Positions 1-64,000 of a stretch of 64,000 nucleotides of DNA are shown here, piece after piece. Numbering within the stretch: the first letter of the stretch is position 1; every line of letters begins with the position of its first letter. The notes under the pieces were generated by a model. The model worked only from the letters and a program-made list of their open reading frames with translations, had not been told where the DNA came from and searched no databases. This DNA comes from Synergistaceae bacterium (GTDB lineage Bacteria; Synergistota; Synergistia; Synergistales; Aminobacteriaceae), in contig JAHDLC010000027.1 of assembly GCA_018436595.1 (NCBI GenBank), positions 1 through 64,000 on the forward strand, given 5' to 3'. The translations under genes and the position numbers were made by a program.

Positions 1-78
1 CATGTCATACCGTTCAACTTGCATGTGTTAAGCACGCCGCCAGCGTTCGTCCTGAGCCAGGATCAAACTCTCAAATGA
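1..78 (-). rRNA. rrs: 16S ribosomal RNA, 5' end (partial)
   Basis: Read on the minus strand, positions 71-52 match the universal 5' primer region of bacterial 16S rRNA (AGAGTTTGATCCTGGCTCAG). The conserved block that leads to the 'AACACATGCAAG' segment follows. The mature 5' end is placed near position 78 by analogy with E. coli numbering. The gene runs off the left edge, so only about 78 bases are present. It lies downstream of recA in the same direction and has its own promoter. Confidence 0.97.
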
Positions 79-171
79 TTTACTCAAGGACCGCTTCTTT
101 ACCTCTTTCCTTCTCCTATAAAACTGTCAAGGTTCGGTTGCACCACTTGGCCAGCGCCAGAGTGCCTGAGA

Positions 172-200
172 ATAATACTCGACGAAGGGAAGACTGTCAA
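172..200 (-). promoter_or_regulatory. Promoter of the rRNA operon (proximal)
   Basis: On the minus strand a perfect -35 TTGACA (200-195) is followed after 17 nt by TATTAT (177-172). Transcription would start near position 165, leaving a leader of roughly 85 nt before 16S. The near-consensus match fits a strong rRNA promoter. Confidence 0.8.
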
Positions 201-257
201 CGCTGACACATAGAATGTTTAACCGGAAAAAAATTTACCATCTGTAATTTTATTCGT

Positions 258-287
258 ACTATAGCGTGAACGCTGTGGGATAGTTAA
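258..287 (-). promoter_or_regulatory. Candidate distal rRNA promoter
   Basis: On the minus strand TTAACT (287-282), an 18-nt spacer and TATAGT (263-258) form a second sigma70-like promoter upstream of the stronger one. Tandem promoters are usual for rRNA operons, but this match is only moderate. The rest of the 79-353 interval shows no gene, and I see no clear terminator after recA. Confidence 0.45.
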
Positions 288-353
288 TGATATCCCTTAC
301 AATACACAAGACACTGGCTTTTATCTCTACCTTTACCAAAATAGAGTGTAAAT

Positions 354-1475
354 TTATTTTTCTTCCTCGTCGAGATCAAGGATACCCTCTTCGATATTCA
401 GCGAAGGTACTTCCTCCTCCGTTTCTTCAGAAAGGGAGGGGGCACCGGGGGGAAGTCCCAGATCAAGGCCGCTTGAGACAAGGGAAAGCACCTCGTCTAC
501 TATCTCCTTCATGAGGTCCGGATGCTCCTCGAGATATTGGGCTAACGCCTCTTTGCCCTGGGCGAGGGTTTCACCCTTGTAGGCTATCCACGAGCCTTTT
601 CTTTTTACTACATCAAAGTCGATTGCCATATCTACAACGGACATGCCCCTGGGGATTCCTTTTCCATATATGAGGGAGGAATGACCGGTCTTGAACGGGG
701 GAGCCTGCTTATTTTTCACTACCTTCATCCAGAGTTCGTGGCCTATGGTATCGTCACCCTTTGTAATGGACTTGCCCCGTTTGACTTCTATACGCACTGA
801 ACTGTAAAACTTCAGAGCTCTTCCTCCCGTGGTCGTTTCCTGGGGTCCCTGACTGTACCCAGTGCTGATTTTTGCTCTCAGCTGATTTATGAAGACAACG
901 ACACAGTTGCTCTTCGAAATGGCGGATGTGAGCCTTCTGAGGGCATAGGACATAAGCCTCGCCTGGAGTCCCACCTGGCTGTCTCCGATTTTTCCGTCGA
1001 TTTCGGCCTGGGGAGTAAGGGCCGCAACGGAGTCCACAACCACGATGTCAACCGCGCTGCTTCGGACAAGGGTGTCAAGGACGTAAAGAGCCTGTTCGCC
1101 GCTGTCCGGCTGGGCAATATACAGAGATTGGACATCTACTCCCAGGGTGGAGGCAAGGCGGGGATCAAGAGCATGCTCGGCATCAATGAAGGCCGCGATT
1201 CCTCCGGCCTTTTGAGCTTCAGCGACAGCATGAAGAGCAACTGTCGTTTTGCCCGATCCCTCAGGCCCGAAAATTTCCACGATTCTTCCCTTCGGAAGGC
1301 CACCTATTCCAAGGGCTACGTCAAGGGGGAGTATTCCTGTGGGGATGACTTCCACAGCGGATCTGAAGGATTCCCCAAGTCTCATTATGGAACCTTCGCC
1401 GAACTTGCCCCGGATATCTTCAATTGCCTGTTCGAGAACATCTTCCCGTGTTTGAGGGGTTTTCTTCTTCGCCAA
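354..1475 (-). CDS. recA: Recombinase RecA
   Basis: RecA is the ATP-dependent strand-exchange protein of homologous recombination and the activator of LexA self-cleavage. The 373-residue protein has the Walker A motif GPEGSGKT (residues 70-77), the Walker B region ending VVVDSV (145-150), the conserved L2-type stretch GGRALKFYSSVR and an acidic C-terminal tail. The start is TTG at 1475, supported by AAAGGAG 9 nt upstream; no ATG fits better. It is the last gene of a long minus-strand run (thpR, cinA, pgpA, rimO, rodZ and others). The cinA-recA pairing is common in bacteria. Length and motifs are ordinary for the family. Confidence 0.98.
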   Translation of the reverse strand: MAKKKTPQTREDVLEQAIEDIRGKFGEGSIMRLGESFRSAVEVIPTGILPLDVALGIGGLPKGRIVEIFGPEGSGKTTVALHAVAEAQKAGGIAAFIDAEHALDPRLASTLGVDVQSLYIAQPDSGEQALYVLDTLVRSSAVDIVVVDSVAALTPQAEIDGKIGDSQVGLQARLMSYALRRLTSAISKSNCVVVFINQLRAKISTGYSQGPQETTTGGRALKFYSSVRIEVKRGKSITKGDDTIGHELWMKVVKNKQAPPFKTGHSSLIYGKGIPRGMSVVDMAIDFDVVKRKGSWIAYKGETLAQGKEALAQYLEEHPDLMKEIVDEVLSLVSSGLDLGLPPGAPSLSEETEEEVPSLNIEEGILDLDEEEK

Positions 1476-1526
1476 ACAGAACCACTCCTTTCGTTTTAAA
1501 CGTAAATTTCTGCAGGGAAAGGAACT

Positions 1527-2090
1527 TCAGAGAAGACTCCATTCCTGCAGTATGGAATACTCAGGTCCGGAGGGCCGAAGTTCGCTTTTCATCCAAAGAA
1601 TGGATTCGGCACTCCATTCTCCGGGTCGTTTCTCTTGAAAGAAAGGGAGGACAATCTCTTCAGGGCGTCTTGTGCGGGCTAGGGTGACATGAGGGTGAAA
1701 GGGCCGGTTTTCTTTCCCCATACCCGCAGCCTCGGCCGCAGATTCAATGAGTTCCGCAATGCCTGCCAGCTTGTCCGTTTCCCCTTCGACACCGATGAAA
1801 AAAGTCCGTGCCCGCTTCATTCCGGGAAAGGCTCCCGGTCGGCCGAGCCGAAGTAGGACCGGTCCCGGCCTGTGCCCGTTTATTGCGGCTTCCGCATTGT
1901 TCCTGAAGACATCAAGCACCGGAAGAGGATGTTCCCCGCAAAACTTCAGAGTGATATGATACAGATCCTTCTCAACCCATTTCAGGCCGGATTGTTCCCG
2001 TCGAATCGCCGCTGCATGGTTCCCCACAATACGTTTCACCGCTTCGGGCAGAGGAACGCAGACGAAGGAGCGAACCACCGCCCCATTCAT
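1527..2090 (-). CDS. thpR: RNA 2',3'-cyclic phosphodiesterase (LigT/ThpR family)
   Basis: This 187-residue protein belongs to the 2H phosphoesterase superfamily, whose ThpR members hydrolyse 2',3'-cyclic phosphate ends of RNA. Both signature HxTx motifs are present: HITL at residues 45-48 and HVTL at 134-137. The ATG overlaps the cinA stop by 4 nt (ATGA arrangement), which implies translational coupling. The gene is followed by recA after about 50 nt. The substrate in this organism cannot be told from sequence. Confidence 0.92.
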   Translation of the reverse strand: MNGAVVRSFVCVPLPEAVKRIVGNHAAAIRREQSGLKWVEKDLYHITLKFCGEHPLPVLDVFRNNAEAAINGHRPGPVLLRLGRPGAFPGMKRARTFFIGVEGETDKLAGIAELIESAAEAAGMGKENRPFHPHVTLARTRRPEEIVLPFFQEKRPGEWSAESILWMKSELRPSGPEYSILQEWSLL

Positions 2091-3301
2091 TCTTCAGCCT
2101 CCGAGACTTTCCTCCAGAGGCAGAAAAGAGCGAACATGGAAGCCCTGTTCCTGATCCCGTTCCTGTCGCCAGAAAACAGTTTTTTCACCGCTTCCGTCCT
2201 TCCTTTCCCCGCAATGCCGAACCAGACTGTTCCTAAGGGTTTTTCCGGAGAGCCGCCTTCCGGCCCCGCGATTCCGGTAACCGAAACAGCCAGGTCGGTT
2301 CCGAAAACGCGGACCGCTCCTTCCGCCATCTCGGCCGCACATTGGGAACTGACCGCACCGAAGTGATTCAGCGTAGCTTTATTTACTGAGAGTATGCTTT
2401 TCTTCGCGGAGTTACTATAGCATACTGCGCTGCCGAAGAAAACTGCCGAACTTCCCGGAACTGACGTAAGAGCAGCCCCCACCATTCCCCCTGTACAGGA
2501 TTCAGCACATGCCAGTTTCAGGCCCCTGTGCACCGCCCCTTGAATAACCGCCTCTTCAATTGACCGGGATGCGGAAGGAAGACAGTCCCCAGGGACCAGC
2601 AACCGTACATCCGCTTCCGCCTGGACGACATCAGCCGGATTTCCCCGCATAAAAATTTCAACAAGCCCCGGTGAAGGAAGTATGGAAATATGAAGCTCCT
2701 GCCTGGAAATGACAGGTGCAAGGCGGTCCTTCAGCAGGCTTTCAGGCAAGCCCGCGACCAGAACCGAAGCAGTTCCGTTCCTGACGGGAGCCAGTTCAGG
2801 GGCCAGTTCCTGTTCCGCCATGGCACGGTATTCGGAGGGAACACCGGGAAAGGCATATACTTTTGTTCCGGAAACTTCAAAGGCGATTCCGAGAGCGGAT
2901 CCCTCGGGATTGTGGACAGCCCGGGTTCCCCTGGGCACACTTCCCTGGGTATCCCGGCATTTTTCCAATGGAAGCCGCATTTCTGCGGGATAGCGGGCAA
3001 TTATCGAGTCGTAGGCGGTATCCGCCCCGTCAAGAGGCACACCGAGATAGGATGAGAGGGCTTCACGGGTACAGTCATCATGAGTCGGACCGAGACCTCC
3101 CGAGAGGACCAGCAGGTCCGCGGTTCCCACCCAGTTTTCCAGGTACTTTGACAGAGAATCTTTTTCGTCGGGAAGGATTTCCATACAGACAACCCTCCAG
3201 CCCGCCCGGGTCAGCCGTCCGGCAAGCCAGGAACAGTTGCCTTCATTGCGAATGCCGCTGAGAAGTTCGTCTCCCAGGGCGATCAGCACTGCACGCTTCA
3301 A
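2087..3301 (-). CDS. cinA: CinA-type nicotinamide-nucleotide amidase / competence-damage protein
   Basis: The 404-residue protein has the two-domain CinA layout: an N-terminal MoaB-like (COG1058) domain with the SGGLGPTHDD loop, and a C-terminal PncC-type amidase domain with AESCTGG and later VTGIAGPEGG. The amidase deamidates NMN to NaMN in pyridine-nucleotide recycling; the N-terminal domain is an ADP-ribose pyrophosphatase in characterised members. The start is TTG at 3301 with GGGAGG 7 nt upstream. It overlaps thpR by 4 nt and lies 18 nt after pgpA. Full length for the family. Confidence 0.95.
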   Translation of the reverse strand: MKRAVLIALGDELLSGIRNEGNCSWLAGRLTRAGWRVVCMEILPDEKDSLSKYLENWVGTADLLVLSGGLGPTHDDCTREALSSYLGVPLDGADTAYDSIIARYPAEMRLPLEKCRDTQGSVPRGTRAVHNPEGSALGIAFEVSGTKVYAFPGVPSEYRAMAEQELAPELAPVRNGTASVLVAGLPESLLKDRLAPVISRQELHISILPSPGLVEIFMRGNPADVVQAEADVRLLVPGDCLPSASRSIEEAVIQGAVHRGLKLACAESCTGGMVGAALTSVPGSSAVFFGSAVCYSNSAKKSILSVNKATLNHFGAVSSQCAAEMAEGAVRVFGTDLAVSVTGIAGPEGGSPEKPLGTVWFGIAGKGRTEAVKKLFSGDRNGIRNRASMFALFCLWRKVSEAEE

Positions 3302-3319
3302 GCAAACGCCTCCCTGCCG

Positions 3320-3817
3320 TCAGAAAAGGAAACTCCATCCTCCGCCGAAGTACAGCCACCGAATGACTGAGAGGATACTGTTCACCAGAATTCCGGCGAC
3401 AATATCATCTGCCATGATTCCCCATCCTCCCGGCAGTTTTTCCGATGCGTTGACCGGAAAAGGCTTCAGGATGTCAAAAATCCTGAAGAGGAAAAGCGCC
3501 GGAAGGAAAAACCCCGAAGGAAGGCCGTACATGGAAATCCAGGTTCCGGCGACTTCATCTATTATGACTTCTGCCGGATCCGTTTTTCCTTCTTTGAGGG
3601 AATACCGGTGGGAGGCCCATACTCCAAGAATAACCACGGCCAGGATACCCGCCAGGGGGACAGGATAAAAGGCAAACACCAAAAAGGCAGCGACCGATCC
3701 CACCGTTCCGGGCATGGCAGTGAAAAAACCGAGACCGCAGAGTGTGGCCATACACCAGAAAAAATCCTTATTCCCCGGCAATTTCCGCAAAAAGGTCATG
3801 TTCAGCGGCATCGACAA
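3320..3817 (-). CDS. pgpA: Phosphatidylglycerophosphatase A
   Basis: This integral membrane enzyme removes the 3' phosphate from phosphatidylglycerophosphate to make phosphatidylglycerol. The 165-residue product has the family motifs MPGTVGS, DEVAG, RIFDILKPFP and MADDIVAG, and several hydrophobic helices. The frame opens inside the end of rimO, giving a 50-nt overlap if ATG 3817 is used. No good SD precedes any start, so a later start (for example the Met of MATLCGLGFF) is possible. The gene sits where pgsA lies in many rimO-pgsA-cinA-recA clusters. Confidence 0.9.
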   Translation of the reverse strand: MSMPLNMTFLRKLPGNKDFFWCMATLCGLGFFTAMPGTVGSVAAFLVFAFYPVPLAGILAVVILGVWASHRYSLKEGKTDPAEVIIDEVAGTWISMYGLPSGFFLPALFLFRIFDILKPFPVNASEKLPGGWGIMADDIVAGILVNSILSVIRWLYFGGGWSFLF

Positions 3818-5060
3818 CCCGCACCTCCAGTAATTGTCCTTCCTTAAGGGCTGATCCGCCGGATACGGCGATCAGCCCGTCGACGTCCGGAGCTTCCCGG
3901 AAGGATCTGCCCCAGGCAGTACAATCTTCTTCGTCAATCTCGTCGATCAGGACCGAGAGTTTTTTGCCCACGAAAAGATTCTGCCTCTCCAGGGAGATTT
4001 CCGACTGAAGTTCCATGAGCCTCCTGTACCGGTCTTCCCCGATTTCGTAAGGGACCCGGCCCGGGAGATCAGCGGCCGGGGTCCCTTCCTCGGGCGAGAA
4101 AATAAAGGCGCCAACACGATCGATCATTGCCTGTTCCAGAAAATCGAGCACTTTTGAAAACTGGGATTCCGTTTCGCCCGGAAATCCGACCATGAGCGTT
4201 GTCCTGAGAGCGAAGAAGGGATCCGCCTTCCGGGCATAGGAGAAAATACGCCGGATATGTTTTTCATCGTCGGGGCGGTTCATGCGTTTCAGCACTTCAG
4301 GGTCGACATGCTGGACGGGGATGTCAAGGTAGGAGAGAATCCGGCGGTGTCCTGCGACGAAATCGATAAAAGGCTCGTCGATTCTCGACGGGTGCAGATA
4401 CAGGAGGCGGATCCAAACGTCTTTGGGAAGCTGCCTGTCCAGTTCGGAAAGCAGTTCCCTGAGACGGGGCTCTCCGTAAAGGTCTCTTCCATATATCGTA
4501 AGGTCCTGCCCCACAAGGCAGATTTCCCTGGCACCCTTCTCAGCCAGGTCCAGGGCCATGGATGACAGCTCGGGAATACCGATGCTCCTTGCCCTTCCCC
4601 TGATGGAAGGTATAGTGCAGTAGGAGCAGAAAGTGTCGCATCCTTCTCCTACTTTCAGGTACCGTGTCCATGGTTTTGTTTCGGGGAGCATCCCTCTCGC
4701 CGGGCCAGCCGCCGGAATCAGCCCAAGAGACCGGACTGCAAGCCCCCACTCCTCCGCCCGGGCCCATACATCCACTGAGGGCAGCTCCTTTTTCAGCTCG
4801 TTGCCATAGCGGTTTACAAGGCAGCCGACGACGCCGATTTTTTTAAGCTTCCCCTGTTCTTTGAGCAGCTCGAGATCCAGTATGGCGCTGACGCTCTCCT
4901 CCACGGCAGGCTGTATAAAACCGCACGTATTCACAAGGGCGACGTCGGCATCACCGACGTCGCTGACAATTTCCACTCCTGATGCCTCAAGAAGACCGAT
5001 AAGATTTTCGCTGTCTACGGTATTCTTGGAACATCCGAGGCTGACGATGCAGAGCTTCAC
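3768..5060 (-). CDS. rimO: Ribosomal protein S12 methylthiotransferase RimO
   Basis: RimO is a radical-SAM enzyme that adds a methylthio group to an Asp of ribosomal protein S12 using two [4Fe-4S] clusters. The 430-residue protein has the N-terminal UPF0004 cysteines (C10, C46, C80), the radical-SAM CxxxCxxC at C141, C145 and C148, and a C-terminal TRAM region (LSVLIDEID, then LLEVRVVDA). The ATG overlaps the rodZ stop by 4 nt. RimO rather than MiaB is favoured by the opening KLCIVSLGCSKNTVDSE. Confidence 0.95.
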   Translation of the reverse strand: MKLCIVSLGCSKNTVDSENLIGLLEASGVEIVSDVGDADVALVNTCGFIQPAVEESVSAILDLELLKEQGKLKKIGVVGCLVNRYGNELKKELPSVDVWARAEEWGLAVRSLGLIPAAGPARGMLPETKPWTRYLKVGEGCDTFCSYCTIPSIRGRARSIGIPELSSMALDLAEKGAREICLVGQDLTIYGRDLYGEPRLRELLSELDRQLPKDVWIRLLYLHPSRIDEPFIDFVAGHRRILSYLDIPVQHVDPEVLKRMNRPDDEKHIRRIFSYARKADPFFALRTTLMVGFPGETESQFSKVLDFLEQAMIDRVGAFIFSPEEGTPAADLPGRVPYEIGEDRYRRLMELQSEISLERQNLFVGKKLSVLIDEIDEEDCTAWGRSFREAPDVDGLIAVSGGSALKEGQLLEVRVVDAAEHDLFAEIAGE

Positions 5061-6016
5061 CTGGCAATCCTTCCCGTTTTCCCGTCCGGAGAGTAAAACA
5101 CACGCTCCACGCCCCTGGTCGTTCCCGGATTTCCCATGTTTTCACCATTCCAACGGGTTTTGACGGATCCTGCTCTTCCGTACGTCACCTCGATCCTTTC
5201 CTTCACTGTGAAGGAAACGGATTCACCCGCTTTCAGAGTGCGCTCATACAGAGTCTTCGTACCTTGTCTCACGCGGACCCAACAGTCTCCGTCCGCAGTA
5301 ATTACCAGTTCCCTGTCTTTTTTCTTTTCTGGTGCGGCGGGAGGGCTCTGGGGGGTATTTGTGCCCACGAGTTCGGCAGCAGTAGGAGGGGAAGCCATTC
5401 CTGCAAGAGGAGCTGCAGGCTGATCGGCTGAAAGGGGAACCGAACCGTTCTGCCGGTCAGAACCGGTTTCAGAAGCTTCACCGGCAACAGTCTGAGCCGG
5501 TTTGCCGGAAACACTCTCTTCCACCGCTGCACCGCTGTCGGGCTTGTTCGCAGATGTTTTGTCCTCTTCACTGTTCTCTTCCCGAACTGCAAAGGTAGGA
5601 ACCCCGTTCTGATCCCAGGTGTACCAGACATACCAGGATGAACCCGCAGCCACAAGGAGAAGAATGGCAAAAATCCAGAAACGGGAGGCTGGTTTGAACC
5701 CTTTTGTGGGCGGCGTGCACGATCCGACCACAGAAGGTTCTTCCTCCCTCACTTTCTCCGTTCCCTCGGAGAGGACGGGAAGATATTCGCCCCAGAACTC
5801 TTCCGCGCCGATAAACTGGAGATACGTCCGAATAAAACCTCGAACATACACTGTTCCGGGAAATTCGGAAAAATCACCCCGTTCTATTCCTTCAAGAAAC
5901 TGGACTCTTATCTTTGTTCCCTCGTGGACGTCCTTCAGGCTGAGTCCGAGTTCTTCTCTCTTGCGTCTGATTTCCTTCCCCAAGTCCTGCAAAGTATTGT
6001 CCCGATGCTCAGGCAT
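5057..6016 (-). CDS. rodZ: RodZ-like membrane protein with N-terminal HTH and C-terminal DUF4115 domain
   Basis: This 319-residue bitopic protein has a cytoplasmic helix-turn-helix domain of the RodZ type (about residues 8-75), one membrane helix (about 113-133), a Ser/Pro/Ala-rich periplasmic linker and a C-terminal beta domain starting near ELVITADGDCWVRV, as in DUF4115. RodZ links MreB to the elongation machinery and helps keep rod shape. The ATG has AAGGAGG 10 nt upstream and overlaps rpe by 8 nt. Position upstream of rimO is a common arrangement. The role is inferred from domain order. Confidence 0.88.
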   Translation of the reverse strand: MPEHRDNTLQDLGKEIRRKREELGLSLKDVHEGTKIRVQFLEGIERGDFSEFPGTVYVRGFIRTYLQFIGAEEFWGEYLPVLSEGTEKVREEEPSVVGSCTPPTKGFKPASRFWIFAILLLVAAGSSWYVWYTWDQNGVPTFAVREENSEEDKTSANKPDSGAAVEESVSGKPAQTVAGEASETGSDRQNGSVPLSADQPAAPLAGMASPPTAAELVGTNTPQSPPAAPEKKKDRELVITADGDCWVRVRQGTKTLYERTLKAGESVSFTVKERIEVTYGRAGSVKTRWNGENMGNPGTTRGVERVFYSPDGKTGRIAR

Positions 6017-6689
6017 GGGCGATTGCCTCCTTAACTTTCAGCTTGATCTCCCGCAAAAACAGGGCAGGATCCTGAGCGCCGAACACGGCGCTTCCCATTA
6101 CCAAAACGTCACATCCGCCGAGAGCTATTTCGGCGGCATTCCCCCCGCCTATTCCACCATCCATTTCCACAACATAGGAATAATGCCCCGCTTCCCTCCA
6201 CCTGCATAATGATTTTGTTTTTTCCATTACGGAGGGAATGAATGACTGCCCTCCGAAACCGGGGTTTACGGACATGACCAGAACAAGGTCCACCATGGGA
6301 AGAAGGGGGCGAAGCAGTTCTTCCGGGGTTCCCGGATTAATGGATACTCCGGCCTTTGCGCCTCGTTCGCGAATCCTGGAAAGGGTCCTGTGGATATGAG
6401 GATCCGCTTCTATATGAACCGTAAGATAGTCGGGGCCCGCATCAAGGAATGCCTCCAGGAGCCTTTCGGGATGTTCAATCATGAGATGGACGTCAAGCAC
6501 CTCCGAAGGATACCGTTTCCTCAGGGCTGAGACAAAGCCCGGACCGAAGGTGATGTTCGGAACAAAACACCCGTCCATGACATCGACATGAAGCCAGTCA
6601 TGCTGTCCCTTCAGGGAAGCTATCGAAGACCGGACATCGAGAAAGTCCGCAGAAAGGAGGGAGGGAGCGAGAAAAACATTCCTCATCAT
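6009..6689 (-). CDS. rpe: Ribulose-phosphate 3-epimerase
   Basis: The enzyme interconverts ribulose 5-phosphate and xylulose 5-phosphate in the pentose phosphate pathway. The 226-residue TIM barrel shows the usual opening APSLLSADF, the metal and active-site blocks HVDVMDGCFVPN and DVHLMIEHPE, and the phosphate-binding end EMDGGIGGGNA with MGSAVF. It overlaps the PASTA gene by 4 nt and rodZ by 8 nt. Two adjacent ATG codons start the frame; SD GGAG lies 8 nt before the first. In Firmicutes rpe often follows the prkC-rsgA pair; here a kinase-less PASTA protein is in that place. Confidence 0.96.
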   Translation of the reverse strand: MMRNVFLAPSLLSADFLDVRSSIASLKGQHDWLHVDVMDGCFVPNITFGPGFVSALRKRYPSEVLDVHLMIEHPERLLEAFLDAGPDYLTVHIEADPHIHRTLSRIRERGAKAGVSINPGTPEELLRPLLPMVDLVLVMSVNPGFGGQSFIPSVMEKTKSLCRWREAGHYSYVVEMDGGIGGGNAAEIALGGCDVLVMGSAVFGAQDPALFLREIKLKVKEAIAHA

Positions 6690-7849
6690 TTGTAGCGCTC
6701 CTGCCAGACAAACTCTCCTCCGAGATAAATGGTGACAACCCCTTCCCGTACAAAAGGAGCGTCAAGGGATATGAATTCTCCTCCTTTGACATCCCGGCCG
6801 AGAAGATGCCTGGTTCCGGTGGCGTCGACCATCTCGATCTTCAGCCCAAGCGGTTTTGTAAGGGGCGGAACCTGGTACCGGATCTTTGCCGTGCCGGTCG
6901 GGGCCGGTCCGGTTTTCTGACCGGACGCCGCAGGCTGGGAAGCTGACGGCAGCCCGGTGGCGCCGGCGAGCTCCTGCTGTTGCGGAGTCAGCACAGTCTG
7001 AACGGGTCCGGCAGGCCCCACCTGCCGCGGCGTCTGCTGTGCAGGCGGATCCTCAACTACGACCGTCTCCGATGGACGCCCTGCGGAGCCGGGTGCCACA
7101 ACCTGGCTCTCAGGCTTCTGGGGTTCCGGTTTCCTTTTGTTCGTGGCAACGACGATCCGGACTGAATCTCCCAGCCGGACCATGGTTCCCGCTTTGGGCT
7201 TTGTTGACATTATCATGCCTTCCGGGGTGTTCTGGGTTGAAACGTATTCCGCCCCTCCGAATTTCAGGCCGCTCTGGGCGAGAAGATCCTTCCCTGCCGC
7301 TTCATCCCGTTGGGCAATGTCCGGGACAGGGATGCGCCCATCTTTGGGAACAGGACCAAGACTGACAAGCAGGTCAATTTTTCTGGCATCGTCAACTACG
7401 GCAGGTATTGCCGGATTCTGGGCTATCACGGTACCTGCAGGCCTGGAGTCATCGTGAATCTTAACTGTGTCTCCCTCGGTAAAGCCAAGCTCCTGGATTT
7501 TTTTCCGGGCCTGGGTGTTTTCAAGTCCCCTGAGGTCAGGGACTGCTTTTTTGTTGCCGCCCCTGCTTATTTTGAGAATTATGCTCTTGTCCCTCCGGAC
7601 CTTTGTTCCCGCTTCCGGCCACTGGGCGAGAACGGTTCCCGCAGGTATGGAGGAATCCACCTGTTCGATTTTCACTTCCAGACCGATCCGCTCTGCTTCG
7701 TCAACGGCGTCCAGTACCGACATTTCCCGAAGAGGAGGTATCACGAGGTCTTTCCCTCCGAAAAACACCGTGTAAAAAGCCACGCTGCCCGATATGAGAA
7801 TGACAAGAATCACCAGGACCACGGCCCAGCGGAAGATTCTACCCATCAA
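6686..7849 (-). CDS. Membrane-anchored PASTA-domain protein without kinase domain
   Basis: The 387-residue product starts with one membrane helix (about residues 7-26). Three PASTA repeats follow, each with the ...G..V..Q.P..G..V pattern, at roughly 33-95, 96-164 and 168-236. After a Pro/Gln-rich linker comes a C-terminal beta domain of about 60 residues. PASTA domains bind peptidoglycan fragments or beta-lactams. No Ser/Thr kinase or transpeptidase domain is present. It sits between rsmB and rpe, the place of prkC in many Firmicutes, so it may be the sensor part of a lost PrkC. The start is TTG 7849 or ATG 7846; GGGAGG lies 8 or 11 nt upstream. Confidence 0.85.
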   Translation of the reverse strand: MMGRIFRWAVVLVILVILISGSVAFYTVFFGGKDLVIPPLREMSVLDAVDEAERIGLEVKIEQVDSSIPAGTVLAQWPEAGTKVRRDKSIILKISRGGNKKAVPDLRGLENTQARKKIQELGFTEGDTVKIHDDSRPAGTVIAQNPAIPAVVDDARKIDLLVSLGPVPKDGRIPVPDIAQRDEAAGKDLLAQSGLKFGGAEYVSTQNTPEGMIMSTKPKAGTMVRLGDSVRIVVATNKRKPEPQKPESQVVAPGSAGRPSETVVVEDPPAQQTPRQVGPAGPVQTVLTPQQQELAGATGLPSASQPAASGQKTGPAPTGTAKIRYQVPPLTKPLGLKIEMVDATGTRHLLGRDVKGGEFISLDAPFVREGVVTIYLGGEFVWQERYK

Positions 7850-9176
7850 CAGTCTTCCCTCCCGATTTTTTCATGATCACGGCCATGTAAAATCCGTCGA
7901 TCCATGGCAGTTCCGGCCACATGTATGTCCCCCAGGGACGTCCTTTCCTGAACACGGGTCCGCTGAAGGGAAAGGACAGTTCCACCAGCCCCGGCTCTTC
8001 CGAGAGGACATGGGCGACCACATTTTCATTTTCGTTTTTCAGCAGGCTACAAGTAGAGTAGACCACAATTCCTCCCGGCGCAAGGAGGGATACCGCTCTT
8101 TTCAGCAGATTTATCTGCAGGGATGCCAGGGAATCAAGCTTTTCCGGGGTCAGTCGCCATTTTGCCTCCGGATGGCGGTTCCAGGTTCCGCTTCCAGAAC
8201 AGGGAGCATCAAGAGAAATCATTGCGGGAATAAAAGATGGGAGGGTTTGAAGCGCATCCCCGGTGATAATTCTGACTTTCCCCCTCCTTCCCGTCCTGGC
8301 AAGCTCTCTCTCCGCAGCCTTCGCCCGTGCAGGGGACAGCTCGATGCTTTCCACGGGAGTTTCCGGAAAAAGAGAGGATATATGCCCCGTTTTCACTCCT
8401 CTCCCGGAACACATTTCAAGAAGAGGCCCCCCTCTGTGCATCTTTTTCATCACTTCAGCAACCATCATGGAGGATTCAGTCTGGGGCGTTGCAAGGCCTT
8501 CTCCGTACCCGGGAAAATCCGGAGGAAAAACGGTTCCGGCCAGCCGCACGGAGGAGGAAACGAAGGGAGACTGCCAGCACCGTATTCCCTTCTCCTTCGC
8601 AAGCCCGAGTATCCTCTCCCTGTCAGCCTCTCCTGTTATGCGGAAGGATGAATAGGGGCGTATCCGCATCATTTTGACGAGTTTTTTCCCATCGTCTCCC
8701 CAGATATTCCGCCACGAGGAAGCCACCCATGACGGAACGCCTGAAACCAGTGACTGTTCTTTGAGCCCACCGGAACCCTCTATCTTTTTCAGCTGGTCCC
8801 GGCCCTCCTCGACGACTCGCCGCAGAACTGCGTTCACAATGCGGGAACCGCGGTCGTCTCCCTGCTTTTTCATTTCCTGGACAAGACCGTTTACCAAAAC
8901 CCTTGGAGCAAAGGTTCGAAGTTCGAGAATACCGGCCGTACCGATACACAGCGCATCACCGGCAGACTGGGAGAGTCCTGACGGTGATGTCCTGAGAAAC
9001 CTGCTGTAGATTTCCTTCCAGAGAAATTGCCTTCTGAGGGCGGAATAGACAAGGGATGAAACCAGGGTGAGGTCTCCCGGCGAGAGGGAATCGGCAATCC
9101 TCCGTATCGATTCGGAAGCGAACTTCCCGGCCCGCACTTCCCGCCACACAAGGAGGGCCGCTTCAATTCCCCTCAT
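7839..9176 (-). CDS. rsmB: 16S rRNA (cytosine-967-C5)-methyltransferase RsmB
   Basis: RsmB (Sun/Fmu) methylates C967 of 16S rRNA with SAM. The 445-residue protein has an N-terminal NusB-like RNA-binding domain (about 1-140), then a Rossmann methyltransferase with MCSGRGVKTGHIS as SAM loop and the two cysteine motifs DAPCSGSG and YSTCSLL of the m5C methyltransferases. It overlaps its neighbours on both sides (4 nt and 11 nt), so it belongs to the long recA-side operon. The full length and both cysteines point to an active enzyme. Confidence 0.94.
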   Translation of the reverse strand: MRGIEAALLVWREVRAGKFASESIRRIADSLSPGDLTLVSSLVYSALRRQFLWKEIYSRFLRTSPSGLSQSAGDALCIGTAGILELRTFAPRVLVNGLVQEMKKQGDDRGSRIVNAVLRRVVEEGRDQLKKIEGSGGLKEQSLVSGVPSWVASSWRNIWGDDGKKLVKMMRIRPYSSFRITGEADRERILGLAKEKGIRCWQSPFVSSSVRLAGTVFPPDFPGYGEGLATPQTESSMMVAEVMKKMHRGGPLLEMCSGRGVKTGHISSLFPETPVESIELSPARAKAAERELARTGRRGKVRIITGDALQTLPSFIPAMISLDAPCSGSGTWNRHPEAKWRLTPEKLDSLASLQINLLKRAVSLLAPGGIVVYSTCSLLKNENENVVAHVLSEEPGLVELSFPFSGPVFRKGRPWGTYMWPELPWIDGFYMAVIMKKSGGKTVDG

Positions 9177-9850
9177 GACACCACCTCAGCGACAAGGGGC
9201 TCTCCTTTGAACCTTGTTCTGACGAAAACGGAAGACGGTACGAGCAATTCGACGCCGAAAAAAGTCTTTCTTTCCTTTCGGGATTCAGCACCCGTTATTT
9301 CAATGCCCTGCAGGTTCAGAGGAAAGGTAAGGCGGCGTTGAATCCAGGGAGAGGTGAAACGGACCAAAAGGAAGGACAAAAGCAGAACGATTGCGGCGTT
9401 CAGAGCACTGAAGCCTTCAAGAAGAGCAAGAAGGAGAGCGCAGGGAATCGCACAGAATAAAACGACAGCCGAAGCAGCCGCACATTTCGGACTCAGGACA
9501 AGGGATGATTCCCCTGACCGGATTCGAAGAAGGGCGTTTCGCGCGGCGGAAAGCACTTCCTCAGGGTCGAGCCCTCCCCTGAGGGAGAAACCGTCTTCCT
9601 CGGCCGGTCCTTCGATTTCAAGGGGACCGTACCGCTCTTGGAGAACCGAGATCGTTCCGTGGGCAAGTCCGTGATTTGCCCGCACCCTTTTGTTGAAAAG
9701 AATGCGAAGAAGTTTCGCGGGCGAAAAAAAGATTCCAGGCACATACTTCGCTGTAAAACCCACCGACACGAGAACGATCACCAGAAGAAGGCCCGCAAAG
9801 GCCAGCCATGGAAAAAGAAAAAGGAGAAGGACGAATACAAAAAAAGGCAT
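9173..9850 (-). CDS. Hypothetical membrane protein (DUF6391-like)
   Basis: The 225-residue protein has a hydrophobic N-terminus (about residues 1-32), a soluble stretch with the motif NHGLAHGTISVL (about 58-70), and a central pair of membrane helices (about 124-165). The His-rich NHGLxHxT segment recalls proteins annotated as DUF6391, but I cannot confirm membership. It is probably the first gene of the operon running to recA and overlaps rsmB by 4 nt. The ATG at 9850 has AAAGGA 7 nt upstream. No function can be proposed. Confidence 0.6.
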   Translation of the reverse strand: MPFFVFVLLLFLFPWLAFAGLLLVIVLVSVGFTAKYVPGIFFSPAKLLRILFNKRVRANHGLAHGTISVLQERYGPLEIEGPAEEDGFSLRGGLDPEEVLSAARNALLRIRSGESSLVLSPKCAAASAVVLFCAIPCALLLALLEGFSALNAAIVLLLSFLLVRFTSPWIQRRLTFPLNLQGIEITGAESRKERKTFFGVELLVPSSVFVRTRFKGEPLVAEVVS

Positions 9851-9870
9851 GCATTGTTCCTTTCTTTCCA

Positions 9871-9906
9871 GGAAAAGAAATGGAGCGACTTCCGGAGCCG
9901 CTCCAT
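9871..9906 (-). terminator. Intrinsic terminator of the zinc metallopeptidase gene
   Basis: On the minus strand an 8-bp stem ATGGAGCG/CGCTCCAT (9906-9899 with 9887-9880) with an 11-nt loop is followed by TTTCTTTTCC. It lies between the metallopeptidase stop and the next gene start, which separates that gene from the operon downstream. Confidence 0.7.
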
Positions 9907-9943
9907 TTTCCCGGTAATGATGTCCGAGCCGCCCCGGCAGGAT

Positions 9944-10639
9944 TCAGTCCCTGCTGCCGAACATTCCCCGGAGGAAAAGAAGGCGTATGAGCTGGGCGAA
10001 AGCCATGACTGTCGCGGCAATATAGGTCCAGGATGCAGCCCTGAGCACGGATCCCGCACCGCCGATTTCATCGGTGGAGAGAATTCCCGTATCGGCGAGA
10101 ACCCTCAGTGCACGGTTGCTGGCGTCGAATTCCACCGGCAGCGTTACAAGATGGAATAGGATGACTCCGAGAAAAAGGAGTATGCCGAGATCCATGAGCA
10201 TCTGGCCGCGAAGCAGGATGCCGATGAAGAAAAGTGGAAAAGCCAGCGTAGAACCGATTCCCACCACGGGAACAATGGTATTCCGTATCTTCAGCGGCGA
10301 GTAATTCACGCTGTCCTGGATAGCATGCCCCACTTCATGGGCGGCAACACCTATGGCCGCAATGCTCGTGCTGCCGTACACCGAATCGGAAAGGCTGAGG
10401 CTCTTGTCCCTGGGGTCATAGTGATCTGTGAGGTTTCCTCCCACCCGGTTCACCGGAACAGCCTGAAGACCAAAGCGGTCCAGGATCGCCCGGGCGGCGG
10501 ACGCCGCCGTAACCCCCCGACGGGACCCCACCGCGCTGTACTGCGCAAACACTGATTTAACCCTCATCTGTGCCCACATGGCAAGAAGAAGAGCTGGAAT
10601 CAGCAACATCATTGTCGGATCAAAGAAAAAGGGGAACAT
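9944..10639 (-). CDS. Neutral zinc metallopeptidase (YugP family)
   Basis: This 231-residue membrane metalloprotease has the zinc-binding HEVGH (about residues 101-105) and the surrounding layout of the Zn_peptidase_2 (YugP-like) family: an N-terminal helix, the catalytic segment, then paired hydrophobic helices and a C-terminal helix region. The start ATG at 10639 is preceded by GGAGG 7 nt upstream; an in-frame ATG at 10663 lacks an SD. The gene has its own sigma70-like promoter and a downstream hairpin terminator, so it looks monocistronic. Its substrates are unknown; envelope protein quality control is a guess. Confidence 0.85.
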   Translation of the reverse strand: MFPFFFDPTMMLLIPALLLAMWAQMRVKSVFAQYSAVGSRRGVTAASAARAILDRFGLQAVPVNRVGGNLTDHYDPRDKSLSLSDSVYGSTSIAAIGVAAHEVGHAIQDSVNYSPLKIRNTIVPVVGIGSTLAFPLFFIGILLRGQMLMDLGILLFLGVILFHLVTLPVEFDASNRALRVLADTGILSTDEIGGAGSVLRAASWTYIAATVMAFAQLIRLLFLRGMFGSRD

Positions 10640-10710
10640 GGCCCCACCTCCGTCAAAATACATGGTAGATGAACGAAAGATTACTCCTGTTCCGTTTTAT
10701 CTTCATCGGT

Positions 10711-10739
10711 ATTTTACACGGTTCCGGCGTGTAGATCAA
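10711..10739 (-). promoter_or_regulatory. Promoter of the zinc metallopeptidase gene
   Basis: On the minus strand TTGATC (10739-10734), exactly 17 nt, then TAAAAT (10716-10711). The predicted start lies about 65 nt upstream of the ATG at 10639. Confidence 0.6.
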
Positions 10740-10750
10740 TATTGGTCAGT

Positions 10751-11884
10751 CTACTTGTCGTAGAACCGGCGGATAGCCGAGACGATACGTTCCTGCTCTT
10801 CCATGGTAAGTTCCGGGAAAACCGGAAGGGCGAGGGTTTCCCTGCTGAGCTGCTCAGATACGGGGAAATCCCCTTCCGAGTAGCCCAGGAAAGAGAAGCA
10901 TTTCTGAAGATGGAGGCTGACGGGGTAATACACTCTGCTCACAATTCCTTCATCTTCAAGGAAAGCCTGAAGTTCGTCCCTGCGGGGCACCTTGACCACA
11001 TACTGGTGATAAATGTGATAATTCCCCTCGAGTTCCTGGGGGGGAACTACCGTATCGAGCAGTCCCTTTTCTGCAAAAAGGGCAAAATATCTCCCGGCTA
11101 CCGTGCGGCGCTCTTCGTTCCACTCCTCGAGATGACGGAGCTTGACCCTGAGGATGGCGGCCTGAAGAGAATCAAGCCTGCTGTTCAGGCCGACCTCGTC
11201 GTGGTAGTAGGTCGTGCCTGCGCCGTGCACCCTGAGTTTCCTGAGGCGGGAGGCAATTTCTTCATCCCGGGTGACTATCATCCCGCCGTCTCCGAATCCT
11301 CCCAGGTTCTTCGTCGGGAAAAAGGAGTAGCAGCCTATTTTCCCCCAGGCTCCCGCCCGGCGGATAAGATTTCCTTCCTTTCTCCAGGCCCCGAATGCCT
11401 GGGCTGCGTCCTCAACGACAGCCACTCCCCTGGCGGATAGTTCTTCATAGACGGTCTCCATGGGCGTCATCTGGCCGAAGATGTGAACCGGAAGGAATGC
11501 TTTGGTTCTTGGCGTAACAGCTTCAAGAACCTTGGCCGGGTCAATGTTAAAGGTTCCGGGGTCGACGTCGGCGAAAACGGGAACCGCCCCGAGTCGGGTA
11601 ATGCAGCTTACTGTGGCGAAGAAACTGTAGGGCGTTGTGATAACCTCGTCTCCTTCTCCTATGTCAAGAGCCATGAGCGCCAGGAGAAGTGCGTCGGTTC
11701 CCGAAGCACACCCGATGGCGGAGACGCCGCCGAGGTAGCTTTCACATTCCTTTTCAAAAGCGGCCACATCCGGCCCCATTATAAAGTGCTGGCTTTCAAG
11801 AACAGAGTTCAGGGCTTCCAGTATTTCCTCCTTTATCCTTCCGTAATTTCTCGTAAGATCCAGAGTGGGAATTTTCGCAGTCAT
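10751..11884 (-). CDS. DegT/DnrJ/EryC1/StrS-family aminotransferase
   Basis: This PLP enzyme family transfers an amino group to a keto-sugar nucleotide. The 377-residue protein opens with KIPTLDL, has the GCASGTDAL phosphate-binding stretch, EDAAQAFGA with the PLP-contacting Asp, and the Schiff-base Lys in FFPTKNLGGFGDGG (about K192). The start is ATG 11884 because GGAGGT lies 10 nt upstream; the frame is open 32 codons further but without an SD. No sugar-nucleotide or polysaccharide genes adjoin it, so its pathway is unclear. It lies downstream of a terminator-separated GntR gene. Confidence 0.9.
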   Translation of the reverse strand: MTAKIPTLDLTRNYGRIKEEILEALNSVLESQHFIMGPDVAAFEKECESYLGGVSAIGCASGTDALLLALMALDIGEGDEVITTPYSFFATVSCITRLGAVPVFADVDPGTFNIDPAKVLEAVTPRTKAFLPVHIFGQMTPMETVYEELSARGVAVVEDAAQAFGAWRKEGNLIRRAGAWGKIGCYSFFPTKNLGGFGDGGMIVTRDEEIASRLRKLRVHGAGTTYYHDEVGLNSRLDSLQAAILRVKLRHLEEWNEERRTVAGRYFALFAEKGLLDTVVPPQELEGNYHIYHQYVVKVPRRDELQAFLEDEGIVSRVYYPVSLHLQKCFSFLGYSEGDFPVSEQLSRETLALPVFPELTMEEQERIVSAIRRFYDK

Positions 11885-11980
11885 AAAAGCGTGTACCTCC
11901 TTGAACGTTCGCGAAAAAAACTTCGCGTCGAATGCACTCCGTAGTGTATCTTCACCAAATCGGGCCATTTTGTGGCCCAC

Positions 11981-12007
11981 AAAAAACGAGCGGGAAAAGA
12001 TTCCCGC
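11981..12007 (-). terminator. Intrinsic terminator of the GntR gene
   Basis: On the minus strand the stem GCGGGAA/TTCCCGC (12007-12001 with about 11997-11990), with a short loop, is followed by TCGTTTTTTG. It ends the upstream regulator transcript before the aminotransferase gene. Confidence 0.8.
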
Positions 12008-12033
12008 CCGGAAGCCATGACCCTATGGGCAGG

Positions 12034-12690
12034 TCATTCCTCCACAATCCTGCTGAGTCCCGAAATGGATTCCTTAAGATGGCGCTTCATGAGCTTGACT
12101 GATTTCTCGCTGTCGTGAGCCCGGAGAGCCATCAGAATTTCCTTGTGAGAGTCGACTGTAGGGGTGGTTTCGTTCTGATAGAAAGGATCATAGAATACAA
12201 CGTAGGCATTTGTCCGTGCGAGGATATTCTCCACGTATTCCGCAAGTACCCTGTTGCCGCTCGCATCGGCAACCGCTTTGTGGAATGCTTCGTTCACCTC
12301 GAGATAGGTTTCAAGATCCCTCTCCTCGATCGCCCTCGCTTCTTCCACAAGAGCCTCTTCCAGCCTCCGGAGATGCCTGTCGCCGATTCGTTCCGCTGCA
12401 AGCCGGATGGCAAGGCATTCAAGCTGTTCCCGCACAAGGAAGGTATCCTCGATCTCCCGTACTGTGGGGGCGGCGAGCCGGGCGCCGCTGTTCGGTATGA
12501 TGATAACCAGTCCTTCGCTCGCGAGACGCCGCAGCGCCTCCCTCACCGGGGTTCTGCTTACGCCCATCTGAACCGCTATGTTCACTTCCGGAAGTCTCTG
12601 TCCCGGCTTGAGCTGCTTTGTTATAATGCGATGGCGCAGTTCCTGGTAGGCATAATCCGCCGATGTGGTATAAAGACGTGGTTCTCTCAT
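12034..12690 (-). CDS. GntR-family transcriptional regulator, FadR/FCD type
   Basis: The 218-residue protein has an N-terminal winged helix (about residues 10-75) with the typical GntR phrase MGVSRTPVREALRRL. The all-helical FCD effector domain follows (about 85-210), with NEAFHKAV and DSHKEILMAL carrying the His/Asp residues that often bind a metal and a carboxylate ligand. Such regulators usually repress catabolic or transport genes for organic acids or amino acids. The ATG has GGGAGGT 9 nt upstream. The target is not evident; the gene is flanked by a terminator and a divergent small gene. Confidence 0.9.
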   Translation of the reverse strand: MREPRLYTTSADYAYQELRHRIITKQLKPGQRLPEVNIAVQMGVSRTPVREALRRLASEGLVIIIPNSGARLAAPTVREIEDTFLVREQLECLAIRLAAERIGDRHLRRLEEALVEEARAIEERDLETYLEVNEAFHKAVADASGNRVLAEYVENILARTNAYVVFYDPFYQNETTPTVDSHKEILMALRAHDSEKSVKLMKRHLKESISGLSRIVEE

Positions 12691-12739
12691 GTTTGAAGGA
12701 CCTCCCTGTTTTCATGAAGTCGGATTTTTGCCGGATCTA

Positions 12740-12750
12740 TTGTATAACAG
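12740..12750. promoter_or_regulatory. Possible FadR-type operator upstream of the GntR gene
   Basis: TTGTATAACAG matches the FadR-subfamily consensus TNGTNNNACNA at all but the last fixed base. It lies 50 nt upstream of the GntR start, in A+T-rich DNA where a promoter is expected. One short near-match is weak evidence for autoregulation. Confidence 0.25.
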
Positions 12751-12860
12751 TCAGTATTGTAGATTTTGAGATACTTTATCATATTTAAGTTGAACCGACA
12801 AGATACGGGCGGTGAAAAGTTCCCCTCAGCCTTTTCCCGCACGTCACAGGAGGATTGTGC

Positions 12861-13082
12861 ATGAGATTCATTGTACTGCTGCTGTCTATGGGAACCGTGG
12901 TTTTGTTCGGATATGCCCTCGCCGGTCTCGGTGGGTATTTTTTCGCCAGGGGCCGGCCCGATTATATTTTTTTCGGTCTCGCCGGAGGAATTCTCTCCTC
13001 AGCGGCGGCACTTCTGCTGTGGAAAAAATATCTTGTCACCCTTGAAAACGAAAGCGAAAAAGACGATATGAAGAACGGTTAA
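12861..13082 (+). CDS. Small two-helix membrane protein, unknown function
   Basis: This 73-residue protein has two hydrophobic segments (about residues 3-27 and 35-53) joined by a short polar turn (RGRPDY), then a charged Lys/Glu-rich tail. The ATG at 12861 follows AGGAGG by 7 nt, which supports real translation. It is divergent from the GntR gene and its stop overlaps the convergent MocR stop by 4 nt. I do not recognise the family. Confidence 0.65.
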   Translation: MRFIVLLLSMGTVVLFGYALAGLGGYFFARGRPDYIFFGLAGGILSSAAALLLWKKYLVTLENESEKDDMKNG

Positions 13083-14437
13083 AAAATAGCCGCCCAGCAT
13101 TTCGCCAGCCTGACGCAGACTTCCCTCATTTTTTCCGCAGGAACGGAGGAAATGGAAAACCTCACCGCTTTCTGCATTTTTTTATCAAGGGAGTAAAGGG
13201 ACCCGTCGGTGACAAGGACCCCGTTCCGGGAAGCAGACCGTGCCGCTTCGGCACCATCGGTTTTTCCCGTGGGAAGCCACAGAAAAACGCCTCCTTCGGG
13301 CATGTGGACCGAAACACCGGGAAATACGTCAACGAGGCCGCTTACAAGAGATTCCATCCGTGCCGAAAGTACCGTCCGGGCCCGTTCAATGGCTTCCGCA
13401 AGCTTTCCCTGCTGGATGAATCTCATCATGACGAGCTGGACAAGGGATGATGTCTGGCCCTGGCGAAAGGATGCGGTACGAACGTAGCTGTTCCTGAGCC
13501 CGGGGGGGAGCAGAATGTATCCCAGCCGCATTCCGGGAAAGAGAACCTGGCTGAAGGAACCGATGTACACCACCCCTTCGCTCTCATCGAGAGCTTTCAG
13601 AGCGGGAACGCTCTTTTCTCCGTAGCGGAGTTCGCCGTAACTGTCGTCCTCGAGGATGAGAAACCCTTTTCTTTCCCTGAGAGCGAGTATTTCCCTGCGG
13701 GTTTCCGGGGGAAGCGTTCTCCCGGTGGGGTTCTGGAAGCTCGGGACGAGATACAGGATATCCCGGGATGTCAGTTTTTCCAGGGAGGCGAGCCCTTCTT
13801 CACCGAGAAGAGGCACCGGACGGAGGGGCAGTCCTTCATTTGCGGCTATATCTTTCATGTCCGTATAGGTCAGCTTCTCGGCAAACACCCGGCCGTACCC
13901 AACTGCACGGAGGGACCGCAGCACCGTGGAAAGGGCATCCTTTCCCCCGGATGTGACCGCCATCTCACCCGCCCTGGCAGGTATTCCCCTGAGAACGGAG
14001 TGCTCCAGCAGGGCGACACGCAGCTCTTCAAGACCTTCGGGAGGACTGCCCCCGAGGACGTTTCCCCCGTCTTCGAGCAATGCGTCCCGGCTGATTTTCG
14101 CCAGGACGCGGAAAGGAACAAGATCCTGTGTCGGCCGTTCGGAATCAAAATGAAAGACGTTTTTCCCTTCCGGGCTGCTCGCCAAATGGGGAAGAAAGCC
14201 CGAATCCGCGAAGGCTCCGCTCCGTCCTTTCAGGCGAACCACTCCCCGTTTTTCGAGAAGGAGATAGGCCTCCACGACGGTGGAACGGCTCACGCCGAGA
14301 GTACGGGCAAGTTCCCTCGTGCCCGGAAGTCTCGCTCCGCAGGGGATGCTGCCCGCCAGGATCATTTTTTCAAGATGATCCGCGATTTGCCTGTACAGGG
14401 TGCCGCATGCGAAGTCCAACGGTATTTCAAGAAGCAT
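13079..14437 (-). CDS. MocR/PdxR-type GntR regulator with aminotransferase-like domain lacking the PLP lysine
   Basis: The 452-residue protein has an N-terminal GntR winged helix (about residues 10-75, LGVSRSTVVEAY) and a fold-type I aminotransferase domain (about 100-445). Recognisable parts are VTSGGKDAL, the PSFQNPTG loop, LEDDSYGELRY with the pyridine-binding Asp, and FSQVLFPGMRLGY. In MocR proteins that last motif normally reads FSK..., with the Lys forming the PLP Schiff base. Here codon 297 (13549-13547) is CAG, Gln. The protein may bind PLP non-covalently, another ligand, or none. The ATG has GAAAGG 9 nt upstream. It is convergent with the small membrane protein. Confidence 0.88.
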   Translation of the reverse strand: MLLEIPLDFACGTLYRQIADHLEKMILAGSIPCGARLPGTRELARTLGVSRSTVVEAYLLLEKRGVVRLKGRSGAFADSGFLPHLASSPEGKNVFHFDSERPTQDLVPFRVLAKISRDALLEDGGNVLGGSPPEGLEELRVALLEHSVLRGIPARAGEMAVTSGGKDALSTVLRSLRAVGYGRVFAEKLTYTDMKDIAANEGLPLRPVPLLGEEGLASLEKLTSRDILYLVPSFQNPTGRTLPPETRREILALRERKGFLILEDDSYGELRYGEKSVPALKALDESEGVVYIGSFSQVLFPGMRLGYILLPPGLRNSYVRTASFRQGQTSSLVQLVMMRFIQQGKLAEAIERARTVLSARMESLVSGLVDVFPGVSVHMPEGGVFLWLPTGKTDGAEAARSASRNGVLVTDGSLYSLDKKMQKAVRFSISSVPAEKMREVCVRLAKCWAAIF

Positions 14438-14521
14438 TTTTCCCAGCCTTTCGCCGCCCTCCTCTGGTACAATTATCCGAAGAAAGGCACACTATGATGG
14501 AAATGAGGGAGTCTCCTGACC

Positions 14522-15358
14522 GTGACCGGACATACAAAAGCAGACATCATCGTTTTCGATGTGGACGGCGTTCTCGTCGACGCTTCCCGTTCCTACCCCC
14601 GGGTGATTGCCCGCAGTCTTCTGTGGGCCTGGATCAGGGTACTCGGCCGGATCCCCGACTGTGAAGGATTCACCTATGAGCATTTCGCCGCATCGAAAAC
14701 CCATCCCGCCTTCAACGATGACTATGATATCGCGTGGGCGTTCATCAACTGCACCGCCGCCTCATCGTTCCCTTCGCTTGCTGACAGTCTCCCATCTCCG
14801 CCGGAATGGCGCGAAAAAATTGAGGGGTGCAGAGACGGCGATATTGAAGGATGGGTCCGCCGGTCGTTCGGAGAACGAGTTCCAAGAGCGGCGGTGCGGA
14901 AGGTCTGCGAAGAAATGTATTTCGGCTGCGACGAATATGAGGCTCTTGGGGAAACCCCTCTCTACACAACAAGGCGCGGGGGCCTCTGGGAAGAAGAGAC
15001 CTCCCTGGTTTCTTTCCACTGGAGCGATCTTCCCGTCGTTTCGGCTATCTACACCGGAAGGCCCCGTTCAGAGCTTTTCCTTGCCCTCAAGCTCATCGGC
15101 TGGACGGACTTTCCCGGAGATCTGACAATAACCCCGGATGACGGAATCACGAAACCCTCTCCCCTGGGACTGTCGGTTCTCTGCGAAAAAACCGGGGCAT
15201 CCTTTCCCCTCTTTCTCGGAGATGCCGAAAGCGACAGAAAGACGGTTTCCGCCTTCGGAAGAGGTACCTTCGCAGCCATAGGCGATTTCCTCCCCGACGA
15301 GGCGAAGAGATACAAGACCCCGGAGGAAGCCCTCCGGGACAAGGGACTTCTAGGATAA
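14522..15358 (+). CDS. HAD-superfamily hydrolase (subfamily IA-like)
   Basis: The 278-residue protein has the HAD motifs in order: I, VFDVDGVLVD with nucleophile Asp13 and general acid Asp15; II, YTGRP; III, the Lys of ITKPSP; IV, LGDAESDRK. A large insert between motifs I and II forms a cap. It resembles the TIGR01548-type hypothetical phosphatases, but the substrate is unknown. The start is GTG 14522; an AGGGAG-like site lies about 12 nt upstream. Its stop lies 4 nt from the convergent CbiA-like gene. Confidence 0.8.
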   Translation: MTGHTKADIIVFDVDGVLVDASRSYPRVIARSLLWAWIRVLGRIPDCEGFTYEHFAASKTHPAFNDDYDIAWAFINCTAASSFPSLADSLPSPPEWREKIEGCRDGDIEGWVRRSFGERVPRAAVRKVCEEMYFGCDEYEALGETPLYTTRRGGLWEEETSLVSFHWSDLPVVSAIYTGRPRSELFLALKLIGWTDFPGDLTITPDDGITKPSPLGLSVLCEKTGASFPLFLGDAESDRKTVSAFGRGTFAAIGDFLPDEAKRYKTPEEALRDKGLLG

Positions 15359-15361
15359 GGC

Positions 15362-16741
15362 TCATTTCTTTCTCAGCACGAGCCACCGGTAAATTCCCTC
15401 CACGTTGCTCCAGAGTTCGATGCAGAGATCAGTCACCACTCCGTATCCTTTGTTCCAGCCGGAAAACCCCTTTTCTTTCCCGTTTCCCGGGTCTTTGACG
15501 GACCAGAGCGACTGGGCGGTGTCCCCGGGGTTAATGACCGACGCATAGGAAGGAAGATACCCCCTGAGCTTTTCCCCGAGATTCAGAAGAATATCTCCTT
15601 CAAGAGAAGAAACCTCAACTTTTTTCAGATCTTCGGAGGGCATATCGTACTTTCCCCTGTAATGGAAAATATTCATCCCTTCATACTGTTTTCCGTTCGG
15701 GAGCGCAAAGGATTCACCGAGAAGGGGGGCTGCTCCCCCGTTGACAAAAACGACCTTTCTTGACTTGAAAAGCCCGCTGAACCATTCTCTCGCTCCCTGT
15801 GCTGCAAGGATTTTTTCCGCGCTGAGAAAACCCAGGCCGTGGGGGACATAGACGGCGTTGACGTCAAGGGCTGGTCTGGCTTCCTCAAGAAAGATCTTCC
15901 GTACGGAACACCCCAGGTAGGAAAAAAGCCTTCTCGCGTTGTCGCCTTCAAGATCGAGTCCGCTGTGGGTAACCACTCCCACGGTAAGCCCTGCCGCCTT
16001 CCCGCGGAATGGCTCAGCCACCTCAGTCCATTCCTGGTTCAGCCTGGCGAATCCCCAAAAGGCGTTCCAGTCGATTTGCCCGGGGAGTGACGCCAGCTGC
16101 GACGCAGCGGCTTTGACGGGAAACGCGGCTCTCTCCGCCATGGCGTCAAGACAAAGCTCCAACAGGGTCGACCTGTTTCTCTCAAGGAGTTTCGGTATAT
16201 AACCAAGGCTGAGAAGGGGGGCTCTTCTTCCTGCTTCAATCTCCAGAAGCTGGAATTCCCTTGGGTTGAGAACGGAAGCGAAAAGAACTGCGGGAACGGG
16301 AATCTCTCCATGGGCGGCAATTCCGGAAACCGCTTTTTCGAGAACGCGGGCGATTATTGTCGCCGAGGAATCGGCGAACATCACCGGTATAAGTGGACAT
16401 TCAAGAACACGGCTGAGTTCGGGGCCTTGGGGAAAGAGTGAAAAACCGCCATCATCCCCTCTTTGTCCGAGGGGAGCAAGAATGATGTTCAGACGCTCTC
16501 TGTCCGACGCGAACTGAAAAAGCGTCTTCAATACCCTGGCAGTCACGCAGGAGAAGGGATCGAGCACCGTTACCTCCTCCCCCGTGACCAGAGTGGTCAA
16601 TCGGACGAGATACTCGTCAGGACCGGCGCAGAAAATCCTCAGAGGATGACCTGCGCTCTTCAGAGCCGCAGCGAGAATAACGCCGGGCGGAACAGTTCCT
16701 TCCCTTCTTTCGTCGGCGATAACAAGACGGGGAATAATCAC
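15362..16741 (-). CDS. Degenerate cobyrinate synthase-like (CobB/CbiA-like) protein
   Basis: The 459-residue protein has the overall layout of CobB/CbiA amidases: an N-terminal DTB-synthetase-like region (about 1-210) containing VLFASVLNPREFQLLEIE and LSLGYIPK, then a class I glutamine-amidotransferase-like region (about 255-455) with VYVPHGLGFLSAEKI. Two hallmarks are missing. The N-terminus has no Walker A loop (TVPPGVILAAAL instead), and the amidotransferase nucleophile motif ECGG is replaced by VNGGAAPLLG, with no Cys. It is therefore probably not an active amidase. The start is GTG 16741 with AAGGAG 8 nt upstream. No cobalamin genes are nearby. Family assignment is by pattern only. Confidence 0.55.
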   Translation of the reverse strand: MIIPRLVIADERREGTVPPGVILAAALKSAGHPLRIFCAGPDEYLVRLTTLVTGEEVTVLDPFSCVTARVLKTLFQFASDRERLNIILAPLGQRGDDGGFSLFPQGPELSRVLECPLIPVMFADSSATIIARVLEKAVSGIAAHGEIPVPAVLFASVLNPREFQLLEIEAGRRAPLLSLGYIPKLLERNRSTLLELCLDAMAERAAFPVKAAASQLASLPGQIDWNAFWGFARLNQEWTEVAEPFRGKAAGLTVGVVTHSGLDLEGDNARRLFSYLGCSVRKIFLEEARPALDVNAVYVPHGLGFLSAEKILAAQGAREWFSGLFKSRKVVFVNGGAAPLLGESFALPNGKQYEGMNIFHYRGKYDMPSEDLKKVEVSSLEGDILLNLGEKLRGYLPSYASVINPGDTAQSLWSVKDPGNGKEKGFSGWNKGYGVVTDLCIELWSNVEGIYRWLVLRKK

Positions 16742-16846
16742 GGCCGCTTCTCCTTTTTTTTACGGTATGGTTTAGTGTATCATATACGCTATGAGCCTCG
16801 ACGGTCAAAATTCATACTCGTCTCAATGTCTGGAGGTAGATTGCGC

Positions 16847-18148
16847 ATGACGGCACCATGGACCTATATAAAGGACCTCCCCTCCCGGGAAGGAGCGGAC
16901 GTCACTGTCCGCGGTTGGCTGTACAACATGAGAAGCTCGGGCAAAATTCACTTTCTGCAGCTCAGGGACGGAACGGGAACAGTTCAGGGTGTCATGGTGA
17001 AGAAAGAAGTCTCCGAAGAAGACTTCTCTGCGGCAAAATCCCTGTGGCTTGAAGCTTCTGTGGAAGTGACGGGAACGGTCAGAAAGGATGATCGTGCTCC
17101 GTCGGGAGTGGAGCTTTCCGTGGCGTCCGTTTCGGTTATCCAGAATCCCGCTGACGAATATCCTATCGGCAAAAAAGACCACGGAATCGATTTCCTCCTG
17201 GACAACCGCCACCTCTGGCTCCGCAGCAGCAGGCAGCAGGCCATCATGAGAATACGCGAAAGGGTCATATGGTCCGCCCGGGAGTTCCTCCACAACGACG
17301 GCTACCTTCTCGTGGACAGCCCGATCATTAGCGGAGCGGCAGGAGAGGGAGTTTCCGGCCTGTTTGAAATCGACTACTTCGATTCAAAGGCGTACCTTGC
17401 CCAGACAGGACAGCTGTATGCAGAGGCGGCCGCGGCTGCCTTCGGCAGGGTTTACTGCTTCGGCCCCACGTTCAGGGCGGAGAAGTCAAAAACCCGCCGT
17501 CACCTGACCGAATTCTGGATGCTTGAACCCGAGGTGGCCTTCTTCGACCACAAGGACAACATGGACCTCCAGGAAAGGCTCATCTGCCACATCGTCTCAT
17601 CCGTTCTGGAACACTGCGGAAACGAGCTGGCCGCCCTCGAACGGGACGTTTCAAAACTGGAAAACATCAAGGCCCCGTTTTACCATCTCCAGTACGGCGA
17701 GGCCATCGAGATGCTGAAGAAGCTGGGAAGCGACACTCTCTACGGTGAAGACCTCGGGAACGACGACGAAACCATCCTCACCCAGCAGTTCGACCGGCCG
17801 GTGTTCATCGAATGCTACCCGAAGAGCGTCAAGGCCTTCTACATGAAGGAACATCCGGAAAATCAGGACCTGGTGCTCTGCGACGACCTTCTCGCTCCCG
17901 AGGGATACGGCGAAATCATCGGAGGCTCCCAGAGAGAGGACAGTTACGAGCGGCTCGTGGCCAGGATACGGGAACAGGGCCTTCCCGAAGAGCCTTATGA
18001 CTGGTACCTTGATCTCCGGAGGTACGGGACGTTCGTCCACAGCGGGTTCGGCATGGGGATAGAACGGGTGGTGGCGTGGATTGCCGGACTGCAGCACATC
18101 AGGGAAGCCATTCCCTGGCCGCGGACGATTTATCGTCTCAAGCCCTGA
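16847..18148 (+). CDS. asnS: Asparaginyl-tRNA synthetase
   Basis: The enzyme charges tRNA-Asn with asparagine. The 433-residue protein has an N-terminal OB-fold anticodon-binding domain (about 15-105) and a class IIb catalytic core with motif 2 FRAEKSKTRRHLTEFWMLE and motif 3 GFGMGIERVV. FWMLEPE is characteristic of AsnRS rather than AspRS. The start is ATG 16847, with GGAGGT 9 nt upstream; the frame is open far upstream, but that part is antisense to the CbiA-like gene. A PEP/pyruvate-binding-domain gene follows 36 nt after the stop and may be cotranscribed. Confidence 0.96.
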   Translation: MTAPWTYIKDLPSREGADVTVRGWLYNMRSSGKIHFLQLRDGTGTVQGVMVKKEVSEEDFSAAKSLWLEASVEVTGTVRKDDRAPSGVELSVASVSVIQNPADEYPIGKKDHGIDFLLDNRHLWLRSSRQQAIMRIRERVIWSAREFLHNDGYLLVDSPIISGAAGEGVSGLFEIDYFDSKAYLAQTGQLYAEAAAAAFGRVYCFGPTFRAEKSKTRRHLTEFWMLEPEVAFFDHKDNMDLQERLICHIVSSVLEHCGNELAALERDVSKLENIKAPFYHLQYGEAIEMLKKLGSDTLYGEDLGNDDETILTQQFDRPVFIECYPKSVKAFYMKEHPENQDLVLCDDLLAPEGYGEIIGGSQREDSYERLVARIREQGLPEEPYDWYLDLRRYGTFVHSGFGMGIERVVAWIAGLQHIREAIPWPRTIYRLKP

Positions 18149-18184
18149 TGCATTCATTTTCCGTTTCGCAGGGAGGCACAGTAC

Positions 18185-19930
18185 GTGATTTATTCCGATT
18201 TTGACCCGAAACCCGTTTTTCGCGAATACAGGAGGCTCATCGGTGACGGTGAGGTGGGAGGCAAGGCCAGGGGCCTCGCTTTTGCCTTCAATACCCTGAA
18301 AGGAACGCCTCTCGAGTCCTGCGTCGAATTCCCCGATGTAAACTATGTGCTTACCACGGAGGGGTTCGATGATTTCGTTTCGGACAACGGGATAGAAACA
18401 CTTCTGAAGGAAAGCCTCTCCGGGCAGGAGGAGAACACGGAGGACGAATTCGCACGGGAGCTTTTCGAGAAAGTCGCCTCCGCCTTCCGGAACGGAAAGG
18501 TCCGTCCGTCACTGGGCAGGGACCTGGAAGACGCCATGGAAGCCATTGGCGACTTTCCCCTTGCCATAAGGTCCAGCTCCATTCTTGAGGATTCGAGGAA
18601 GCTTTCCTTCGCAGGGAAATACAGCACACGTTTTTCAGCCAACCGGGGGCCCCGGGAAGAGCGTTCCGTCCTCCTTGTCAATGCCATAAAAGAAGTCTGG
18701 GCATCCCTGTACAATCCGGCGGCCAGGGCTTACCGGAAGAAACACGGCCTCACCGATTCGGACGAGTCCATGGCAGTTGTTATTCAGCCGGTTATCGGCA
18801 GGGAGCACAATTCAATGTATTACCCGGAAATCGCAGGCACCGCCTTCTCGAAAGTCTACCGCCGCCCCTCCACCCGCATACGGAAAGAGGACGGGGTCAT
18901 GCGGTTCTGCTTCGGGCTTGGAACCAGGACGGTTGACAGGCTGAAGGCCAATGTCTCCTATCTTTCCCACCCCATGCTCAGGCCCCAGGGAAACCTGCCC
19001 GCAGACATCGCCATGACAAGCCAGAGCGAGTTTGACTATATCGACAGGGCTTCCGGGAAGTTCATGACCGGCTCCCTGGCCGACCACCTTTCCTTCCTGC
19101 TCAGGGAACACAGGCTTGCTTCCGCGTTCATCGAAATTTATGCCGAAAACCTCCTCTACTGGGCAGGCTCTGACCAGGTGAGCAACGGGAAGCCGGTATT
19201 TTCCTTCTCGAACTTCCCGAGGCGGCACCCCCGCTTTTTCAGCCTTGTAAAAGAACTGTGCTCCTTCCTTGAAGAACGGATGGGCATGCCGGCGGACATG
19301 GAATTCGCCTACGACACCGAGAGGGAAAAGCTCACTCTGCTGCAGCTCAGGCCTCTTGCCTCCTACGAGGAGATGGCCCGGGTCGCCATTCCCGAAGTCA
19401 GGGATGAAAACGTCATCCTCAAGGGAAACAGGATGGTCAGCAACGGGAAGCTGGAAAACGTCCATCACCTCGTATACGTTGATCCTTCCGTCTACGGCAA
19501 GGATGCCACGTTTTACGAGGTGGCCAGGGAGATAGGCCGGATAAACCACAAACTCTCGGGAACAAACTACATCCTTGTCGGCCCGGGCAGATGGGGAAGC
19601 ACAAACCCGAAACTCGGCGTTCCCGTCAGGTATAATGAAATATGCAACTGCGGCTGCCTTGTGGAGGTCGGAATCCTCGAGAGCGATTACACCCCGGAAC
19701 TTTCCTACGGGACCCACTTCTTCCTCGACCTTGACGTGGACGGAACTCTTTATCTTCCGGTCTTCGACGGCATGAAGGGAAACATCTACAACCGGGAATG
19801 GCTTGGCTCCTCCTTTTACGAACAGAAAAGGCATCCTGCGGTTCGGCACTATACCGGCAATTTTTCCGTCCTGCTCGATGGAGAAAACGAGGTCGGCGTC
19901 GTCATCTCCAATGAACCTCAAACGAAATGA
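18185..19930 (+). CDS. PEP/pyruvate-binding (PPDK N-terminal-like) domain protein
   Basis: The 581-residue protein resembles the ATP-grasp nucleotide-binding part of PEP synthase and pyruvate phosphate dikinase. It has GEVGGKARGLAFAF near the N-terminus, AIRSSSILEDS with FAGKYST (about residues 120-140), and KLTLLQLRPL (about 384). The swivelling phospho-His domain (GGxTSH) and the PEP-binding barrel are absent. A C-terminal region of about 190 residues carries YILVGPGRWGS and NICNCGC-like sequence that I do not recognise. The start is GTG 18185 after GGGAGG. It could be a phosphotransferase acting on an unknown acceptor. A strong hairpin follows. Confidence 0.75.
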   Translation: MIYSDFDPKPVFREYRRLIGDGEVGGKARGLAFAFNTLKGTPLESCVEFPDVNYVLTTEGFDDFVSDNGIETLLKESLSGQEENTEDEFARELFEKVASAFRNGKVRPSLGRDLEDAMEAIGDFPLAIRSSSILEDSRKLSFAGKYSTRFSANRGPREERSVLLVNAIKEVWASLYNPAARAYRKKHGLTDSDESMAVVIQPVIGREHNSMYYPEIAGTAFSKVYRRPSTRIRKEDGVMRFCFGLGTRTVDRLKANVSYLSHPMLRPQGNLPADIAMTSQSEFDYIDRASGKFMTGSLADHLSFLLREHRLASAFIEIYAENLLYWAGSDQVSNGKPVFSFSNFPRRHPRFFSLVKELCSFLEERMGMPADMEFAYDTEREKLTLLQLRPLASYEEMARVAIPEVRDENVILKGNRMVSNGKLENVHHLVYVDPSVYGKDATFYEVAREIGRINHKLSGTNYILVGPGRWGSTNPKLGVPVRYNEICNCGCLVEVGILESDYTPELSYGTHFFLDLDVDGTLYLPVFDGMKGNIYNREWLGSSFYEQKRHPAVRHYTGNFSVLLDGENEVGVVISNEPQTK

Positions 19931-19956
19931 CCTTCCGGCGCCCCGGCCTGGAAGCC

Positions 19957-19990
19957 GTGCCGGGGGGTTTTCCCCCCGGCACATGCTTTT
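19957..19990 (+). terminator. Strong hairpin, probable terminator
   Basis: An 11-bp perfect stem GTGCCGGGGGG / CCCCCCGGCAC with a TTTT loop (19957-19982) is followed by ATGCTTTT. The U-tract is short, but stem strength and position after the stop at 19930 support termination. It separates asnS and its neighbour from the dipeptidase locus. Confidence 0.65.
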
Positions 19991-20045
19991 CCCGGGTCAG
20001 GCGACACATGGGGGGGATTTCTCCACCCGCGAGAGGTGCATGCTC

Positions 20046-21641
20046 ATGAAATCCCGGATTTACGCTGTTCTTTTGTTTGTCTTTTTTGCAGTCATCTTTC
20101 CACGGCCGCTCGTCGGCTGCACCGGAATCATTGCCGGCAGGGAAGCGACTGACGACGGATCGGTCTTGAATTCTCAGACTGCAGACGGCTGGTACGACTC
20201 AAACCTGAGAGTGATTCCGGGAGAAAAACATCCCGAGGGATCGACAGTTCCCGTCTACTACGGCCTGCTCGGCGACGAACCTCTGCCCCCGGTCGAACTG
20301 GGAAGAATTCCCCAGGCTCCTGAAACCTACGCCTTTTTCCGAACCGCCTACTCCTGTTTTAACGAACATCAGCTTGCCATAGGAGAATCCACCATCGGAC
20401 AGAAGGACCAGCTCAAAACATTTCCAGGAGAAGGCGGCGCCATTCTGACGGTGGAGCAGCTCATGATCATTGCACTGCAGCGCTGCAGAACGGCCAGGGA
20501 CGCAATTCTTCTGATAGGAAACCTGGCGGAGCGCTACGGCTTTCTCGGATCCTGCGCCAACGACGGCGAATCCCTTTCCATAACCGATCCGTCGGAAGCC
20601 TGGATCATGGAGATTCTCGGGGCAGGATTTGACTGGCAGCCGGGCTCCCGCCCCGGTGCCGTCTGGGTGGCCCGCAGAGTCCCCGACACCCATGCGGCTG
20701 TTCTGTGCAACGTAAGCCGCATCACCTTCGTCGACGAAGAAAGTGCAGACTTTCTCTTCTCCGCCGGCTACAAGGAGCCGGCAATACGCCACGGATGGTA
20801 TGATCCTGCTTCGGGAGATCCTTTCAACTGGAGAAAGGCCTATGCACCGGACAACGGCCCCTGGTCTCCTTGCTCCATGTGGGTCAGGGGAAGGCTCCAC
20901 TACATTCACAAGCGGCTCCTGCCCTCGAAGCAATGGGATCCCTATGCAGACACAGACTCGTACCCCTTCTCTTTCAAACCGGAAAAACCGCTCTCCATAA
21001 GGGAAATCATGGATATCTTCCGCTCCGGACTGGAGGGAACTCCCTTCAGCATGGAAGACAACCCTGCCTGGCTTGTTCCGGGAGAAAACAGAAATTTGCT
21101 GAAGAGTCCCAAAGCCACTCCCTTTCCGGACCGTGCCACCAGGGAGCTTCTGAATATCCCTTACATGCGCCCCATTGCGGCGAAAACATCCTACAGCTTC
21201 ATCACCCAGTCCAGATCATGGCTTCCCTCAGCCATCGGAGGGGTTCTGTGGTTCTCTCCCGATTCTCCCCACTTCAGCACCTACGCTCCTATCTATGCGG
21301 GTGCGCACTCTATCCCGGAGAGCTGGTCCAACTTCGACAAAACCCGTTTTTCTCTCGACTCGGCCAGATGGGCGGTCCTCCTGGCGGCGTCACTGACAAA
21401 CGGAAACTACCAGAGAGCCATCCAGTCCCTGCGATCCATCAGGGATCCCCTCGAGAAAAAAACTCTTGATGATTTTCAGGTATGGGACAGGGAAGCCGCC
21501 CGTGTTTTCCTCGAAAAAGGCGCGCTTCCCGACGGCTGGATCGATGAAAGAGTGTCGGGGAAGCTGATGGAAATACACCGGACTTACGAAGAGATTATCA
21601 GCCTGTTAATCCGGGAGGGGACCATCATTGACCTCTGGTAG
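20046..21641 (+). CDS. C69-family dipeptidase, exported (first copy)
   Basis: C69 peptidases are Ntn hydrolases whose N-terminal Cys, exposed by processing, attacks dipeptides. The 531-residue product has a signal peptide (about 1-24) ending LVG before Cys25, which starts the family signature CTGIIAGREATDDGS. Downstream matches include QTADGWYDSN and the conserved C-terminal SQSRSWLP. LVGC is also a valid lipobox, so the protein might be lipidated instead of exposing a free Cys. The start ATG 20046 is 9 nt after AGAGG; the ATG two codons earlier is too close. Its end overlaps the sensor kinase by 14 nt, so a dipeptidase and its sensor are coupled. Confidence 0.88.
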   Translation: MKSRIYAVLLFVFFAVIFPRPLVGCTGIIAGREATDDGSVLNSQTADGWYDSNLRVIPGEKHPEGSTVPVYYGLLGDEPLPPVELGRIPQAPETYAFFRTAYSCFNEHQLAIGESTIGQKDQLKTFPGEGGAILTVEQLMIIALQRCRTARDAILLIGNLAERYGFLGSCANDGESLSITDPSEAWIMEILGAGFDWQPGSRPGAVWVARRVPDTHAAVLCNVSRITFVDEESADFLFSAGYKEPAIRHGWYDPASGDPFNWRKAYAPDNGPWSPCSMWVRGRLHYIHKRLLPSKQWDPYADTDSYPFSFKPEKPLSIREIMDIFRSGLEGTPFSMEDNPAWLVPGENRNLLKSPKATPFPDRATRELLNIPYMRPIAAKTSYSFITQSRSWLPSAIGGVLWFSPDSPHFSTYAPIYAGAHSIPESWSNFDKTRFSLDSARWAVLLAASLTNGNYQRAIQSLRSIRDPLEKKTLDDFQVWDREAARVFLEKGALPDGWIDERVSGKLMEIHRTYEEIISLLIREGTIIDLW

Positions 21642-23607
21642 GCTTCCTCTTGCCGTCCTTCTCTGTTTTACCCTGCTCCTCGCTTTACCGGCCAGGGGAC
21701 TGGGAGCCCCGCCCCGTATTGTAGGCAGCGAAAGGGGACGAACCTACCATGTTTTCTGCCTCGATTCCGGGGCTCCCTATATTTTCCGGAACGGGAACGG
21801 AGAAATCACGGGAATGTACGCCGACATCTTCTCTGCCCTCGGGAACAGGGAGGGACTCAAGTTCTCCCTTTCCTTCGGAGAGGAAAGGGAAGCCCGCAGA
21901 AACATCCATCTCGGGAAAATAGACGCCGTGGCAGGATCACTCTATCCAACCAGGCCTGATTCCGAACTCTTCGGTTACCTGCCCGTCAAAAACCTGGACC
22001 TCGACAACAGGAACCTCCCAACAGAGCTGGAACTTCTCACCCATCGCCTTTCCGGAAAAGAGCTTCTTTCCTACGTTTTTACCCTGCCTTTTCTGAAAGA
22101 ACCGGCGACGGTATTTTTCCCCGGCCCGCAAGCCGCAGGAACGGACACCCTGAGGGGCAAGACGGTTCTCGTCAGCGCCGAATCCCAGGAAGAACGCTAT
22201 CTTGCAGAAACTCTCCATTTCTTCTCCCTTCGCAGGGAGGACTCCCGCCGGTCCGCTCTCTCCGCTCTGGTCGAGGGAAAGGGACAGGGCGCCTTTCTTG
22301 GGGCATACCAGGGAATCAGGCTCGCCGGCGAAATGAACAGGGAAAGAGAGATTTCCCCTCTTCGCCCCTTTCCCTACGTCCTTACGAAAGGAATTGCCGT
22401 TCTCAAAGGCCAGTCATCCCTCGCAGTGCAGCTTCTTCACGGCCTGGAGACCATGGAAAAAACAGGGGAACTCGACAAAATCCGGGAACTGTGGGTTTCG
22501 GAATTCGAGCCTTCCGTCTTCAGCCTCCGGCAGATATGGCAAGCGGCAGGCATTGCCGTCCTTCTGCTCGCCGCGTTCCTCGCCTGGAACATGATGCTGA
22601 AGCGCAAAGTCGCCCTGATGGTGAAAGAAAGGGAAAAGATCCTTGATTTCATACGGGACGGCATTCTCGCCGTGGACAGGGATGGAAAGATAACCCTGAT
22701 CAACCGGGCTGCGCGTACCCTGCTCGGCCTCTCCCCGGAGGTGGTGGGAAAAGAGGCGGACCTGTGCGTTCCCGGCCTGTCAGCCGCGATGATTCTTTCG
22801 GGGGGACGCCCGGTGTACAACCACCAGCAGAACCTGAACGGCGCCCTTCTTTCCTGCAGCAAGGTCCCGGTCATCCAGGGAGGGCGCACCGTCGGAGCCA
22901 TCATAACCATGAGGGACATGTCGGAACTGCAGGCCATGGCAGAGGAAATTACCGGGGTCCGAACCTACGTGGAGAGCCTCCGGGTCCAGGGACACGAGTT
23001 CATGAACAAGCTTCAGGCAATTTCAGGCCTAATACAGCTCAAACGGTACGACAGGGCAATCGAATTTATAGCGACCGAAACGGATTCCCGCCATTCGGCC
23101 AACGCATTCATTGCGGAGAGAATAAAGAACGCCGCCGTCTGCGGAGTGCTCATGGGAAAAGCCGGGCGGTGCAGGGAGCTGGGAATTCAGTTCTGCCTCG
23201 ATCCGGAGAGCTTCTGCTGCGACAGGGGAGCGGAGATCAACGACCGGTCTCTGGTGATTATCGTCGGGAACCTTCTGCAGAACGCCATTGAAGCTGTGGA
23301 AGAAAATGGAGTCCGACCGGGGGCCCGCATAGACTTTTCCATATTCGACGAGTCAGGCCACATTCTCATCAGCGTCAGCGACAACGCCGGCACCCTCACC
23401 GACGAAGGCGCTTCCAGGCTTTTCGAGAAAGGCTTCACCACGAAGAAAAAAGCGGAACTTTCAGGATTCGGGCTGTACAATATAAAAACCATAGTGGATG
23501 CTCTCGGCGGAACCATCTCCGCTGATTATGAAACAGGGTCCTTTTCCGAGTTCACTGTTTCATTGCCGGTGGCCGCCGAGGGTCCCTGCCTGAAGGAGGT
23601 ATTCTGA
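21628..23607 (+). CDS. Sensor histidine kinase, CitA/DcuS type with solute-binding-protein sensor domain
   Basis: The 659-residue kinase has a signal/anchor segment (about 8-26), an extracytoplasmic domain like family 3 solute-binding proteins (about 35-295, GEITGMYADIF), a membrane helix (about 309-330), a PAS domain (about 340-430) and the CitA-type phosphoacceptor helix GHEFMNKLQAISGLI with His456. The ATPase domain follows with NLLQNAIEAVE and GFGLYNIK. Such kinases usually sense small carboxylates or amino acids. The start is TTG 21628, 7 nt after GGGAGGGG and inside the end of the dipeptidase gene. The response regulator overlaps its stop. The ligand is probably a peptide product, by inference. 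Confidence 0.9.
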   Translation: MTSGRLPLAVLLCFTLLLALPARGLGAPPRIVGSERGRTYHVFCLDSGAPYIFRNGNGEITGMYADIFSALGNREGLKFSLSFGEEREARRNIHLGKIDAVAGSLYPTRPDSELFGYLPVKNLDLDNRNLPTELELLTHRLSGKELLSYVFTLPFLKEPATVFFPGPQAAGTDTLRGKTVLVSAESQEERYLAETLHFFSLRREDSRRSALSALVEGKGQGAFLGAYQGIRLAGEMNREREISPLRPFPYVLTKGIAVLKGQSSLAVQLLHGLETMEKTGELDKIRELWVSEFEPSVFSLRQIWQAAGIAVLLLAAFLAWNMMLKRKVALMVKEREKILDFIRDGILAVDRDGKITLINRAARTLLGLSPEVVGKEADLCVPGLSAAMILSGGRPVYNHQQNLNGALLSCSKVPVIQGGRTVGAIITMRDMSELQAMAEEITGVRTYVESLRVQGHEFMNKLQAISGLIQLKRYDRAIEFIATETDSRHSANAFIAERIKNAAVCGVLMGKAGRCRELGIQFCLDPESFCCDRGAEINDRSLVIIVGNLLQNAIEAVEENGVRPGARIDFSIFDESGHILISVSDNAGTLTDEGASRLFEKGFTTKKKAELSGFGLYNIKTIVDALGGTISADYETGSFSEFTVSLPVAAEGPCLKEVF

Positions 23608-24299
23608 TGGCTCCGATAGACGTGCTTATCGTGGAGGACGACCCCATGGTCGCTGACATCCACCAGAGCTTCATCAACTCCGTTGAAAACTACCGTGTCG
23701 CAGGTGTGGTCGACAACGGGCTCAAAGCCCTGGAGCATCTCAGGCGTCACCCCGTGCGCCTTGTGGTGCTGGATATTTTCCTTCCGGGCCTTGACGGCAT
23801 GGCTTTACTCGAAAAAATCAGGGAAAGCGGGGAAAACGTGGACGTTATCGTGGTTTCCGCATCAAGGGACATCTCAACCGTCAACAGGGCAATACAGGCT
23901 GGAGCCTTCGATTACATCGTCAAACCCTTCGTGTTTGAAAGGATCAAGGCGTCGCTTCAATCTTTCTCCCGTATGATGGATAAACTGAAGGACGGTCCGA
24001 AACAGATAGACCAGAAAGGGATCGACACTCTTTTCCAGGCGAGAAGCAACAAAGATTTCGACGGGAGACTCCCCAAGGGGCTTAATCCCAATGTTCTCGA
24101 GCGGCTCATATCGCTTTTCACGGAAAACGGGGCGGCTCTCTCGTCAGTCGAGGCAGCGGAACAGCTCTGCGTTTCCAGGATAACCGCCAGGCGGTATCTT
24201 GAACATCTCGTCGCTTCGGGTCAGGCCGTGGTGGAACATGAATACCACGATGTCGGAAGGCCGGTAAACAAATACGTTCTGCTGAACCGCACACCGTAA
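23607..24299 (+). CDS. Response regulator, CitB/DcuR family
   Basis: The 230-residue protein has a receiver domain (about 4-120) with acidic pocket VEDD, phosphoacceptor Asp56 in VVLDIFLPG and switch Lys in YIVKPF. The C-terminal DNA-binding region contains SVEAAEQLCVSRITARRYLEHL, the winged-helix signature of CitB/DcuR regulators. The ATG overlaps the kinase stop (TGATG), so the pair is translationally coupled. The 278-bp intergenic region that follows, before the second dipeptidase gene, is the most likely target and contains repeated GAACAAA sequences. Confidence 0.93.
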   Translation: MAPIDVLIVEDDPMVADIHQSFINSVENYRVAGVVDNGLKALEHLRRHPVRLVVLDIFLPGLDGMALLEKIRESGENVDVIVVSASRDISTVNRAIQAGAFDYIVKPFVFERIKASLQSFSRMMDKLKDGPKQIDQKGIDTLFQARSNKDFDGRLPKGLNPNVLERLISLFTENGAALSSVEAAEQLCVSRITARRYLEHLVASGQAVVEHEYHDVGRPVNKYVLLNRTP

Positions 24300-24322
24300 C
24301 ACCACCGTTTCTTTTTGTATCT

Positions 24323-24432
24323 TTTGTTCATGTCCCCGTCCTTTTCCCGGAGGCCGAAGATCAGTCTCCATCCGCTTTCTTTCCGGCTCGTTCCCCTGCC
24401 CGCCGTTGAATGGGCGAACAAAAATGAACAAA
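24323..24432. promoter_or_regulatory. Repeated GAACAAA sites, candidate response-regulator operator region
   Basis: TTTGTTCAT (24323-24331) is mirrored by ATGAACAAA (24424-24432), and another GAACAAAA (24416-24423) lies directly before the latter. All lie in the 278-bp gap (24300-24577) between the response regulator and the second dipeptidase. No clear sigma70 hexamers or other genes were found in the gap. Operator function is an inference from repetition and position. Confidence 0.35.
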
Positions 24433-24577
24433 GGTCGCCGCATCTTCCAAAACTCTGGCAAAACTCCGATCACAACCGTAAAGTGTAGAGGTGCCTTGTT
24501 ATCGTTTTCCCGCGGGGGGCCGGACAGCCACGTCCGTGCGGCGGGGAGACCCAAACCATATTCAGGAGGTAGGTTGC

Positions 24578-26248
24578 ATGAAATCTCGTCGTTTTTCAGC
24601 TGTTTTGTTTGCGTGCGTCCTTGCCGCGTTTGCGGCATCAACCGCCCTGGCGTGCACTCCTCTCGGTGTCGGGGCGAAGGCCAGCACCGACGGATCAGTG
24701 ATCGTCAGCCATACCTGCGACGGCTGGTACGACCACAGGATCAGGATTGTTCCCGGCGGCGAGCACAAACCCGGCGAAATGGTGGATATATACAACATCA
24801 TGTGCTACGACACGAGACCTGACCGTCCCGTGAAGAAAGTAGGCGAGATCCCCCAGGCCGAAAAAACCTACACGTACTTTCATATCGGATACCCCTTCAT
24901 GAACGATCAGCAGCTCATGATGGGCGAGTTCACATGGAGCGGGCGGGATGAGCTTGCGACTCCCGAAGGCCTCTTATACATCGAAAACCTCGAAGCCCTC
25001 GGCCTTGCCCGTGCCGCCACCGCCCGGGAAGCAATTCAGGTCATGGGAGAGCTTGCGGAAAAATACGGATACGCTGATGGCGGAGAAACCCTCGTCATCG
25101 GCGACACCAAGGAACTCTGGGTATTCGAGGTCTGCGGTCCCGGACTCTGGAACAAGGAATCAGGCCGTCCCGGCGCCCACTGGGCTGCCCGCAGGGTCCC
25201 GGACGACCAGGTCTTCGTGGGAGCCAACCGTGCGAGAATAGGGGTCATCGATTTTGCAGACACCGAAAACTTCATGTTCTCCACCGACATCACGAAACTC
25301 CCCGAGCAGATGGGCTGGTGGAAACCCGGTACGCCCTTCCACTTCGCCGATATTTTCAATCCCGAACCCTACGGTTACCCCTATTACCAGGCCAGGAGAG
25401 AGTGGAGAGCCCTCAACCTGGTGGCTCCTTCCCAGAAGTTCGACGTCCTCGGTGAATATGATCATTACCCCTTCTCGGTGAAGCCTGACAAAAAACTCAA
25501 CGTCAGGGACATTATGGATATTTACAGCGACCACCTGGAAGGGACCGACTATGATCTTACAACGGACGCCGCCTCCGGCCCCTTCGGGAACCCGAACCGC
25601 TGGCCTACCCCGGCTTCAGTCCGGCCCGAAGACCGCAAGGGAATGGACTGGGAGCGCCCCATCGCCATGTTCAGGTGTTCGTACAGCTTCGTCTCCCAGA
25701 GCCGCGACTGGCTTCCCAACCCTATCGGCGGTGTGCTCTGGTTCGGACAGGACGCTCCGGACACCACCGTGTACGTTCCCATTTACTGCGGAGTGACCGA
25801 ACTTCCCAAGCCCTGGACCACCGGCAAGAGGGCGGAATTCGACCGTGAAAGCGCCTGGTGGGCTTTCAACCTCGTAAATAACTGGGCAAACCTCCGGTGG
25901 GACGCCATGTACAAGGTAATACGCGCCAAGAAGGCCGAATTTGAGGATGTTTTCTTTTCTCTCCAGTCCCAGGCAGAGGAAAAAGCCCTTGAGCTGTACA
26001 AAAAGGATCCCGCAGAAGCCGTGGCCTACCTAACCCGGTACACGAACGACAACCTGAACAAGGTGGAAAAGGGCTGGTGGGATTTCGCGTTCCACCTGAT
26101 CGGGAAATTCTACGACGGCGGTATGATCAGCGAGGAAGGCAAAATGACGTCCCCCGGCTACCCCACCGAGTACCTGAAGAAAGTCGGTTATGGAGATCTC
26201 ACCATCCGTGACCTCGAAAGAGCAAAGTCGAGGAAAGCACCGAAATAG
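24578..26248 (+). CDS. C69-family dipeptidase, exported (second copy)
   Basis: The 556-residue product is a paralogue of the protein at 20046-21641. The signal peptide ends in ALA before Cys26 (CTPLGVGAKASTDGS), a classic signal peptidase I site that would free the catalytic N-terminal Cys. Shared family blocks include CDGWYDHRIRIVPGGEH, HWAARRVPDDQ and SQSRDWLPNPIGGVLWFGQD. The start ATG 24578 is 7 nt after AGGAGGT. A good intrinsic terminator follows. Placement after the two-component pair suggests that its expression responds to the sensed compound. Confidence 0.92.
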   Translation: MKSRRFSAVLFACVLAAFAASTALACTPLGVGAKASTDGSVIVSHTCDGWYDHRIRIVPGGEHKPGEMVDIYNIMCYDTRPDRPVKKVGEIPQAEKTYTYFHIGYPFMNDQQLMMGEFTWSGRDELATPEGLLYIENLEALGLARAATAREAIQVMGELAEKYGYADGGETLVIGDTKELWVFEVCGPGLWNKESGRPGAHWAARRVPDDQVFVGANRARIGVIDFADTENFMFSTDITKLPEQMGWWKPGTPFHFADIFNPEPYGYPYYQARREWRALNLVAPSQKFDVLGEYDHYPFSVKPDKKLNVRDIMDIYSDHLEGTDYDLTTDAASGPFGNPNRWPTPASVRPEDRKGMDWERPIAMFRCSYSFVSQSRDWLPNPIGGVLWFGQDAPDTTVYVPIYCGVTELPKPWTTGKRAEFDRESAWWAFNLVNNWANLRWDAMYKVIRAKKAEFEDVFFSLQSQAEEKALELYKKDPAEAVAYLTRYTNDNLNKVEKGWWDFAFHLIGKFYDGGMISEEGKMTSPGYPTEYLKKVGYGDLTIRDLERAKSRKAPK

Positions 26249-26267
26249 GCAACAAAGGACACTCCAG

Positions 26268-26299
26268 GAGCGGCTCCCCCGCCGCTCTTTCTCTTCTTT
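26268..26299 (+). terminator. Intrinsic terminator after the second dipeptidase
   Basis: Stem GAGCGGC / GCCGCTC with a TCCCCC loop (26268-26287) is followed by TTTCTCTTCTTT. It lies 20 nt after the dipeptidase stop. Partial readthrough into the downstream secreted protein and permease genes is possible. Confidence 0.7.
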
Positions 26300-26355
26300 C
26301 CCCGCACGGGAACGATACCGGCGCAATGAAGCGCATCAACAGGAGGTTCAGCGAG

Positions 26356-26907
26356 ATGAAAAAAAATGCGACTGCCCTTTTCTGCCTTTGCCTTGCGGCC
26401 CTTCTTTTTGCAGGTATGGCGTCCGCAGAGGCTCCGAAACTTGAGGGCCCCTACCTCGTCACGACCTGCGGACAGAGCCCGGGAGCAGTCATGCTCCGCA
26501 TGTCGGCTCTCCAGGCAGGAGTACAGGCGGAACACGACAACGCACTTTCCGCCCCGGCTCTTGCGGGAAAAAAAGCGAAAACCCTCATCGTGACCGCCGG
26601 AACAAGCATGAAAGGTATGGGAGCTGCGGGAACGAACGTCAACAAGGAGATAGAACGGTGCACCGCCCTCATGGAAGCTGCCCGTTCCGCCGGAATGACC
26701 GTCGTGGGGGCCCACATCGAAGGCATGGCCCGGCGGACGGACAGTTCGGATGAAGCATCCATCGAAGCCGTCATGGGAGCTGCCGACATCATCCTCGTAG
26801 TGGAGGACAGTGACAGCGACGGATTTTTCACACGGTACGCCGGTGAACACGGGAAACCCATCGTGAAGGTCAAAGATGCCCTCGCCATCGGAAACGCTCT
26901 GAAATAA
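26356..26907 (+). CDS. Small secreted protein, DUF6305-like
   Basis: The 183-residue protein has a signal peptide ending MASA (about residues 1-24). A compact alpha/beta domain follows with TTCGQSPGAVML, a VTAGTSMKGMGAAGTN loop and a run of alternating strands (TVVGAHIEG, DIILVVEDSDSDG). It resembles proteins I know as DUF6305, which I cannot verify here. The start ATG 26356 has AGGAGG 9 nt upstream; the in-frame ATG at 26326 has none. It precedes a DctM-like permease, so an extracytoplasmic ligand-handling role is plausible but unproven. Confidence 0.7.
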   Translation: MKKNATALFCLCLAALLFAGMASAEAPKLEGPYLVTTCGQSPGAVMLRMSALQAGVQAEHDNALSAPALAGKKAKTLIVTAGTSMKGMGAAGTNVNKEIERCTALMEAARSAGMTVVGAHIEGMARRTDSSDEASIEAVMGAADIILVVEDSDSDGFFTRYAGEHGKPIVKVKDALAIGNALK

Positions 26908-26927
26908 GCGGCTTTCGTCAGGGTTGG

Positions 26928-26962
26928 AGGGCCTCTCAACGGGGCCCTTTCCCCATTTTTCT
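26928..26962 (+). terminator. Weak hairpin between secreted protein and permease genes
   Basis: Stem AGGGCC / GGCCCT (26928-26933 with 26943-26948) is followed by TTCCCCATTTTTCTT. The 6-bp stem and interrupted U-tract suggest at most partial termination, which would lower permease relative to the secreted protein. Confidence 0.4.
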
Positions 26963-26980
26963 TGAAAGGATGTATCACCG

Positions 26981-28315
26981 ATGACAATGTTTCATCATTC
27001 GCTTCTCGTTCTCATGGTCATCGTTCTGGCGTTTTCCGCAGGGAAAAAGTTCTCCCTGACCACCGAACTTTCCATGCTTGCCGGGGCCCTTGCAGGTCTT
27101 GCCGCCCACATGATCCTCCCCAAGGGGGCAGATCCCCGGTCCCCTCTCCTCCTCGCAGAAGCGGTACGCCATCTCGTCGAAGGGACCTTCACCTACTTCG
27201 ACGTCTGTCTCATCTTCCTTACGGCCACGTTTTTCATGGCCCTCTACAAGGAAGCAGGGGGCGTGGCCTTCATCGTGAGAAAAATAGTCCGGACGTTCCA
27301 TTCCCGCCGGTTTGTCTGTCTTCTTCTCCTGGTCCTCGTAATGCTTGCGCCCGGAGCCATCACGGGCTCCGGAGCCACGGCCGTGCTGACCGTAGGCTCC
27401 CTTGTCGGGTCCGTCCTCCTTGCAATGGGCGTGGAGGAAGACCGTCGCACTGCCCTGATCTTCCTTCTTGCGGCAATGAGCGCAGCCTGTCCGCCCATCA
27501 ATCTGTGGGCAATGATGGCCGCCGCCGGTGCCAATATGCCCTACGTCGGTTTTGCCGCTCCTCTTGCCGTACTCTCCATTTCGGGTGCTCTTTTTTCTGC
27601 CTTCTGGCTTGCGGGAAAAGGAAAGCCCGTTGATCTTGAGAAAGCCCTTTCTGACCTTCCTGAAGTTCCGGAGGGGTGGAACTGGTATCGCGCAGGGTTT
27701 CCCTTTCTCCTGCTTGCAGCTCTCGTGGGGGCAGGACGGATCATTCCCCACGGTTTTCCGGTCCTGGGACTCCCGCTGATTTTCATGATCTGCGCCCTTT
27801 CCGTCCTTTTGATCAGCCCGGTGCGTCCTCCCGTCTTCCGGGTTGCTACCGATACTGTACACAACCTGCAGGGCCTCGTGGGCATCATGGTCGTTGTCGG
27901 AGCCCTCATCCAGATCATGACCCTGAGCGGCGTCAGGGGACTGCTTTCCCTAGCGGTGGTCACTCTGCCGCTGACGGTTCTCTTCTTCTCTCTTTGGCTC
28001 ATCCTGCCCATTTCGGAGGGAATGCTCCAGTATGCCGTCGCTCCGCTTTTCGGTGTGCCGCTGATCATGCTGTTCAACATGAAGGGACTTGACCCGGTGA
28101 TTTCCCTCGCGGCATGGTCCGTCATGTGGCCCCTTGGAGACTGTCTTCCACCCACGGCGGTCGTGGGCAGGGCAACCGTAATGGAACTCGGCTACACGGG
28201 GGACTATTTCCGGGGCTTCGTCCGGACATCCCTGGTCCCCATGGCCGCAATTCTCCTTCTGTGCTCCCTTTTCATGGTGTACAGCAGCGAACTGTCCGGC
28301 GTGATCGGAGGCTGA
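26981..28315 (+). CDS. DctM-like membrane permease (ion transporter superfamily)
   Basis: The 444-residue protein has about 11-12 hydrophobic helices and an inverted-repeat look. Matching short motifs are GAITGSGATAVLTVG in the first half and PLGDCLPPTAVVG in the second, like the substrate-binding hairpins of TRAP DctM and related carboxylate carriers. No DctP-type binding protein or standard DctQ is adjacent. Instead a secreted DUF6305-like protein precedes it and a 56-residue membrane protein starts 4 nt after its stop. The ATG follows GAAAGGATG. Substrate is probably an organic acid or acyl amino acid, by context only. Confidence 0.75.
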   Translation: MTMFHHSLLVLMVIVLAFSAGKKFSLTTELSMLAGALAGLAAHMILPKGADPRSPLLLAEAVRHLVEGTFTYFDVCLIFLTATFFMALYKEAGGVAFIVRKIVRTFHSRRFVCLLLLVLVMLAPGAITGSGATAVLTVGSLVGSVLLAMGVEEDRRTALIFLLAAMSAACPPINLWAMMAAAGANMPYVGFAAPLAVLSISGALFSAFWLAGKGKPVDLEKALSDLPEVPEGWNWYRAGFPFLLLAALVGAGRIIPHGFPVLGLPLIFMICALSVLLISPVRPPVFRVATDTVHNLQGLVGIMVVVGALIQIMTLSGVRGLLSLAVVTLPLTVLFFSLWLILPISEGMLQYAVAPLFGVPLIMLFNMKGLDPVISLAAWSVMWPLGDCLPPTAVVGRATVMELGYTGDYFRGFVRTSLVPMAAILLLCSLFMVYSSELSGVIGG

Positions 28316-28319
28316 CAGC

Positions 28320-28490
28320 ATGGACTTAATTATGAGCAATTCCGTTGCAATGATTTTGTACTACTTCATCACGGCATTCTTTCTTCTTGCCCTTGCGAAA
28401 AATTTTCTTGCCACCAAAAGCCTGCAGGAGGCGGCTCTTTACGGGATCATCATGATCCCCTTCGTCCTCCGGCTTTTGCGGCTGAAGTAG
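28320..28490 (+). CDS. 56-residue membrane protein in the permease operon
   Basis: A short frame (MDLIMSNSVAMILYY...) encodes 56 residues with a hydrophobic helix (about 10-26), a polar turn (NFLATKSLQEA) and a second hydrophobic stretch (about 37-51) ending LLRLK. GGAGG lies 8 nt before the ATG. It fits exactly between the permease stop (28315) and the hydrolase start (28507). The SD, position and hydrophobic pattern support a real gene. It could be a small subunit of the permease, replacing DctQ, but it matches no family I recognise. Confidence 0.75.
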   Translation: MDLIMSNSVAMILYYFITAFFLLALAKNFLATKSLQEAALYGIIMIPFVLRLLRLK

Positions 28491-28506
28491 AAGGGAGGAA
28501 GAGACC

Positions 28507-29670
28507 ATGACCATCAGGACCGCAAAAGCGGTCATCCTCCTTATCGCAGGCGGCTGTGCCGCCGTGGCCGGTTTACTCTTCAAGGAGCACAGGGAATACA
28601 GGGAAGCCGTCGTCGTCAGTCCCTACATCACGGAAGTAAAAAAACTCAGCGATTACAGCGATTCCGTAAAGGACTCGGTAAACGATGCCAACGTGTACAT
28701 TTTTGACAGCGGAGTTCCGGGAGGAACTGCAGTGCTCATCGGGGGAACCCATCCCGAAGAACCGGTAGCAAACATGTCAGCCCAAATCTTCACGGAGAAC
28801 GTGAAACCCCTTCAGGGAAAAGTCATCGTCATCAACAGGATAAACCGGAGCGCTTCTCTCGGAACCAGGATGGGAGAAGCCTATCCACGGTTCTACCATG
28901 TCAAAACACCCTGGGGCACAAAAAAATGGCGCTACGGTGACCGGGTTGCAAGCCCTCTCGATTCATGGCCCGACCCCGAAGTGTACATTCATTACCCCAG
29001 CGGACAGAACCTCGCCTACATGGACATCAGGAACGCAAACAGAACATGGCCCGGCCGGCCGGATGGCCTTCTTGCCGAAAGGACATGCTTTGCCGCCATG
29101 GAACTGATCCGAAAAGAAAAGGCCGACGTTGTTATGGATTTCCACGAGGCTGAACTCGAATACGCCGTGGAAAACACCATCGTTGTCCACGAAAAGGGCC
29201 AGCCGGTAGCCGCCATGGCCTCGATGATGCTCACCTCCCAGAGCTTCGACGTCCCTATCGGCATGGAGTTTTCACCCAAGGCCCTCCACGGGCTCTCCCA
29301 CAGGGAGATTGGAGACCATTCCCACGCGGTGTCCTATCTCGCGGAAGTTGCCGAACCAATGCTCGACAGAATACGGGGCATAACCGACGAGGAACTTCTC
29401 ATGTCCGGAAAGGACCGTTTCGTCATGAAAGCCGGAGAGCACAAGCTCCTCTACGCTCCCATCGATGAAAACGGGTGGCCTGCCCATAAAAGGACAGCCC
29501 GGCATGTCACGACGATGATGACGATTCTTCAGGTCCACAATATGCTGACCCCCGACAAGGCAATCATTCTCGATGGAATTCCCTCATACGGAGACTTGAT
29601 GGACAACGGCATGGGGCAATACTTTGCCGACCCTGACGCAAGCCCTGCCGAAAGAGTGTTTTTCGACTGA
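28507..29670 (+). CDS. Membrane-anchored succinylglutamate desuccinylase/aspartoacylase-family hydrolase
   Basis: The 387-residue protein starts with a membrane helix (about 7-24). An M14-like zinc hydrolase domain of the AstE/AspA family follows: GGTHPEEP supplies the HxxE zinc ligands and VMDFHEAELEYA the later His/Glu. Family members release acyl groups or amino acids from N-acyl amino acids or small amides. The ATG follows GGGAGG. It ends the permease operon. Membrane anchoring and the link with exported dipeptidases suggest that it trims a substrate at the cell surface, an inference. Confidence 0.82.
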   Translation: MTIRTAKAVILLIAGGCAAVAGLLFKEHREYREAVVVSPYITEVKKLSDYSDSVKDSVNDANVYIFDSGVPGGTAVLIGGTHPEEPVANMSAQIFTENVKPLQGKVIVINRINRSASLGTRMGEAYPRFYHVKTPWGTKKWRYGDRVASPLDSWPDPEVYIHYPSGQNLAYMDIRNANRTWPGRPDGLLAERTCFAAMELIRKEKADVVMDFHEAELEYAVENTIVVHEKGQPVAAMASMMLTSQSFDVPIGMEFSPKALHGLSHREIGDHSHAVSYLAEVAEPMLDRIRGITDEELLMSGKDRFVMKAGEHKLLYAPIDENGWPAHKRTARHVTTMMTILQVHNMLTPDKAIILDGIPSYGDLMDNGMGQYFADPDASPAERVFFD

Positions 29671-29676
29671 CTGTCA

Positions 29677-29711
29677 TGCGGGGGAAGGACCTTCCGGCCT
29701 CTTCCCCCGCA
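29677..29711. terminator. Bidirectional hairpin between convergent genes
   Basis: An 11-bp perfect stem TGCGGGGGAAG / CTTCCCCCGCA (29677-29687 with 29701-29711) lies between the hydrolase stop at 29670 and the glutamate dehydrogenase stop at 29722. No U-tract follows on either strand, so it may act with Rho or block readthrough. Confidence 0.5.
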
Positions 29712-29721
29712 CTATACCCCA

Positions 29722-30963
29722 TCAGGGCCAGATACCCCGGAACCGCATGGCATCCACGATCCTGCTCACTGCTTTCACGTAAGCTGCCTGCCGGAAGCTA
29801 ATCTTCCGGTCCTCCCGTATCCTCCAGATCTCACCGAAGGAGCGGACCATCCGTTCATCAAGCTTGGAAAAAACATATTCCTCGGACCACATGTCTCCAG
29901 AGCGCCCCTGGATCCATTCAAAACAGCTGACGATGACTCCTCCGGCGTTGGCAAGGACATCGGGCACGATAAGGATTCCCTTGTCGGAGAGAACGGCTTC
30001 GCCTTCAGGGGTGATGGGACCGTTGGCCAGCTCAAGAATCACCTTTGCCTTTACTCCTCCGGCATTCTTTTCGTCTATTGCCCCGCCGAGGGCAGCCAGG
30101 ATGAGAATATCCATTTCCTTTTCAAAAATCAGGTCAGGGAAGAATTCTTCTCCTCCCGGAAAACCTTTCAATGAGCGGGTTTCTTCCTTGTATTTACCGA
30201 CTTCCGAATATTTCAATCCCGAGGGATTGTAAATCGCAGCGGCGGAATCGCAGACCGTTACGACAGTAAGACCGAGGTCCTCCTCAACGAACCGGTGGGC
30301 TCTCGATCCAACGTTGCCGTACCCCTGGATCCCGACCTTCAGTGGTTTTCCGAGTAATCCCATTGCCTTGAGGGCTTCCCGGAGGATGAAGATACCGCCC
30401 TTTCCCGTCGAGTCCGACCTCCCGAGGGAGCCGCCCATGACCACAGGCTTTCCGGTAAAAGCGGAGGGTTCGCTCCATCCCTTCACTTTCTCGAAGGTAT
30501 CAAGGAACCAGGCCATTACCTGGGGATTGGTGTACACATCGGGGGCGGGAATATCGTAGTCGGTCCCGACGAACCGGGATATACCGAACGCATAGGCTCT
30601 GCTGAGATTCTCCAGCTCATTCCGTGAGAGTTCCCTGACATCTACGGCAACGCCTCCTTTCCCGCCGCCGTAGGGGAGTCCGGCAATGGAACACTTGATG
30701 GTCATCCAGGAGGAAAGGGCAACCACCTCGTCTCTGCTCACCTCCACGTGGTACCGAACCCCACCCTTGTAGGGACCGAGAGCGTTGTTGTGATGACTCC
30801 GCCACGCACTGAAAATCTTCACGCCTCCCCCGTCGAGCCGCACGGGAAGAGAAAGCTCAAGCACTTCTTTCGGGTACCTGAGCATATCAAGGTATTCCGG
30901 CTCCACGGTAAGGTAAGGCACCGCCTGTTCAAGCTGCTGAAGATACATCTCTCTCGGGTTCAT
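29722..30963 (-). CDS. gdhA: Glutamate dehydrogenase (Glu/Leu/Phe/Val family), copy 1
   Basis: The enzyme oxidatively deaminates glutamate to 2-oxoglutarate and ammonium, a key step in amino-acid fermentation. The 413-residue protein has the substrate-binding Lys regions GPYKGGVRYH and PYGGGKGGV with the catalytic lysine, PAPDVYTNPQVM, and a C-terminal Rossmann domain starting near GIQGYGNVGS. The start ATG 30963 is 10 nt after AGGAGGT; a GTG four codons upstream overlaps that SD. It lies downstream of a second glutamate dehydrogenase but is separated by a terminator. Use of leucine or another amino acid cannot be excluded. Confidence 0.9.
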   Translation of the reverse strand: MNPREMYLQQLEQAVPYLTVEPEYLDMLRYPKEVLELSLPVRLDGGGVKIFSAWRSHHNNALGPYKGGVRYHVEVSRDEVVALSSWMTIKCSIAGLPYGGGKGGVAVDVRELSRNELENLSRAYAFGISRFVGTDYDIPAPDVYTNPQVMAWFLDTFEKVKGWSEPSAFTGKPVVMGGSLGRSDSTGKGGIFILREALKAMGLLGKPLKVGIQGYGNVGSRAHRFVEEDLGLTVVTVCDSAAAIYNPSGLKYSEVGKYKEETRSLKGFPGGEEFFPDLIFEKEMDILILAALGGAIDEKNAGGVKAKVILELANGPITPEGEAVLSDKGILIVPDVLANAGGVIVSCFEWIQGRSGDMWSEEYVFSKLDERMVRSFGEIWRIREDRKISFRQAAYVKAVSRIVDAMRFRGIWP

Positions 30964-31100
30964 CCGTTCATCCACCTCCTCGGAGATCTACTTCCCCATG
31001 GAAAACAGAGACCGATGCGCCACTGACCTCTTTGAAAATTCTAACATAAACAGTGCTTTTTTTGACTACATATTTGTCTTTTCTGTCTAATTAAGAGAGC

Positions 31101-31131
31101 AAAAAAAAGAGGCCGGATCACTCCGGCCTCT
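31101..31131 (-). terminator. Intrinsic terminator of glutamate dehydrogenase copy 2
   Basis: On the minus strand the perfect stem AGAGGCCGGA / TCCGGCCTCT (31131-31122 with 31117-31108), with loop GTGA, is followed by an unbroken run of T (complement of 31101-31107). Confidence 0.92.
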
Positions 31132-31155
31132 TTACATCAGCTTCAATATTCAGGT

Positions 31156-32433
31156 TTACAGGAACACGCCTCTCATCCGGACCGCGTCGGCCACCCTCTG
31201 GATGGCCGCCATAAAGGCTGCCCGGCGCATCTTGACGTTTTTGTCCTTCGCGTACGTCCAAACCCTCTGGAAGTTGTCCTTCATAATGCGGATCAGCCGG
31301 TCGTTGTACTCCTCCTCCGACCAGAAAAATCCGCCGAGGTCCTGGGCCCACTCGAAGTAGGAGCCGATGACTCCGCCCGAATTGGCGAGGAAGTCGGGGA
31401 CGACGAGAATGCCCTTTTCGTCGAGAATGGCGTCACCTTCAGGAGTGATGGGGCCGTTGGCTGCTTCGACAATGTACTTCGCCTTGACCTTGTCGGCATT
31501 CTTTCCGTTGATGACGCCCTCAAGGGCAGCGGGGATAAGGATGTCACAATCCAGGAAAAGAACTTCGGGAAGGTCGAGCTTCTGGCAGCCGTCGCAGGTG
31601 AAGCCTTCAAGAAGGCGCTTCGGGTGGTTGCTCACGTGATCGAAGGCTTTTTTGATATCAAGGCCGTTGGGAGCATAGTATGTTCCTGTGATATCGCTGA
31701 TTCCGATAACCTTGGACCCGGAATCGATCATTGTAAGGGCCGCGTAAGTGCCCACGTTGCCGAAACCCTGGATGGCGACGGTGGCTCCTTCCGGAGACTT
31801 GCCGAGGTTTTTGAGAAGCTCAAGGGCGCAGGTTGCGACGCCGTAGCCGGTCGCAGCAGTACGGCCCTTGGATCCCCACAGGGGAATGGGCTTGCCTGTA
31901 AAGATGGCGGGCTCGAGCTGGTTCTTCATCTTGCTGATGGTGTCCATGAACCAGACCATTTCAGGTCCGCCGGTGTTGACGTCCGGTGCGGGAACGTCGG
32001 TCCAGGCGCCGATGACGGGAGCCATGCGTGCAGCCCAGGTCCTGGCGATCCGTTCTTTTTCCTTCTTGGAAAGCTCGAGAGGTTCGCAGGAAACGCCGCC
32101 CTTGCCTCCGCCGTAGGGAATTCCGGCGAGGGAGCATTTCCAGGTCATCATCATGCCGAGGGCTTCGCATTCGTCGAGGTTCACTTCAGGGTGGAAACGG
32201 ACTCCGCCTTTGCCCGGCCCGATGGCGGATGAATGGAGAACCCTGTACCCGTCAAAAACCCGGACCGTACCGTCATCCATTTCCACGGGGATGGAAACGC
32301 ATGTCCGGCGCTCGGAATGGCTGAGGATGTCGATGAGTCCCTCTTCGAGCCCCATCTCCTCAGCTGCTGCATAGAAATTCTTGAGTGCTGTGTCAAGGAG
32401 AACGTTTGAGGAAGTACGCTTTACTACGGCCAT
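31156..32433 (-). CDS. gdhA: Glutamate dehydrogenase (Glu/Leu/Phe/Val family), copy 2
   Basis: The 425-residue protein is a paralogue of its neighbour, with HSSAIGPGKGGVRFHPEVN, PYGGGKGGVSCEP (catalytic Lys) and PAPDVNTGGPEM. The NAD(P)-binding domain starts near AIQGFGNVGT. It differs from copy 1 in an EGFTCDGCQKLDLPE insert with two Cys. The start is ATG 32433, 8 nt after AGGAGG. It has its own promoter and a strong terminator, so the two copies can be expressed independently. The two may differ in cofactor or direction; I cannot tell which. Confidence 0.92.
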   Translation of the reverse strand: MAVVKRTSSNVLLDTALKNFYAAAEEMGLEEGLIDILSHSERRTCVSIPVEMDDGTVRVFDGYRVLHSSAIGPGKGGVRFHPEVNLDECEALGMMMTWKCSLAGIPYGGGKGGVSCEPLELSKKEKERIARTWAARMAPVIGAWTDVPAPDVNTGGPEMVWFMDTISKMKNQLEPAIFTGKPIPLWGSKGRTAATGYGVATCALELLKNLGKSPEGATVAIQGFGNVGTYAALTMIDSGSKVIGISDITGTYYAPNGLDIKKAFDHVSNHPKRLLEGFTCDGCQKLDLPEVLFLDCDILIPAALEGVINGKNADKVKAKYIVEAANGPITPEGDAILDEKGILVVPDFLANSGGVIGSYFEWAQDLGGFFWSEEEYNDRLIRIMKDNFQRVWTYAKDKNVKMRRAAFMAAIQRVADAVRMRGVFL

Positions 32434-32483
32434 TAAACACACCTCCTGTATTTTTACGGCTTCCGCCGTTTGAGACTGTTCAT

Positions 32484-32513
32484 ATCATAACATTTTTTTC
32501 CCAAAAGCACCAA
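32484..32513 (-). promoter_or_regulatory. Promoter of glutamate dehydrogenase copy 2
   Basis: On the minus strand TTGGTG (32513-32508), an 18-nt spacer and TATGAT (32489-32484) lie about 50 nt upstream of the ATG. The surrounding DNA is very A+T-rich, which fits a highly expressed catabolic gene. Confidence 0.55.
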
Positions 32514-32570
32514 GAAAAGAGAAGAAATAGGTCAAAATAGTTCCAAATACCTAAAACAAAATATTACAAT

Positions 32571-32903
32571 TCATTCGCCGCAATCGGAGCAATCCGCACA
32601 AAAAGAGCCGTTCCCGGAGTCAACACTCGTGACCATGAGGTAGGCAGACCACAAAAAGCCCCGCTGCACCACTTCTATCATTTCATTCCTGAACTTCAGA
32701 AATGAAGGAACCCAGAGAGTCACTCCATCCTGCTCGATTTTGCGGTACTCGCCCTCCGACGGAGGGGCGCCGTCTTCAACCCTGAAGACTCTCCTTGCTC
32801 CTCACCCAAGGCCGAGAGTCCGCTGGATGACAAATGCCTCCCCCTTTTTCCGGAGCTTTTCCATAACGCTTCGTTCCGCGACTAGTTTCAGTTCCATTTT
32901 CAT
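32571..32903 (-). CDS. Candidate small selenoprotein with in-frame TGA (Sec34) and C-terminal CxxCxxC
   Basis: A single minus-strand frame runs from ATG 32903 to TGA 32571, interrupted only by TGA at 32804-32802 (codon 34). AGGAG lies 6 nt upstream of the ATG; Met3 also has an SD. Read with selenocysteine the product has 110 residues: a charged N-terminus, GLG-Sec-GARRVF, a middle part with VEDGAPPSEG and QDGVTLWVPSFL, and a tail CADCSDCGE with Cys102, 105 and 108. An 18-nt perfect hairpin just after the TGA is placed and shaped like a bacterial SECIS. Size and layout recall small proteins annotated as 'CC/Se motif (seleno)protein', from memory. It follows rluA by 30 nt. A nonsense mutation is the main alternative. 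Confidence 0.7.
32772..32789 (-). promoter_or_regulatory. SECIS-like hairpin for selenocysteine insertion
   Basis: On the minus strand a perfect 6-bp stem GTCTTC / GAAGAC encloses the loop AGGGTT. Nineteen nucleotides separate the TGA (32804-32802) from the first loop G, inside the 16-37 nt range known for bacterial SECIS elements. A loop with GG and U resembles the E. coli fdhF element (AGGUCU). A lower stem may form between GAGG next to the TGA and CCTC further down. Confidence 0.65.
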
Positions 32904-32933
32904 CCTCCTCTCCTCACCTGCAGCTCTTCTTTT

Positions 32934-33863
32934 TTATCCCGGAACCCGCCATCCCCGGGAGACACAGAGGGATTCCATGTCTCCGGCAGGAGGAGCGGTA
33001 ATCCTCATGCCGGACAAATCCTCGATTTCTCCCCCCAGTTCCCCGAAAAAAATCCTGTAGCTGTGAAGCAGCGGGCGCCGGATTCCCCGTTTTCTCCATT
33101 TCCCGTTGGTTTCCTCGCTCCCGTACCGTATGTCGCCCAGGACAGGGTATCCGATGGATGCCATGTGGACCCTCGCCTGGTGGGATCGTCCCGTCACAAG
33201 ATCGATCTCAACCAGAGACGCGTCGTTTCCCCCCGCGAGAAGCCTGTACCTGGTCAGGGCATCCTTGCCGTCCGGATCGATCCGGACGGTGTTCGACGAA
33301 GGATCCTTCAGGAGAGGCGCCCGTATCTCCCCTTCCTTCGGCGGAAGTCCCGCCACCACGGCCAGGTAGGTCTTCCGGATTTTCCTCTCCCGGAAGGCAT
33401 CCTGGAGAATCCGGAGACTGACCCCGGAAAGAGCCACGAGCAGCACGCCCGTGGTGTTCCTGTCGAGGCGGTGCACGGCATAGGCCCTTTCCTCGAGCCC
33501 TTCGAGATGGAGCATGTATTTCACCCTGTCAAGAACGTTGTCCTGGTCTTTCCTGTCGGGCTGGACAAGAAGGTTTTCAGGTTTGTTGACCGCCCAGATC
33601 CGGCTGTCCCGGAAGAGAACGGGCACAGTCCTGCGGTAGCGGTACTCCCCCGCCGCTTCCCTTGGGCTCTCCCAGGGAACGTAGATTTCCTGGCCTGCAG
33701 AAACCCGGACATCGCAGGAGGCCTTTTTCCCGTCAAGCCTCACGGATCCTGTCCGGATTCCCTTCATGACCACGCTCAGGGGAAGGCCGGGCCAAATGGA
33801 CCGGATCACCTTGTCGAGCCTGCGTCCGTCGTCTGAAGAAGAAACCGTCAGCTTATGCGCCAT
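32934..33863 (-). CDS. RluA-family rRNA/tRNA pseudouridine synthase
   Basis: The 309-residue protein has an N-terminal S4 RNA-binding domain (about 13-75) and the RluA catalytic domain with HRLDRNTTG, whose Asp is the nucleophile, and GRSHQARVHMASIGYPVLGD. This layout is typical of RluC/RluD-like enzymes that modify 23S rRNA; the exact uridine cannot be told. The ATG overlaps the end of the YhaM-like gene by 11 nt, and GGGAG lies 7 nt upstream. The selenoprotein candidate follows. Confidence 0.9.
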   Translation of the reverse strand: MAHKLTVSSSDDGRRLDKVIRSIWPGLPLSVVMKGIRTGSVRLDGKKASCDVRVSAGQEIYVPWESPREAAGEYRYRRTVPVLFRDSRIWAVNKPENLLVQPDRKDQDNVLDRVKYMLHLEGLEERAYAVHRLDRNTTGVLLVALSGVSLRILQDAFRERKIRKTYLAVVAGLPPKEGEIRAPLLKDPSSNTVRIDPDGKDALTRYRLLAGGNDASLVEIDLVTGRSHQARVHMASIGYPVLGDIRYGSEETNGKWRKRGIRRPLLHSYRIFFGELGGEIEDLSGMRITAPPAGDMESLCVSRGWRVPG

Positions 33864-34908
33864 TCCCCTGCTCCCATTTCCAGAATCGCCTCTGGGCTGA
33901 TACGTTGTAATCAGAAATTTCCTTCCCGTCTTCCATTTTTTCGACAGAATTCTTCCAGCAGAAAAGCCTGAAGTCGAGTTCGTCGGCCGCGCTCACTACC
34001 ATGGCCTCGGGAGTGGCGGGCAGAACGGGGGATCCGAATTCCCGGCAGCCGTGGTGGCTTACCAGTATATGGCCGATGGCGAGAAAAAGCCGTTCCTCAA
34101 GGCCGAAATCCCCTGCCAGGGAGGAGAATGTGCTGTATCCCAGGACGATATGGTCTATGACAGTACCGACAACCGTCATTTCAGGAGCCGGAACGAGCCT
34201 GTAGGAATCCATTTTTCCGAGATCGTGCAGCAGGGCACCAGCTACTGCGACGGGGACATTGATTTCATACCCCGATTCAGAGTATGTTCCTGCAAGAGAT
34301 CTGGCCGTTCTCGCCACGGCAACGGTATGCTCCAGAAGCCCCCCTACGTAGGCGTGATGATGGGCCACCGCTGCCGGCCAGTCTTTGAACCGGTCCCAGA
34401 GTTTTCTCTCGAAGAATACATAGCGGAGAAATGCCTCCACCTGTCCGCCGCAACTCTCCAGAAGATCGAGGAATTCCTTCTCCAGGGTATCCTGGCCGAT
34501 GGGAGAACGCTGGACAAACTGGTGTGGGGGGAATTTCTCCTGGTTCATGTAATAGACCCCGCTGAAGTTATACTGGGGCTGTCCTTTGAATTCCGTGACC
34601 TGCCCCGCCAGTCCCAGTGTTTTGCCCACAAGCTCACTAAAGATGGGTGATTCGGCAGGATCGCCGACTTCAGTCTGGCTCTCGCCGCTCTTGTCCCACC
34701 ACCTTGAATTTCCCCAGATTTTGCCTTCAATGACGCCCTCTTCATCCATAAGGGCAATGTCCCAATAATTCTTTCCGTTTTTGTCCTTCCTCACAGAGGC
34801 TCTCGAAACAACTCCAAGGACCTTGAACCGTTCATCCTTGGACATCCGCCGGATTTCTCCAGTTTTGCTCAGCCGCTGCTCTTCCACACCGTCACCCCGA
34901 ATAGTCAT
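33853..34908 (-). CDS. YhaM-like 3'-5' exoribonuclease (OB fold plus HD domain)
   Basis: The 351-residue protein has an N-terminal OB-fold nucleic-acid-binding region (about 25-125, VLGVVSRASVRKDKNGKNYWDI) and a C-terminal HD hydrolase domain with GGLLEHTVAVA, HDLGKMDSY and VSHH as metal-binding parts. This is the YhaM/CBF1 layout of 3'-5' exoribonucleases acting in RNA turnover. The ATG is 11 nt after the apgM stop, with AAGG 9 nt upstream. It overlaps rluA, which fits an RNA-related operon. Confidence 0.85.
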   Translation of the reverse strand: MTIRGDGVEEQRLSKTGEIRRMSKDERFKVLGVVSRASVRKDKNGKNYWDIALMDEEGVIEGKIWGNSRWWDKSGESQTEVGDPAESPIFSELVGKTLGLAGQVTEFKGQPQYNFSGVYYMNQEKFPPHQFVQRSPIGQDTLEKEFLDLLESCGGQVEAFLRYVFFERKLWDRFKDWPAAVAHHHAYVGGLLEHTVAVARTARSLAGTYSESGYEINVPVAVAGALLHDLGKMDSYRLVPAPEMTVVGTVIDHIVLGYSTFSSLAGDFGLEERLFLAIGHILVSHHGCREFGSPVLPATPEAMVVSAADELDFRLFCWKNSVEKMEDGKEISDYNVSAQRRFWKWEQGNGA

Positions 34909-34919
34909 TGATAATGGCC

Positions 34920-36128
34920 TTACGCGCCGTATTTTTCAAGACGTCCGGCATGGGCGAGCATCAGTCCGAGCAGCTTCCGCGCCTCCATCCTGCCCCCCGA
35001 GCCGAGACGGCATTCCCGCTCGCTGAATGCCTTTGAATCACCTGAGCGCACAAAAGAGCCCGAAAGAAGGAAAGGTACGGGATGCCAGGAGTGGGCGCTC
35101 ATGACGCTGGGGGTGCTGTGGTCACCGGTCACCACCAGCACGCCGGGAGACAGGGCAAGGAGCTTCGGCAGAAGTTCGTCCACCGTCTCCACCACTTTCC
35201 GCTTGCCGTCGAAGTCTCCGTCCTCTCCCCTGCTGTCCGTGTACTTCACGTGGACGTAGAAGTAATCATAGTCGTTCCAGAGGCGGCCGACGGTGTCGAA
35301 GAGCTGGTCCAGGGTCTCGCCGGCGTCAACGACCTCCATCCCGACGAGCTTCGCCAGCCCCCGGTACATGGGGTAGGTCGCCACGGCAACGGGCTTCATC
35401 CGGTAGAGGTCTCCCATCAGGGGAATATCGGGTGCCGAGGAAAATCCCCGCAGCAGGCAGCCGTTGGCCGGGGCGTTCCCGCGGAGTACCTCCGATACTT
35501 TCCTGATGAAGGCATTTGCCACGGCAGTCATCCGGTCCCCGTCGGGCCCAAGGGAAGCGGCCCAGCGCATGGGAGCGCCTTCCTGCTGGGGGTCGGCATC
35601 GGCAACCTGTTCAGTCAGGCCGGCACCGGAGAAGACGACGACAAACCGGTGTTCCTTTCCGGGGTAAAAGGTGACCTTCACACCATCTATCTCTCTGATG
35701 GCTGCCGCCAGCTTCTCCACCACGAGAGCGCTTTTTTCCGTGGCTATCCGACCTGCCCGCCGGTCGAGGATGATATCGTCATCAGAGCGGGTGCAGAAAT
35801 TTCCCCTGGCGCAGACGTCACCCGGGCCCACCAGAGCTCCGACGCCCATGGCCTCGAGAATGCCCCTGCCGATGGAGAACTCGAGAGGATCGTAGCCGAA
35901 CAGTGAAAGATGGCCCGGGCCGCTTCCCGGAGTTATTCCCGGATCCACCATGTCGAGGAGGCCAAGCTCGCTCTTTTCCGCCAGAGCATCGAGGTTCGGC
36001 GTACGGGCGGCTTCAAGCTCGGTTTTCCCGTCCGGCCCCGGGAGTCCACCGATGCCGTCCATGACGAGCAGGATCATTTTTTTACCGTTGTCGCGGGCAA
36101 GTCTCCGCAGAAGTTCCATTCTTTTCAT
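34920..36128 (-). CDS. apgM: 2,3-bisphosphoglycerate-independent phosphoglycerate mutase, archaeal type
   Basis: The enzyme interconverts 3- and 2-phosphoglycerate in glycolysis. The 402-residue alkaline-phosphatase-fold protein has LLVMDGIGGLP with the first metal Asp, GSGPGHLSLFGYDP with the phosphoserine region, HVKYTDSRGEDGD and VTGDHSTPS. This is the aPGM form common in archaea and some anaerobic bacteria. The start ATG 36128 has GGAGGT 12 nt upstream; upstream extensions lack support. It heads the minus-strand operon ending at the selenoprotein and is divergent from an aminotransferase gene. Confidence 0.93.
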   Translation of the reverse strand: MKRMELLRRLARDNGKKMILLVMDGIGGLPGPDGKTELEAARTPNLDALAEKSELGLLDMVDPGITPGSGPGHLSLFGYDPLEFSIGRGILEAMGVGALVGPGDVCARGNFCTRSDDDIILDRRAGRIATEKSALVVEKLAAAIREIDGVKVTFYPGKEHRFVVVFSGAGLTEQVADADPQQEGAPMRWAASLGPDGDRMTAVANAFIRKVSEVLRGNAPANGCLLRGFSSAPDIPLMGDLYRMKPVAVATYPMYRGLAKLVGMEVVDAGETLDQLFDTVGRLWNDYDYFYVHVKYTDSRGEDGDFDGKRKVVETVDELLPKLLALSPGVLVVTGDHSTPSVMSAHSWHPVPFLLSGSFVRSGDSKAFSERECRLGSGGRMEARKLLGLMLAHAGRLEKYGA

Positions 36129-36265
36129 GGGTCTGATTCCACCTCCGGGTAATTTCCAGGTACAAATTTGTAGTAAGTACTCGTTTTTTTCTGCAAAAAC
36201 CACTGCATTTTATGATATCATTTTCTCCAAAGGTCCATCCAGTTTACATCAAGGGGGTAATACAG

Positions 36266-37477
36266 GTGAAGTTTTCCGAACGAGTTCGTGCGCTTCAGTC
36301 GTCGCCTGTCCGCCGTCTTCTTCCCTATGCGGAGGAAGCCCGGGCGAAAGGCAAAAAGATCTATCCCCTCAATATCGGCCAGCCGGACATCAAGACTCCT
36401 CCATCGTTCCTCAAGGCCATCAGGGATTTTTCCCAGGACGTGATCGCCTACGCCACCTCCCAGGGAAACAACGATCTCCGTGACGCCATGAGCGGCTACT
36501 ACAAAAACTTCAACATTCCCCTCGAACGGGAGGACATCATCGTCACAAACGGCGGAAGCGAAGCCCTCATGTTCGCCTTCATGGCCATGTGCGATCCCGG
36601 GGACGAAGTGCTCATCCCCGAGCCCTTCTACGCCAATTATAACGCCTTTGCCGGTTCAGTGAACGTAAAAGTGCGCCCCGTCACCACAAAAGCCGAGGAA
36701 GGGTTCCATCTTCCCCCCAGAGAAGAAATCGAAGCTCTCGTCACTCCGAAGACCAGGGCGATCCTCGTGGCAAATCCCGGCAACCCCACCGGAACCATCT
36801 ATACGAGAGACGAAATGGACATGCTTGCCTCCCTTGCCCTGAAGCACGAGCTTTTCATCGTCGCCGACGAGGTATACAGGGAGTTCGTCTATGACGGACT
36901 GCAGTACACGAGCTTCGGCCATCTCCCCGAGATTGCCGACCGAGTCATCATCGTGGACTCCGTGTCCAAGCGCTACAGCGCCTGCGGAGCCCGTATCGGA
37001 TGTATCGCCTGCCGGAACAGGGACTTCATGGCCCAGGTTCTGAAGATCGCCCAGGGAAGACTGTGCGTTCCCACCCTGGAGCAGGTCGGCGCTACAGCCC
37101 TGTACAGCACGCCGAAGTCCTACCTCGAGGAGGTAAATAAAGAGTACCAGTCCAGGCGGAATACCCTGTACAAGGCGCTGAAGGAGATGCCCGGAGTGGT
37201 GTGCGCCGAGCCCAAGGGAGCTTTCTACGTGATGGTGAAGCTGCCTGTGGACGATGCCGAGAAGTTCATCATCTGGATGCTCCAGAACTTCGACGTAAAC
37301 GGTGAAACCGTAATGGCCTCGGCCGGAGAGGGCTTTTACGCCACTCCGGGTCTCGGGAAGCAGGAATTCCGGCTGGCCTACGTGCTGAATAACGAGGACC
37401 TCGTCAAGGCGATGAATATTCTGAAGGTCGGCCTCGAAGCATATCCCGGCCGCATCGAGCCTGCGGTCGCCCGCTGA
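36266..37477 (+). CDS. Class I/II pyridoxal-phosphate aminotransferase (aspartate/aromatic type)
   Basis: The 403-residue fold-type I aminotransferase has NIGQPDIKTP, VTNGGSEAL for phosphate binding, NPGNPTGTIY, ADEVYREFVYD with the ring-nitrogen Asp, and SVSKRYSACGARIG with the PLP Lys. EFRLAYVLN near the end holds the carboxylate-binding Arg. The start is GTG 36266, 8 nt after AAGGGGG; the frame also opens at ATG 36212 without an SD. It probably transaminates aspartate or related amino acids with 2-oxoglutarate, linking to glutamate dehydrogenase. A strong terminator follows. Confidence 0.88.
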   Translation: MKFSERVRALQSSPVRRLLPYAEEARAKGKKIYPLNIGQPDIKTPPSFLKAIRDFSQDVIAYATSQGNNDLRDAMSGYYKNFNIPLEREDIIVTNGGSEALMFAFMAMCDPGDEVLIPEPFYANYNAFAGSVNVKVRPVTTKAEEGFHLPPREEIEALVTPKTRAILVANPGNPTGTIYTRDEMDMLASLALKHELFIVADEVYREFVYDGLQYTSFGHLPEIADRVIIVDSVSKRYSACGARIGCIACRNRDFMAQVLKIAQGRLCVPTLEQVGATALYSTPKSYLEEVNKEYQSRRNTLYKALKEMPGVVCAEPKGAFYVMVKLPVDDAEKFIIWMLQNFDVNGETVMASAGEGFYATPGLGKQEFRLAYVLNNEDLVKAMNILKVGLEAYPGRIEPAVAR

Positions 37478-37501
37478 TCGAACCTTCTCTTCCTCATTTC
37501 C

Positions 37502-37531
37502 CCCTCCCCGTTTGTCGGGGAGGGCTTTTTT
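37502..37531 (+). terminator. Intrinsic terminator of the aminotransferase gene
   Basis: A 9-bp perfect stem CCCTCCCCG / CGGGGAGGG with loop TTTGT is followed by CTTTTTTA. This is textbook Rho-independent geometry, 25 nt after the stop. Confidence 0.95.
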
Positions 37532-37601
37532 ATGGTAGCATTCCGGAAGAAAAAAAGTGCCGTCGCTGTATTGACGATCTACAGGAAAGAGGGAATGAAA
37601 C

Positions 37602-39746
37602 ATGCTCAAAGTCAAGGAAGCCATGCCGAAGGACGTGGGCCGGTGCATCGCCCGGATGGCGCCTGAGGATATCCGGGAACTGGAACTGTCCGAGGGCCAG
37701 ATTATCGAAATAGAGGGGAAAAAAGTCACAGCCGCACGGCTTCTTTCCTGCGATTCCGAAATGTCCGAGGGAGGGGGACGGGGATTCCTCCAGATCGACG
37801 GCATCACCAGGGACAACGCCCAGGTCGGCATCGACGACAAGGTCACCGTCCGGAAGGCCGACCACCATTTCGCGGGGAGCATCACCCTCAGGCCCCTCAC
37901 ATCCACAGCCCTTCTTGAAAAAGAGCGGGACGCGGTGTATATCCGGTCCCTCCTCGAGGGAATGGCCGTCAGGAAGGACGACCGGGTGCGGACCAACCTT
38001 TTCGGCACGAGAATCTGCGACTTCAGGGTCATGGACACCACCCCCGACGGAACGGTCATCATCAGCAAGTCAACCTACGTGAACGTGGAAAAGCAGCCTG
38101 AAATAGAGAAAAAGGCCAGGATCTCCTACGAGGACATCGGCGGCCTCGGTCCCCAGATCCAGCGCATCCGGGAGATGATCGAGCTTCCTCTCCGTTTTCC
38201 CCAGGTCTTCGACCGGCTCGGCGTGCAGCCTCCCAAGGGTGTTCTCCTCTACGGCCCCCCGGGAACGGGAAAGACGGTGATCGCCAGGGCGGTAGCCGCT
38301 GAGACCGATGTTTACTTCACCCACATCTCGGGACCGGAGGTCATAGGAAAATTCTACGGCGAGAGCGAGGAGAGGCTGCGGAATGTCTTCGAGGATGCCC
38401 AGGCCCATGCTCCTTCCATCATTTTCATCGACGAGATCGACGCCATAGCCCCGAAACGGGAAGACATGGGCGGCGAAAAGCAGGTGGAACGGCGGGTCGT
38501 GGCCCAGCTCCTGGCCCTCATGGACGGCCTCGAGTCCAGGGGACAGATCGTGGTCATCGGTGCGACGAATATCCCCAACACCCTCGATCCGGCCCTCCGG
38601 AGACCAGGACGGTTCGACAGGGAAATCTCCATCCCCATTCCCGACAGGAAGGGACGGCATGAAATCCTGACCATCCACACCCGGGGGATGCCCCTGGCGG
38701 CCGACGTGGATCTCAAGAAGGTGGCCGAAATGACCCACGGCTACGTGGGAGCCGACCTGGAAGCCCTCGCAAAGGAAGCTGCCATGGCAAGCCTCAGGGA
38801 ACTTCTTCCGGAGATCGACATGGAGATGGAGGACATCCCCTACGACCGCCTCCTTGCCATGGACGTTCGGATGGACCATTTTCTCGAGGCCTTCAAGGAA
38901 GTGGAGCCCTCGGCCATACGGGAAGTCTTCGTTGAGGTTCCCGACGTTACCTGGAGAGATATCGGAGGCCTGGACGAGATCAAGGAAGAGCTTCGTGACG
39001 CGGTCCAGTGGCCTCTCCAGCACGGTGACATCTTCGAGAAGTTCGACATCACGCCGCCCAAGGGAATCATGCTCCACGGCGTCTCCGGAACGGGTAAAAC
39101 CCTTTTGGCGAAGGCCCTGGCCCGGGAAAGCGGAGTGAATTTCATTTCCGTGAAGGGCCCCTCTCTCATGTCAAAATACGTGGGTGAAAGCGAACGGGCC
39201 ATCCGGGACGTTTTCAGGACAGCTAAGCAGGCTTCCCCTTCCATTCTGTATTTTGACGAGATCGAGTCGCTGGTGCCGGTGCGGGGCAAGGAAAGCGGCA
39301 GCGGGGCGAGTTTCACGGAACGGGTGATCAGCCAGTTTCTCGCGGAAATGAGCGGCATCGAGGAGCTCAAGGGTGTGGTGGTTCTTGCCACGACAAACCG
39401 GCTCGACCTTGTGGACCCCTCTCTGCTTTCAGGAGGCCGGTTCGATCTGATTCTCGAACTGCCCCGTCCTGATGCCCAGGCAAGGGAGAAAATTTTCGAA
39501 ATCCACCTGCGAAAAAAACCCCTGTCCTCCGAGGTCCGCATCGCGACACTGGCCCGGCTTACCGACGGCAGAACAGGAGGCGATATCGCCTTCGTTTGCA
39601 GGAAGGCCGCCATGCTCGCCGTGAGAGACCATCTGAAAACAGGAGGAGACGGGGAGCTCCTCATGGAATGGCACCACTTCGAATCAGCCCTCAGGGAACT
39701 CAAGGAGCTGCCTTCTGTCTGCAGGCAGAACGAGGGAACCAAATAG
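37602..39746 (+). CDS. CDC48/VAT-type double AAA+ ATPase
   Basis: The 714-residue protein has the full CDC48/p97/VAT layout: a double-psi beta-barrel N domain (about 1-90), a second N subdomain (about 95-170), D1 with Walker A GPPGTGKT (218-225), FIDEID and the arginine-finger region ALRRPGRFDREI, then D2 with GVSGTGKT (493-500) and YFDEIE. These unfoldases extract and unfold proteins for degradation in archaea and eukaryotes and are patchy in bacteria. D2 departs from consensus (GVSGTGKT for GPPGTGKT, LLSGGRFDL for LLRPGRFDR). ATG 37602 follows an AGAGGG SD. It is likely of archaeal descent, by inference. Confidence 0.93.
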   Translation: MLKVKEAMPKDVGRCIARMAPEDIRELELSEGQIIEIEGKKVTAARLLSCDSEMSEGGGRGFLQIDGITRDNAQVGIDDKVTVRKADHHFAGSITLRPLTSTALLEKERDAVYIRSLLEGMAVRKDDRVRTNLFGTRICDFRVMDTTPDGTVIISKSTYVNVEKQPEIEKKARISYEDIGGLGPQIQRIREMIELPLRFPQVFDRLGVQPPKGVLLYGPPGTGKTVIARAVAAETDVYFTHISGPEVIGKFYGESEERLRNVFEDAQAHAPSIIFIDEIDAIAPKREDMGGEKQVERRVVAQLLALMDGLESRGQIVVIGATNIPNTLDPALRRPGRFDREISIPIPDRKGRHEILTIHTRGMPLAADVDLKKVAEMTHGYVGADLEALAKEAAMASLRELLPEIDMEMEDIPYDRLLAMDVRMDHFLEAFKEVEPSAIREVFVEVPDVTWRDIGGLDEIKEELRDAVQWPLQHGDIFEKFDITPPKGIMLHGVSGTGKTLLAKALARESGVNFISVKGPSLMSKYVGESERAIRDVFRTAKQASPSILYFDEIESLVPVRGKESGSGASFTERVISQFLAEMSGIEELKGVVVLATTNRLDLVDPSLLSGGRFDLILELPRPDAQAREKIFEIHLRKKPLSSEVRIATLARLTDGRTGGDIAFVCRKAAMLAVRDHLKTGGDGELLMEWHHFESALRELKELPSVCRQNEGTK

Positions 39747-39793
39747 AAAAAAAGAAGGAGCCCCGTGCTATTCCTGCGGGGCCCCTGTTTTAT
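39747..39793. terminator. Bidirectional terminator between CDC48-like and transglycosylase genes
   Basis: Stem GCCCCG / CGGGGC (39760-39765 with 39777-39782) lies between converging stops. On the plus strand it is followed by CCCTGTTTTATTT; on the minus strand by TCCTTCTTTTTTTC. The minus U-run is the better one. Confidence 0.7.
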
Positions 39794-41892
39794 TTCCCTC
39801 CGTCGTCCAGCAGAAGAGGGGCTTCATTATCTTCGTCCTCCGGATCCGGGCCATCGGCTGACGATTCAAGGTCGTCTCCGGGAACCTCTCCAGGGGCGGC
39901 CGGAACCGTTCCTCCCGATCCCGAAGTTCCGTACAGCGCCCTGTAAATGTGAAGGTTGGCCATCACTTTTCTGACATAGTCGTTGGTTTCCTCGAACCGG
40001 ACCGATTCAATCCATTCATCCAGGGGTACGTCCTTTCTTCCGGCGAGCCAGCGTCTTGCCGAGCCGCCTCCTCCGTTGTACGCAGCCACGGACTGCTCCA
40101 CGTTCCCGAAGGATTTCAGGAGACGGGCTATATGGGCCGTTCCGAGAACGATGTTCTGTCCGGCGTCGTAGATATTGTAATCCTTCATTTTCAGTGCTTT
40201 CGCTTCGCTCCGTGCCGTGGAGGGCATGAGCTGCATGAGCCCGGCGGCGCCCACCCAGCTTGTGGCATTGGGATTGAAGGCGCTTTCCTGCCGCATGATG
40301 GCCCATACCAGGTTTTCCTCCACCTTGAACCGCTCCGCAGCCTTTTTGACCTCTTCCAGAAAGGGCCGGGGATAGAGAAATTCCATTCCCTTCCTGAAGA
40401 ACGAAGTCCCCCGGGTGATCTCTCCGGCCATGCGGCCCATCGCCGAATATGCGGCCAGGTGGTCACCGCTCCACTCCGCCAGCCGGGCTGCGCGGAAGAG
40501 GGATTTGGCGTCGCCCCTTGCGAGCAGATTCCACCTCGCATAGGTGATGAACCCCCACCGTTCAAGGTCCGAGGGGCTGTCCTGCACCAGGTGGCGGGGA
40601 ACGTCAGGAACGATGGACAGCTTGTCCCCTCCGCTGAGAAAAGCGTAGATGGAAAGGGGATGGTTTTTCCGTATCTTTTCAAGAGCCGCTGCCCTCTTTT
40701 CCTGCAGCTTCAGCCGTCCATACCCCTTTGCGAGCCAGTAGAGAACCCTTGGACGCCAGTTTCCGTCCATTCCTGAGGCGATGCTCTTTTCCCATATCTG
40801 CACCGCACCCTTGATGTCCCCGCTGTTCCACCGGTCCCATCCACGGTTGTAGAGGATACGGGTGGTGAAGGCCGAATCCGGTATGAGGGCGATGACCTTT
40901 TCCTCGAGTTCCCGCTTTTCCTTTCCCGAAGCGTGGGTCGAGAGGGAATACAGGGCTCTCGCCTTTATCGCTCCCTCCCGGGAGGCTGCAACCTCCCTGA
41001 GCACTCTGAGGGCCCTGTCCTTCTGGGCTCTTCCTGCGAGGATGGAAATTCTCCGTATGGAGGATTCGGCATAGGAGGTGCCTTTCCGCGCCAGGTAACT
41101 CCAGAGCTCGAGGGCTTCACCGTATTTCTTCAGGCTATAGAGGGAAAAGGCCCGGTAGTATCTCGCCTTTCTTCCGTTGCGGGACGCGAGGGGAACAGCC
41201 TTGAGGAGGGGGACGGCTTTCCCGTGCTGACCCCGAAGGTAAGCGGCATAACCGACTGCGAAATTCACGTCGGTCTTCCATGGTTTCGGCAGGGATTCCA
41301 GCACCTTCAAGGCGGCACTGTTCCTCGGGTGGATACCGAGAAGGTTCAGGGCATAGGCGGTCTTGTCTCCGGGCAGTCCCAGGAGGAGCGTGAGGGCGGT
41401 CGACTGCTGGGCAGTGTTTTCAGCGAGGCTGTACATGCGCTGAAGATACTTTTTTCTTGCTTCGGTGTCCTCTTGAGCTGTCAGCCGGTAAAGGGCATAG
41501 GCAACATAATAGGCCACGTCAGGGGATGCCGCAGGAAGAAACCTGGCGGCGGCCTTCTTCGCCTCATCCTTTCGGCCGGTTCTCTCCAGCCCGAGAATGA
41601 TCATGAGGGTACCGTATGGCTTTACTGATTCCGGCCAGTGCGGGGCTGTTTTCTGAAGAAGTTCCAGCGACTCGGCCCATTTTCCGCGAAACCAGAGAGC
41701 GTTTGCAGCAAGAGAAAGCTCTCTCGGGGAAAGTGAGCCGCTTTTTTGCGCCAGCAGTGTATCCACACTTCTCCAGTCCCTGGCGGAAAAAAGTTCGTCC
41801 ATGCCGGAAGCTGCCCCTGCCGGAAAAGCAGGGAGGAAGAAGACGATGATTAAAATACAGAGGACAGCGGGTGCTTTCAGCAATCCGGGCAC
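39790..41892 (-). CDS. slt: Soluble lytic murein transglycosylase (Slt70-like)
   Basis: The enzyme cleaves peptidoglycan to 1,6-anhydromuropeptides in the periplasm. The roughly 700-residue product has a signal peptide ending PAGAASG, a long superhelical all-alpha region of TPR-like repeats (to about residue 520), and a C-terminal lysozyme-like SLT domain with catalytic Glu in AIMRQESAFNPNA, then GLMQLMPSTA and SVAAYNGGGG. An acidic tail ends LLLDDGGK. The start GTG 41892 is 8 nt after AAAGGAG; ATG 41898 is only 2 nt away. A diderm envelope is suggested by this Slt type. Confidence 0.92.
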   Translation of the reverse strand: MPGLLKAPAVLCILIIVFFLPAFPAGAASGMDELFSARDWRSVDTLLAQKSGSLSPRELSLAANALWFRGKWAESLELLQKTAPHWPESVKPYGTLMIILGLERTGRKDEAKKAAARFLPAASPDVAYYVAYALYRLTAQEDTEARKKYLQRMYSLAENTAQQSTALTLLLGLPGDKTAYALNLLGIHPRNSAALKVLESLPKPWKTDVNFAVGYAAYLRGQHGKAVPLLKAVPLASRNGRKARYYRAFSLYSLKKYGEALELWSYLARKGTSYAESSIRRISILAGRAQKDRALRVLREVAASREGAIKARALYSLSTHASGKEKRELEEKVIALIPDSAFTTRILYNRGWDRWNSGDIKGAVQIWEKSIASGMDGNWRPRVLYWLAKGYGRLKLQEKRAAALEKIRKNHPLSIYAFLSGGDKLSIVPDVPRHLVQDSPSDLERWGFITYARWNLLARGDAKSLFRAARLAEWSGDHLAAYSAMGRMAGEITRGTSFFRKGMEFLYPRPFLEEVKKAAERFKVEENLVWAIMRQESAFNPNATSWVGAAGLMQLMPSTARSEAKALKMKDYNIYDAGQNIVLGTAHIARLLKSFGNVEQSVAAYNGGGGSARRWLAGRKDVPLDEWIESVRFEETNDYVRKVMANLHIYRALYGTSGSGGTVPAAPGEVPGDDLESSADGPDPEDEDNEAPLLLDDGGK

Positions 41893-41966
41893 CGGCATCA
41901 CTCCTTTCACATTTTTCGGGGATTATAGGGGAAGGGCGGGAATAAATCTCCGGTAAAACTCCCTAA

Positions 41967-42884
41967 TCAGAGGCAGACGGCGTTGCGTCCCTTCCTCTTC
42001 GCCCGGTAGAGAGCCTGGTCAGCCCCCATGAGCATTTCATCAGGCCCGCTGGAGGAGGGGTTCCATTCACATATGCCAAGACTGGCGGTCACGGTAAAGG
42101 GAGTACCGCTCCCCTGCTGCGGCACAGGGAAAAAGGGTTTTTTTTCTATTACGGAACATACCCTTTCGCAGATCCTGAGAGCATCGTCACCTTTCAGGCC
42201 CGGAAAAACAAGAAGGAACTCCTCCCCGCCGTACCTGCCCACGAGGTCGTAGCTCCTCACCGCCGAGCGGATCCGGCGGGCCGACTCCGCCAGGACGGAA
42301 TCGCCCGTCAGGTGGCCGTAACTGTCGTTGACCTCCTTGAAATGATCGAGGTCCAGAAGGGCGATGGCAAATGATTCCCCGGACCGCTCGGAACGGGCGA
42401 ATTCACCCTCGAGGCCGTCAATGACAGCCCTCCTGTTGGGGAGGCCTGTGAGCGCATCGTAGAGGGCCGCCTTCCTGAGCTGTTCCTGGAGAAGCAGGAT
42501 TCTTTCTCCGACCTTTATCCGCATCTGCAGTTCCTGGGAATCGAAGGGCTTTGTCACATAATCGTCCGCTCCCGCATCGAGGCCGGCAACGACGTTTTCC
42601 TTCTCCCCCTTGACGGTCAGCATGATGATGTACTGGTACGGCCTTCCCTTTCGTGCCTCCTCGCCCATGCGGAGCCTCCGGCAGATCTCGGGCCCGCTCA
42701 GGCCCGGGAGCATCCAGTCAAGGATCGCAAGGAAGGGCGGATCTTCACCGTTCAGCACCGAAAGAGCTTCCACGCCGTCGGAAAGGGCTACAGTTTCGTA
42801 CCCCCATTTTTCGAGCAGGGACTGCAGCATGAACAAAGATGTCGCGTCATCTTCGGCAACAAGAATTTTCATAGGGTCATTCAT
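41967..42884 (-). CDS. Response regulator with GGDEF diguanylate cyclase domain
   Basis: The 305-residue protein has an N-terminal receiver domain (about 6-125, LVAEDD, phosphoacceptor Asp in LAILDWMLPG, Lys in YVTKPF) and a C-terminal GGDEF domain (about 140-305) with LYDALTGLPNRR and an intact GGEEF active site in RYGGEEFLLVF. It should make cyclic di-GMP when phosphorylated, like PleD or WspR. The start ATG 42884 overlaps the hybrid kinase stop (ATGA). The kinase next door, which ends in an Hpt domain, is the obvious partner. No c-di-GMP receptor is visible in the window. Confidence 0.93.
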   Translation of the reverse strand: MNDPMKILVAEDDATSLFMLQSLLEKWGYETVALSDGVEALSVLNGEDPPFLAILDWMLPGLSGPEICRRLRMGEEARKGRPYQYIIMLTVKGEKENVVAGLDAGADDYVTKPFDSQELQMRIKVGERILLLQEQLRKAALYDALTGLPNRRAVIDGLEGEFARSERSGESFAIALLDLDHFKEVNDSYGHLTGDSVLAESARRIRSAVRSYDLVGRYGGEEFLLVFPGLKGDDALRICERVCSVIEKKPFFPVPQQGSGTPFTVTASLGICEWNPSSSGPDEMLMGADQALYRAKRKGRNAVCL

Positions 42885-45031
42885 CCTTTCCATTCTCCGG
42901 CGCTTTTTCGATGTTTGTCTTCACTGCCCAGAACTTCGGCAAGAAATCGTGTCCGGGCCGCAAAAACGTCCGGCATGAGGGCTCGGGCTTCCGACCCTTT
43001 GCCTGCGGCGGCGGCCTCTTCCACCGCTGCCGCTGCAGCCATGATTTCCCTGGATTCCACGTTCGCCGCCGCGCCCCGAAGGGTATGGGCCTTCATCCTC
43101 GCTTCGTCGAAATCACCCGACTGGATAAGGGCGGCAAGATCCTCCGCAAGTTTCAGTGAATCCTCAACGAAAAGCATTATGGTCCTTTCGCAGAGTTTTT
43201 CATCTCCCCCCATGCGTTTGAGGAGAAGGTCCTTTCTGAAGATGCTCTTTTCATTCCCGCCGTCCCTGTCTGCATTCCGGAGATTTTCCACTCCGAGGCT
43301 TTTCAGAAGAAGTCTCGCGAGTTCCTCAGGGAGAACAGGCTTGCTGATGTAGTCCGTCATGCCCGCACTGAGATATTTTTCCCTGTCGGCGGGAAGGGTG
43401 TTGGCCGTCATGGCGGCTACGGGAACCTCCCGGTCCAGGACTGAGGACGAAGAATCCCTGATGGCAGCCACGGCTTCCAATCCATCCATCACCGGCATCT
43501 GGATATCCATAAGTACAAGATCGTACCTTCTCGATGAAAGTTTTTCAATGGCCACGGCACCATTTTCCGCAGTTTCTATCACAGGGACGCCCATTTTTTC
43601 GAGCAGCGAAACCGCCACCATCCTGCTTGTTTCGTTATCCTCTACCACGAGCACCGAATACCCGGGAGGAAAACCTATTGCGGTTCCGGCAGCCCCATCC
43701 CTTTCGCGGGTCTTTCCGGGCAGGATCTTCAGGGGAAGGGAGAACCGGAAATGGGCTCCCTGCTCATCCTCAGGCTCGATGGATATCGTTCCTCCCATGC
43801 CCTCCACGAGTCGCTTCGAGATCACGAGGCCGAGACCGGTTCCGCCGTATTTTCTTGTAGTGGAGGGGTCCCCCTGGACAAAGGGGCGGAAGAGCCGGCC
43901 AGCCTGTTCTGCTGAAATGCCGATCCCCGTGTCCCGAACATCCACCTTGAGGAGACACTGTCTCCCATCCCCGGGGAGAATGTCGCCGAGGACGGAAACC
44001 TCCCCCTTTGAAGTGAATTTCAGGGCATTCCCTATGATATTGCCGAAAACCTGGCGTATCCTGAGAGAATCTCCGGAAACAGCTGCAGGAACCTGTCCCG
44101 TGAGGTCCATCCTGAACCGGAGATTTTTCTGCCGTGCTCTCGGAAGAAAGCTGTCACGGATGCTGTTCCAGAATTCCGGAAAGTCAAAGGGGGCATCCTC
44201 GAAGCTGAGCTTTCCGGCCTCGATCCTTGAAAAGTCGAGGAGATCGTTGATAAGCCTGAGCAGTGACGATGATTCATCCCTGAGGATCCTGACCATGTCT
44301 GCCTGGCGGGAGTCGAGAGCGGTGTCTTCGAGCAGGCTCGCCATGCCGATAATTCCGTTCAGGGGGGGTCGTATTTCGTGGCTCACGTTGGCGAGAAAGG
44401 TATCTCTGGCCCTCATGGCCTCGGCAAGACTCCGCTCAGATTCTTCGAGCCGTTCGATTTTCTTGCTGAGCTCGCTGTTCAGGCCCCGGATCACAGTGTA
44501 AAGTTCTGCGTTCTGGAGCAGTCCGGCTGCCGTGCTGAGGACCACGGTGAGAAAGGCGAAGGAAAGGTCGAGAATGTCGGCGTCATCTTCTCCCAGGTAT
44601 CCCATGAACATCCCCATCGTCCTGTTCTGGGTGGTCATGGAATGAAGCAGAATCTGCCCCTTCCCATCGGTGGCTGTAACGATGACCGGCCTGTTCCTGT
44701 CCACGGCCCAGGCGAAAGTTCTGTCTTCAACGAGGGGAAGCATTTCCTTTTCGAAAAAGGATATGCCGGAGGGAGGATCGCAGAACTCAAGGGACATGTC
44801 GAGACCGTCATGGGAGAAGACGATAAAGGCCAGGGACTCAAAGGAAATGAAGGAACGAACCTTTCGCGCGCATTCCTCGAACAGGGAATGGAAGGAGAAT
44901 TCCTCGTCCACTACCACGGAAAAACCGAGGGAATCCACCGCCGATTCGAGAAGGCGTTTTGCCGCCTCCCGCTCCCTGGTAAGTATGGCCAGTCTTTCTT
45001 TCATCTTCTCCATGACATCTCCGCTCATCAT
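42881..45031 (-). CDS. Hybrid histidine kinase (GAF-like, HisKA, HATPase, receiver, Hpt)
   Basis: The 716-residue kinase has no membrane helix. In order it shows a coiled-coil start, a GAF-like sensor domain (about 35-195), a second coiled coil, HisKA with phosphoacceptor His in NVSHEIRPPLNGI, an ATPase domain with NIIGNALKF and GGTGLGLVI, a receiver domain with LVLMDIQMPVMDG, and a C-terminal Hpt with KAHTLRGAAANV. This is a complete phosphorelay likely ending on the GGDEF regulator that follows with a 4-nt overlap. The start is ATG 45031 or 45028, just after the HDOD stop; upstream frame is inside HDOD and rejected. Confidence 0.93.
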   Translation of the reverse strand: MMSGDVMEKMKERLAILTREREAAKRLLESAVDSLGFSVVVDEEFSFHSLFEECARKVRSFISFESLAFIVFSHDGLDMSLEFCDPPSGISFFEKEMLPLVEDRTFAWAVDRNRPVIVTATDGKGQILLHSMTTQNRTMGMFMGYLGEDDADILDLSFAFLTVVLSTAAGLLQNAELYTVIRGLNSELSKKIERLEESERSLAEAMRARDTFLANVSHEIRPPLNGIIGMASLLEDTALDSRQADMVRILRDESSSLLRLINDLLDFSRIEAGKLSFEDAPFDFPEFWNSIRDSFLPRARQKNLRFRMDLTGQVPAAVSGDSLRIRQVFGNIIGNALKFTSKGEVSVLGDILPGDGRQCLLKVDVRDTGIGISAEQAGRLFRPFVQGDPSTTRKYGGTGLGLVISKRLVEGMGGTISIEPEDEQGAHFRFSLPLKILPGKTRERDGAAGTAIGFPPGYSVLVVEDNETSRMVAVSLLEKMGVPVIETAENGAVAIEKLSSRRYDLVLMDIQMPVMDGLEAVAAIRDSSSSVLDREVPVAAMTANTLPADREKYLSAGMTDYISKPVLPEELARLLLKSLGVENLRNADRDGGNEKSIFRKDLLLKRMGGDEKLCERTIMLFVEDSLKLAEDLAALIQSGDFDEARMKAHTLRGAAANVESREIMAAAAAVEEAAAAGKGSEARALMPDVFAARTRFLAEVLGSEDKHRKSAGEWKG

Positions 45032-45038
45032 TACAGCC

Positions 45039-46277
45039 TCAGGCAACAAGAAAAATGTGCATGATCTCCCGGATCTGCCGTTCGCCCTGGACAAGAACCG
45101 ATTCAAGATCCCCTTCGTCGAGCCCGAGATAGTCCCATATTTCCGGCGCGACGGCGGAAAGATAGACCGATCCGCTGGTTCCAGCGCGGAGTCCGTTGGC
45201 GATGTAATCCGCGGCATGAACAAAGGCGGATTCCTCCGGAGCGTTTTCATCCAGTGGCGAATGGTGGTAGTCGCAGAGCTTCCTGATGCTTTCAGGGATG
45301 TTCCACTCTTCGAGAAGAACCTTTCCCACAGCGGCGTGGTCGAAGCCGAAAACCCTCTTTTCCGCGCGCCAGAGGGGAATCCGCTCAAAAAAGGAAAGCT
45401 CGAGGGCGTAGGTCATCTCCGCCGGCGTCTTGGTGTAAAGAATGATTCTTCCGAGGTCGTGCAGGAGTCCGGCGAGAAAAAAACGATCCTCGTTCCGGAT
45501 CCTCCTCGAATAGGCCAATAGGCGGGAAAAAACGCCGCATGCGATGGAGTGCTTCCAGAGGGATTTCATGTCAACGTATGCGGGCGGCACATGGCGGAAC
45601 ACCGTCATGGTGGAAACCGCAAGGGCGAGGGCCGTCAGTTCGTTCGCCCCGATGATGGCGATGGCCCTGGGAATGGACAGAATCGGGTTAGGGAAACCGT
45701 AAAAGGAGCTGTTCACCAGACGAAGAAGGCGGGCGGTAAGGCTGGGATCCTTGCTCACCACTTTAGCGATGGTGGTGGCTGAACTGATCGGAGAATTGAT
45801 GACTTCCTGTATCTTGAAGTAGATATCCGGGAATGAAACAAGCCGTACTTCGTTCTTTGCGAGGCCATAAGCTGAAAAAGTCCGCCCGAAGTGTCCCTCG
45901 GGAGGGCGCGGGAGCTGTTTCATTTCGGGAAGAGGTGCCGGAAGTTTGCCCGAAGCGATTTCTCCGGCGAATTTTCTCGTGCAGAATGACCGGATTCCCG
46001 CTGAAGCCGGCGTTTCGCCTTCCGCAGGCGGGAGGTAGGAATCCACAAAAGTCCCGGCCGACCTGAGAGCCTCTTCCCGGAGGTGCTCCTCCAGCGCTAT
46101 TTCCGCATCCTCGGCTCCTTCCACTGACGCACCGGTGACGCCCCATATCTTGAACATCCGGATATGGTTCTCTTTCAGAACAGAGCCTCTGCCCAGGATG
46201 AACCTCCCGTTTGGAGCCGACAGGTCTTCTTCGAGGACCATCCCCTCCCGGAGATTGTTTACGCTCACCCTGCCCAT
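45039..46277 (-). CDS. HDOD-domain signalling protein
   Basis: The protein of about 412 residues has a small N-terminal beta region (VNNLREGMVLEEDL, similar to the N domain of some c-di-GMP phosphodiesterase-associated proteins), a linker, and an HDOD domain (about 140-345) with FPDIYFKIQEVIN and LLHDLGRIILY. HDOD proteins are HD-like but usually lack full catalytic sets; many act in signalling or motility. The start is uncertain: ATG 46277 has only a weak AGGA, and TTG 46298 has none. It is 7 nt upstream of the hybrid kinase, so the three genes form one unit. Confidence 0.85.
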   Translation of the reverse strand: MGRVSVNNLREGMVLEEDLSAPNGRFILGRGSVLKENHIRMFKIWGVTGASVEGAEDAEIALEEHLREEALRSAGTFVDSYLPPAEGETPASAGIRSFCTRKFAGEIASGKLPAPLPEMKQLPRPPEGHFGRTFSAYGLAKNEVRLVSFPDIYFKIQEVINSPISSATTIAKVVSKDPSLTARLLRLVNSSFYGFPNPILSIPRAIAIIGANELTALALAVSTMTVFRHVPPAYVDMKSLWKHSIACGVFSRLLAYSRRIRNEDRFFLAGLLHDLGRIILYTKTPAEMTYALELSFFERIPLWRAEKRVFGFDHAAVGKVLLEEWNIPESIRKLCDYHHSPLDENAPEESAFVHAADYIANGLRAGTSGSVYLSAVAPEIWDYLGLDEGDLESVLVQGERQIREIMHIFLVA

Positions 46278-46318
46278 GAAAGGTCCGTTTCCTGCCAAGG
46301 AATATGCCGTCGTTTCAT

Positions 46319-47479
46319 TCAGTCCTCCGGGGGAGAGGAAAACAGGGAGAGGATCTTGCCGCTTCCCTTGAGACCCGACCCGGTAAGGACCGCCGCCACC
46401 GGGCGTTTCCCGCCTACCGAACCGTCACGGGAAAGCATTTCAGCCGCAGCGCCGACAATGGCACTCGTGGGTTCAACGAAGTATCCTCTTCGGGCGAGCT
46501 TCACAAATCCGTCCCAGATTTCCCTGTCCGAAAAAGAAAGGACGGCTCCTCCGGTTTTTCGAACCGCAGCGAGGACGTCTCGCCCTCGAACAGGTTCCGC
46601 GGAGCTTATACCTTCTGCTATGGTTTCCCTCTTTTCCACTCTCTCCGGAGAAGGACTCCCTTTCCTGAAGGCCTCCTCCAGGGGAGCGCAGTTTTTCGGC
46701 TGAAGGGCGAATATCTTCGGAAGGGTTTCTATTTCTCCGCTTGAAAGAAGTTCTTCAAAGGCCAGGGCGCAGCCGAGAACGAGGCTTCCCTGTCCGGCAG
46801 GAAGAAGAACAGCTTCCGGAGCGGTGAATCCAAGCTGCTCCCACAGTTCGAATGCGAAGGTCTTGATCCCGTGGGCAAACCACGGACTCCAGTTGTGGCT
46901 CCCATAGAATACGGTCTCCGCAGCCTTCTCTGCTGCCCTGGTCGTATCCTCCCTGGAACCGGGCACCCGCTCAAGATCCGCGCCGTAGGAGGCAACCTGG
47001 ACACACTTCCCCTCCGAGGTGTAGGCGGGAACAAAAACCCGGCACCGGATGCCCGCCCTGGCACAGTAAGCCGCCATGGAGGCTCCGGCGTTTCCTGAAG
47101 AATCCTCGATGACTTCGGAGATTCCCTGGTCCCTCAGTCTGCTTACCAGGTATGCCATCCCCCGGTCCTTGTAGGAGCCGGTAGGGCAGGCATAGTCCAG
47201 CTTGAGGAAGAGGTTCATGCCGTTCCATTCTTCCCGGACAAGAGGGGTCCACCCCTCACCAAAGGACACTTTCTCCTCCGGTTTTTCCAGGGGAAGGGAC
47301 GATGCATAGCGCCACATTCCCTGCTCAGCGGGACATATTCGGCTTCTGTCCATAGGAGGAGTTCCGCTGAAGTCCGCAAGAAGCGGAGCCCCGCACACAC
47401 ACCTCCACAGAAGACTGTCTTCCCGGACCACCGTACCGCAGAGGGAGCATTGAAGCATTATTTTTCCGTGATTGGTCAT
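46319..47479 (-). CDS. thrC: Threonine synthase-like PLP enzyme
   Basis: The 386-residue fold-type II PLP enzyme has an N-terminal zinc-ribbon-like part (CSLCG...RCVCGAPL), FGEGWTPLV, the Schiff-base Lys in PTGSYKDRGM, the substrate loop EDSSGNAGAS and the glycine-rich phosphate cup PAGQGSLVLG. The layout fits threonine synthase, which makes threonine from O-phosphohomoserine. A related lyase is possible because no other threonine genes adjoin. ATG 47479 has no SD and lies 9 nt after a TATAAT, so the mRNA may be almost leaderless; ATG 47458 is an alternative start. Confidence 0.82.
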   Translation of the reverse strand: MTNHGKIMLQCSLCGTVVREDSLLWRCVCGAPLLADFSGTPPMDRSRICPAEQGMWRYASSLPLEKPEEKVSFGEGWTPLVREEWNGMNLFLKLDYACPTGSYKDRGMAYLVSRLRDQGISEVIEDSSGNAGASMAAYCARAGIRCRVFVPAYTSEGKCVQVASYGADLERVPGSREDTTRAAEKAAETVFYGSHNWSPWFAHGIKTFAFELWEQLGFTAPEAVLLPAGQGSLVLGCALAFEELLSSGEIETLPKIFALQPKNCAPLEEAFRKGSPSPERVEKRETIAEGISSAEPVRGRDVLAAVRKTGGAVLSFSDREIWDGFVKLARRGYFVEPTSAIVGAAAEMLSRDGSVGGKRPVAAVLTGSGLKGSGKILSLFSSPPED

Positions 47480-47487
47480 AATAGGAT

Positions 47488-47493
47488 ATTATA
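47488..47493 (-). promoter_or_regulatory. -10 element for the threonine-synthase-like gene
   Basis: A perfect TATAAT on the minus strand (47493-47488) would start transcription near 47481, two bases before ATG 47479. No convincing -35 is visible. Confidence 0.45.
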
Positions 47494-47568
47494 CGTAATT
47501 TTCCCCTTTCCTGCAGGGAAAAAATACGCAAGAATTTCAATGAAAACGCTGTAATTGAAAGACATTCC

Positions 47569-47587
47569 TCCGGGGTATTTCCCCGGA
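47569..47587 (+). promoter_or_regulatory. Leader hairpin before the M48 protease start
   Basis: A perfect 7-bp stem TCCGGGG / CCCCGGA with a TATTT loop ends 5 nt before the SD GGGGGAG of the M48 gene. The SD could also pair with upstream TTCCTCC. It might modulate translation or protect the mRNA; no direct evidence. Confidence 0.35.
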
Positions 47588-47605
47588 AAAAAGGGGGAGA
47601 ACGTT

Positions 47606-48235
47606 GTGAAAAAAATACGGAGAATCCTTCCCGCCGTTTCTCTTCTGGCCCTTCTTTTCACGTGTGCTGCCGAAGCCGCCATAGACCAGGCCGCGGTGCA
47701 CCGTGCATGGGCAAAAATTTCCGCAAAGTCAGGAATCGAACACAAGCCTGTCAACTTCGAGAACAAAAAAGAACCCAACGCCTGGGTGAAGTTTTCACCG
47801 GGGAATCACTCGGTTCATGTAACGACCGGACTGATGGCCATACTTGACGAGGAGGACGAAATCGCCGGCATCCTCGCCCACGAAGCGGGGCATATCCAGC
47901 TGGGACACTACAACAGCTCCGTGGGGCGCAGCCTGCTTTGGGGACTTCTTTTCCATGCCCTCGAAGGCAATACCGCAGGGGAAATCGCCGGGGGCGTCGG
48001 CATGGCCCTGGCGGAATCCGGCTTCAGCAGGGAACAGGAAGTGGCCGCAGACGACTACGGGATCAGGACCTCCGCCGCCGCCGGCTACAGTCCCTGGGGT
48101 CTCGTCCGGGCCATGGAAAAAATGAAGGCCGCCGGGTACAAGACATCGCCGAACGGATTCAATTCCCACCCTCCCACTGAAAGAAGACTACTCCGCCTGA
48201 GAAACAACGCTTCGGCTATAGAACAGCGGAAATGA
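47606..48235 (+). CDS. M48-family metallopeptidase, exported
   Basis: The 209-residue protein has a signal peptide ending AAEA (about residues 1-25) and a minimal M48 zinc-protease domain: HEAGH at residues 92-96 with the third ligand Glu in REQEVAADDYG. SHPPTERRL near the end is the usual C-terminal His motif of M48C/BepA-like enzymes. No TPR domain is attached; a separate TPR protein is the next gene, as if a BepA-like protein were split. The start is GTG 47606, 6 nt after GGGGGAG. The role is probably envelope protein quality control. Confidence 0.87.
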   Translation: MKKIRRILPAVSLLALLFTCAAEAAIDQAAVHRAWAKISAKSGIEHKPVNFENKKEPNAWVKFSPGNHSVHVTTGLMAILDEEDEIAGILAHEAGHIQLGHYNSSVGRSLLWGLLFHALEGNTAGEIAGGVGMALAESGFSREQEVAADDYGIRTSAAAGYSPWGLVRAMEKMKAAGYKTSPNGFNSHPPTERRLLRLRNNASAIEQRK

Positions 48236-48270
48236 AGGAATAACCAGAAACCATCGCCACTTTTGCAGAA

Positions 48271-48311
48271 GCGGGAGCCTGTGCTGCAGGATCCCGCTTC
48301 CGCTGTATAAT
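48271..48311 (+). promoter_or_regulatory. Hairpin and -10 element before the TPR gene
   Basis: Stem GCGGGAgCCT / AGGaTCCCGC (48271-48297) is followed by a perfect TATAAT (48306-48311). The hairpin lacks a U-tract, so it is a poor terminator. No clear -35 lies upstream of the TATAAT. Either a weak promoter or coincidence. Confidence 0.35.
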
Positions 48312-48383
48312 ATGGCCAATCTTCAGCTCGATTTTTTCAGACGTCTTATCGTACCCTTTCCGGGTGAAAGCGAGGTGGTCGCA

Positions 48384-49328
48384 ATGCATTTGACTGTGTC
48401 GGTCCTTGCGGCTCTGATCCTCTTTTCAATGCCGCTCCAGGGGGCGTCCGCAACAGAGGAAACGGTGACCGTGGAAGAGGAATTCATCCTCGAGGAGAAT
48501 AGCCCAGAGGACGACAGGCCTGATTTTTACACAGGACAGGACAGCGACATCTTCGTTTCCGCAGAGGACCTGTTCGGGGCAGAACAAGAGCAGGAAGAAT
48601 TTCAAAATTTCGACATGGATTATCCTCCCCATCCCGAGGAAGAGAAAGCCCTTGCGGCGGCCATGGAAACCCCTGATGAGCCGAACGTGCTTTCTCTCGC
48701 CATACTTCGGGCGCGCAAAGCATCATCCCTATTGGATTCCCTGAAGTCCGGCGAAAGAAAGACTCCTTCACAAGAAGGCCTGGATAACCCTCTTTATCCT
48801 GCCCTGGCCAACGCCCTTTCAGCGGCAGAACTTGTCCCGGATGAACCTGACTTCCTTTTCCTTGTCGCCCAGATCTACGCCGCCTTTGGTCCAAACCCCT
48901 TCACCCGGGAGCTAGCAGAGGAGGCGGCTGAAAAAACGCTTGAACTCGACCCCTCATATGCCGAAGCAAGGCTTTTGCTGGGAATCCTGCAGCACCAGAA
49001 CAGATCATTCAGCCCTGCCATCGACAACCTAGAAAGGGCGGTTTCGGAAAAGCCGGCTCTGATGGATTTCCGTACGGCATCCCTTCTCGGTGCCGCCTAT
49101 TTTCTCGAAAACTCTCTTCCCAGGGGTGAGCAGTTCTTTCGAAAGTACCTTTCATCCGGGGAGCCCAACGGCCCCGCCCTTTTCTGCCTTGGGGTAATCC
49201 TCCACGGGATGGAAAAGCTGCCGGAAGCCGGGGAAACGATGAGGCTGGCGGCGGAAGCTTTTTCCCAGGACACGGAAAAGGCTTCCTATGCGCGTTCAGT
49301 TCTTGCTGAATGGACCGAAGGGAAGTGA
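48384..49328 (+). CDS. Exported TPR-repeat protein
   Basis: The 314-residue product has a signal peptide (about residues 1-23, ending GASA), a strongly acidic stretch rich in Glu and Asp (about 24-90) and then tetratricopeptide-like helices (about 130-310) with units such as ELDPSYAEARLLLGILQHQNR and GPALFCLGVILHGMEKLPEAGE. TPR proteins are protein-binding scaffolds. The ATG at 48384 follows GAGGTGG. The giant protein gene starts 5 nt after its stop, so the two are coupled and may work together. No enzymatic motif is seen. Confidence 0.8.
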   Translation: MHLTVSVLAALILFSMPLQGASATEETVTVEEEFILEENSPEDDRPDFYTGQDSDIFVSAEDLFGAEQEQEEFQNFDMDYPPHPEEEKALAAAMETPDEPNVLSLAILRARKASSLLDSLKSGERKTPSQEGLDNPLYPALANALSAAELVPDEPDFLFLVAQIYAAFGPNPFTRELAEEAAEKTLELDPSYAEARLLLGILQHQNRSFSPAIDNLERAVSEKPALMDFRTASLLGAAYFLENSLPRGEQFFRKYLSSGEPNGPALFCLGVILHGMEKLPEAGETMRLAAEAFSQDTEKASYARSVLAEWTEGK

Positions 49329-49333
49329 AGGAA

Positions 49334-52300
49334 ATGAAGACAGCGGGAACGAGGCATTACGGGAAATTCTTCTCTCTCTTTTTCCTGTTCACCCTGCTCG
49401 CCCTTCATCTCTTCTCCTTCGGCGGACAGGCGCTCGGGGCATCCCTCGAGGAGGAGATGCTGAGCGAACTGGGCAAGGTACGGGATAGTTTTGCGGCCTC
49501 TGAACCCCAAAGGGGTCAGTTTTCCGATGAAGGAAGTTACAGCTCCGCACGGAAAAAATGGCTGAATGATTTCCAGAAGGCTTCCGACGGCGTTCGGACA
49601 ATCTACAAAAACCGGGACGGCCGGTTCACCGAGATCAAGGACGCCATCAAGTCCGCAGGCATGGAAAAGGAATTCCTCAACTCAGGAAGCGCTCCGAAAA
49701 CCCCGTCGAGCGACATCGACCTTACGGAAATGAAGCCCGGGAGCGCGAAAAAGCTGGCGAACCAGCTCAACTCGAAGGGCTACTCCATCAGACCGGACCC
49801 GAACGTGCCCGGACGGTACGTGGATCCGGCAAAGAAGCTCGTGATCTGGGAGACCCCCCCGAACCTGCGGACCGGGAGCCCGGAATGGCGGAACTGGGTG
49901 ACCTCCCGGGCAGGCTCGGAAGATACCTTTTCCACCGCGGGCGGTCTCTTTGAGACCTCAGGCGGCAAGGTGGGCGCGAAAGACCCCGCCGGAGCGGTCC
50001 TCGACAACGTCAAAAAAGCGATGGAGGCAGGGATCGGAAAGAACCCCGCAGGCGGGGAGATCGATTCCAAGACCGTCGGCAAAAGCGTCAAGAAAGCCAT
50101 GGAATGGACGGGCACGACTCCGAAAAAGGGTGAAGCGGCCGAATTCGCCAGGCAGGCGGAGAACCTGCGGAAAGGAAGAAGCTGGGAGGAAGCGGGTATA
50201 ACAAGCCCCAACGATCCCCCGGAGGTGAAAAACAAAAAGATCCGGCAGTGGCTCGATAAAGCCCAGGATTCCCTGTCGAAGTCCTACCAGAAGGCCCAGA
50301 GGCAGAGCCAGAAGATCACGGACGGAAAAGTGAAGGAACTCACGGAAATACTGAACAAAAAACCCCCCATGTCCAAAGCGGACCAGAAGACGTGGAGAAA
50401 ACTGACGGACGAGCTCCATACAATCTCGAAAAGCAACGGTGAGACCCTGAGAAACATCGCGGAAAAGGCCCCGGAAATCGGGGGAAAGATCACGAAACAG
50501 CAGGTGCGGACAAACCCCGACGGCACGGTAACGGACCTGAAAACGGGCAAGACCATGACCAGGAGCCAGTTTGCGGACAGGACAGCGCCGGGAACAAAAA
50601 GAACAGTCCCGAAGGTGATCAAGCCCGAGCTTCCCAAAAAGCCGGCGGTTCCCACACCCCCTCCCCCGTCGAAGCTGGTGAAGGTCGGAACGGGCATTAT
50701 TATGATCTACCAGGGATACGAAGCCCTCAAGGCATATTCCGACTACCTTGACAAAGCCGCACGGGAGGATCCGGAGAATTTCGGCCTCCTTACGGTCGGG
50801 AAAGGCATCGGGTACGGGGTGGCGACTCTTTTCGGCATTCCCGGGCTGATCCAGATGGGGGAACAGATCGGCCTCTCCACCCGGGAACAGTACCTCAAGG
50901 ACCTTCGGGAGGGAAAGGAATGGCTTCTGCCTCCCGCTGTCTGGGCGGGAGCCTACGCTGCCTGGGAGTTCGGGAAGTCTGTGACCATAGGCCCGCTCAT
51001 CTCCGGGGGCGAAGCGATCCTGGAAGGATACGGACTTGCCGGAGACCTCCTTGACGCCCGGAAAGCCGCCCAGCGGGCGCTGGACATGAAGCAGCGGCTT
51101 GATACGGCCTACAAACCTCTCTCCGACCTCATGACCCATGTCATCGGAGGTCCTCTCCCGCCTATATGGGAGAAAAACCGCTGGAAATACTACAGGATAT
51201 TCAAACCTATCCTCGACGACCCGGAAGCCCTTGATAAGCTCATGAAGACTCCCGCGGGGAAAGACCTGTGGAAATGGATGAAGGAATACAAGGACAAAAG
51301 AGCGAAGGAACTCGGCATTACCTTCGGCTCTCCCGGGGCGGACAACCCCGACGATAACGATAACATCGGGAAGGCTCTGCTCGCTCTTCCTCCCCAGGAG
51401 CGGGGGCTCTATCTCCGGGCGGCGGAAAAGGGAAACACCTTCGTCATTAATTTCCTTTCATCCCGGAACAGGGGAGCCTTTGCCGAACCGCTGGGTCCGG
51501 AGACCCTGGGAGCCTTTCTCCAGGCTTCGAAATCCGATGAGCGGGTGGCCTTCGAGGCTCCATTCTCCGAAGAGCAGAGAGCTGCTGCGGAAGAAATCTA
51601 CAGAGACCTTCTGAAGGCTGTGGCGGAGACACCCGACGTGGCGATCCTTTCCTCCGGGTACGCAAAGGGAGCGGCGGCCCTCCTCGGCCAGTCCGAACCT
51701 GCCACCCTTCTGCAGCCGGGAGAAGCCGGCGAATCCCTCGAAAAGTTCAGGCTGCTCATCCTCCCGAGCGGATCCCTGTCAGACTGGAGCCTCTCGGAAA
51801 CCTTCCGGAACGCGGTGGAAAAATACGTTTCCTCGGGAGGGACCCTGCTCGCTTTCTCCCAGCAGCTCGGGAAAGAATACGCCGTTCTGCCCGGGAAGGT
51901 GACCGCCTACGGATTCGCAGAAGACCAGAGCTGCCAGTACGCCTCCGCACGGATCACCGCTTCGAACGGGGCATTTTGCTCCATGACGACCCCTACGCCG
52001 GATTTCAACGTGGACGGGTATTTCCTCGACTACCCGGCCGAAAGTGAAATATGGCTTTCGAGGACAAAAAACGACCAGCCCTGTATGATCTCTTTCTCCT
52101 GGGGCAAAGGACGGGTCGTACTGTCGACCCTGTACCTTGACTGGGCCGCGGGCAACCACCAGGGAACCGTCCATGAGCGGCTCTTCTTCAGAGACCTTGT
52201 CTCTTTCCTTCTCGACAAGGCCCCGGTCCTCACCCATGAGGGCAAAACCGTCCGCGTTGCCCTTCCGGAACCGGAAACAGGCGACCGCGGGATTTCCTTT

Positions 52301-55300
52301 TCCCCTCTTCTTTTCGGCCCGGACGGCGCCGAGATAGAGGTCTCCCCGCAACCCGCCGCCGGAAAGGAACTGGATCTTTCCCTTTCCGGAGTCCCCGGTT
52401 TTTATCGGCTCGGCGGCGTGTTCACCGACGGATCGGGAAAGAAAACGGGAGAGACTTTTCCCAGGACGCGCTTCGGCCTGAGTGTCCTCCCGAAAGGCAT
52501 TTCAGATGCTGGAAACGGCCAAAGGAACGGCGTGAGCGTTTCGGTTGCCAGCGACCTGGAGAACTACATCAGGGGGGCCGAGGGACGGTTCTCCATTCTC
52601 CTGTGGAACCGGGGAACAGAAGAAAAGACAGTCCGGATCGACTGGAGGTTCCCCCACAACTCCGGAAGCGCACCGGGGGCGGAGAAAGAAAAATATGCGG
52701 GCTCGAACACCCTGGTCCTGAAACCGGAGATGCGGGAGACGATCAACCTTTCCATACCCATCGTGAACACGGACGGCATCGACCGCCTGTGGGTCGATGT
52801 CTATGACGGCCGGACCAGGGAAAAAATCAGCACAGTATCGAAAGGATTCTATACGAAGAGTCCTTCCGCCGAAATTTCCGTCCTCCTTTCCGGCCGGACG
52901 TTCCCGGAGGGAAGCGCGCTGAAGGGCGAGGTCACCTTCAAAAATCCCTTCAGGGCGAGAGGAACGGGCACACTGAGAATCAGGACCGCAGACTCCGCCG
53001 GGAAAACTGCCGTTGACGAAGAGATGGACTTCGAGGTATCCGAGGACGGAGCAACCGTTCCATTCCAGGTTTCCCTCCCGGAAAACACTTTTTCCGGAGA
53101 GTGCTCTCTCCAGGCCTTTGTCGTTCTCAGGGGCACCGTAGTCGGAGTGGGAAGCGCCTCGTTCACTTACACCGGCAGGCCGTACGCCCTGAAGGGAAAG
53201 ATCACCGACCGCATCACCGGGGCTCCGGTCTCCGGAAGCGAAGTCGAATTCCACCTCGGTGATACCTCCTTCAAAGGGAAAACCGACGGCGGCGGAATTT
53301 TTGAGGTTGATCTTCCCGACGGGCGATACAGTATCGAAGCCTCGGCCGAGGGTTTCAACATTTTTTCTGCCGATGCCGTTATAGCCCCGGAAGACAGGGC
53401 GGAATATCCCATAGCCCTTCTTCCCTTCGGCAAGGGAGAGGGTACAGGTATGGTCTCGGGACGGGTTTTCGACAGGGTAACCGGCGACCCCGTGCCCGGG
53501 TGCCTGATCGATATCTTCAGGGGAAATGAAAAGTACACGGTACAAAGCGATGCCACGGCCCGCTATTCCCTGGCGCTGCTTCCCGGCGATTACCTGGCAC
53601 GGTGTTTTGTGGAAGGACAGAGCTGGAGTTCATCGGAATTTCCCTTCAGGATAACCGAGGGATGGGAGCAGCATCTGGACCTCTATCCCCCCCTGGGGAA
53701 AATACGGCTCAGGGTCCTGGACGCCATATCGGAAAAGGAGGTGGGGAACGTTTCCGCCATTCTCAAGACCGCCGATCTTTCAAAGGAAGACGGCTGGAAT
53801 CGGGACATTTCCTTCGCCGTCAACGGCGGACCCACCGCCCTGACCGCTCCCGGGAGAAGAGCCCTGAGGGTTTCGGCCGACGGGTACAGGATGCTTGAAA
53901 CGGAAATCCTTGCCGGGGAAAGGGCAGGGGAAAACCTCCTCTATCTGACCCCGAAGAAAGGGTCGCTGAAGGTCGTCTGTGCCGATCTCGTCAGCGAAGC
54001 TCCCCTGGCGGGGGTGGCCGTCTCCGCAGGGCGTCCGGGGCAGCCCGCCTCCGAAATGAAAAAGACCGGCGAGGACGGAGGGTGCATCTTCAGCCTCGAG
54101 GACGGACGGTGGGTATTTTCCGTCGAGGCTGAAGGATACAGCACCCTGTCAACGGAATGGTACTCGTCGGTCCACCCCGAGGCGGAGGTGCCCGAGGTGA
54201 AACTGTATCTTTCCCGGGACACGCAAAAAAAACCGGGAAGCGCACGACTGGCCGTCCTCGACAGGATGACCAGCAGTCCGGTTACAGGAGCATCCGTTGA
54301 AGTGACCGCTCCCAGCGGCTTCCAGCAGGGAGTCACGGACGACAATGGCCGTGTCACCCTTGCGATTCCAGATGGAAGAGTCGCTCTCAGGTTTACCCGG
54401 GAAGGATATGCGTCCCTGGAGACGGAACTGTTCAACAGCTACCTGGATGAGGCGGAAAGGGTGTTTTATCTCGACTCCGATTCCGCGAAAGCAGCGTTTC
54501 TCGTGAGGGACGGCATTACGGGAAACATCCTGGAGGGAGTTCGGGTCTTCAGGGTTGAGGGAGAGGCGGGACATGATCTTGGAATAACTGGAACGGGAGG
54601 AATTCTCGAGACGTCCATGCCCAGAGGCGGGTTCTCCTTCAGGTTTGAGCTGGACGGGTACGATCCTCTCATCACAGGCTTCCATATTTCAGGGAACGGC
54701 AAGGACGACAGGTCTGTGGAAGAGGTCTTCCTCTCCCCGCAAAAAAATCCCCATTCCTTCCGGGGAATAGTGAAAACCCCTGCGGGAGAACCTCTTCCCG
54801 GCGTTTCCATTACCATGAAGCAAAAAGAAACAACCATTTCACTCCAGAGTCTCGGGGACGGAACTTTTGCCCTGACACCGGTCCCTGGCCCCATCGATCT
54901 TACGTTTACTTCTGCCGGGTACCATGAACTCAAGACCCAGACGTATTTCTCCAGGGGCGTGCTGCCGCCGGAAGAGGAAGAATTCTTCCTCTTCCCCTCC
55001 GACAGCCCCTATCCAGATGCTCCCGGCAGGATACTGTTCAGCGCTATGGACGCCCTTACCGGAGAGCCTCTGAAAAGATTCAGCGCCTTTCTTCTCGACA
55101 ACGGGTGGGCCGGATATCACAATGGGACGGCAGCCACCGAATCCAGGCCCGGTAACAGGAATACGGTCATACAATGCGAAGGCTACTATGAAACCGGTTC
55201 CTTTTATCCAACCGTCTTCCCTGGGAAAACGGTGAAAAAATCGATCCAGCTTCACCCGTCCACGGGAAAAATGCAGTTCCGAGTACTAGACGCCCTCTCC

Positions 55301-57922
55301 GGGGAACCCGTCCCGGCGTTTTCGGGCTATCTTCTCGACAACGGATGGGCCCGGTACGAAAACGGTTCCGCAGAAACGGAGGCCAAGCCCGGAAACAGGA
55401 ACACGGTCATCAAGGCCCCGGGATACAACGAAACAGGGTCCTTCTACCCCACGGTCTTTCCTGGAAGAACCGTGACGAGAACCATTTTTCTCAATCCCTC
55501 GTCGGGCCGCATAGAATTTTCTGTTCTCGACATGGTCTCCGGAAAGCCGGTTCCCCGATTCTCAGCCTACCTTCTTGACAACGGATGGGCCCAGTACGAA
55601 AACGGTTCCGCGGCTGCGGAAAATCAGCCGGGGAAGAGAAATACCGTTATCAAGGCATCCGGATACAAAGAAACCGGCTCCTTCTATCCTGCCGTTTTTC
55701 CGGGAAGGACCATCAGGCGCACTGTTTACCTTGCCCCCTCCACCGGAAAACTCAAATTATCTGTTAAAGACGGTCTGACCGGAAAGCCACTTCCCGTTTT
55801 TTCCGCCTACCTGCTGGACGGAGGATGGGCCCAGTACCGGGACGGGAAGGGCTCCTCGGAGGCCCAGCCGGGGAACAGGAATACGGTCGTCAAGGCACCG
55901 GGATACTTCGAAACGGGGTCATTCTATCCCACCGTTTTCCCCGGAAAAACTACGGAGCGCACTCTTTTTCTCCAGCCTTCACTGGGACGGGCTGATTTTT
56001 CCGTGGCGGACGTCCTCACGGGAGAACCCCTGCCGGCCTTTTCCGCGTATCTTCTCGACAGCGGGTGGGCACGGTACGAAAACGGAAAAGCCTCCGCAGA
56101 AGCCCAGCCGGGAAACAGGAACACGGTGATCAAGGCGGATGGCTACTTCGAAGCAGGGTTTTACCCCACGGCTTTTCCTGGCCGCTCAACCACGCACACC
56201 GTGTATCTTCATCCCAGAGAACCTCTTGGCCAGGTGAACCTGAAAGGAATAGACCTGGTTTCAGGGGAAACAGTGAACAACGTCACCTTCCAGCCCCATG
56301 GAGAATCTCCTCTCAGAGCTCCCGGAGGCACAGCCCTCCATTCATCCCTGACTCATTTCAGACACCAATGGTTCCGGGCCTCTTCCCCCGGATATAAAGG
56401 CAATGACGCCCCCGGCTTTTTCACCTCGGGCCGCAGGGACGTCGAACTGGCCATCCCTCTGGAACGGATCGTCCCGCCGGGAAAAGGGAATCTTCTCGTA
56501 ACGGTGGCTGATTCCGAAGGAAAAACCCTTTCCGGTGCGGCTGTTACCCTCTCCTGTACCGGGACGGCAGTCCGCGGGAAAACCAACGCGGCGGGACAGA
56601 TCCTCTTCAGGAACGTGCCGTCGGGAATACATACCCTCTCCGCGTCGGCAAAAGGATACGGGAAGAGCAGTTCGCGAACCGCCGTGGAAGGCGGGGAAAC
56701 GGAAAAGACCGCGCTGAAGCTGTCCCTTCTGTCGGAACTCCGGCCCCATGCTCCTTTCTCTCCCGTCATCATCAGCGTTCCTTCGGACGAGATCCTGAGG
56801 CCGGGAGAAAGAAAAATCCTCCGGGCCGTTCTGGAAAACAGGGGAGATGAGGGCGGGAGGACTTTCTGTTCCCTCGAGATCCCCGATATGGGAAGAATCG
56901 TCAGGGAAACAGTGCTTGGACCGGGCGAACGGGCGGAAGTTCCTTTCGAAGTCCTGGTTCCGGAAGACAGTGTCAATTCCAGGGTGTACGCCCTTGTGAA
57001 GGCCGGGGACCAGTCAAAACGGGGGGTGCTCTCCATCGAGGCACCCAAATTCACTCTCTCCGCGCGAACGGGCAGGGAAACCTACCTGGAGGGTGACGTT
57101 CTGGATCTTGAAGTGGAAGTGACCTCCGACTCGGGAGATGGGGAATACCAGGTCCGGGCTTCCTTCAACGAGGAGACCCGCCTGGAAGCGGTAAAATTCT
57201 CCGGAGGAAAAGGAAAGGTTCTGTTCCGGGACATACCTGTCTCTTTCAGGGGGAACAAGCTCTTCTACGGCCTTTACCATGTCTCGGGACGGTCCATATT
57301 GCTCAATGCACTCCAGGTCCAGGACGGGTCAGGAGACGTCCATCTTGTTCCGGAAAAACAGCAGTACATGGCGGGGGAAACTGTACGGATCCGGATCTCC
57401 GGAAAAGCGGGAGAACCCCTTTCGGTCGCCTCCCTGCTCCTCCCCGGCGGAATACCAGGCGCTGAGGGAGTGAAGGAAATAACCCCGGGATCCGACGGTA
57501 CGGCGATACTTGATGTTCCCCTTCCCCGAGCCATAGCGACGGGATCCTACCCCTTCAGGTGCGGTGAACGTTCCGTGAACGTTGACGTCCGGGGGACGGA
57601 AACGAAAATACTGGACAGGCGCCTGGAAGAAGAAAACGGGGAAAATGCCGGGCTGCTTTTATTCTGGAAAGCGACCTCGAGCGGGGAGATCCCGTGCACA
57701 TGGTCAGTGGAGGCGTTCCCTCCGGATGAAGAAGGGTATGTGCTTGCGGAAGGGAAGATCACTCTGAAAGGAGAATGGGGCGACTACATAATCCGGGTCG
57801 AACCGGAAGACGACGAACCCTGTGATTTTCTGCTCCGCCTGGAAGCCGATATTCTTTCACCCTCAGGGATACCTCTCGCAGAAATACGGTATTCCAGGGC
57901 AGAAAGGGAAAAGCAACCATAG
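49334..57922 (+). CDS. Giant exported multidomain protein with carboxypeptidase-regulatory-like modules and 80-residue repeats
   Basis: The 2862-residue product starts with a signal peptide (about 1-35, ending LGA). Then come a Lys-rich helical region with three glycine-rich hydrophobic stretches (about 35-600), a ThuA/amidotransferase-like alpha/beta domain (about 767-963) and beta-rich modules. From about 1282 at least six carboxypeptidase-regulatory-like beta sandwiches of 80-95 residues follow, then five tandem 80-residue repeats (about 1900-2298), two more modules, and CARDB- and macroglobulin-like domains (about 2470-2862). No C-terminal anchor or sorting motif is evident. Such architecture suggests a surface or periplasmic scaffold. 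ATG 49334 follows GAAGGAA, 5 nt after the TPR stop. Module boundaries are estimates. Confidence 0.85.
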   Translation: MKTAGTRHYGKFFSLFFLFTLLALHLFSFGGQALGASLEEEMLSELGKVRDSFAASEPQRGQFSDEGSYSSARKKWLNDFQKASDGVRTIYKNRDGRFTEIKDAIKSAGMEKEFLNSGSAPKTPSSDIDLTEMKPGSAKKLANQLNSKGYSIRPDPNVPGRYVDPAKKLVIWETPPNLRTGSPEWRNWVTSRAGSEDTFSTAGGLFETSGGKVGAKDPAGAVLDNVKKAMEAGIGKNPAGGEIDSKTVGKSVKKAMEWTGTTPKKGEAAEFARQAENLRKGRSWEEAGITSPNDPPEVKNKKIRQWLDKAQDSLSKSYQKAQRQSQKITDGKVKELTEILNKKPPMSKADQKTWRKLTDELHTISKSNGETLRNIAEKAPEIGGKITKQQVRTNPDGTVTDLKTGKTMTRSQFADRTAPGTKRTVPKVIKPELPKKPAVPTPPPPSKLVKVGTGIIMIYQGYEALKAYSDYLDKAAREDPENFGLLTVGKGIGYGVATLFGIPGLIQMGEQIGLSTREQYLKDLREGKEWLLPPAVWAGAYAAWEFGKSVTIGPLISGGEAILEGYGLAGDLLDARKAAQRALDMKQRLDTAYKPLSDLMTHVIGGPLPPIWEKNRWKYYRIFKPILDDPEALDKLMKTPAGKDLWKWMKEYKDKRAKELGITFGSPGADNPDDNDNIGKALLALPPQERGLYLRAAEKGNTFVINFLSSRNRGAFAEPLGPETLGAFLQASKSDERVAFEAPFSEEQRAAAEEIYRDLLKAVAETPDVAILSSGYAKGAAALLGQSEPATLLQPGEAGESLEKFRLLILPSGSLSDWSLSETFRNAVEKYVSSGGTLLAFSQQLGKEYAVLPGKVTAYGFAEDQSCQYASARITASNGAFCSMTTPTPDFNVDGYFLDYPAESEIWLSRTKNDQPCMISFSWGKGRVVLSTLYLDWAAGNHQGTVHERLFFRDLVSFLLDKAPVLTHEGKTVRVALPEPETGDRGISFSPLLFGPDGAEIEVSPQPAAGKELDLSLSGVPGFYRLGGVFTDGSGKKTGETFPRTRFGLSVLPKGISDAGNGQRNGVSVSVASDLENYIRGAEGRFSILLWNRGTEEKTVRIDWRFPHNSGSAPGAEKEKYAGSNTLVLKPEMRETINLSIPIVNTDGIDRLWVDVYDGRTREKISTVSKGFYTKSPSAEISVLLSGRTFPEGSALKGEVTFKNPFRARGTGTLRIRTADSAGKTAVDEEMDFEVSEDGATVPFQVSLPENTFSGECSLQAFVVLRGTVVGVGSASFTYTGRPYALKGKITDRITGAPVSGSEVEFHLGDTSFKGKTDGGGIFEVDLPDGRYSIEASAEGFNIFSADAVIAPEDRAEYPIALLPFGKGEGTGMVSGRVFDRVTGDPVPGCLIDIFRGNEKYTVQSDATARYSLALLPGDYLARCFVEGQSWSSSEFPFRITEGWEQHLDLYPPLGKIRLRVLDAISEKEVGNVSAILKTADLSKEDGWNRDISFAVNGGPTALTAPGRRALRVSADGYRMLETEILAGERAGENLLYLTPKKGSLKVVCADLVSEAPLAGVAVSAGRPGQPASEMKKTGEDGGCIFSLEDGRWVFSVEAEGYSTLSTEWYSSVHPEAEVPEVKLYLSRDTQKKPGSARLAVLDRMTSSPVTGASVEVTAPSGFQQGVTDDNGRVTLAIPDGRVALRFTREGYASLETELFNSYLDEAERVFYLDSDSAKAAFLVRDGITGNILEGVRVFRVEGEAGHDLGITGTGGILETSMPRGGFSFRFELDGYDPLITGFHISGNGKDDRSVEEVFLSPQKNPHSFRGIVKTPAGEPLPGVSITMKQKETTISLQSLGDGTFALTPVPGPIDLTFTSAGYHELKTQTYFSRGVLPPEEEEFFLFPSDSPYPDAPGRILFSAMDALTGEPLKRFSAFLLDNGWAGYHNGTAATESRPGNRNTVIQCEGYYETGSFYPTVFPGKTVKKSIQLHPSTGKMQFRVLDALSGEPVPAFSGYLLDNGWARYENGSAETEAKPGNRNTVIKAPGYNETGSFYPTVFPGRTVTRTIFLNPSSGRIEFSVLDMVSGKPVPRFSAYLLDNGWAQYENGSAAAENQPGKRNTVIKASGYKETGSFYPAVFPGRTIRRTVYLAPSTGKLKLSVKDGLTGKPLPVFSAYLLDGGWAQYRDGKGSSEAQPGNRNTVVKAPGYFETGSFYPTVFPGKTTERTLFLQPSLGRADFSVADVLTGEPLPAFSAYLLDSGWARYENGKASAEAQPGNRNTVIKADGYFEAGFYPTAFPGRSTTHTVYLHPREPLGQVNLKGIDLVSGETVNNVTFQPHGESPLRAPGGTALHSSLTHFRHQWFRASSPGYKGNDAPGFFTSGRRDVELAIPLERIVPPGKGNLLVTVADSEGKTLSGAAVTLSCTGTAVRGKTNAAGQILFRNVPSGIHTLSASAKGYGKSSSRTAVEGGETEKTALKLSLLSELRPHAPFSPVIISVPSDEILRPGERKILRAVLENRGDEGGRTFCSLEIPDMGRIVRETVLGPGERAEVPFEVLVPEDSVNSRVYALVKAGDQSKRGVLSIEAPKFTLSARTGRETYLEGDVLDLEVEVTSDSGDGEYQVRASFNEETRLEAVKFSGGKGKVLFRDIPVSFRGNKLFYGLYHVSGRSILLNALQVQDGSGDVHLVPEKQQYMAGETVRIRISGKAGEPLSVASLLLPGGIPGAEGVKEITPGSDGTAILDVPLPRAIATGSYPFRCGERSVNVDVRGTETKILDRRLEEENGENAGLLLFWKATSSGEIPCTWSVEAFPPDEEGYVLAEGKITLKGEWGDYIIRVEPEDDEPCDFLLRLEADILSPSGIPLAEIRYSRAEREKQP
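55031..56227 (+). repeat. Five tandem 240-bp coding repeats (80 residues each)
   Basis: Units start at 55031, 55271, 55511, 55751 and 55991. Each encodes a conserved core: FSAYLLDNGWA, then Y.NG, a PGNRNTVIKA block, GYxETGSFYPTVFPG and a closing hydrophobic strand. The last unit lacks one codon (237 bp). DNA is diverged between units, so the array is old and kept by selection rather than a recent duplication. Confidence 0.92.
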
Positions 57923-57953
57923 CCGGCCCTGCATCCGGCCCATAATTTCCGCG

Positions 57954-57982
57954 GGGAACGGCATAAAGCCGTTTCCCGTTTT
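57954..57982 (+). terminator. Terminator of the giant-protein operon
   Basis: Stem GGGAACGGC / GCCGTTTCCC (one bulge, loop ATAAA, 57954-57977) is followed by GTTTTC. It lies 32 nt after the giant gene stop. Confidence 0.6.
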
Positions 57983-57984
57983 CG

Positions 57985-57993
57985 TGCTATAAT
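57985..57993 (+). promoter_or_regulatory. Extended -10 promoter of the downstream aminotransferase
   Basis: TGCTATAAT (57985-57993) is a perfect extended -10 element. No good -35 is seen, as is usual for this promoter type. The leader would be about 80 nt. Confidence 0.5.
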
Positions 57994-58079
57994 ATACCCG
58001 TATTGTAGACTTTTTTGCTTCTATGGCGTAAACTCCGAATTATTGATTAAAACAGGAACAAATCAAGGGAGGCGAAGAA

Positions 58080-59303
58080 ATGAGCGGGATTTGGCAGGAC
58101 AACTTCAGTTCCATTGCGAAGAACAACCGGCCGTCGCCGATCCGGGAAATGCTGGCAGTGATCAAGCAGCCCGGCATGATCTCCTTCGCGGGGGGCATGC
58201 CTGCCCCGGAAGTGTTCCCGGTGGACCAGTTCTATGAAGGAGCCCACATACTCAGGGACCAGGGCAGTGAACTTCTTCAGTACGGCACTACCGAAGGCTA
58301 TCCTCCTCTCAAGGAATTTCTTGCAGAATGGACTGCCCCCCGGATGGGGCGGAAGGCCGCACCTGAAGAAATGCTCATCACCACAGGTTCCCAGCAGGCC
58401 CTTGACCTCTTCGCATGGTCAATGATCGACAAGGGGGATTATATCATTACCGAAGATCCCTCCTACCTTGCGGCTCTCACGGTGTTCTTCAACCACGGCG
58501 GCAGCTTTCTCGGCGTCCCCACTGACCGGGACGGTATGCAGGTTGACCTTGTCCCCGGCATCATCGAGAAAGCCAGGTCCGAAGGAAAAAAGATCAAGTT
58601 CATCTACACCATCGTGAACTTCCACAATCCCGGCGGCTCCACCATGTCTGTGGAGCGGCGCAAAAAGCTGGTGGAGATATCCAAACAATACAATATCCCC
58701 ATTTTCGAGGACGACCCTTACGGATACGTCAGGTACGAAGGCCAACACCTGCCGTCCATATTCTCCTTCCATGACCAGGGCGGGGTGATCTATGCCGGGT
58801 CCTTCTCGAAAATCCTCTCCCCCGGAACCCGCGTAGGCTGGGTAACCGGCCCGAAGGAGATCATCCGGAACCTCACCGTGTTCAAACAGGGAACGGACCT
58901 CTGCTCCAGCCCAATCACCCAGGCACTGGTGGCGGAGTACTGCATCAACGGCCACCTCGACCGTCACCTTCCCGTGATCATCGGCAACTACAGGGTGAAG
59001 CGGGACGCTATGGAGAAGAGCTTCGAAAAACACCTCGCACCCCTTGGAGTCACGTGGGTCAAGCCCGAAGGAGGCTTCTTCTACTGGCTGAAGTTCCCCA
59101 CGGTAAACACCAACGACCTTTTTAAAAAGGCCATCGACAAGAAGGTGGCCTTCGTTCCCGGTGATCCCTTCTGCCCCACTGCCGGCACGGGGATCCACAA
59201 TGCCAGACTGTGCTACACCTTCCCGTCCCCGGAAATCATCGAAGAGGGCGTGAAGCGTCTCGCCGAAGCAGTCACCGAACTCGCCATTCCGGCTGTTCAC
59301 TGA
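58080..59303 (+). CDS. PLP-dependent aminotransferase (2-aminoadipate/aromatic type)
   Basis: The 407-residue fold-type I aminotransferase has ISFAGGMPAPEVFP, LQYGTTEGYPPLKEFLA, TTGSQQALDL, EDDPYGYVRYEG with the PLP Asp, and the intact Schiff-base motif AGSFSKILSPGTRVGW. It belongs to the LysN / aminoadipate-aminotransferase-like group, the enzyme cousins of MocR regulators but without the DNA-binding domain. VNFHNPGG replaces the common xQNPTG loop. ATG 58080 is 7 nt after AAGGGAGG. It probably transaminates aromatic, branched or aminoadipate-like amino acids in fermentation. A strong terminator follows. Confidence 0.88.
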   Translation: MSGIWQDNFSSIAKNNRPSPIREMLAVIKQPGMISFAGGMPAPEVFPVDQFYEGAHILRDQGSELLQYGTTEGYPPLKEFLAEWTAPRMGRKAAPEEMLITTGSQQALDLFAWSMIDKGDYIITEDPSYLAALTVFFNHGGSFLGVPTDRDGMQVDLVPGIIEKARSEGKKIKFIYTIVNFHNPGGSTMSVERRKKLVEISKQYNIPIFEDDPYGYVRYEGQHLPSIFSFHDQGGVIYAGSFSKILSPGTRVGWVTGPKEIIRNLTVFKQGTDLCSSPITQALVAEYCINGHLDRHLPVIIGNYRVKRDAMEKSFEKHLAPLGVTWVKPEGGFFYWLKFPTVNTNDLFKKAIDKKVAFVPGDPFCPTAGTGIHNARLCYTFPSPEIIEEGVKRLAEAVTELAIPAVH

Positions 59304-59328
59304 AAACACATTTTTTTAGGAGCCTCTG

Positions 59329-59358
59329 CTCCCTCCCCGGCGGGGAGGGAGTTTTTTT
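59329..59358 (+). terminator. Intrinsic terminator of the aminotransferase gene
   Basis: A 10-bp perfect stem CTCCCTCCCC / GGGGAGGGAG with a 3-nt GGC loop is followed by TTTTTTT, 25 nt after the stop. Confidence 0.95.
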
Positions 59359-59431
59359 CTGCACCCGGGGGCGATTTGATGTAAGATACGGAACAAGGCG
59401 AGAAGCCGGAAAATCAGGGGAGGAGAGAGCG

Positions 59432-60841
59432 ATGGATTCCAGGAGTCCGCACAGCGTTACACAAGATACCATAGCGGCCATTGCCACGGCGTGGGGAGAA
59501 GCCGGCATTGCCATTGTCCGCCTGTCAGGCCCAGAAGCGCGCAGGCTGGCGGACAGGCAGCTTGTCCTCACCGTCCCCCTTTCGGGAACTCCGCCGCGGT
59601 ACCTCCGGAACGGCTTTCTTCTCGACGAAAAAGGAGAGGCCATCGACCAGGTGCTTGCCGTTTGGTTCGCCCCCCCCAAAAGCTACACGGGGGAGGAAGT
59701 GGTGGAAATTCACACCCACGGCGGAACCCTGGTGGCACAAAAATGCCTGGAACTTCTCCTCTGCCGGGGAGCCCGCCTCGCCGAGCCCGGTGAGTTCACG
59801 AAAAGGGCTTTTCTCTCCGGGCGAATCGACCTGACCCAGGCGGAGGCCGTCCTGGGAATTATCCGTTCACGAAGCGACGAGGCTCTCAGGGCTGCCGCCC
59901 GGACGCTCAAGGGAGAACTCGCTTCCTTCGCGAGGGACATTTACGACGAACTGCTGGCTCTTTCAGGAAAAATGGAAGTTTCTCTCGACTTTCCGGAGGA
60001 AGACCTGCCCTACGGGAACGACGAGGATACGGGCCATTCCCTTCTGGCAATACGCCAGAGCCTGGAGGACCTGCTGGACCGCTGCGCCACGGGATTTCTT
60101 CTCCGGGAGGGGATCAGGGTGGCCATCGTGGGCAGGCCGAACGTGGGTAAATCTTCCCTTCTCAACGCCCTCCTCAGGGAATCGCGGGCAATCGTCACGG
60201 CGATTCCCGGCACCACCAGGGACCTCATTGAGGAAGTACTCACCTACCGGGGAATTCCCCTCCGGCTGGTGGACACGGCGGGGTTGGGGGATCCCTCCGA
60301 CGAGGTGGAGGCCATCGGTATCTCCCTGGCCGAGGAGGCCTTCAAAAATGCCGACGTGCGCATCTGGGTGGCCGACGGAAGCACTCCTCCGGCGCCCTTC
60401 GATTTTGACATGGCGGAGCGGCTGCGGGATCTCGTCCACGTGGTGGCAGTGAACAAATCAGACCTTCCTCCCGGAAGGGAGGATACCGGAAGAACCACCG
60501 AGGAGGCTATCTCCGAACTTCTGCCCGAGAGCCCTGTGCTATCGATTTCGGCGAAGAAAGGCACCGGACTGGATAATCTGAAGGATGCCGTGGTCTCCTC
60601 CATCGCAGGCGGCGGGGCTCTGGATTCGGGGCTGAACGCCTCCGCCAGGCAGGTGAACGAGATTCGTGCAGCCATCGGTTTTCTCAGGGATGCCTCCGAA
60701 GCCCTGGAATCCGGGCTTGGGCAGGACATCGCAGGATCCGGCCTTGCAGAGGCCCGGTCAGCCATGGAGCGCCTCCTGGGCATTACCGGAGACGACACCC
60801 TGCTCGACTACATTTTCAGCCAGTTCTGCGTCGGGAAATAA
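59432..60841 (+). CDS. mnmE: tRNA uridine-5-carboxymethylaminomethyl GTPase MnmE
   Basis: MnmE with MnmG modifies the wobble uridine of several tRNAs. The 469-residue protein has the folate-binding N domain (about 1-125, DTIAAIATAWGEAGIAIVRLSG), a helical domain, an inserted G domain (about 225-380) with GRPNVGKSS, DTAGL and NKSD, and the C-terminal motif FCVGK with the conserved Cys. The start ATG 59432 follows GGAGGAG. It lies alone between a terminator and the convergent pepA gene. Confidence 0.97.
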   Translation: MDSRSPHSVTQDTIAAIATAWGEAGIAIVRLSGPEARRLADRQLVLTVPLSGTPPRYLRNGFLLDEKGEAIDQVLAVWFAPPKSYTGEEVVEIHTHGGTLVAQKCLELLLCRGARLAEPGEFTKRAFLSGRIDLTQAEAVLGIIRSRSDEALRAAARTLKGELASFARDIYDELLALSGKMEVSLDFPEEDLPYGNDEDTGHSLLAIRQSLEDLLDRCATGFLLREGIRVAIVGRPNVGKSSLLNALLRESRAIVTAIPGTTRDLIEEVLTYRGIPLRLVDTAGLGDPSDEVEAIGISLAEEAFKNADVRIWVADGSTPPAPFDFDMAERLRDLVHVVAVNKSDLPPGREDTGRTTEEAISELLPESPVLSISAKKGTGLDNLKDAVVSSIAGGGALDSGLNASARQVNEIRAAIGFLRDASEALESGLGQDIAGSGLAEARSAMERLLGITGDDTLLDYIFSQFCVGK

Positions 60842-60847
60842 TCCGAT

Positions 60848-60871
60848 GGGAGGAGCCCCGAAGCTCCTCCC
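60848..60871. terminator. Hairpin between convergent mnmE and pepA
   Basis: A 9-bp perfect stem GGGAGGAGC / GCTCCTCCC with loop CCCGAA lies between the stops at 60841 and 60884. Neither strand has a U-tract next to it, so termination strength is uncertain. Confidence 0.5.
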
Positions 60872-60883
60872 CACCCCGGAATA

Positions 60884-62347
60884 CTAGCGGAGAGACAAAA
60901 GATACTGCAGACATGTCCTGACGCCGAACCCGCTGGCCCCCTTGCTGTAGACCGAATACTCATCCTTGTTGAAGTCCACCCCGGCAATGTCGAGATGGGC
61001 CCAGGAGATCCCTTCCCCGACGAATTCACGAAGAAACCGTGCCGCAAAGATGGCCCCGCCGTACCTGCTCCCTGAATTCACCAGGTCCGCAACAGGGGAC
61101 TTCATGGATTCCGCGATTCTCTCATCATCGTCGGGAAGGCGCCACAGCCTTTCTCCCCTTGTCTTTCCGGCTTCGAGAAGACTCCCGGCCAGGCTTTCGT
61201 CGGGTGTGAAGAGCCCTGCAATGGACGTTCCCAGGGCGACAGCGCAGGCCCCGGTCAGGGTGGCCATGTCGATGATGACATCCGGGCGAAGTTCCGAGGC
61301 GTAGCTCAGGGCGTCGGCGAGGACGAGCCGCCCCTCGGCGTCTGTGTTGTCGATTTCTACTGTTTTGCCGTTCCTCATCCGGAGAATGTCGTCAGGGCGG
61401 AACGCCTTTCCGCCCGGCATATTCTCCGCAAGGGCCACGATTCCGTGAACCTCCACTGGAAGCTTCATCTTCGCCGCCGCACGGAGGAGTGCAAAAACAT
61501 TGCATGCCCCGGATTTATCGCTCTTCATGGACCGGATGAAGTCCCCCGGTTTGAGGTTCAGCCCCCCGCTGTCAAAGGTGATGCCCTTCCCGACGAAGAC
61601 CACTTTCCGCAAGGGGGCACCCTCGGGTTTCCAGGAAAGCCTGACCAGCCTCGGAGGTGTGGACGACCCCATTCCCACGGAATAGAGACCCTCCATCCCC
61701 TCTTCAAGAATTTTTCTTTCGTCCCAGACTTCCACCTCGAGGCCGAAATCACGGGCTTCTGCCAGGGCGTACTCCGCCAGCGTCTGCGGATTGGACCTGT
61801 TCCCCGGCTCGTTCGCAAGATCCCGTGCCATGTTCTGGGTGCAGGCGAGCATTTTCCCCAGGGAAAGCCCGTCGTCGTCTCCGCCGTACAGGACGAATTC
61901 ACCGGGTTCGGGAAGCCTGTCCTCATCCTTCCGGGTCTTGTATTTTTCAAAGGAATAGCTTCCGAGCTCAGCTCCCTCCCCCACCGCACAGCTAGCGTTC
62001 CGGTCCGGAAGAACCGGGAGAACGGCCGAAATACGGGAGATCCCGTCTCCCTTCGCTCGCCGGACTAGCTCCGCGGTCCTGGAGCGGAGGCTGTCTTCCC
62101 CCAAATCCTTCCTCTCGCCGAGGCCGACAAGGTAGATGCGGGAAAGGGGAGAACCCGGAAGGGTCACCTTCGCTATTTTTCCTTTTTTTGCCTTGAACGA
62201 GGGATCCTCGAGAAGGGCAGCCGCAGCCGCTTCGTTCCCGGGTGAAAGAATCCCTTCCGGGAGAGATTCTCCCGAAAATACATACAGAGCCACTGCCCCG
62301 CTCCCGGACACAATTCCGCCGGTAAGAGGGGATGCAGTTATCTTCAT
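60884..62347 (-). CDS. pepA: Leucyl aminopeptidase (M17)
   Basis: The 487-residue cytosolic aminopeptidase removes N-terminal amino acids from peptides. It has the M17 two-metal site: GKGITFDSGGLNLKPG, MKSDKSGA and the signature NTDAEGRLVLADAL, plus an N-terminal Rossmann-like domain (about 1-160). The start ATG 62347 has GGGAG 10 nt upstream; the frame opens further upstream without SD. The transporter gene upstream ends 22 nt before it, so they may be cotranscribed. It complements the exported dipeptidases in peptide use. Confidence 0.95.
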   Translation of the reverse strand: MKITASPLTGGIVSGSGAVALYVFSGESLPEGILSPGNEAAAAALLEDPSFKAKKGKIAKVTLPGSPLSRIYLVGLGERKDLGEDSLRSRTAELVRRAKGDGISRISAVLPVLPDRNASCAVGEGAELGSYSFEKYKTRKDEDRLPEPGEFVLYGGDDDGLSLGKMLACTQNMARDLANEPGNRSNPQTLAEYALAEARDFGLEVEVWDERKILEEGMEGLYSVGMGSSTPPRLVRLSWKPEGAPLRKVVFVGKGITFDSGGLNLKPGDFIRSMKSDKSGACNVFALLRAAAKMKLPVEVHGIVALAENMPGGKAFRPDDILRMRNGKTVEIDNTDAEGRLVLADALSYASELRPDVIIDMATLTGACAVALGTSIAGLFTPDESLAGSLLEAGKTRGERLWRLPDDDERIAESMKSPVADLVNSGSRYGGAIFAARFLREFVGEGISWAHLDIAGVDFNKDEYSVYSKGASGFGVRTCLQYLLSLR

Positions 62348-62369
62348 TGAATCCACGCTCCCTGAATAT

Positions 62370-63275
62370 TTATTTTTCCCCGGCAGGGGATGGTCTTTTT
62401 TTCGTGTTGACGAACCAGACTCCTGTGAAGACGAGGACACCTCCGGCGATCATGGAGAGAGTGACGTTTTCGCCGAGAAAAGCCGCCGAAAGAAGCACGG
62501 CCACCACGGGATTGATGTAGAGGAAAACTCCCGCTTCCGAAGCGGGAAGCTCCCGGAGGGCATCGTACCAGAAAAGGTAGGCCAGGGCGGAGCAGCATAC
62601 CCCGAGGAACAGGATATTGGCCCAAGCCCCGGCGGAAATGGATGGAATCTCCAAAGCCCCTCCCGAAAAGAAAAAGGGAAGGGTAGCGAACAGCCATCCG
62701 AAAGAAAGGGCGTAAGCCATCCCGAGTTCCGGAGAGGTTTTCCGGAGGGCCTTCCTGGAAAATACGGAAAAAAGCCCCCATGAAAAGACGCTGACCACCA
62801 TGAGCAGCTCCCCCGGGCTGTAGCCTCTCCTCAGGAATACGCCGGGGTCGCCTTTCGAGAGAATGACCAGGACACCGAAGGCCGCGAGAAGGATACCGCC
62901 TTTCTTTCTTCCGTCGAGCCTCTCGCCGAGAATAAGGGCCCCCAGGAGGGCAATGGCGATGGGGTTCGCCGCCACAATGAGCCCCGACATGCCCGCAGAC
63001 ACGGTCCGCAGGGCATAGGCCTGGAGGGCGTTGTGAAAAAAGACCCCGAGAAAGCCCAGCCCCGCGAAGACGGCCGCTTCCCTCAGGGGAAGAAGCCGCA
63101 TCCTTCCCCTGAGAAGAAGAAACAGGAGCAGGGCCGACACCCCAGTACCGAAGCGGAGCCAGATCAGGGTGGTGAAGGAGACCTCAGCGACTGCGGCCTT
63201 GATGGAAGGCAGCGAGCCTCCCCATGCCACCACCGCGATAAAGGCCTTGAGCCGAGCCTTTGCGGTGGGTGTCAT
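62370..63275 (-). CDS. EamA-family (DMT) transporter
   Basis: The 301-residue membrane protein has ten hydrophobic helices in two EamA repeats (about residues 8-140 and 155-290), as in drug/metabolite transporters such as RhaT, YdcZ-like and amino-acid exporters. Conserved marks are AWGGSLPSIKA at the start and the Glu in LGERLDGRKKGG and LGENVTLSM at the end of each repeat. Its ATG overlaps the htpG stop by 4 nt. Substrate is unknown; export of amino acids would fit the organism but is a guess. Confidence 0.88.
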   Translation of the reverse strand: MTPTAKARLKAFIAVVAWGGSLPSIKAAVAEVSFTTLIWLRFGTGVSALLLFLLLRGRMRLLPLREAAVFAGLGFLGVFFHNALQAYALRTVSAGMSGLIVAANPIAIALLGALILGERLDGRKKGGILLAAFGVLVILSKGDPGVFLRRGYSPGELLMVVSVFSWGLFSVFSRKALRKTSPELGMAYALSFGWLFATLPFFFSGGALEIPSISAGAWANILFLGVCCSALAYLFWYDALRELPASEAGVFLYINPVVAVLLSAAFLGENVTLSMIAGGVLVFTGVWFVNTKKRPSPAGEK

Positions 63276-64000
63276 TCCCCTTCACCGGCAGGCGGAAAAT
63301 TTCCTCCCGCGGCATCCATGTTTTCTGAAAGAAGAGAGGACAGCCTACCGGCGAAAAGGGCCGGATCGGCGATCTGCCCTCCTTCCGCGAGAACGCACTG
63401 GTCGTGCAGCAGGAAGGCGTATTCCTTCACTTTTTCTTCCCCTCCTCCCGAAGCGAGCAGCCTGTTCATTTTGGAGATCACCGGGTGATCAGGGTTGATT
63501 TCCATAATGCGTTTCAGTGGAGGAACCTCCCTTCCCATGGACCGGAGGATGCGCTCCATGTTGAACGATGCCCCGTCGTCGTCGCTTACGAGACAGGCCG
63601 GTGATTCCGTGAGGCGGAAGGATATTTTGACATCCTTCACCGTTTCGGAGAGGACCTCCCTCAAAAACGAGGCAAGTCCTTCCGGCCGGGGAGCGTCTGT
63701 TTTTTCCTCCTCGGGAGGCAGGGCATCCTCCCGTTCGAGGGAACGGAATTTCTTTCCCCTGAAATCCGGTAGGGTGGGAGCGATCACCTCGTCCACCGGA
63801 TCGGCGAGGAGAAGCACGTCAAAGCCCTTTTCCCTGCACCTTTCAAGAAGGGGAGAGTTCCTGAGCACCGGGAGCTTTCTTCCCGTAACGTAATAAATAG
63901 CCTGCTGCCCTTCTTTCATGGCCTCCACGTATTCTCCGAGGGAAAGGAAACCATCCCCCGAAGAAACCGACGGGAAAAGGCAGATTTCCAGGATGGCCTC
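63272..64000 (-). CDS. htpG: Chaperone HtpG (Hsp90), C-terminal part (partial)
   Basis: The frame is open to the right edge with codon phase intact, giving 242 residues of the C-terminal half. Recognisable Hsp90 parts are EYVEAMKEGQQAIYYVTG, SPLLERCREKGFDVLLLADPVDE (middle domain end) and the C-terminal dimerisation region from FRGKKFRSL through NMERILRSMG and INPDHPVISKM. The N-terminal ATPase domain lies outside the window. It is upstream of the EamA gene with a 4-nt overlap. Confidence 0.95.
   Translation of the reverse strand, partial: EAILEICLFPSVSSGDGFLSLGEYVEAMKEGQQAIYYVTGRKLPVLRNSPLLERCREKGFDVLLLADPVDEVIAPTLPDFRGKKFRSLEREDALPPEEEKTDAPRPEGLASFLREVLSETVKDVKISFRLTESPACLVSDDDGASFNMERILRSMGREVPPLKRIMEINPDHPVISKMNRLLASGGGEEKVKEYAFLLHDQCVLAEGGQIADPALFAGRLSSLLSENMDAAGGNFPPAGEGE

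Follow-up and report, generated by a model that had tools for sequence, protein, structure and literature searches.

The window, by which we mean the whole 64,000-nucleotide stretch of Synergistaceae bacterium contig JAHDLC010000027.1 analyzed here, very probably carries on its minus strand a functional selenoprotein gene with selenocysteine (Sec) at codon 34 and a HesB-like fold; we put the probability of these features jointly, with the mode of action excluded, at about 0.93. The frame runs from 32903 to 32571, and its sole interruption is a TGA, codon 34, at 32804-32802. The gene and its surroundings comprise:

31156-32433, minus strand: gdh1, a glutamate dehydrogenase-like gene (named by eye), downstream and a frequent neighbor
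32571-32903, minus strand: the selenoprotein gene, NF041239-like, with a predicted HesB fold; ATG 32903 is the start originally predicted, and the stop is TGA 32573-32571
32580-32600, minus strand: codons of the C-terminal tail CADCSDC (Cys102, 105, and 108), read from the sequence; most aligned members have a Cys-rich tail
32772-32789, minus strand: bSECIS-like stem-loop with a 7-bp stem and a GGGU loop (32782-32779), assigned from its fold, covariation of the homologous stem across the phylum, and low synonymous change
32802-32804, minus strand: the in-frame TGA, read as Sec34 (numbered from ATG 32903); the same column is TGA in homologues
32904-32915, minus strand: a putative Shine-Dalgarno-like purine-rich stretch, GAGGAGAGGAGG
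32934-33863, minus strand: an RluA-type pseudouridine synthase gene (named by eye from similarity), upstream and a conserved neighbor

The original prediction, a frame open from ATG 32903 to 32571 except for the TGA at codon 34, is borne out. Members of the genus share the second ATG, at 32897 (MELK...), as their start, two codons inside the first; counted from there, Sec would be codon 32 of 108. The purine-rich GAGGAGAGGAGG may play a Shine-Dalgarno-like role. The part after the TGA had been said to lack a start of its own; an in-frame GTG and an ATG do exist, but both lie far downstream and would yield a fragment only. The gap of 490 bp that a gene caller would leave agrees with the distance of about 500 bp between the RluA-type stop (32934) and the gdh start (32433). 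The window contains 85 TGA-split frames of comparable size, so such a frame alone is not unusual. The window sequence by itself is weak evidence, and the claim for a selenoprotein gene is carried by the comparative evidence.

Of 61 relatives, 30 have homologues, as do 72 of the 188 genomes of the phylum; the strong matches come from 51 genomes in ten families. About 50 Synergistota genomes, again from ten families, have orthologues in which this codon is also TGA, and the same-column codon is TGA in 46 distinct full-length genes. The TGA at 32804-32802 cannot be put down to a sequencing error, since it recurs independently in about 50 genomes. Two close homologues, L018 and the second of the tandem copies at L102, have TGT (Cys) at the Sec codon. 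Three more distant copies (L103, L104, and L105) replace Sec with Ser or Arg and retain the Cys-rich tail, which is missing in some lineages. A search of genome contigs with the window protein gave no match; the same search with the homologue L012 returned Synergistota records. At L102 (G123:C1:2135000-2139000), Sec and Cys copies stand in tandem; this genome is one contig, and a strict search gave no tRNA-Sec in it. Two other genomes, G045 and G054, have four family copies each, all with an in-frame TGA (L118, L119, and further matches).

The two sides of the TGA evolve alike. Between the window gene and its counterparts in two related genomes (G001 and G002, respectively), omega upstream of the TGA is 0.09 and 0.08; downstream it is 0.07 and 0.10. 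The values after the TGA indicate that this part is selected as protein, and judged by these ratios purifying selection acts equally on the two parts; the coding character was thus rightly described as continuing unbroken, and a pseudogene is contradicted by the selection on both sides. Synonymous change is low in the 13 codons that follow the TGA, at 3.0 of 10 sites (window-G001) and 1.0 of 10 (window-G002), while further downstream it amounts to 25.5 of 41.5 and 27.0 of 42.2, respectively.

These codons include the hairpin. It had been described as a perfect 6-bp hairpin with an AGGGTT loop; the 19-nt distance and the bSECIS type stand, but it is better drawn with a 7-bp stem (GUCUUCA/UGAAGAC) and a GGGU loop that starts 19 nt after the TGA. 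In this form, it satisfies the constraints of a published bSECIS model, namely G in the first two loop positions, a spacing of 16-37 nt, and a stem of 4-16 bp (PMC13188914). Tested on the window sequence by itself, the hairpin does not stand out significantly from synonymous shuffles: its folding z-score is a mere -0.72, and stems of 7 bp or longer that respect the bSECIS constraints turn up in 36% of synonymous-codon shuffles. No Rfam element matches this hairpin.

The wider family is more informative. In most of it, the stem pairs columns 16-24 with 28-36 from the TGA around a three-base GUN loop, and 85.8% of cells pair. Stem covariation is 0.265, compared with 0.180 +/- 0.015 in shuffled alignments (0 of 500 reaching it) and at most 0.127 for slid arms. 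At the stem tip, Leu is encoded by CTC in 35 of 37 Sec genes versus 24% elsewhere in the same genes, a count drawn from related sequences and so not from independent events. The two Sec genes without CTC use CTG, one of them with a compensating CAG, and the two Cys copies with Leu at the stem tip also use CTG. On the window's own branch, the stem is displaced by one codon, and covariation inside that branch (nine sequences) is not significant. Across the phylum, the aligned sequences indicate that the hairpin covaries and constrains codon choice.

The genome also encodes the machinery to read such a codon. It contains selA (C1:69335-70687, 558 bits), adjoined by selB; selD (C6:78526-79461), which carries an in-frame TGA of its own; and tRNA-Sec with anticodon TCA (C26:79411-79504, 75 bits). 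The selA-selD set proposed as a check is thus complete. Across the phylum, tRNA-Sec was detected in 44 of the 51 genomes with a strong homologue versus 79 of 137 others (Fisher p 2e-4); the seven strong-homologue genomes without a detected tRNA-Sec, which weigh against the reading, are mostly drafts, and one of them, G123, is the single contig. Altogether, the prediction of a genuine selenoprotein gene at 32903-32571 is supported, and none of the three observations that it had named as speaking against it (a genome lacking sel genes, homologues with neither Cys nor Sec, a different base) occurs. The comparison of genomes shows UGA to be sense in the window gene with a selected stem-loop behind it. 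On this comparative evidence we infer that UGA at codon 34 would be decoded as Sec by SelB and tRNA-Sec, directed by the stem-loop 19 nt downstream.

The gene sits in a conserved neighborhood: an HD-domain gene, the RluA-type gene, and the selenoprotein gene occur together across the families of the phylum, often with gdh next. Downstream in the window lie what we take, by eye, to be two glutamate dehydrogenase-like genes, the first with its ATG at 32433. In two genomes (G017 and G021), the selenoprotein gene is missing between the RluA-type gene and gdh. An AT-rich stretch before gdh1 (32450-32573, minus strand) is conserved, and since G021 (L126) keeps it despite lacking the selenoprotein gene, it belongs to gdh and is probably its leader or promoter. 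The terminal TGA was considered as a second Sec codon and rejected: homologues end near the same point, variously on TGA, TAA, or TAG, and what is conserved beyond it, kept in G021 without the gene, is part of the gdh leader. Shared ancestry of the locus is little informative on function.

More can be drawn from the predicted fold. In an AlphaFold2 model (pLDDT 79, with the tail poorly predicted), the leading Foldseek matches in the PDB are of the IscA/SufA/HesB type (SufA 2d2a, E 9e-4, TM about 0.45-0.5), with no credible match below them. Profile alignment with E. coli IscA/ErpA/SufA by hhalign (E 6e-6, probability 85) sets GLGU34 on TSGC35 of IscA, aligning Sec34 to Cys35, a cluster ligand. 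A search of the PDB by sequence profile gave weak, unrelated matches only. Six family members touch PF01521 (best 2.3e-5, 25.0 bits versus a gathering score of 26.3), and the window protein has no match to this model. We therefore predict a HesB/IscA/SufA-like fold on a modest structural match. The product would be a protein of about 108 amino acids, lacking a signal peptide and belonging to the NF041239 "CC/Se motif" lineage, in which Sec34 would sit at the IscA Cys35 position and the Cys-rich tail where A-type carriers carry CGCG.

The same genome encodes a paralogue, L113:1139-1513 (plus strand; about G000:C39:73138-73512), found also at L114, L117, and L030. It has a signal-peptide-like N-terminus (MRKGRIALFLSVLAVLLVFSALPATAA), an in-frame TGA of its own (YKNTUGEE), and a SECIS-like GGCTCTC-GTC-GAGAGC behind that TGA. 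NCBIfam models gave no match to paralogues of this type, and other genera have versions with Cys (YSCRQG; L106-L110). The sequence of the paralogue suggests an exported selenoprotein with a HesB fold, which may be more novel than the window gene. In the freely readable papers searched, we found no description of the HesB-like fold, of the register that puts Sec on Cys35, or of a paralogue of the exported type.

As to what the window protein does, the reading we favor, at a little short of even odds, is that the Sec selenolate and the tail cysteines, where present, would bind a metal or an Fe-S cluster in a site like that of A-type carriers. A CxxCxxC tail working with Sec, as first suggested for this gene, is plausible though putative. 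Counting against a metal or Fe-S role are the exported-looking paralogue and the lineages without tail Cys, both of which speak against a simple carrier in particular, and the lack of an isc/suf link: we saw no linkage of the gene to isc or suf genes. A link to the SUF system was rejected, as no SufBD was found in the window's genus; SufBD was recognized in only 12 of 41 related genomes.

A substantial minority possibility is that the same gene encodes a selenol/thiol redox protein, in which Sec34 would attack a substrate of disulfide or peroxide type, with the selenenylsulfide resolved by a Cys of the tail. Redox activity is assumed for most uncharacterized selenoproteins (PMC13188914), the tail Cys are present in most members, and a paralogue with a signal-peptide-like N-terminus and in-frame TGA would fit an extracytoplasmic redox role. 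However, the fold is not thioredoxin-like, the Sec site has neither CxxU nor UxxC, the tail Cys are missing in some lineages, and Sec falls on a cluster-ligand position.

An extension of the metal or cluster reading, which we consider speculative and unlikely, is that Sec HesB-fold proteins substitute in Synergistota, where no canonical A-type carrier was recognized, with the selenolate as cluster or metal ligand and the exported Sec paralogue in an extracytoplasmic role. A search for canonical A-type carriers (PF01521) gave none in the 41 related genomes, and control genomes gave matches. That some lineages lack A-type carriers, with other proteins perhaps substituting, has been raised before (PMC2682760). 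Also unlikely is a scavenger of metals or metalloids such as Hg or As, in which Sec and the cysteines of the tail would act as soft ligands: a metal-ligand role of Sec has been proposed for other selenoproteins listed recently (PMC13188914) and the tail is Cys-rich, but the conserved neighbors (HD-domain protein, RluA, and gdh) have no metal-resistance character. Readthrough of the UGA by a near-cognate tRNA or with another amino acid, or a gene that ends at the TGA and leaves a relic (pseudogene or separate ORF), is very improbable: this gene does use TGA as its true stop and TGA-split frames are common in the window, but purifying selection is equal on either side, the close non-TGA homologues have Cys and not Trp, the stem covaries, its codons are constrained, and the full Sec machinery is present.

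With the Sec-containing, HesB-fold reading, a gene is recovered that standard annotation misses or splits throughout the phylum, and a family listed merely as hypothetical or "CC/Se motif" is given a fold prediction and a candidate for its active site. This reading also makes testable whether selenium may serve as ligand of a metal or cluster in a protein resembling A-type carriers, in a group of bacteria that yielded no ordinary A-type carrier.

Among known systems, the A-type carriers IscA, SufA, and ErpA resemble the window protein in predicted fold and profile, in the Cys-rich C-terminus, and in the position of Sec at IscA Cys35. They differ in ending CGCGxSF, where the window tail is CADCSDCGE and the tails of other members are variable or absent, and the family stays below the gathering score of PF01521. 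The HesB-like selenoprotein TIGR01911 (HesB_rel_seleno) is also small, HesB-like, and of unclear function (PMC11097638). However, it gave no match in NCBIfam scans of the window protein and the aligned members, and its listed motif is UxGP (PMC13188914), compared with UGAR here. The third such system, NCBIfam NF041239 ("CC/Se motif family (seleno)protein"), likewise contains Sec and has no known function; all 25 aligned members match its model, almost from end to end. It corresponds to Moor_selen_rel, a "hypothetical protein predicted in Moorella thermoacetica" listed as a selenoprotein family without function (PMC13188914, Table 1). Its listed Sec motif is CxxU (PMC13188914), whereas here an invariant Gly stands three before Sec in all aligned members. 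Its cut-off of 40 bits is passed by three of nine scored proteins (L012, 47.1; L014, 43.2; L017, 43.7), and the window protein scores 28. Thus, as all 25 members match while the window branch falls below the cut-off, the window protein is, by these profile scores, a divergent member of a known, uncharacterized selenoprotein family.
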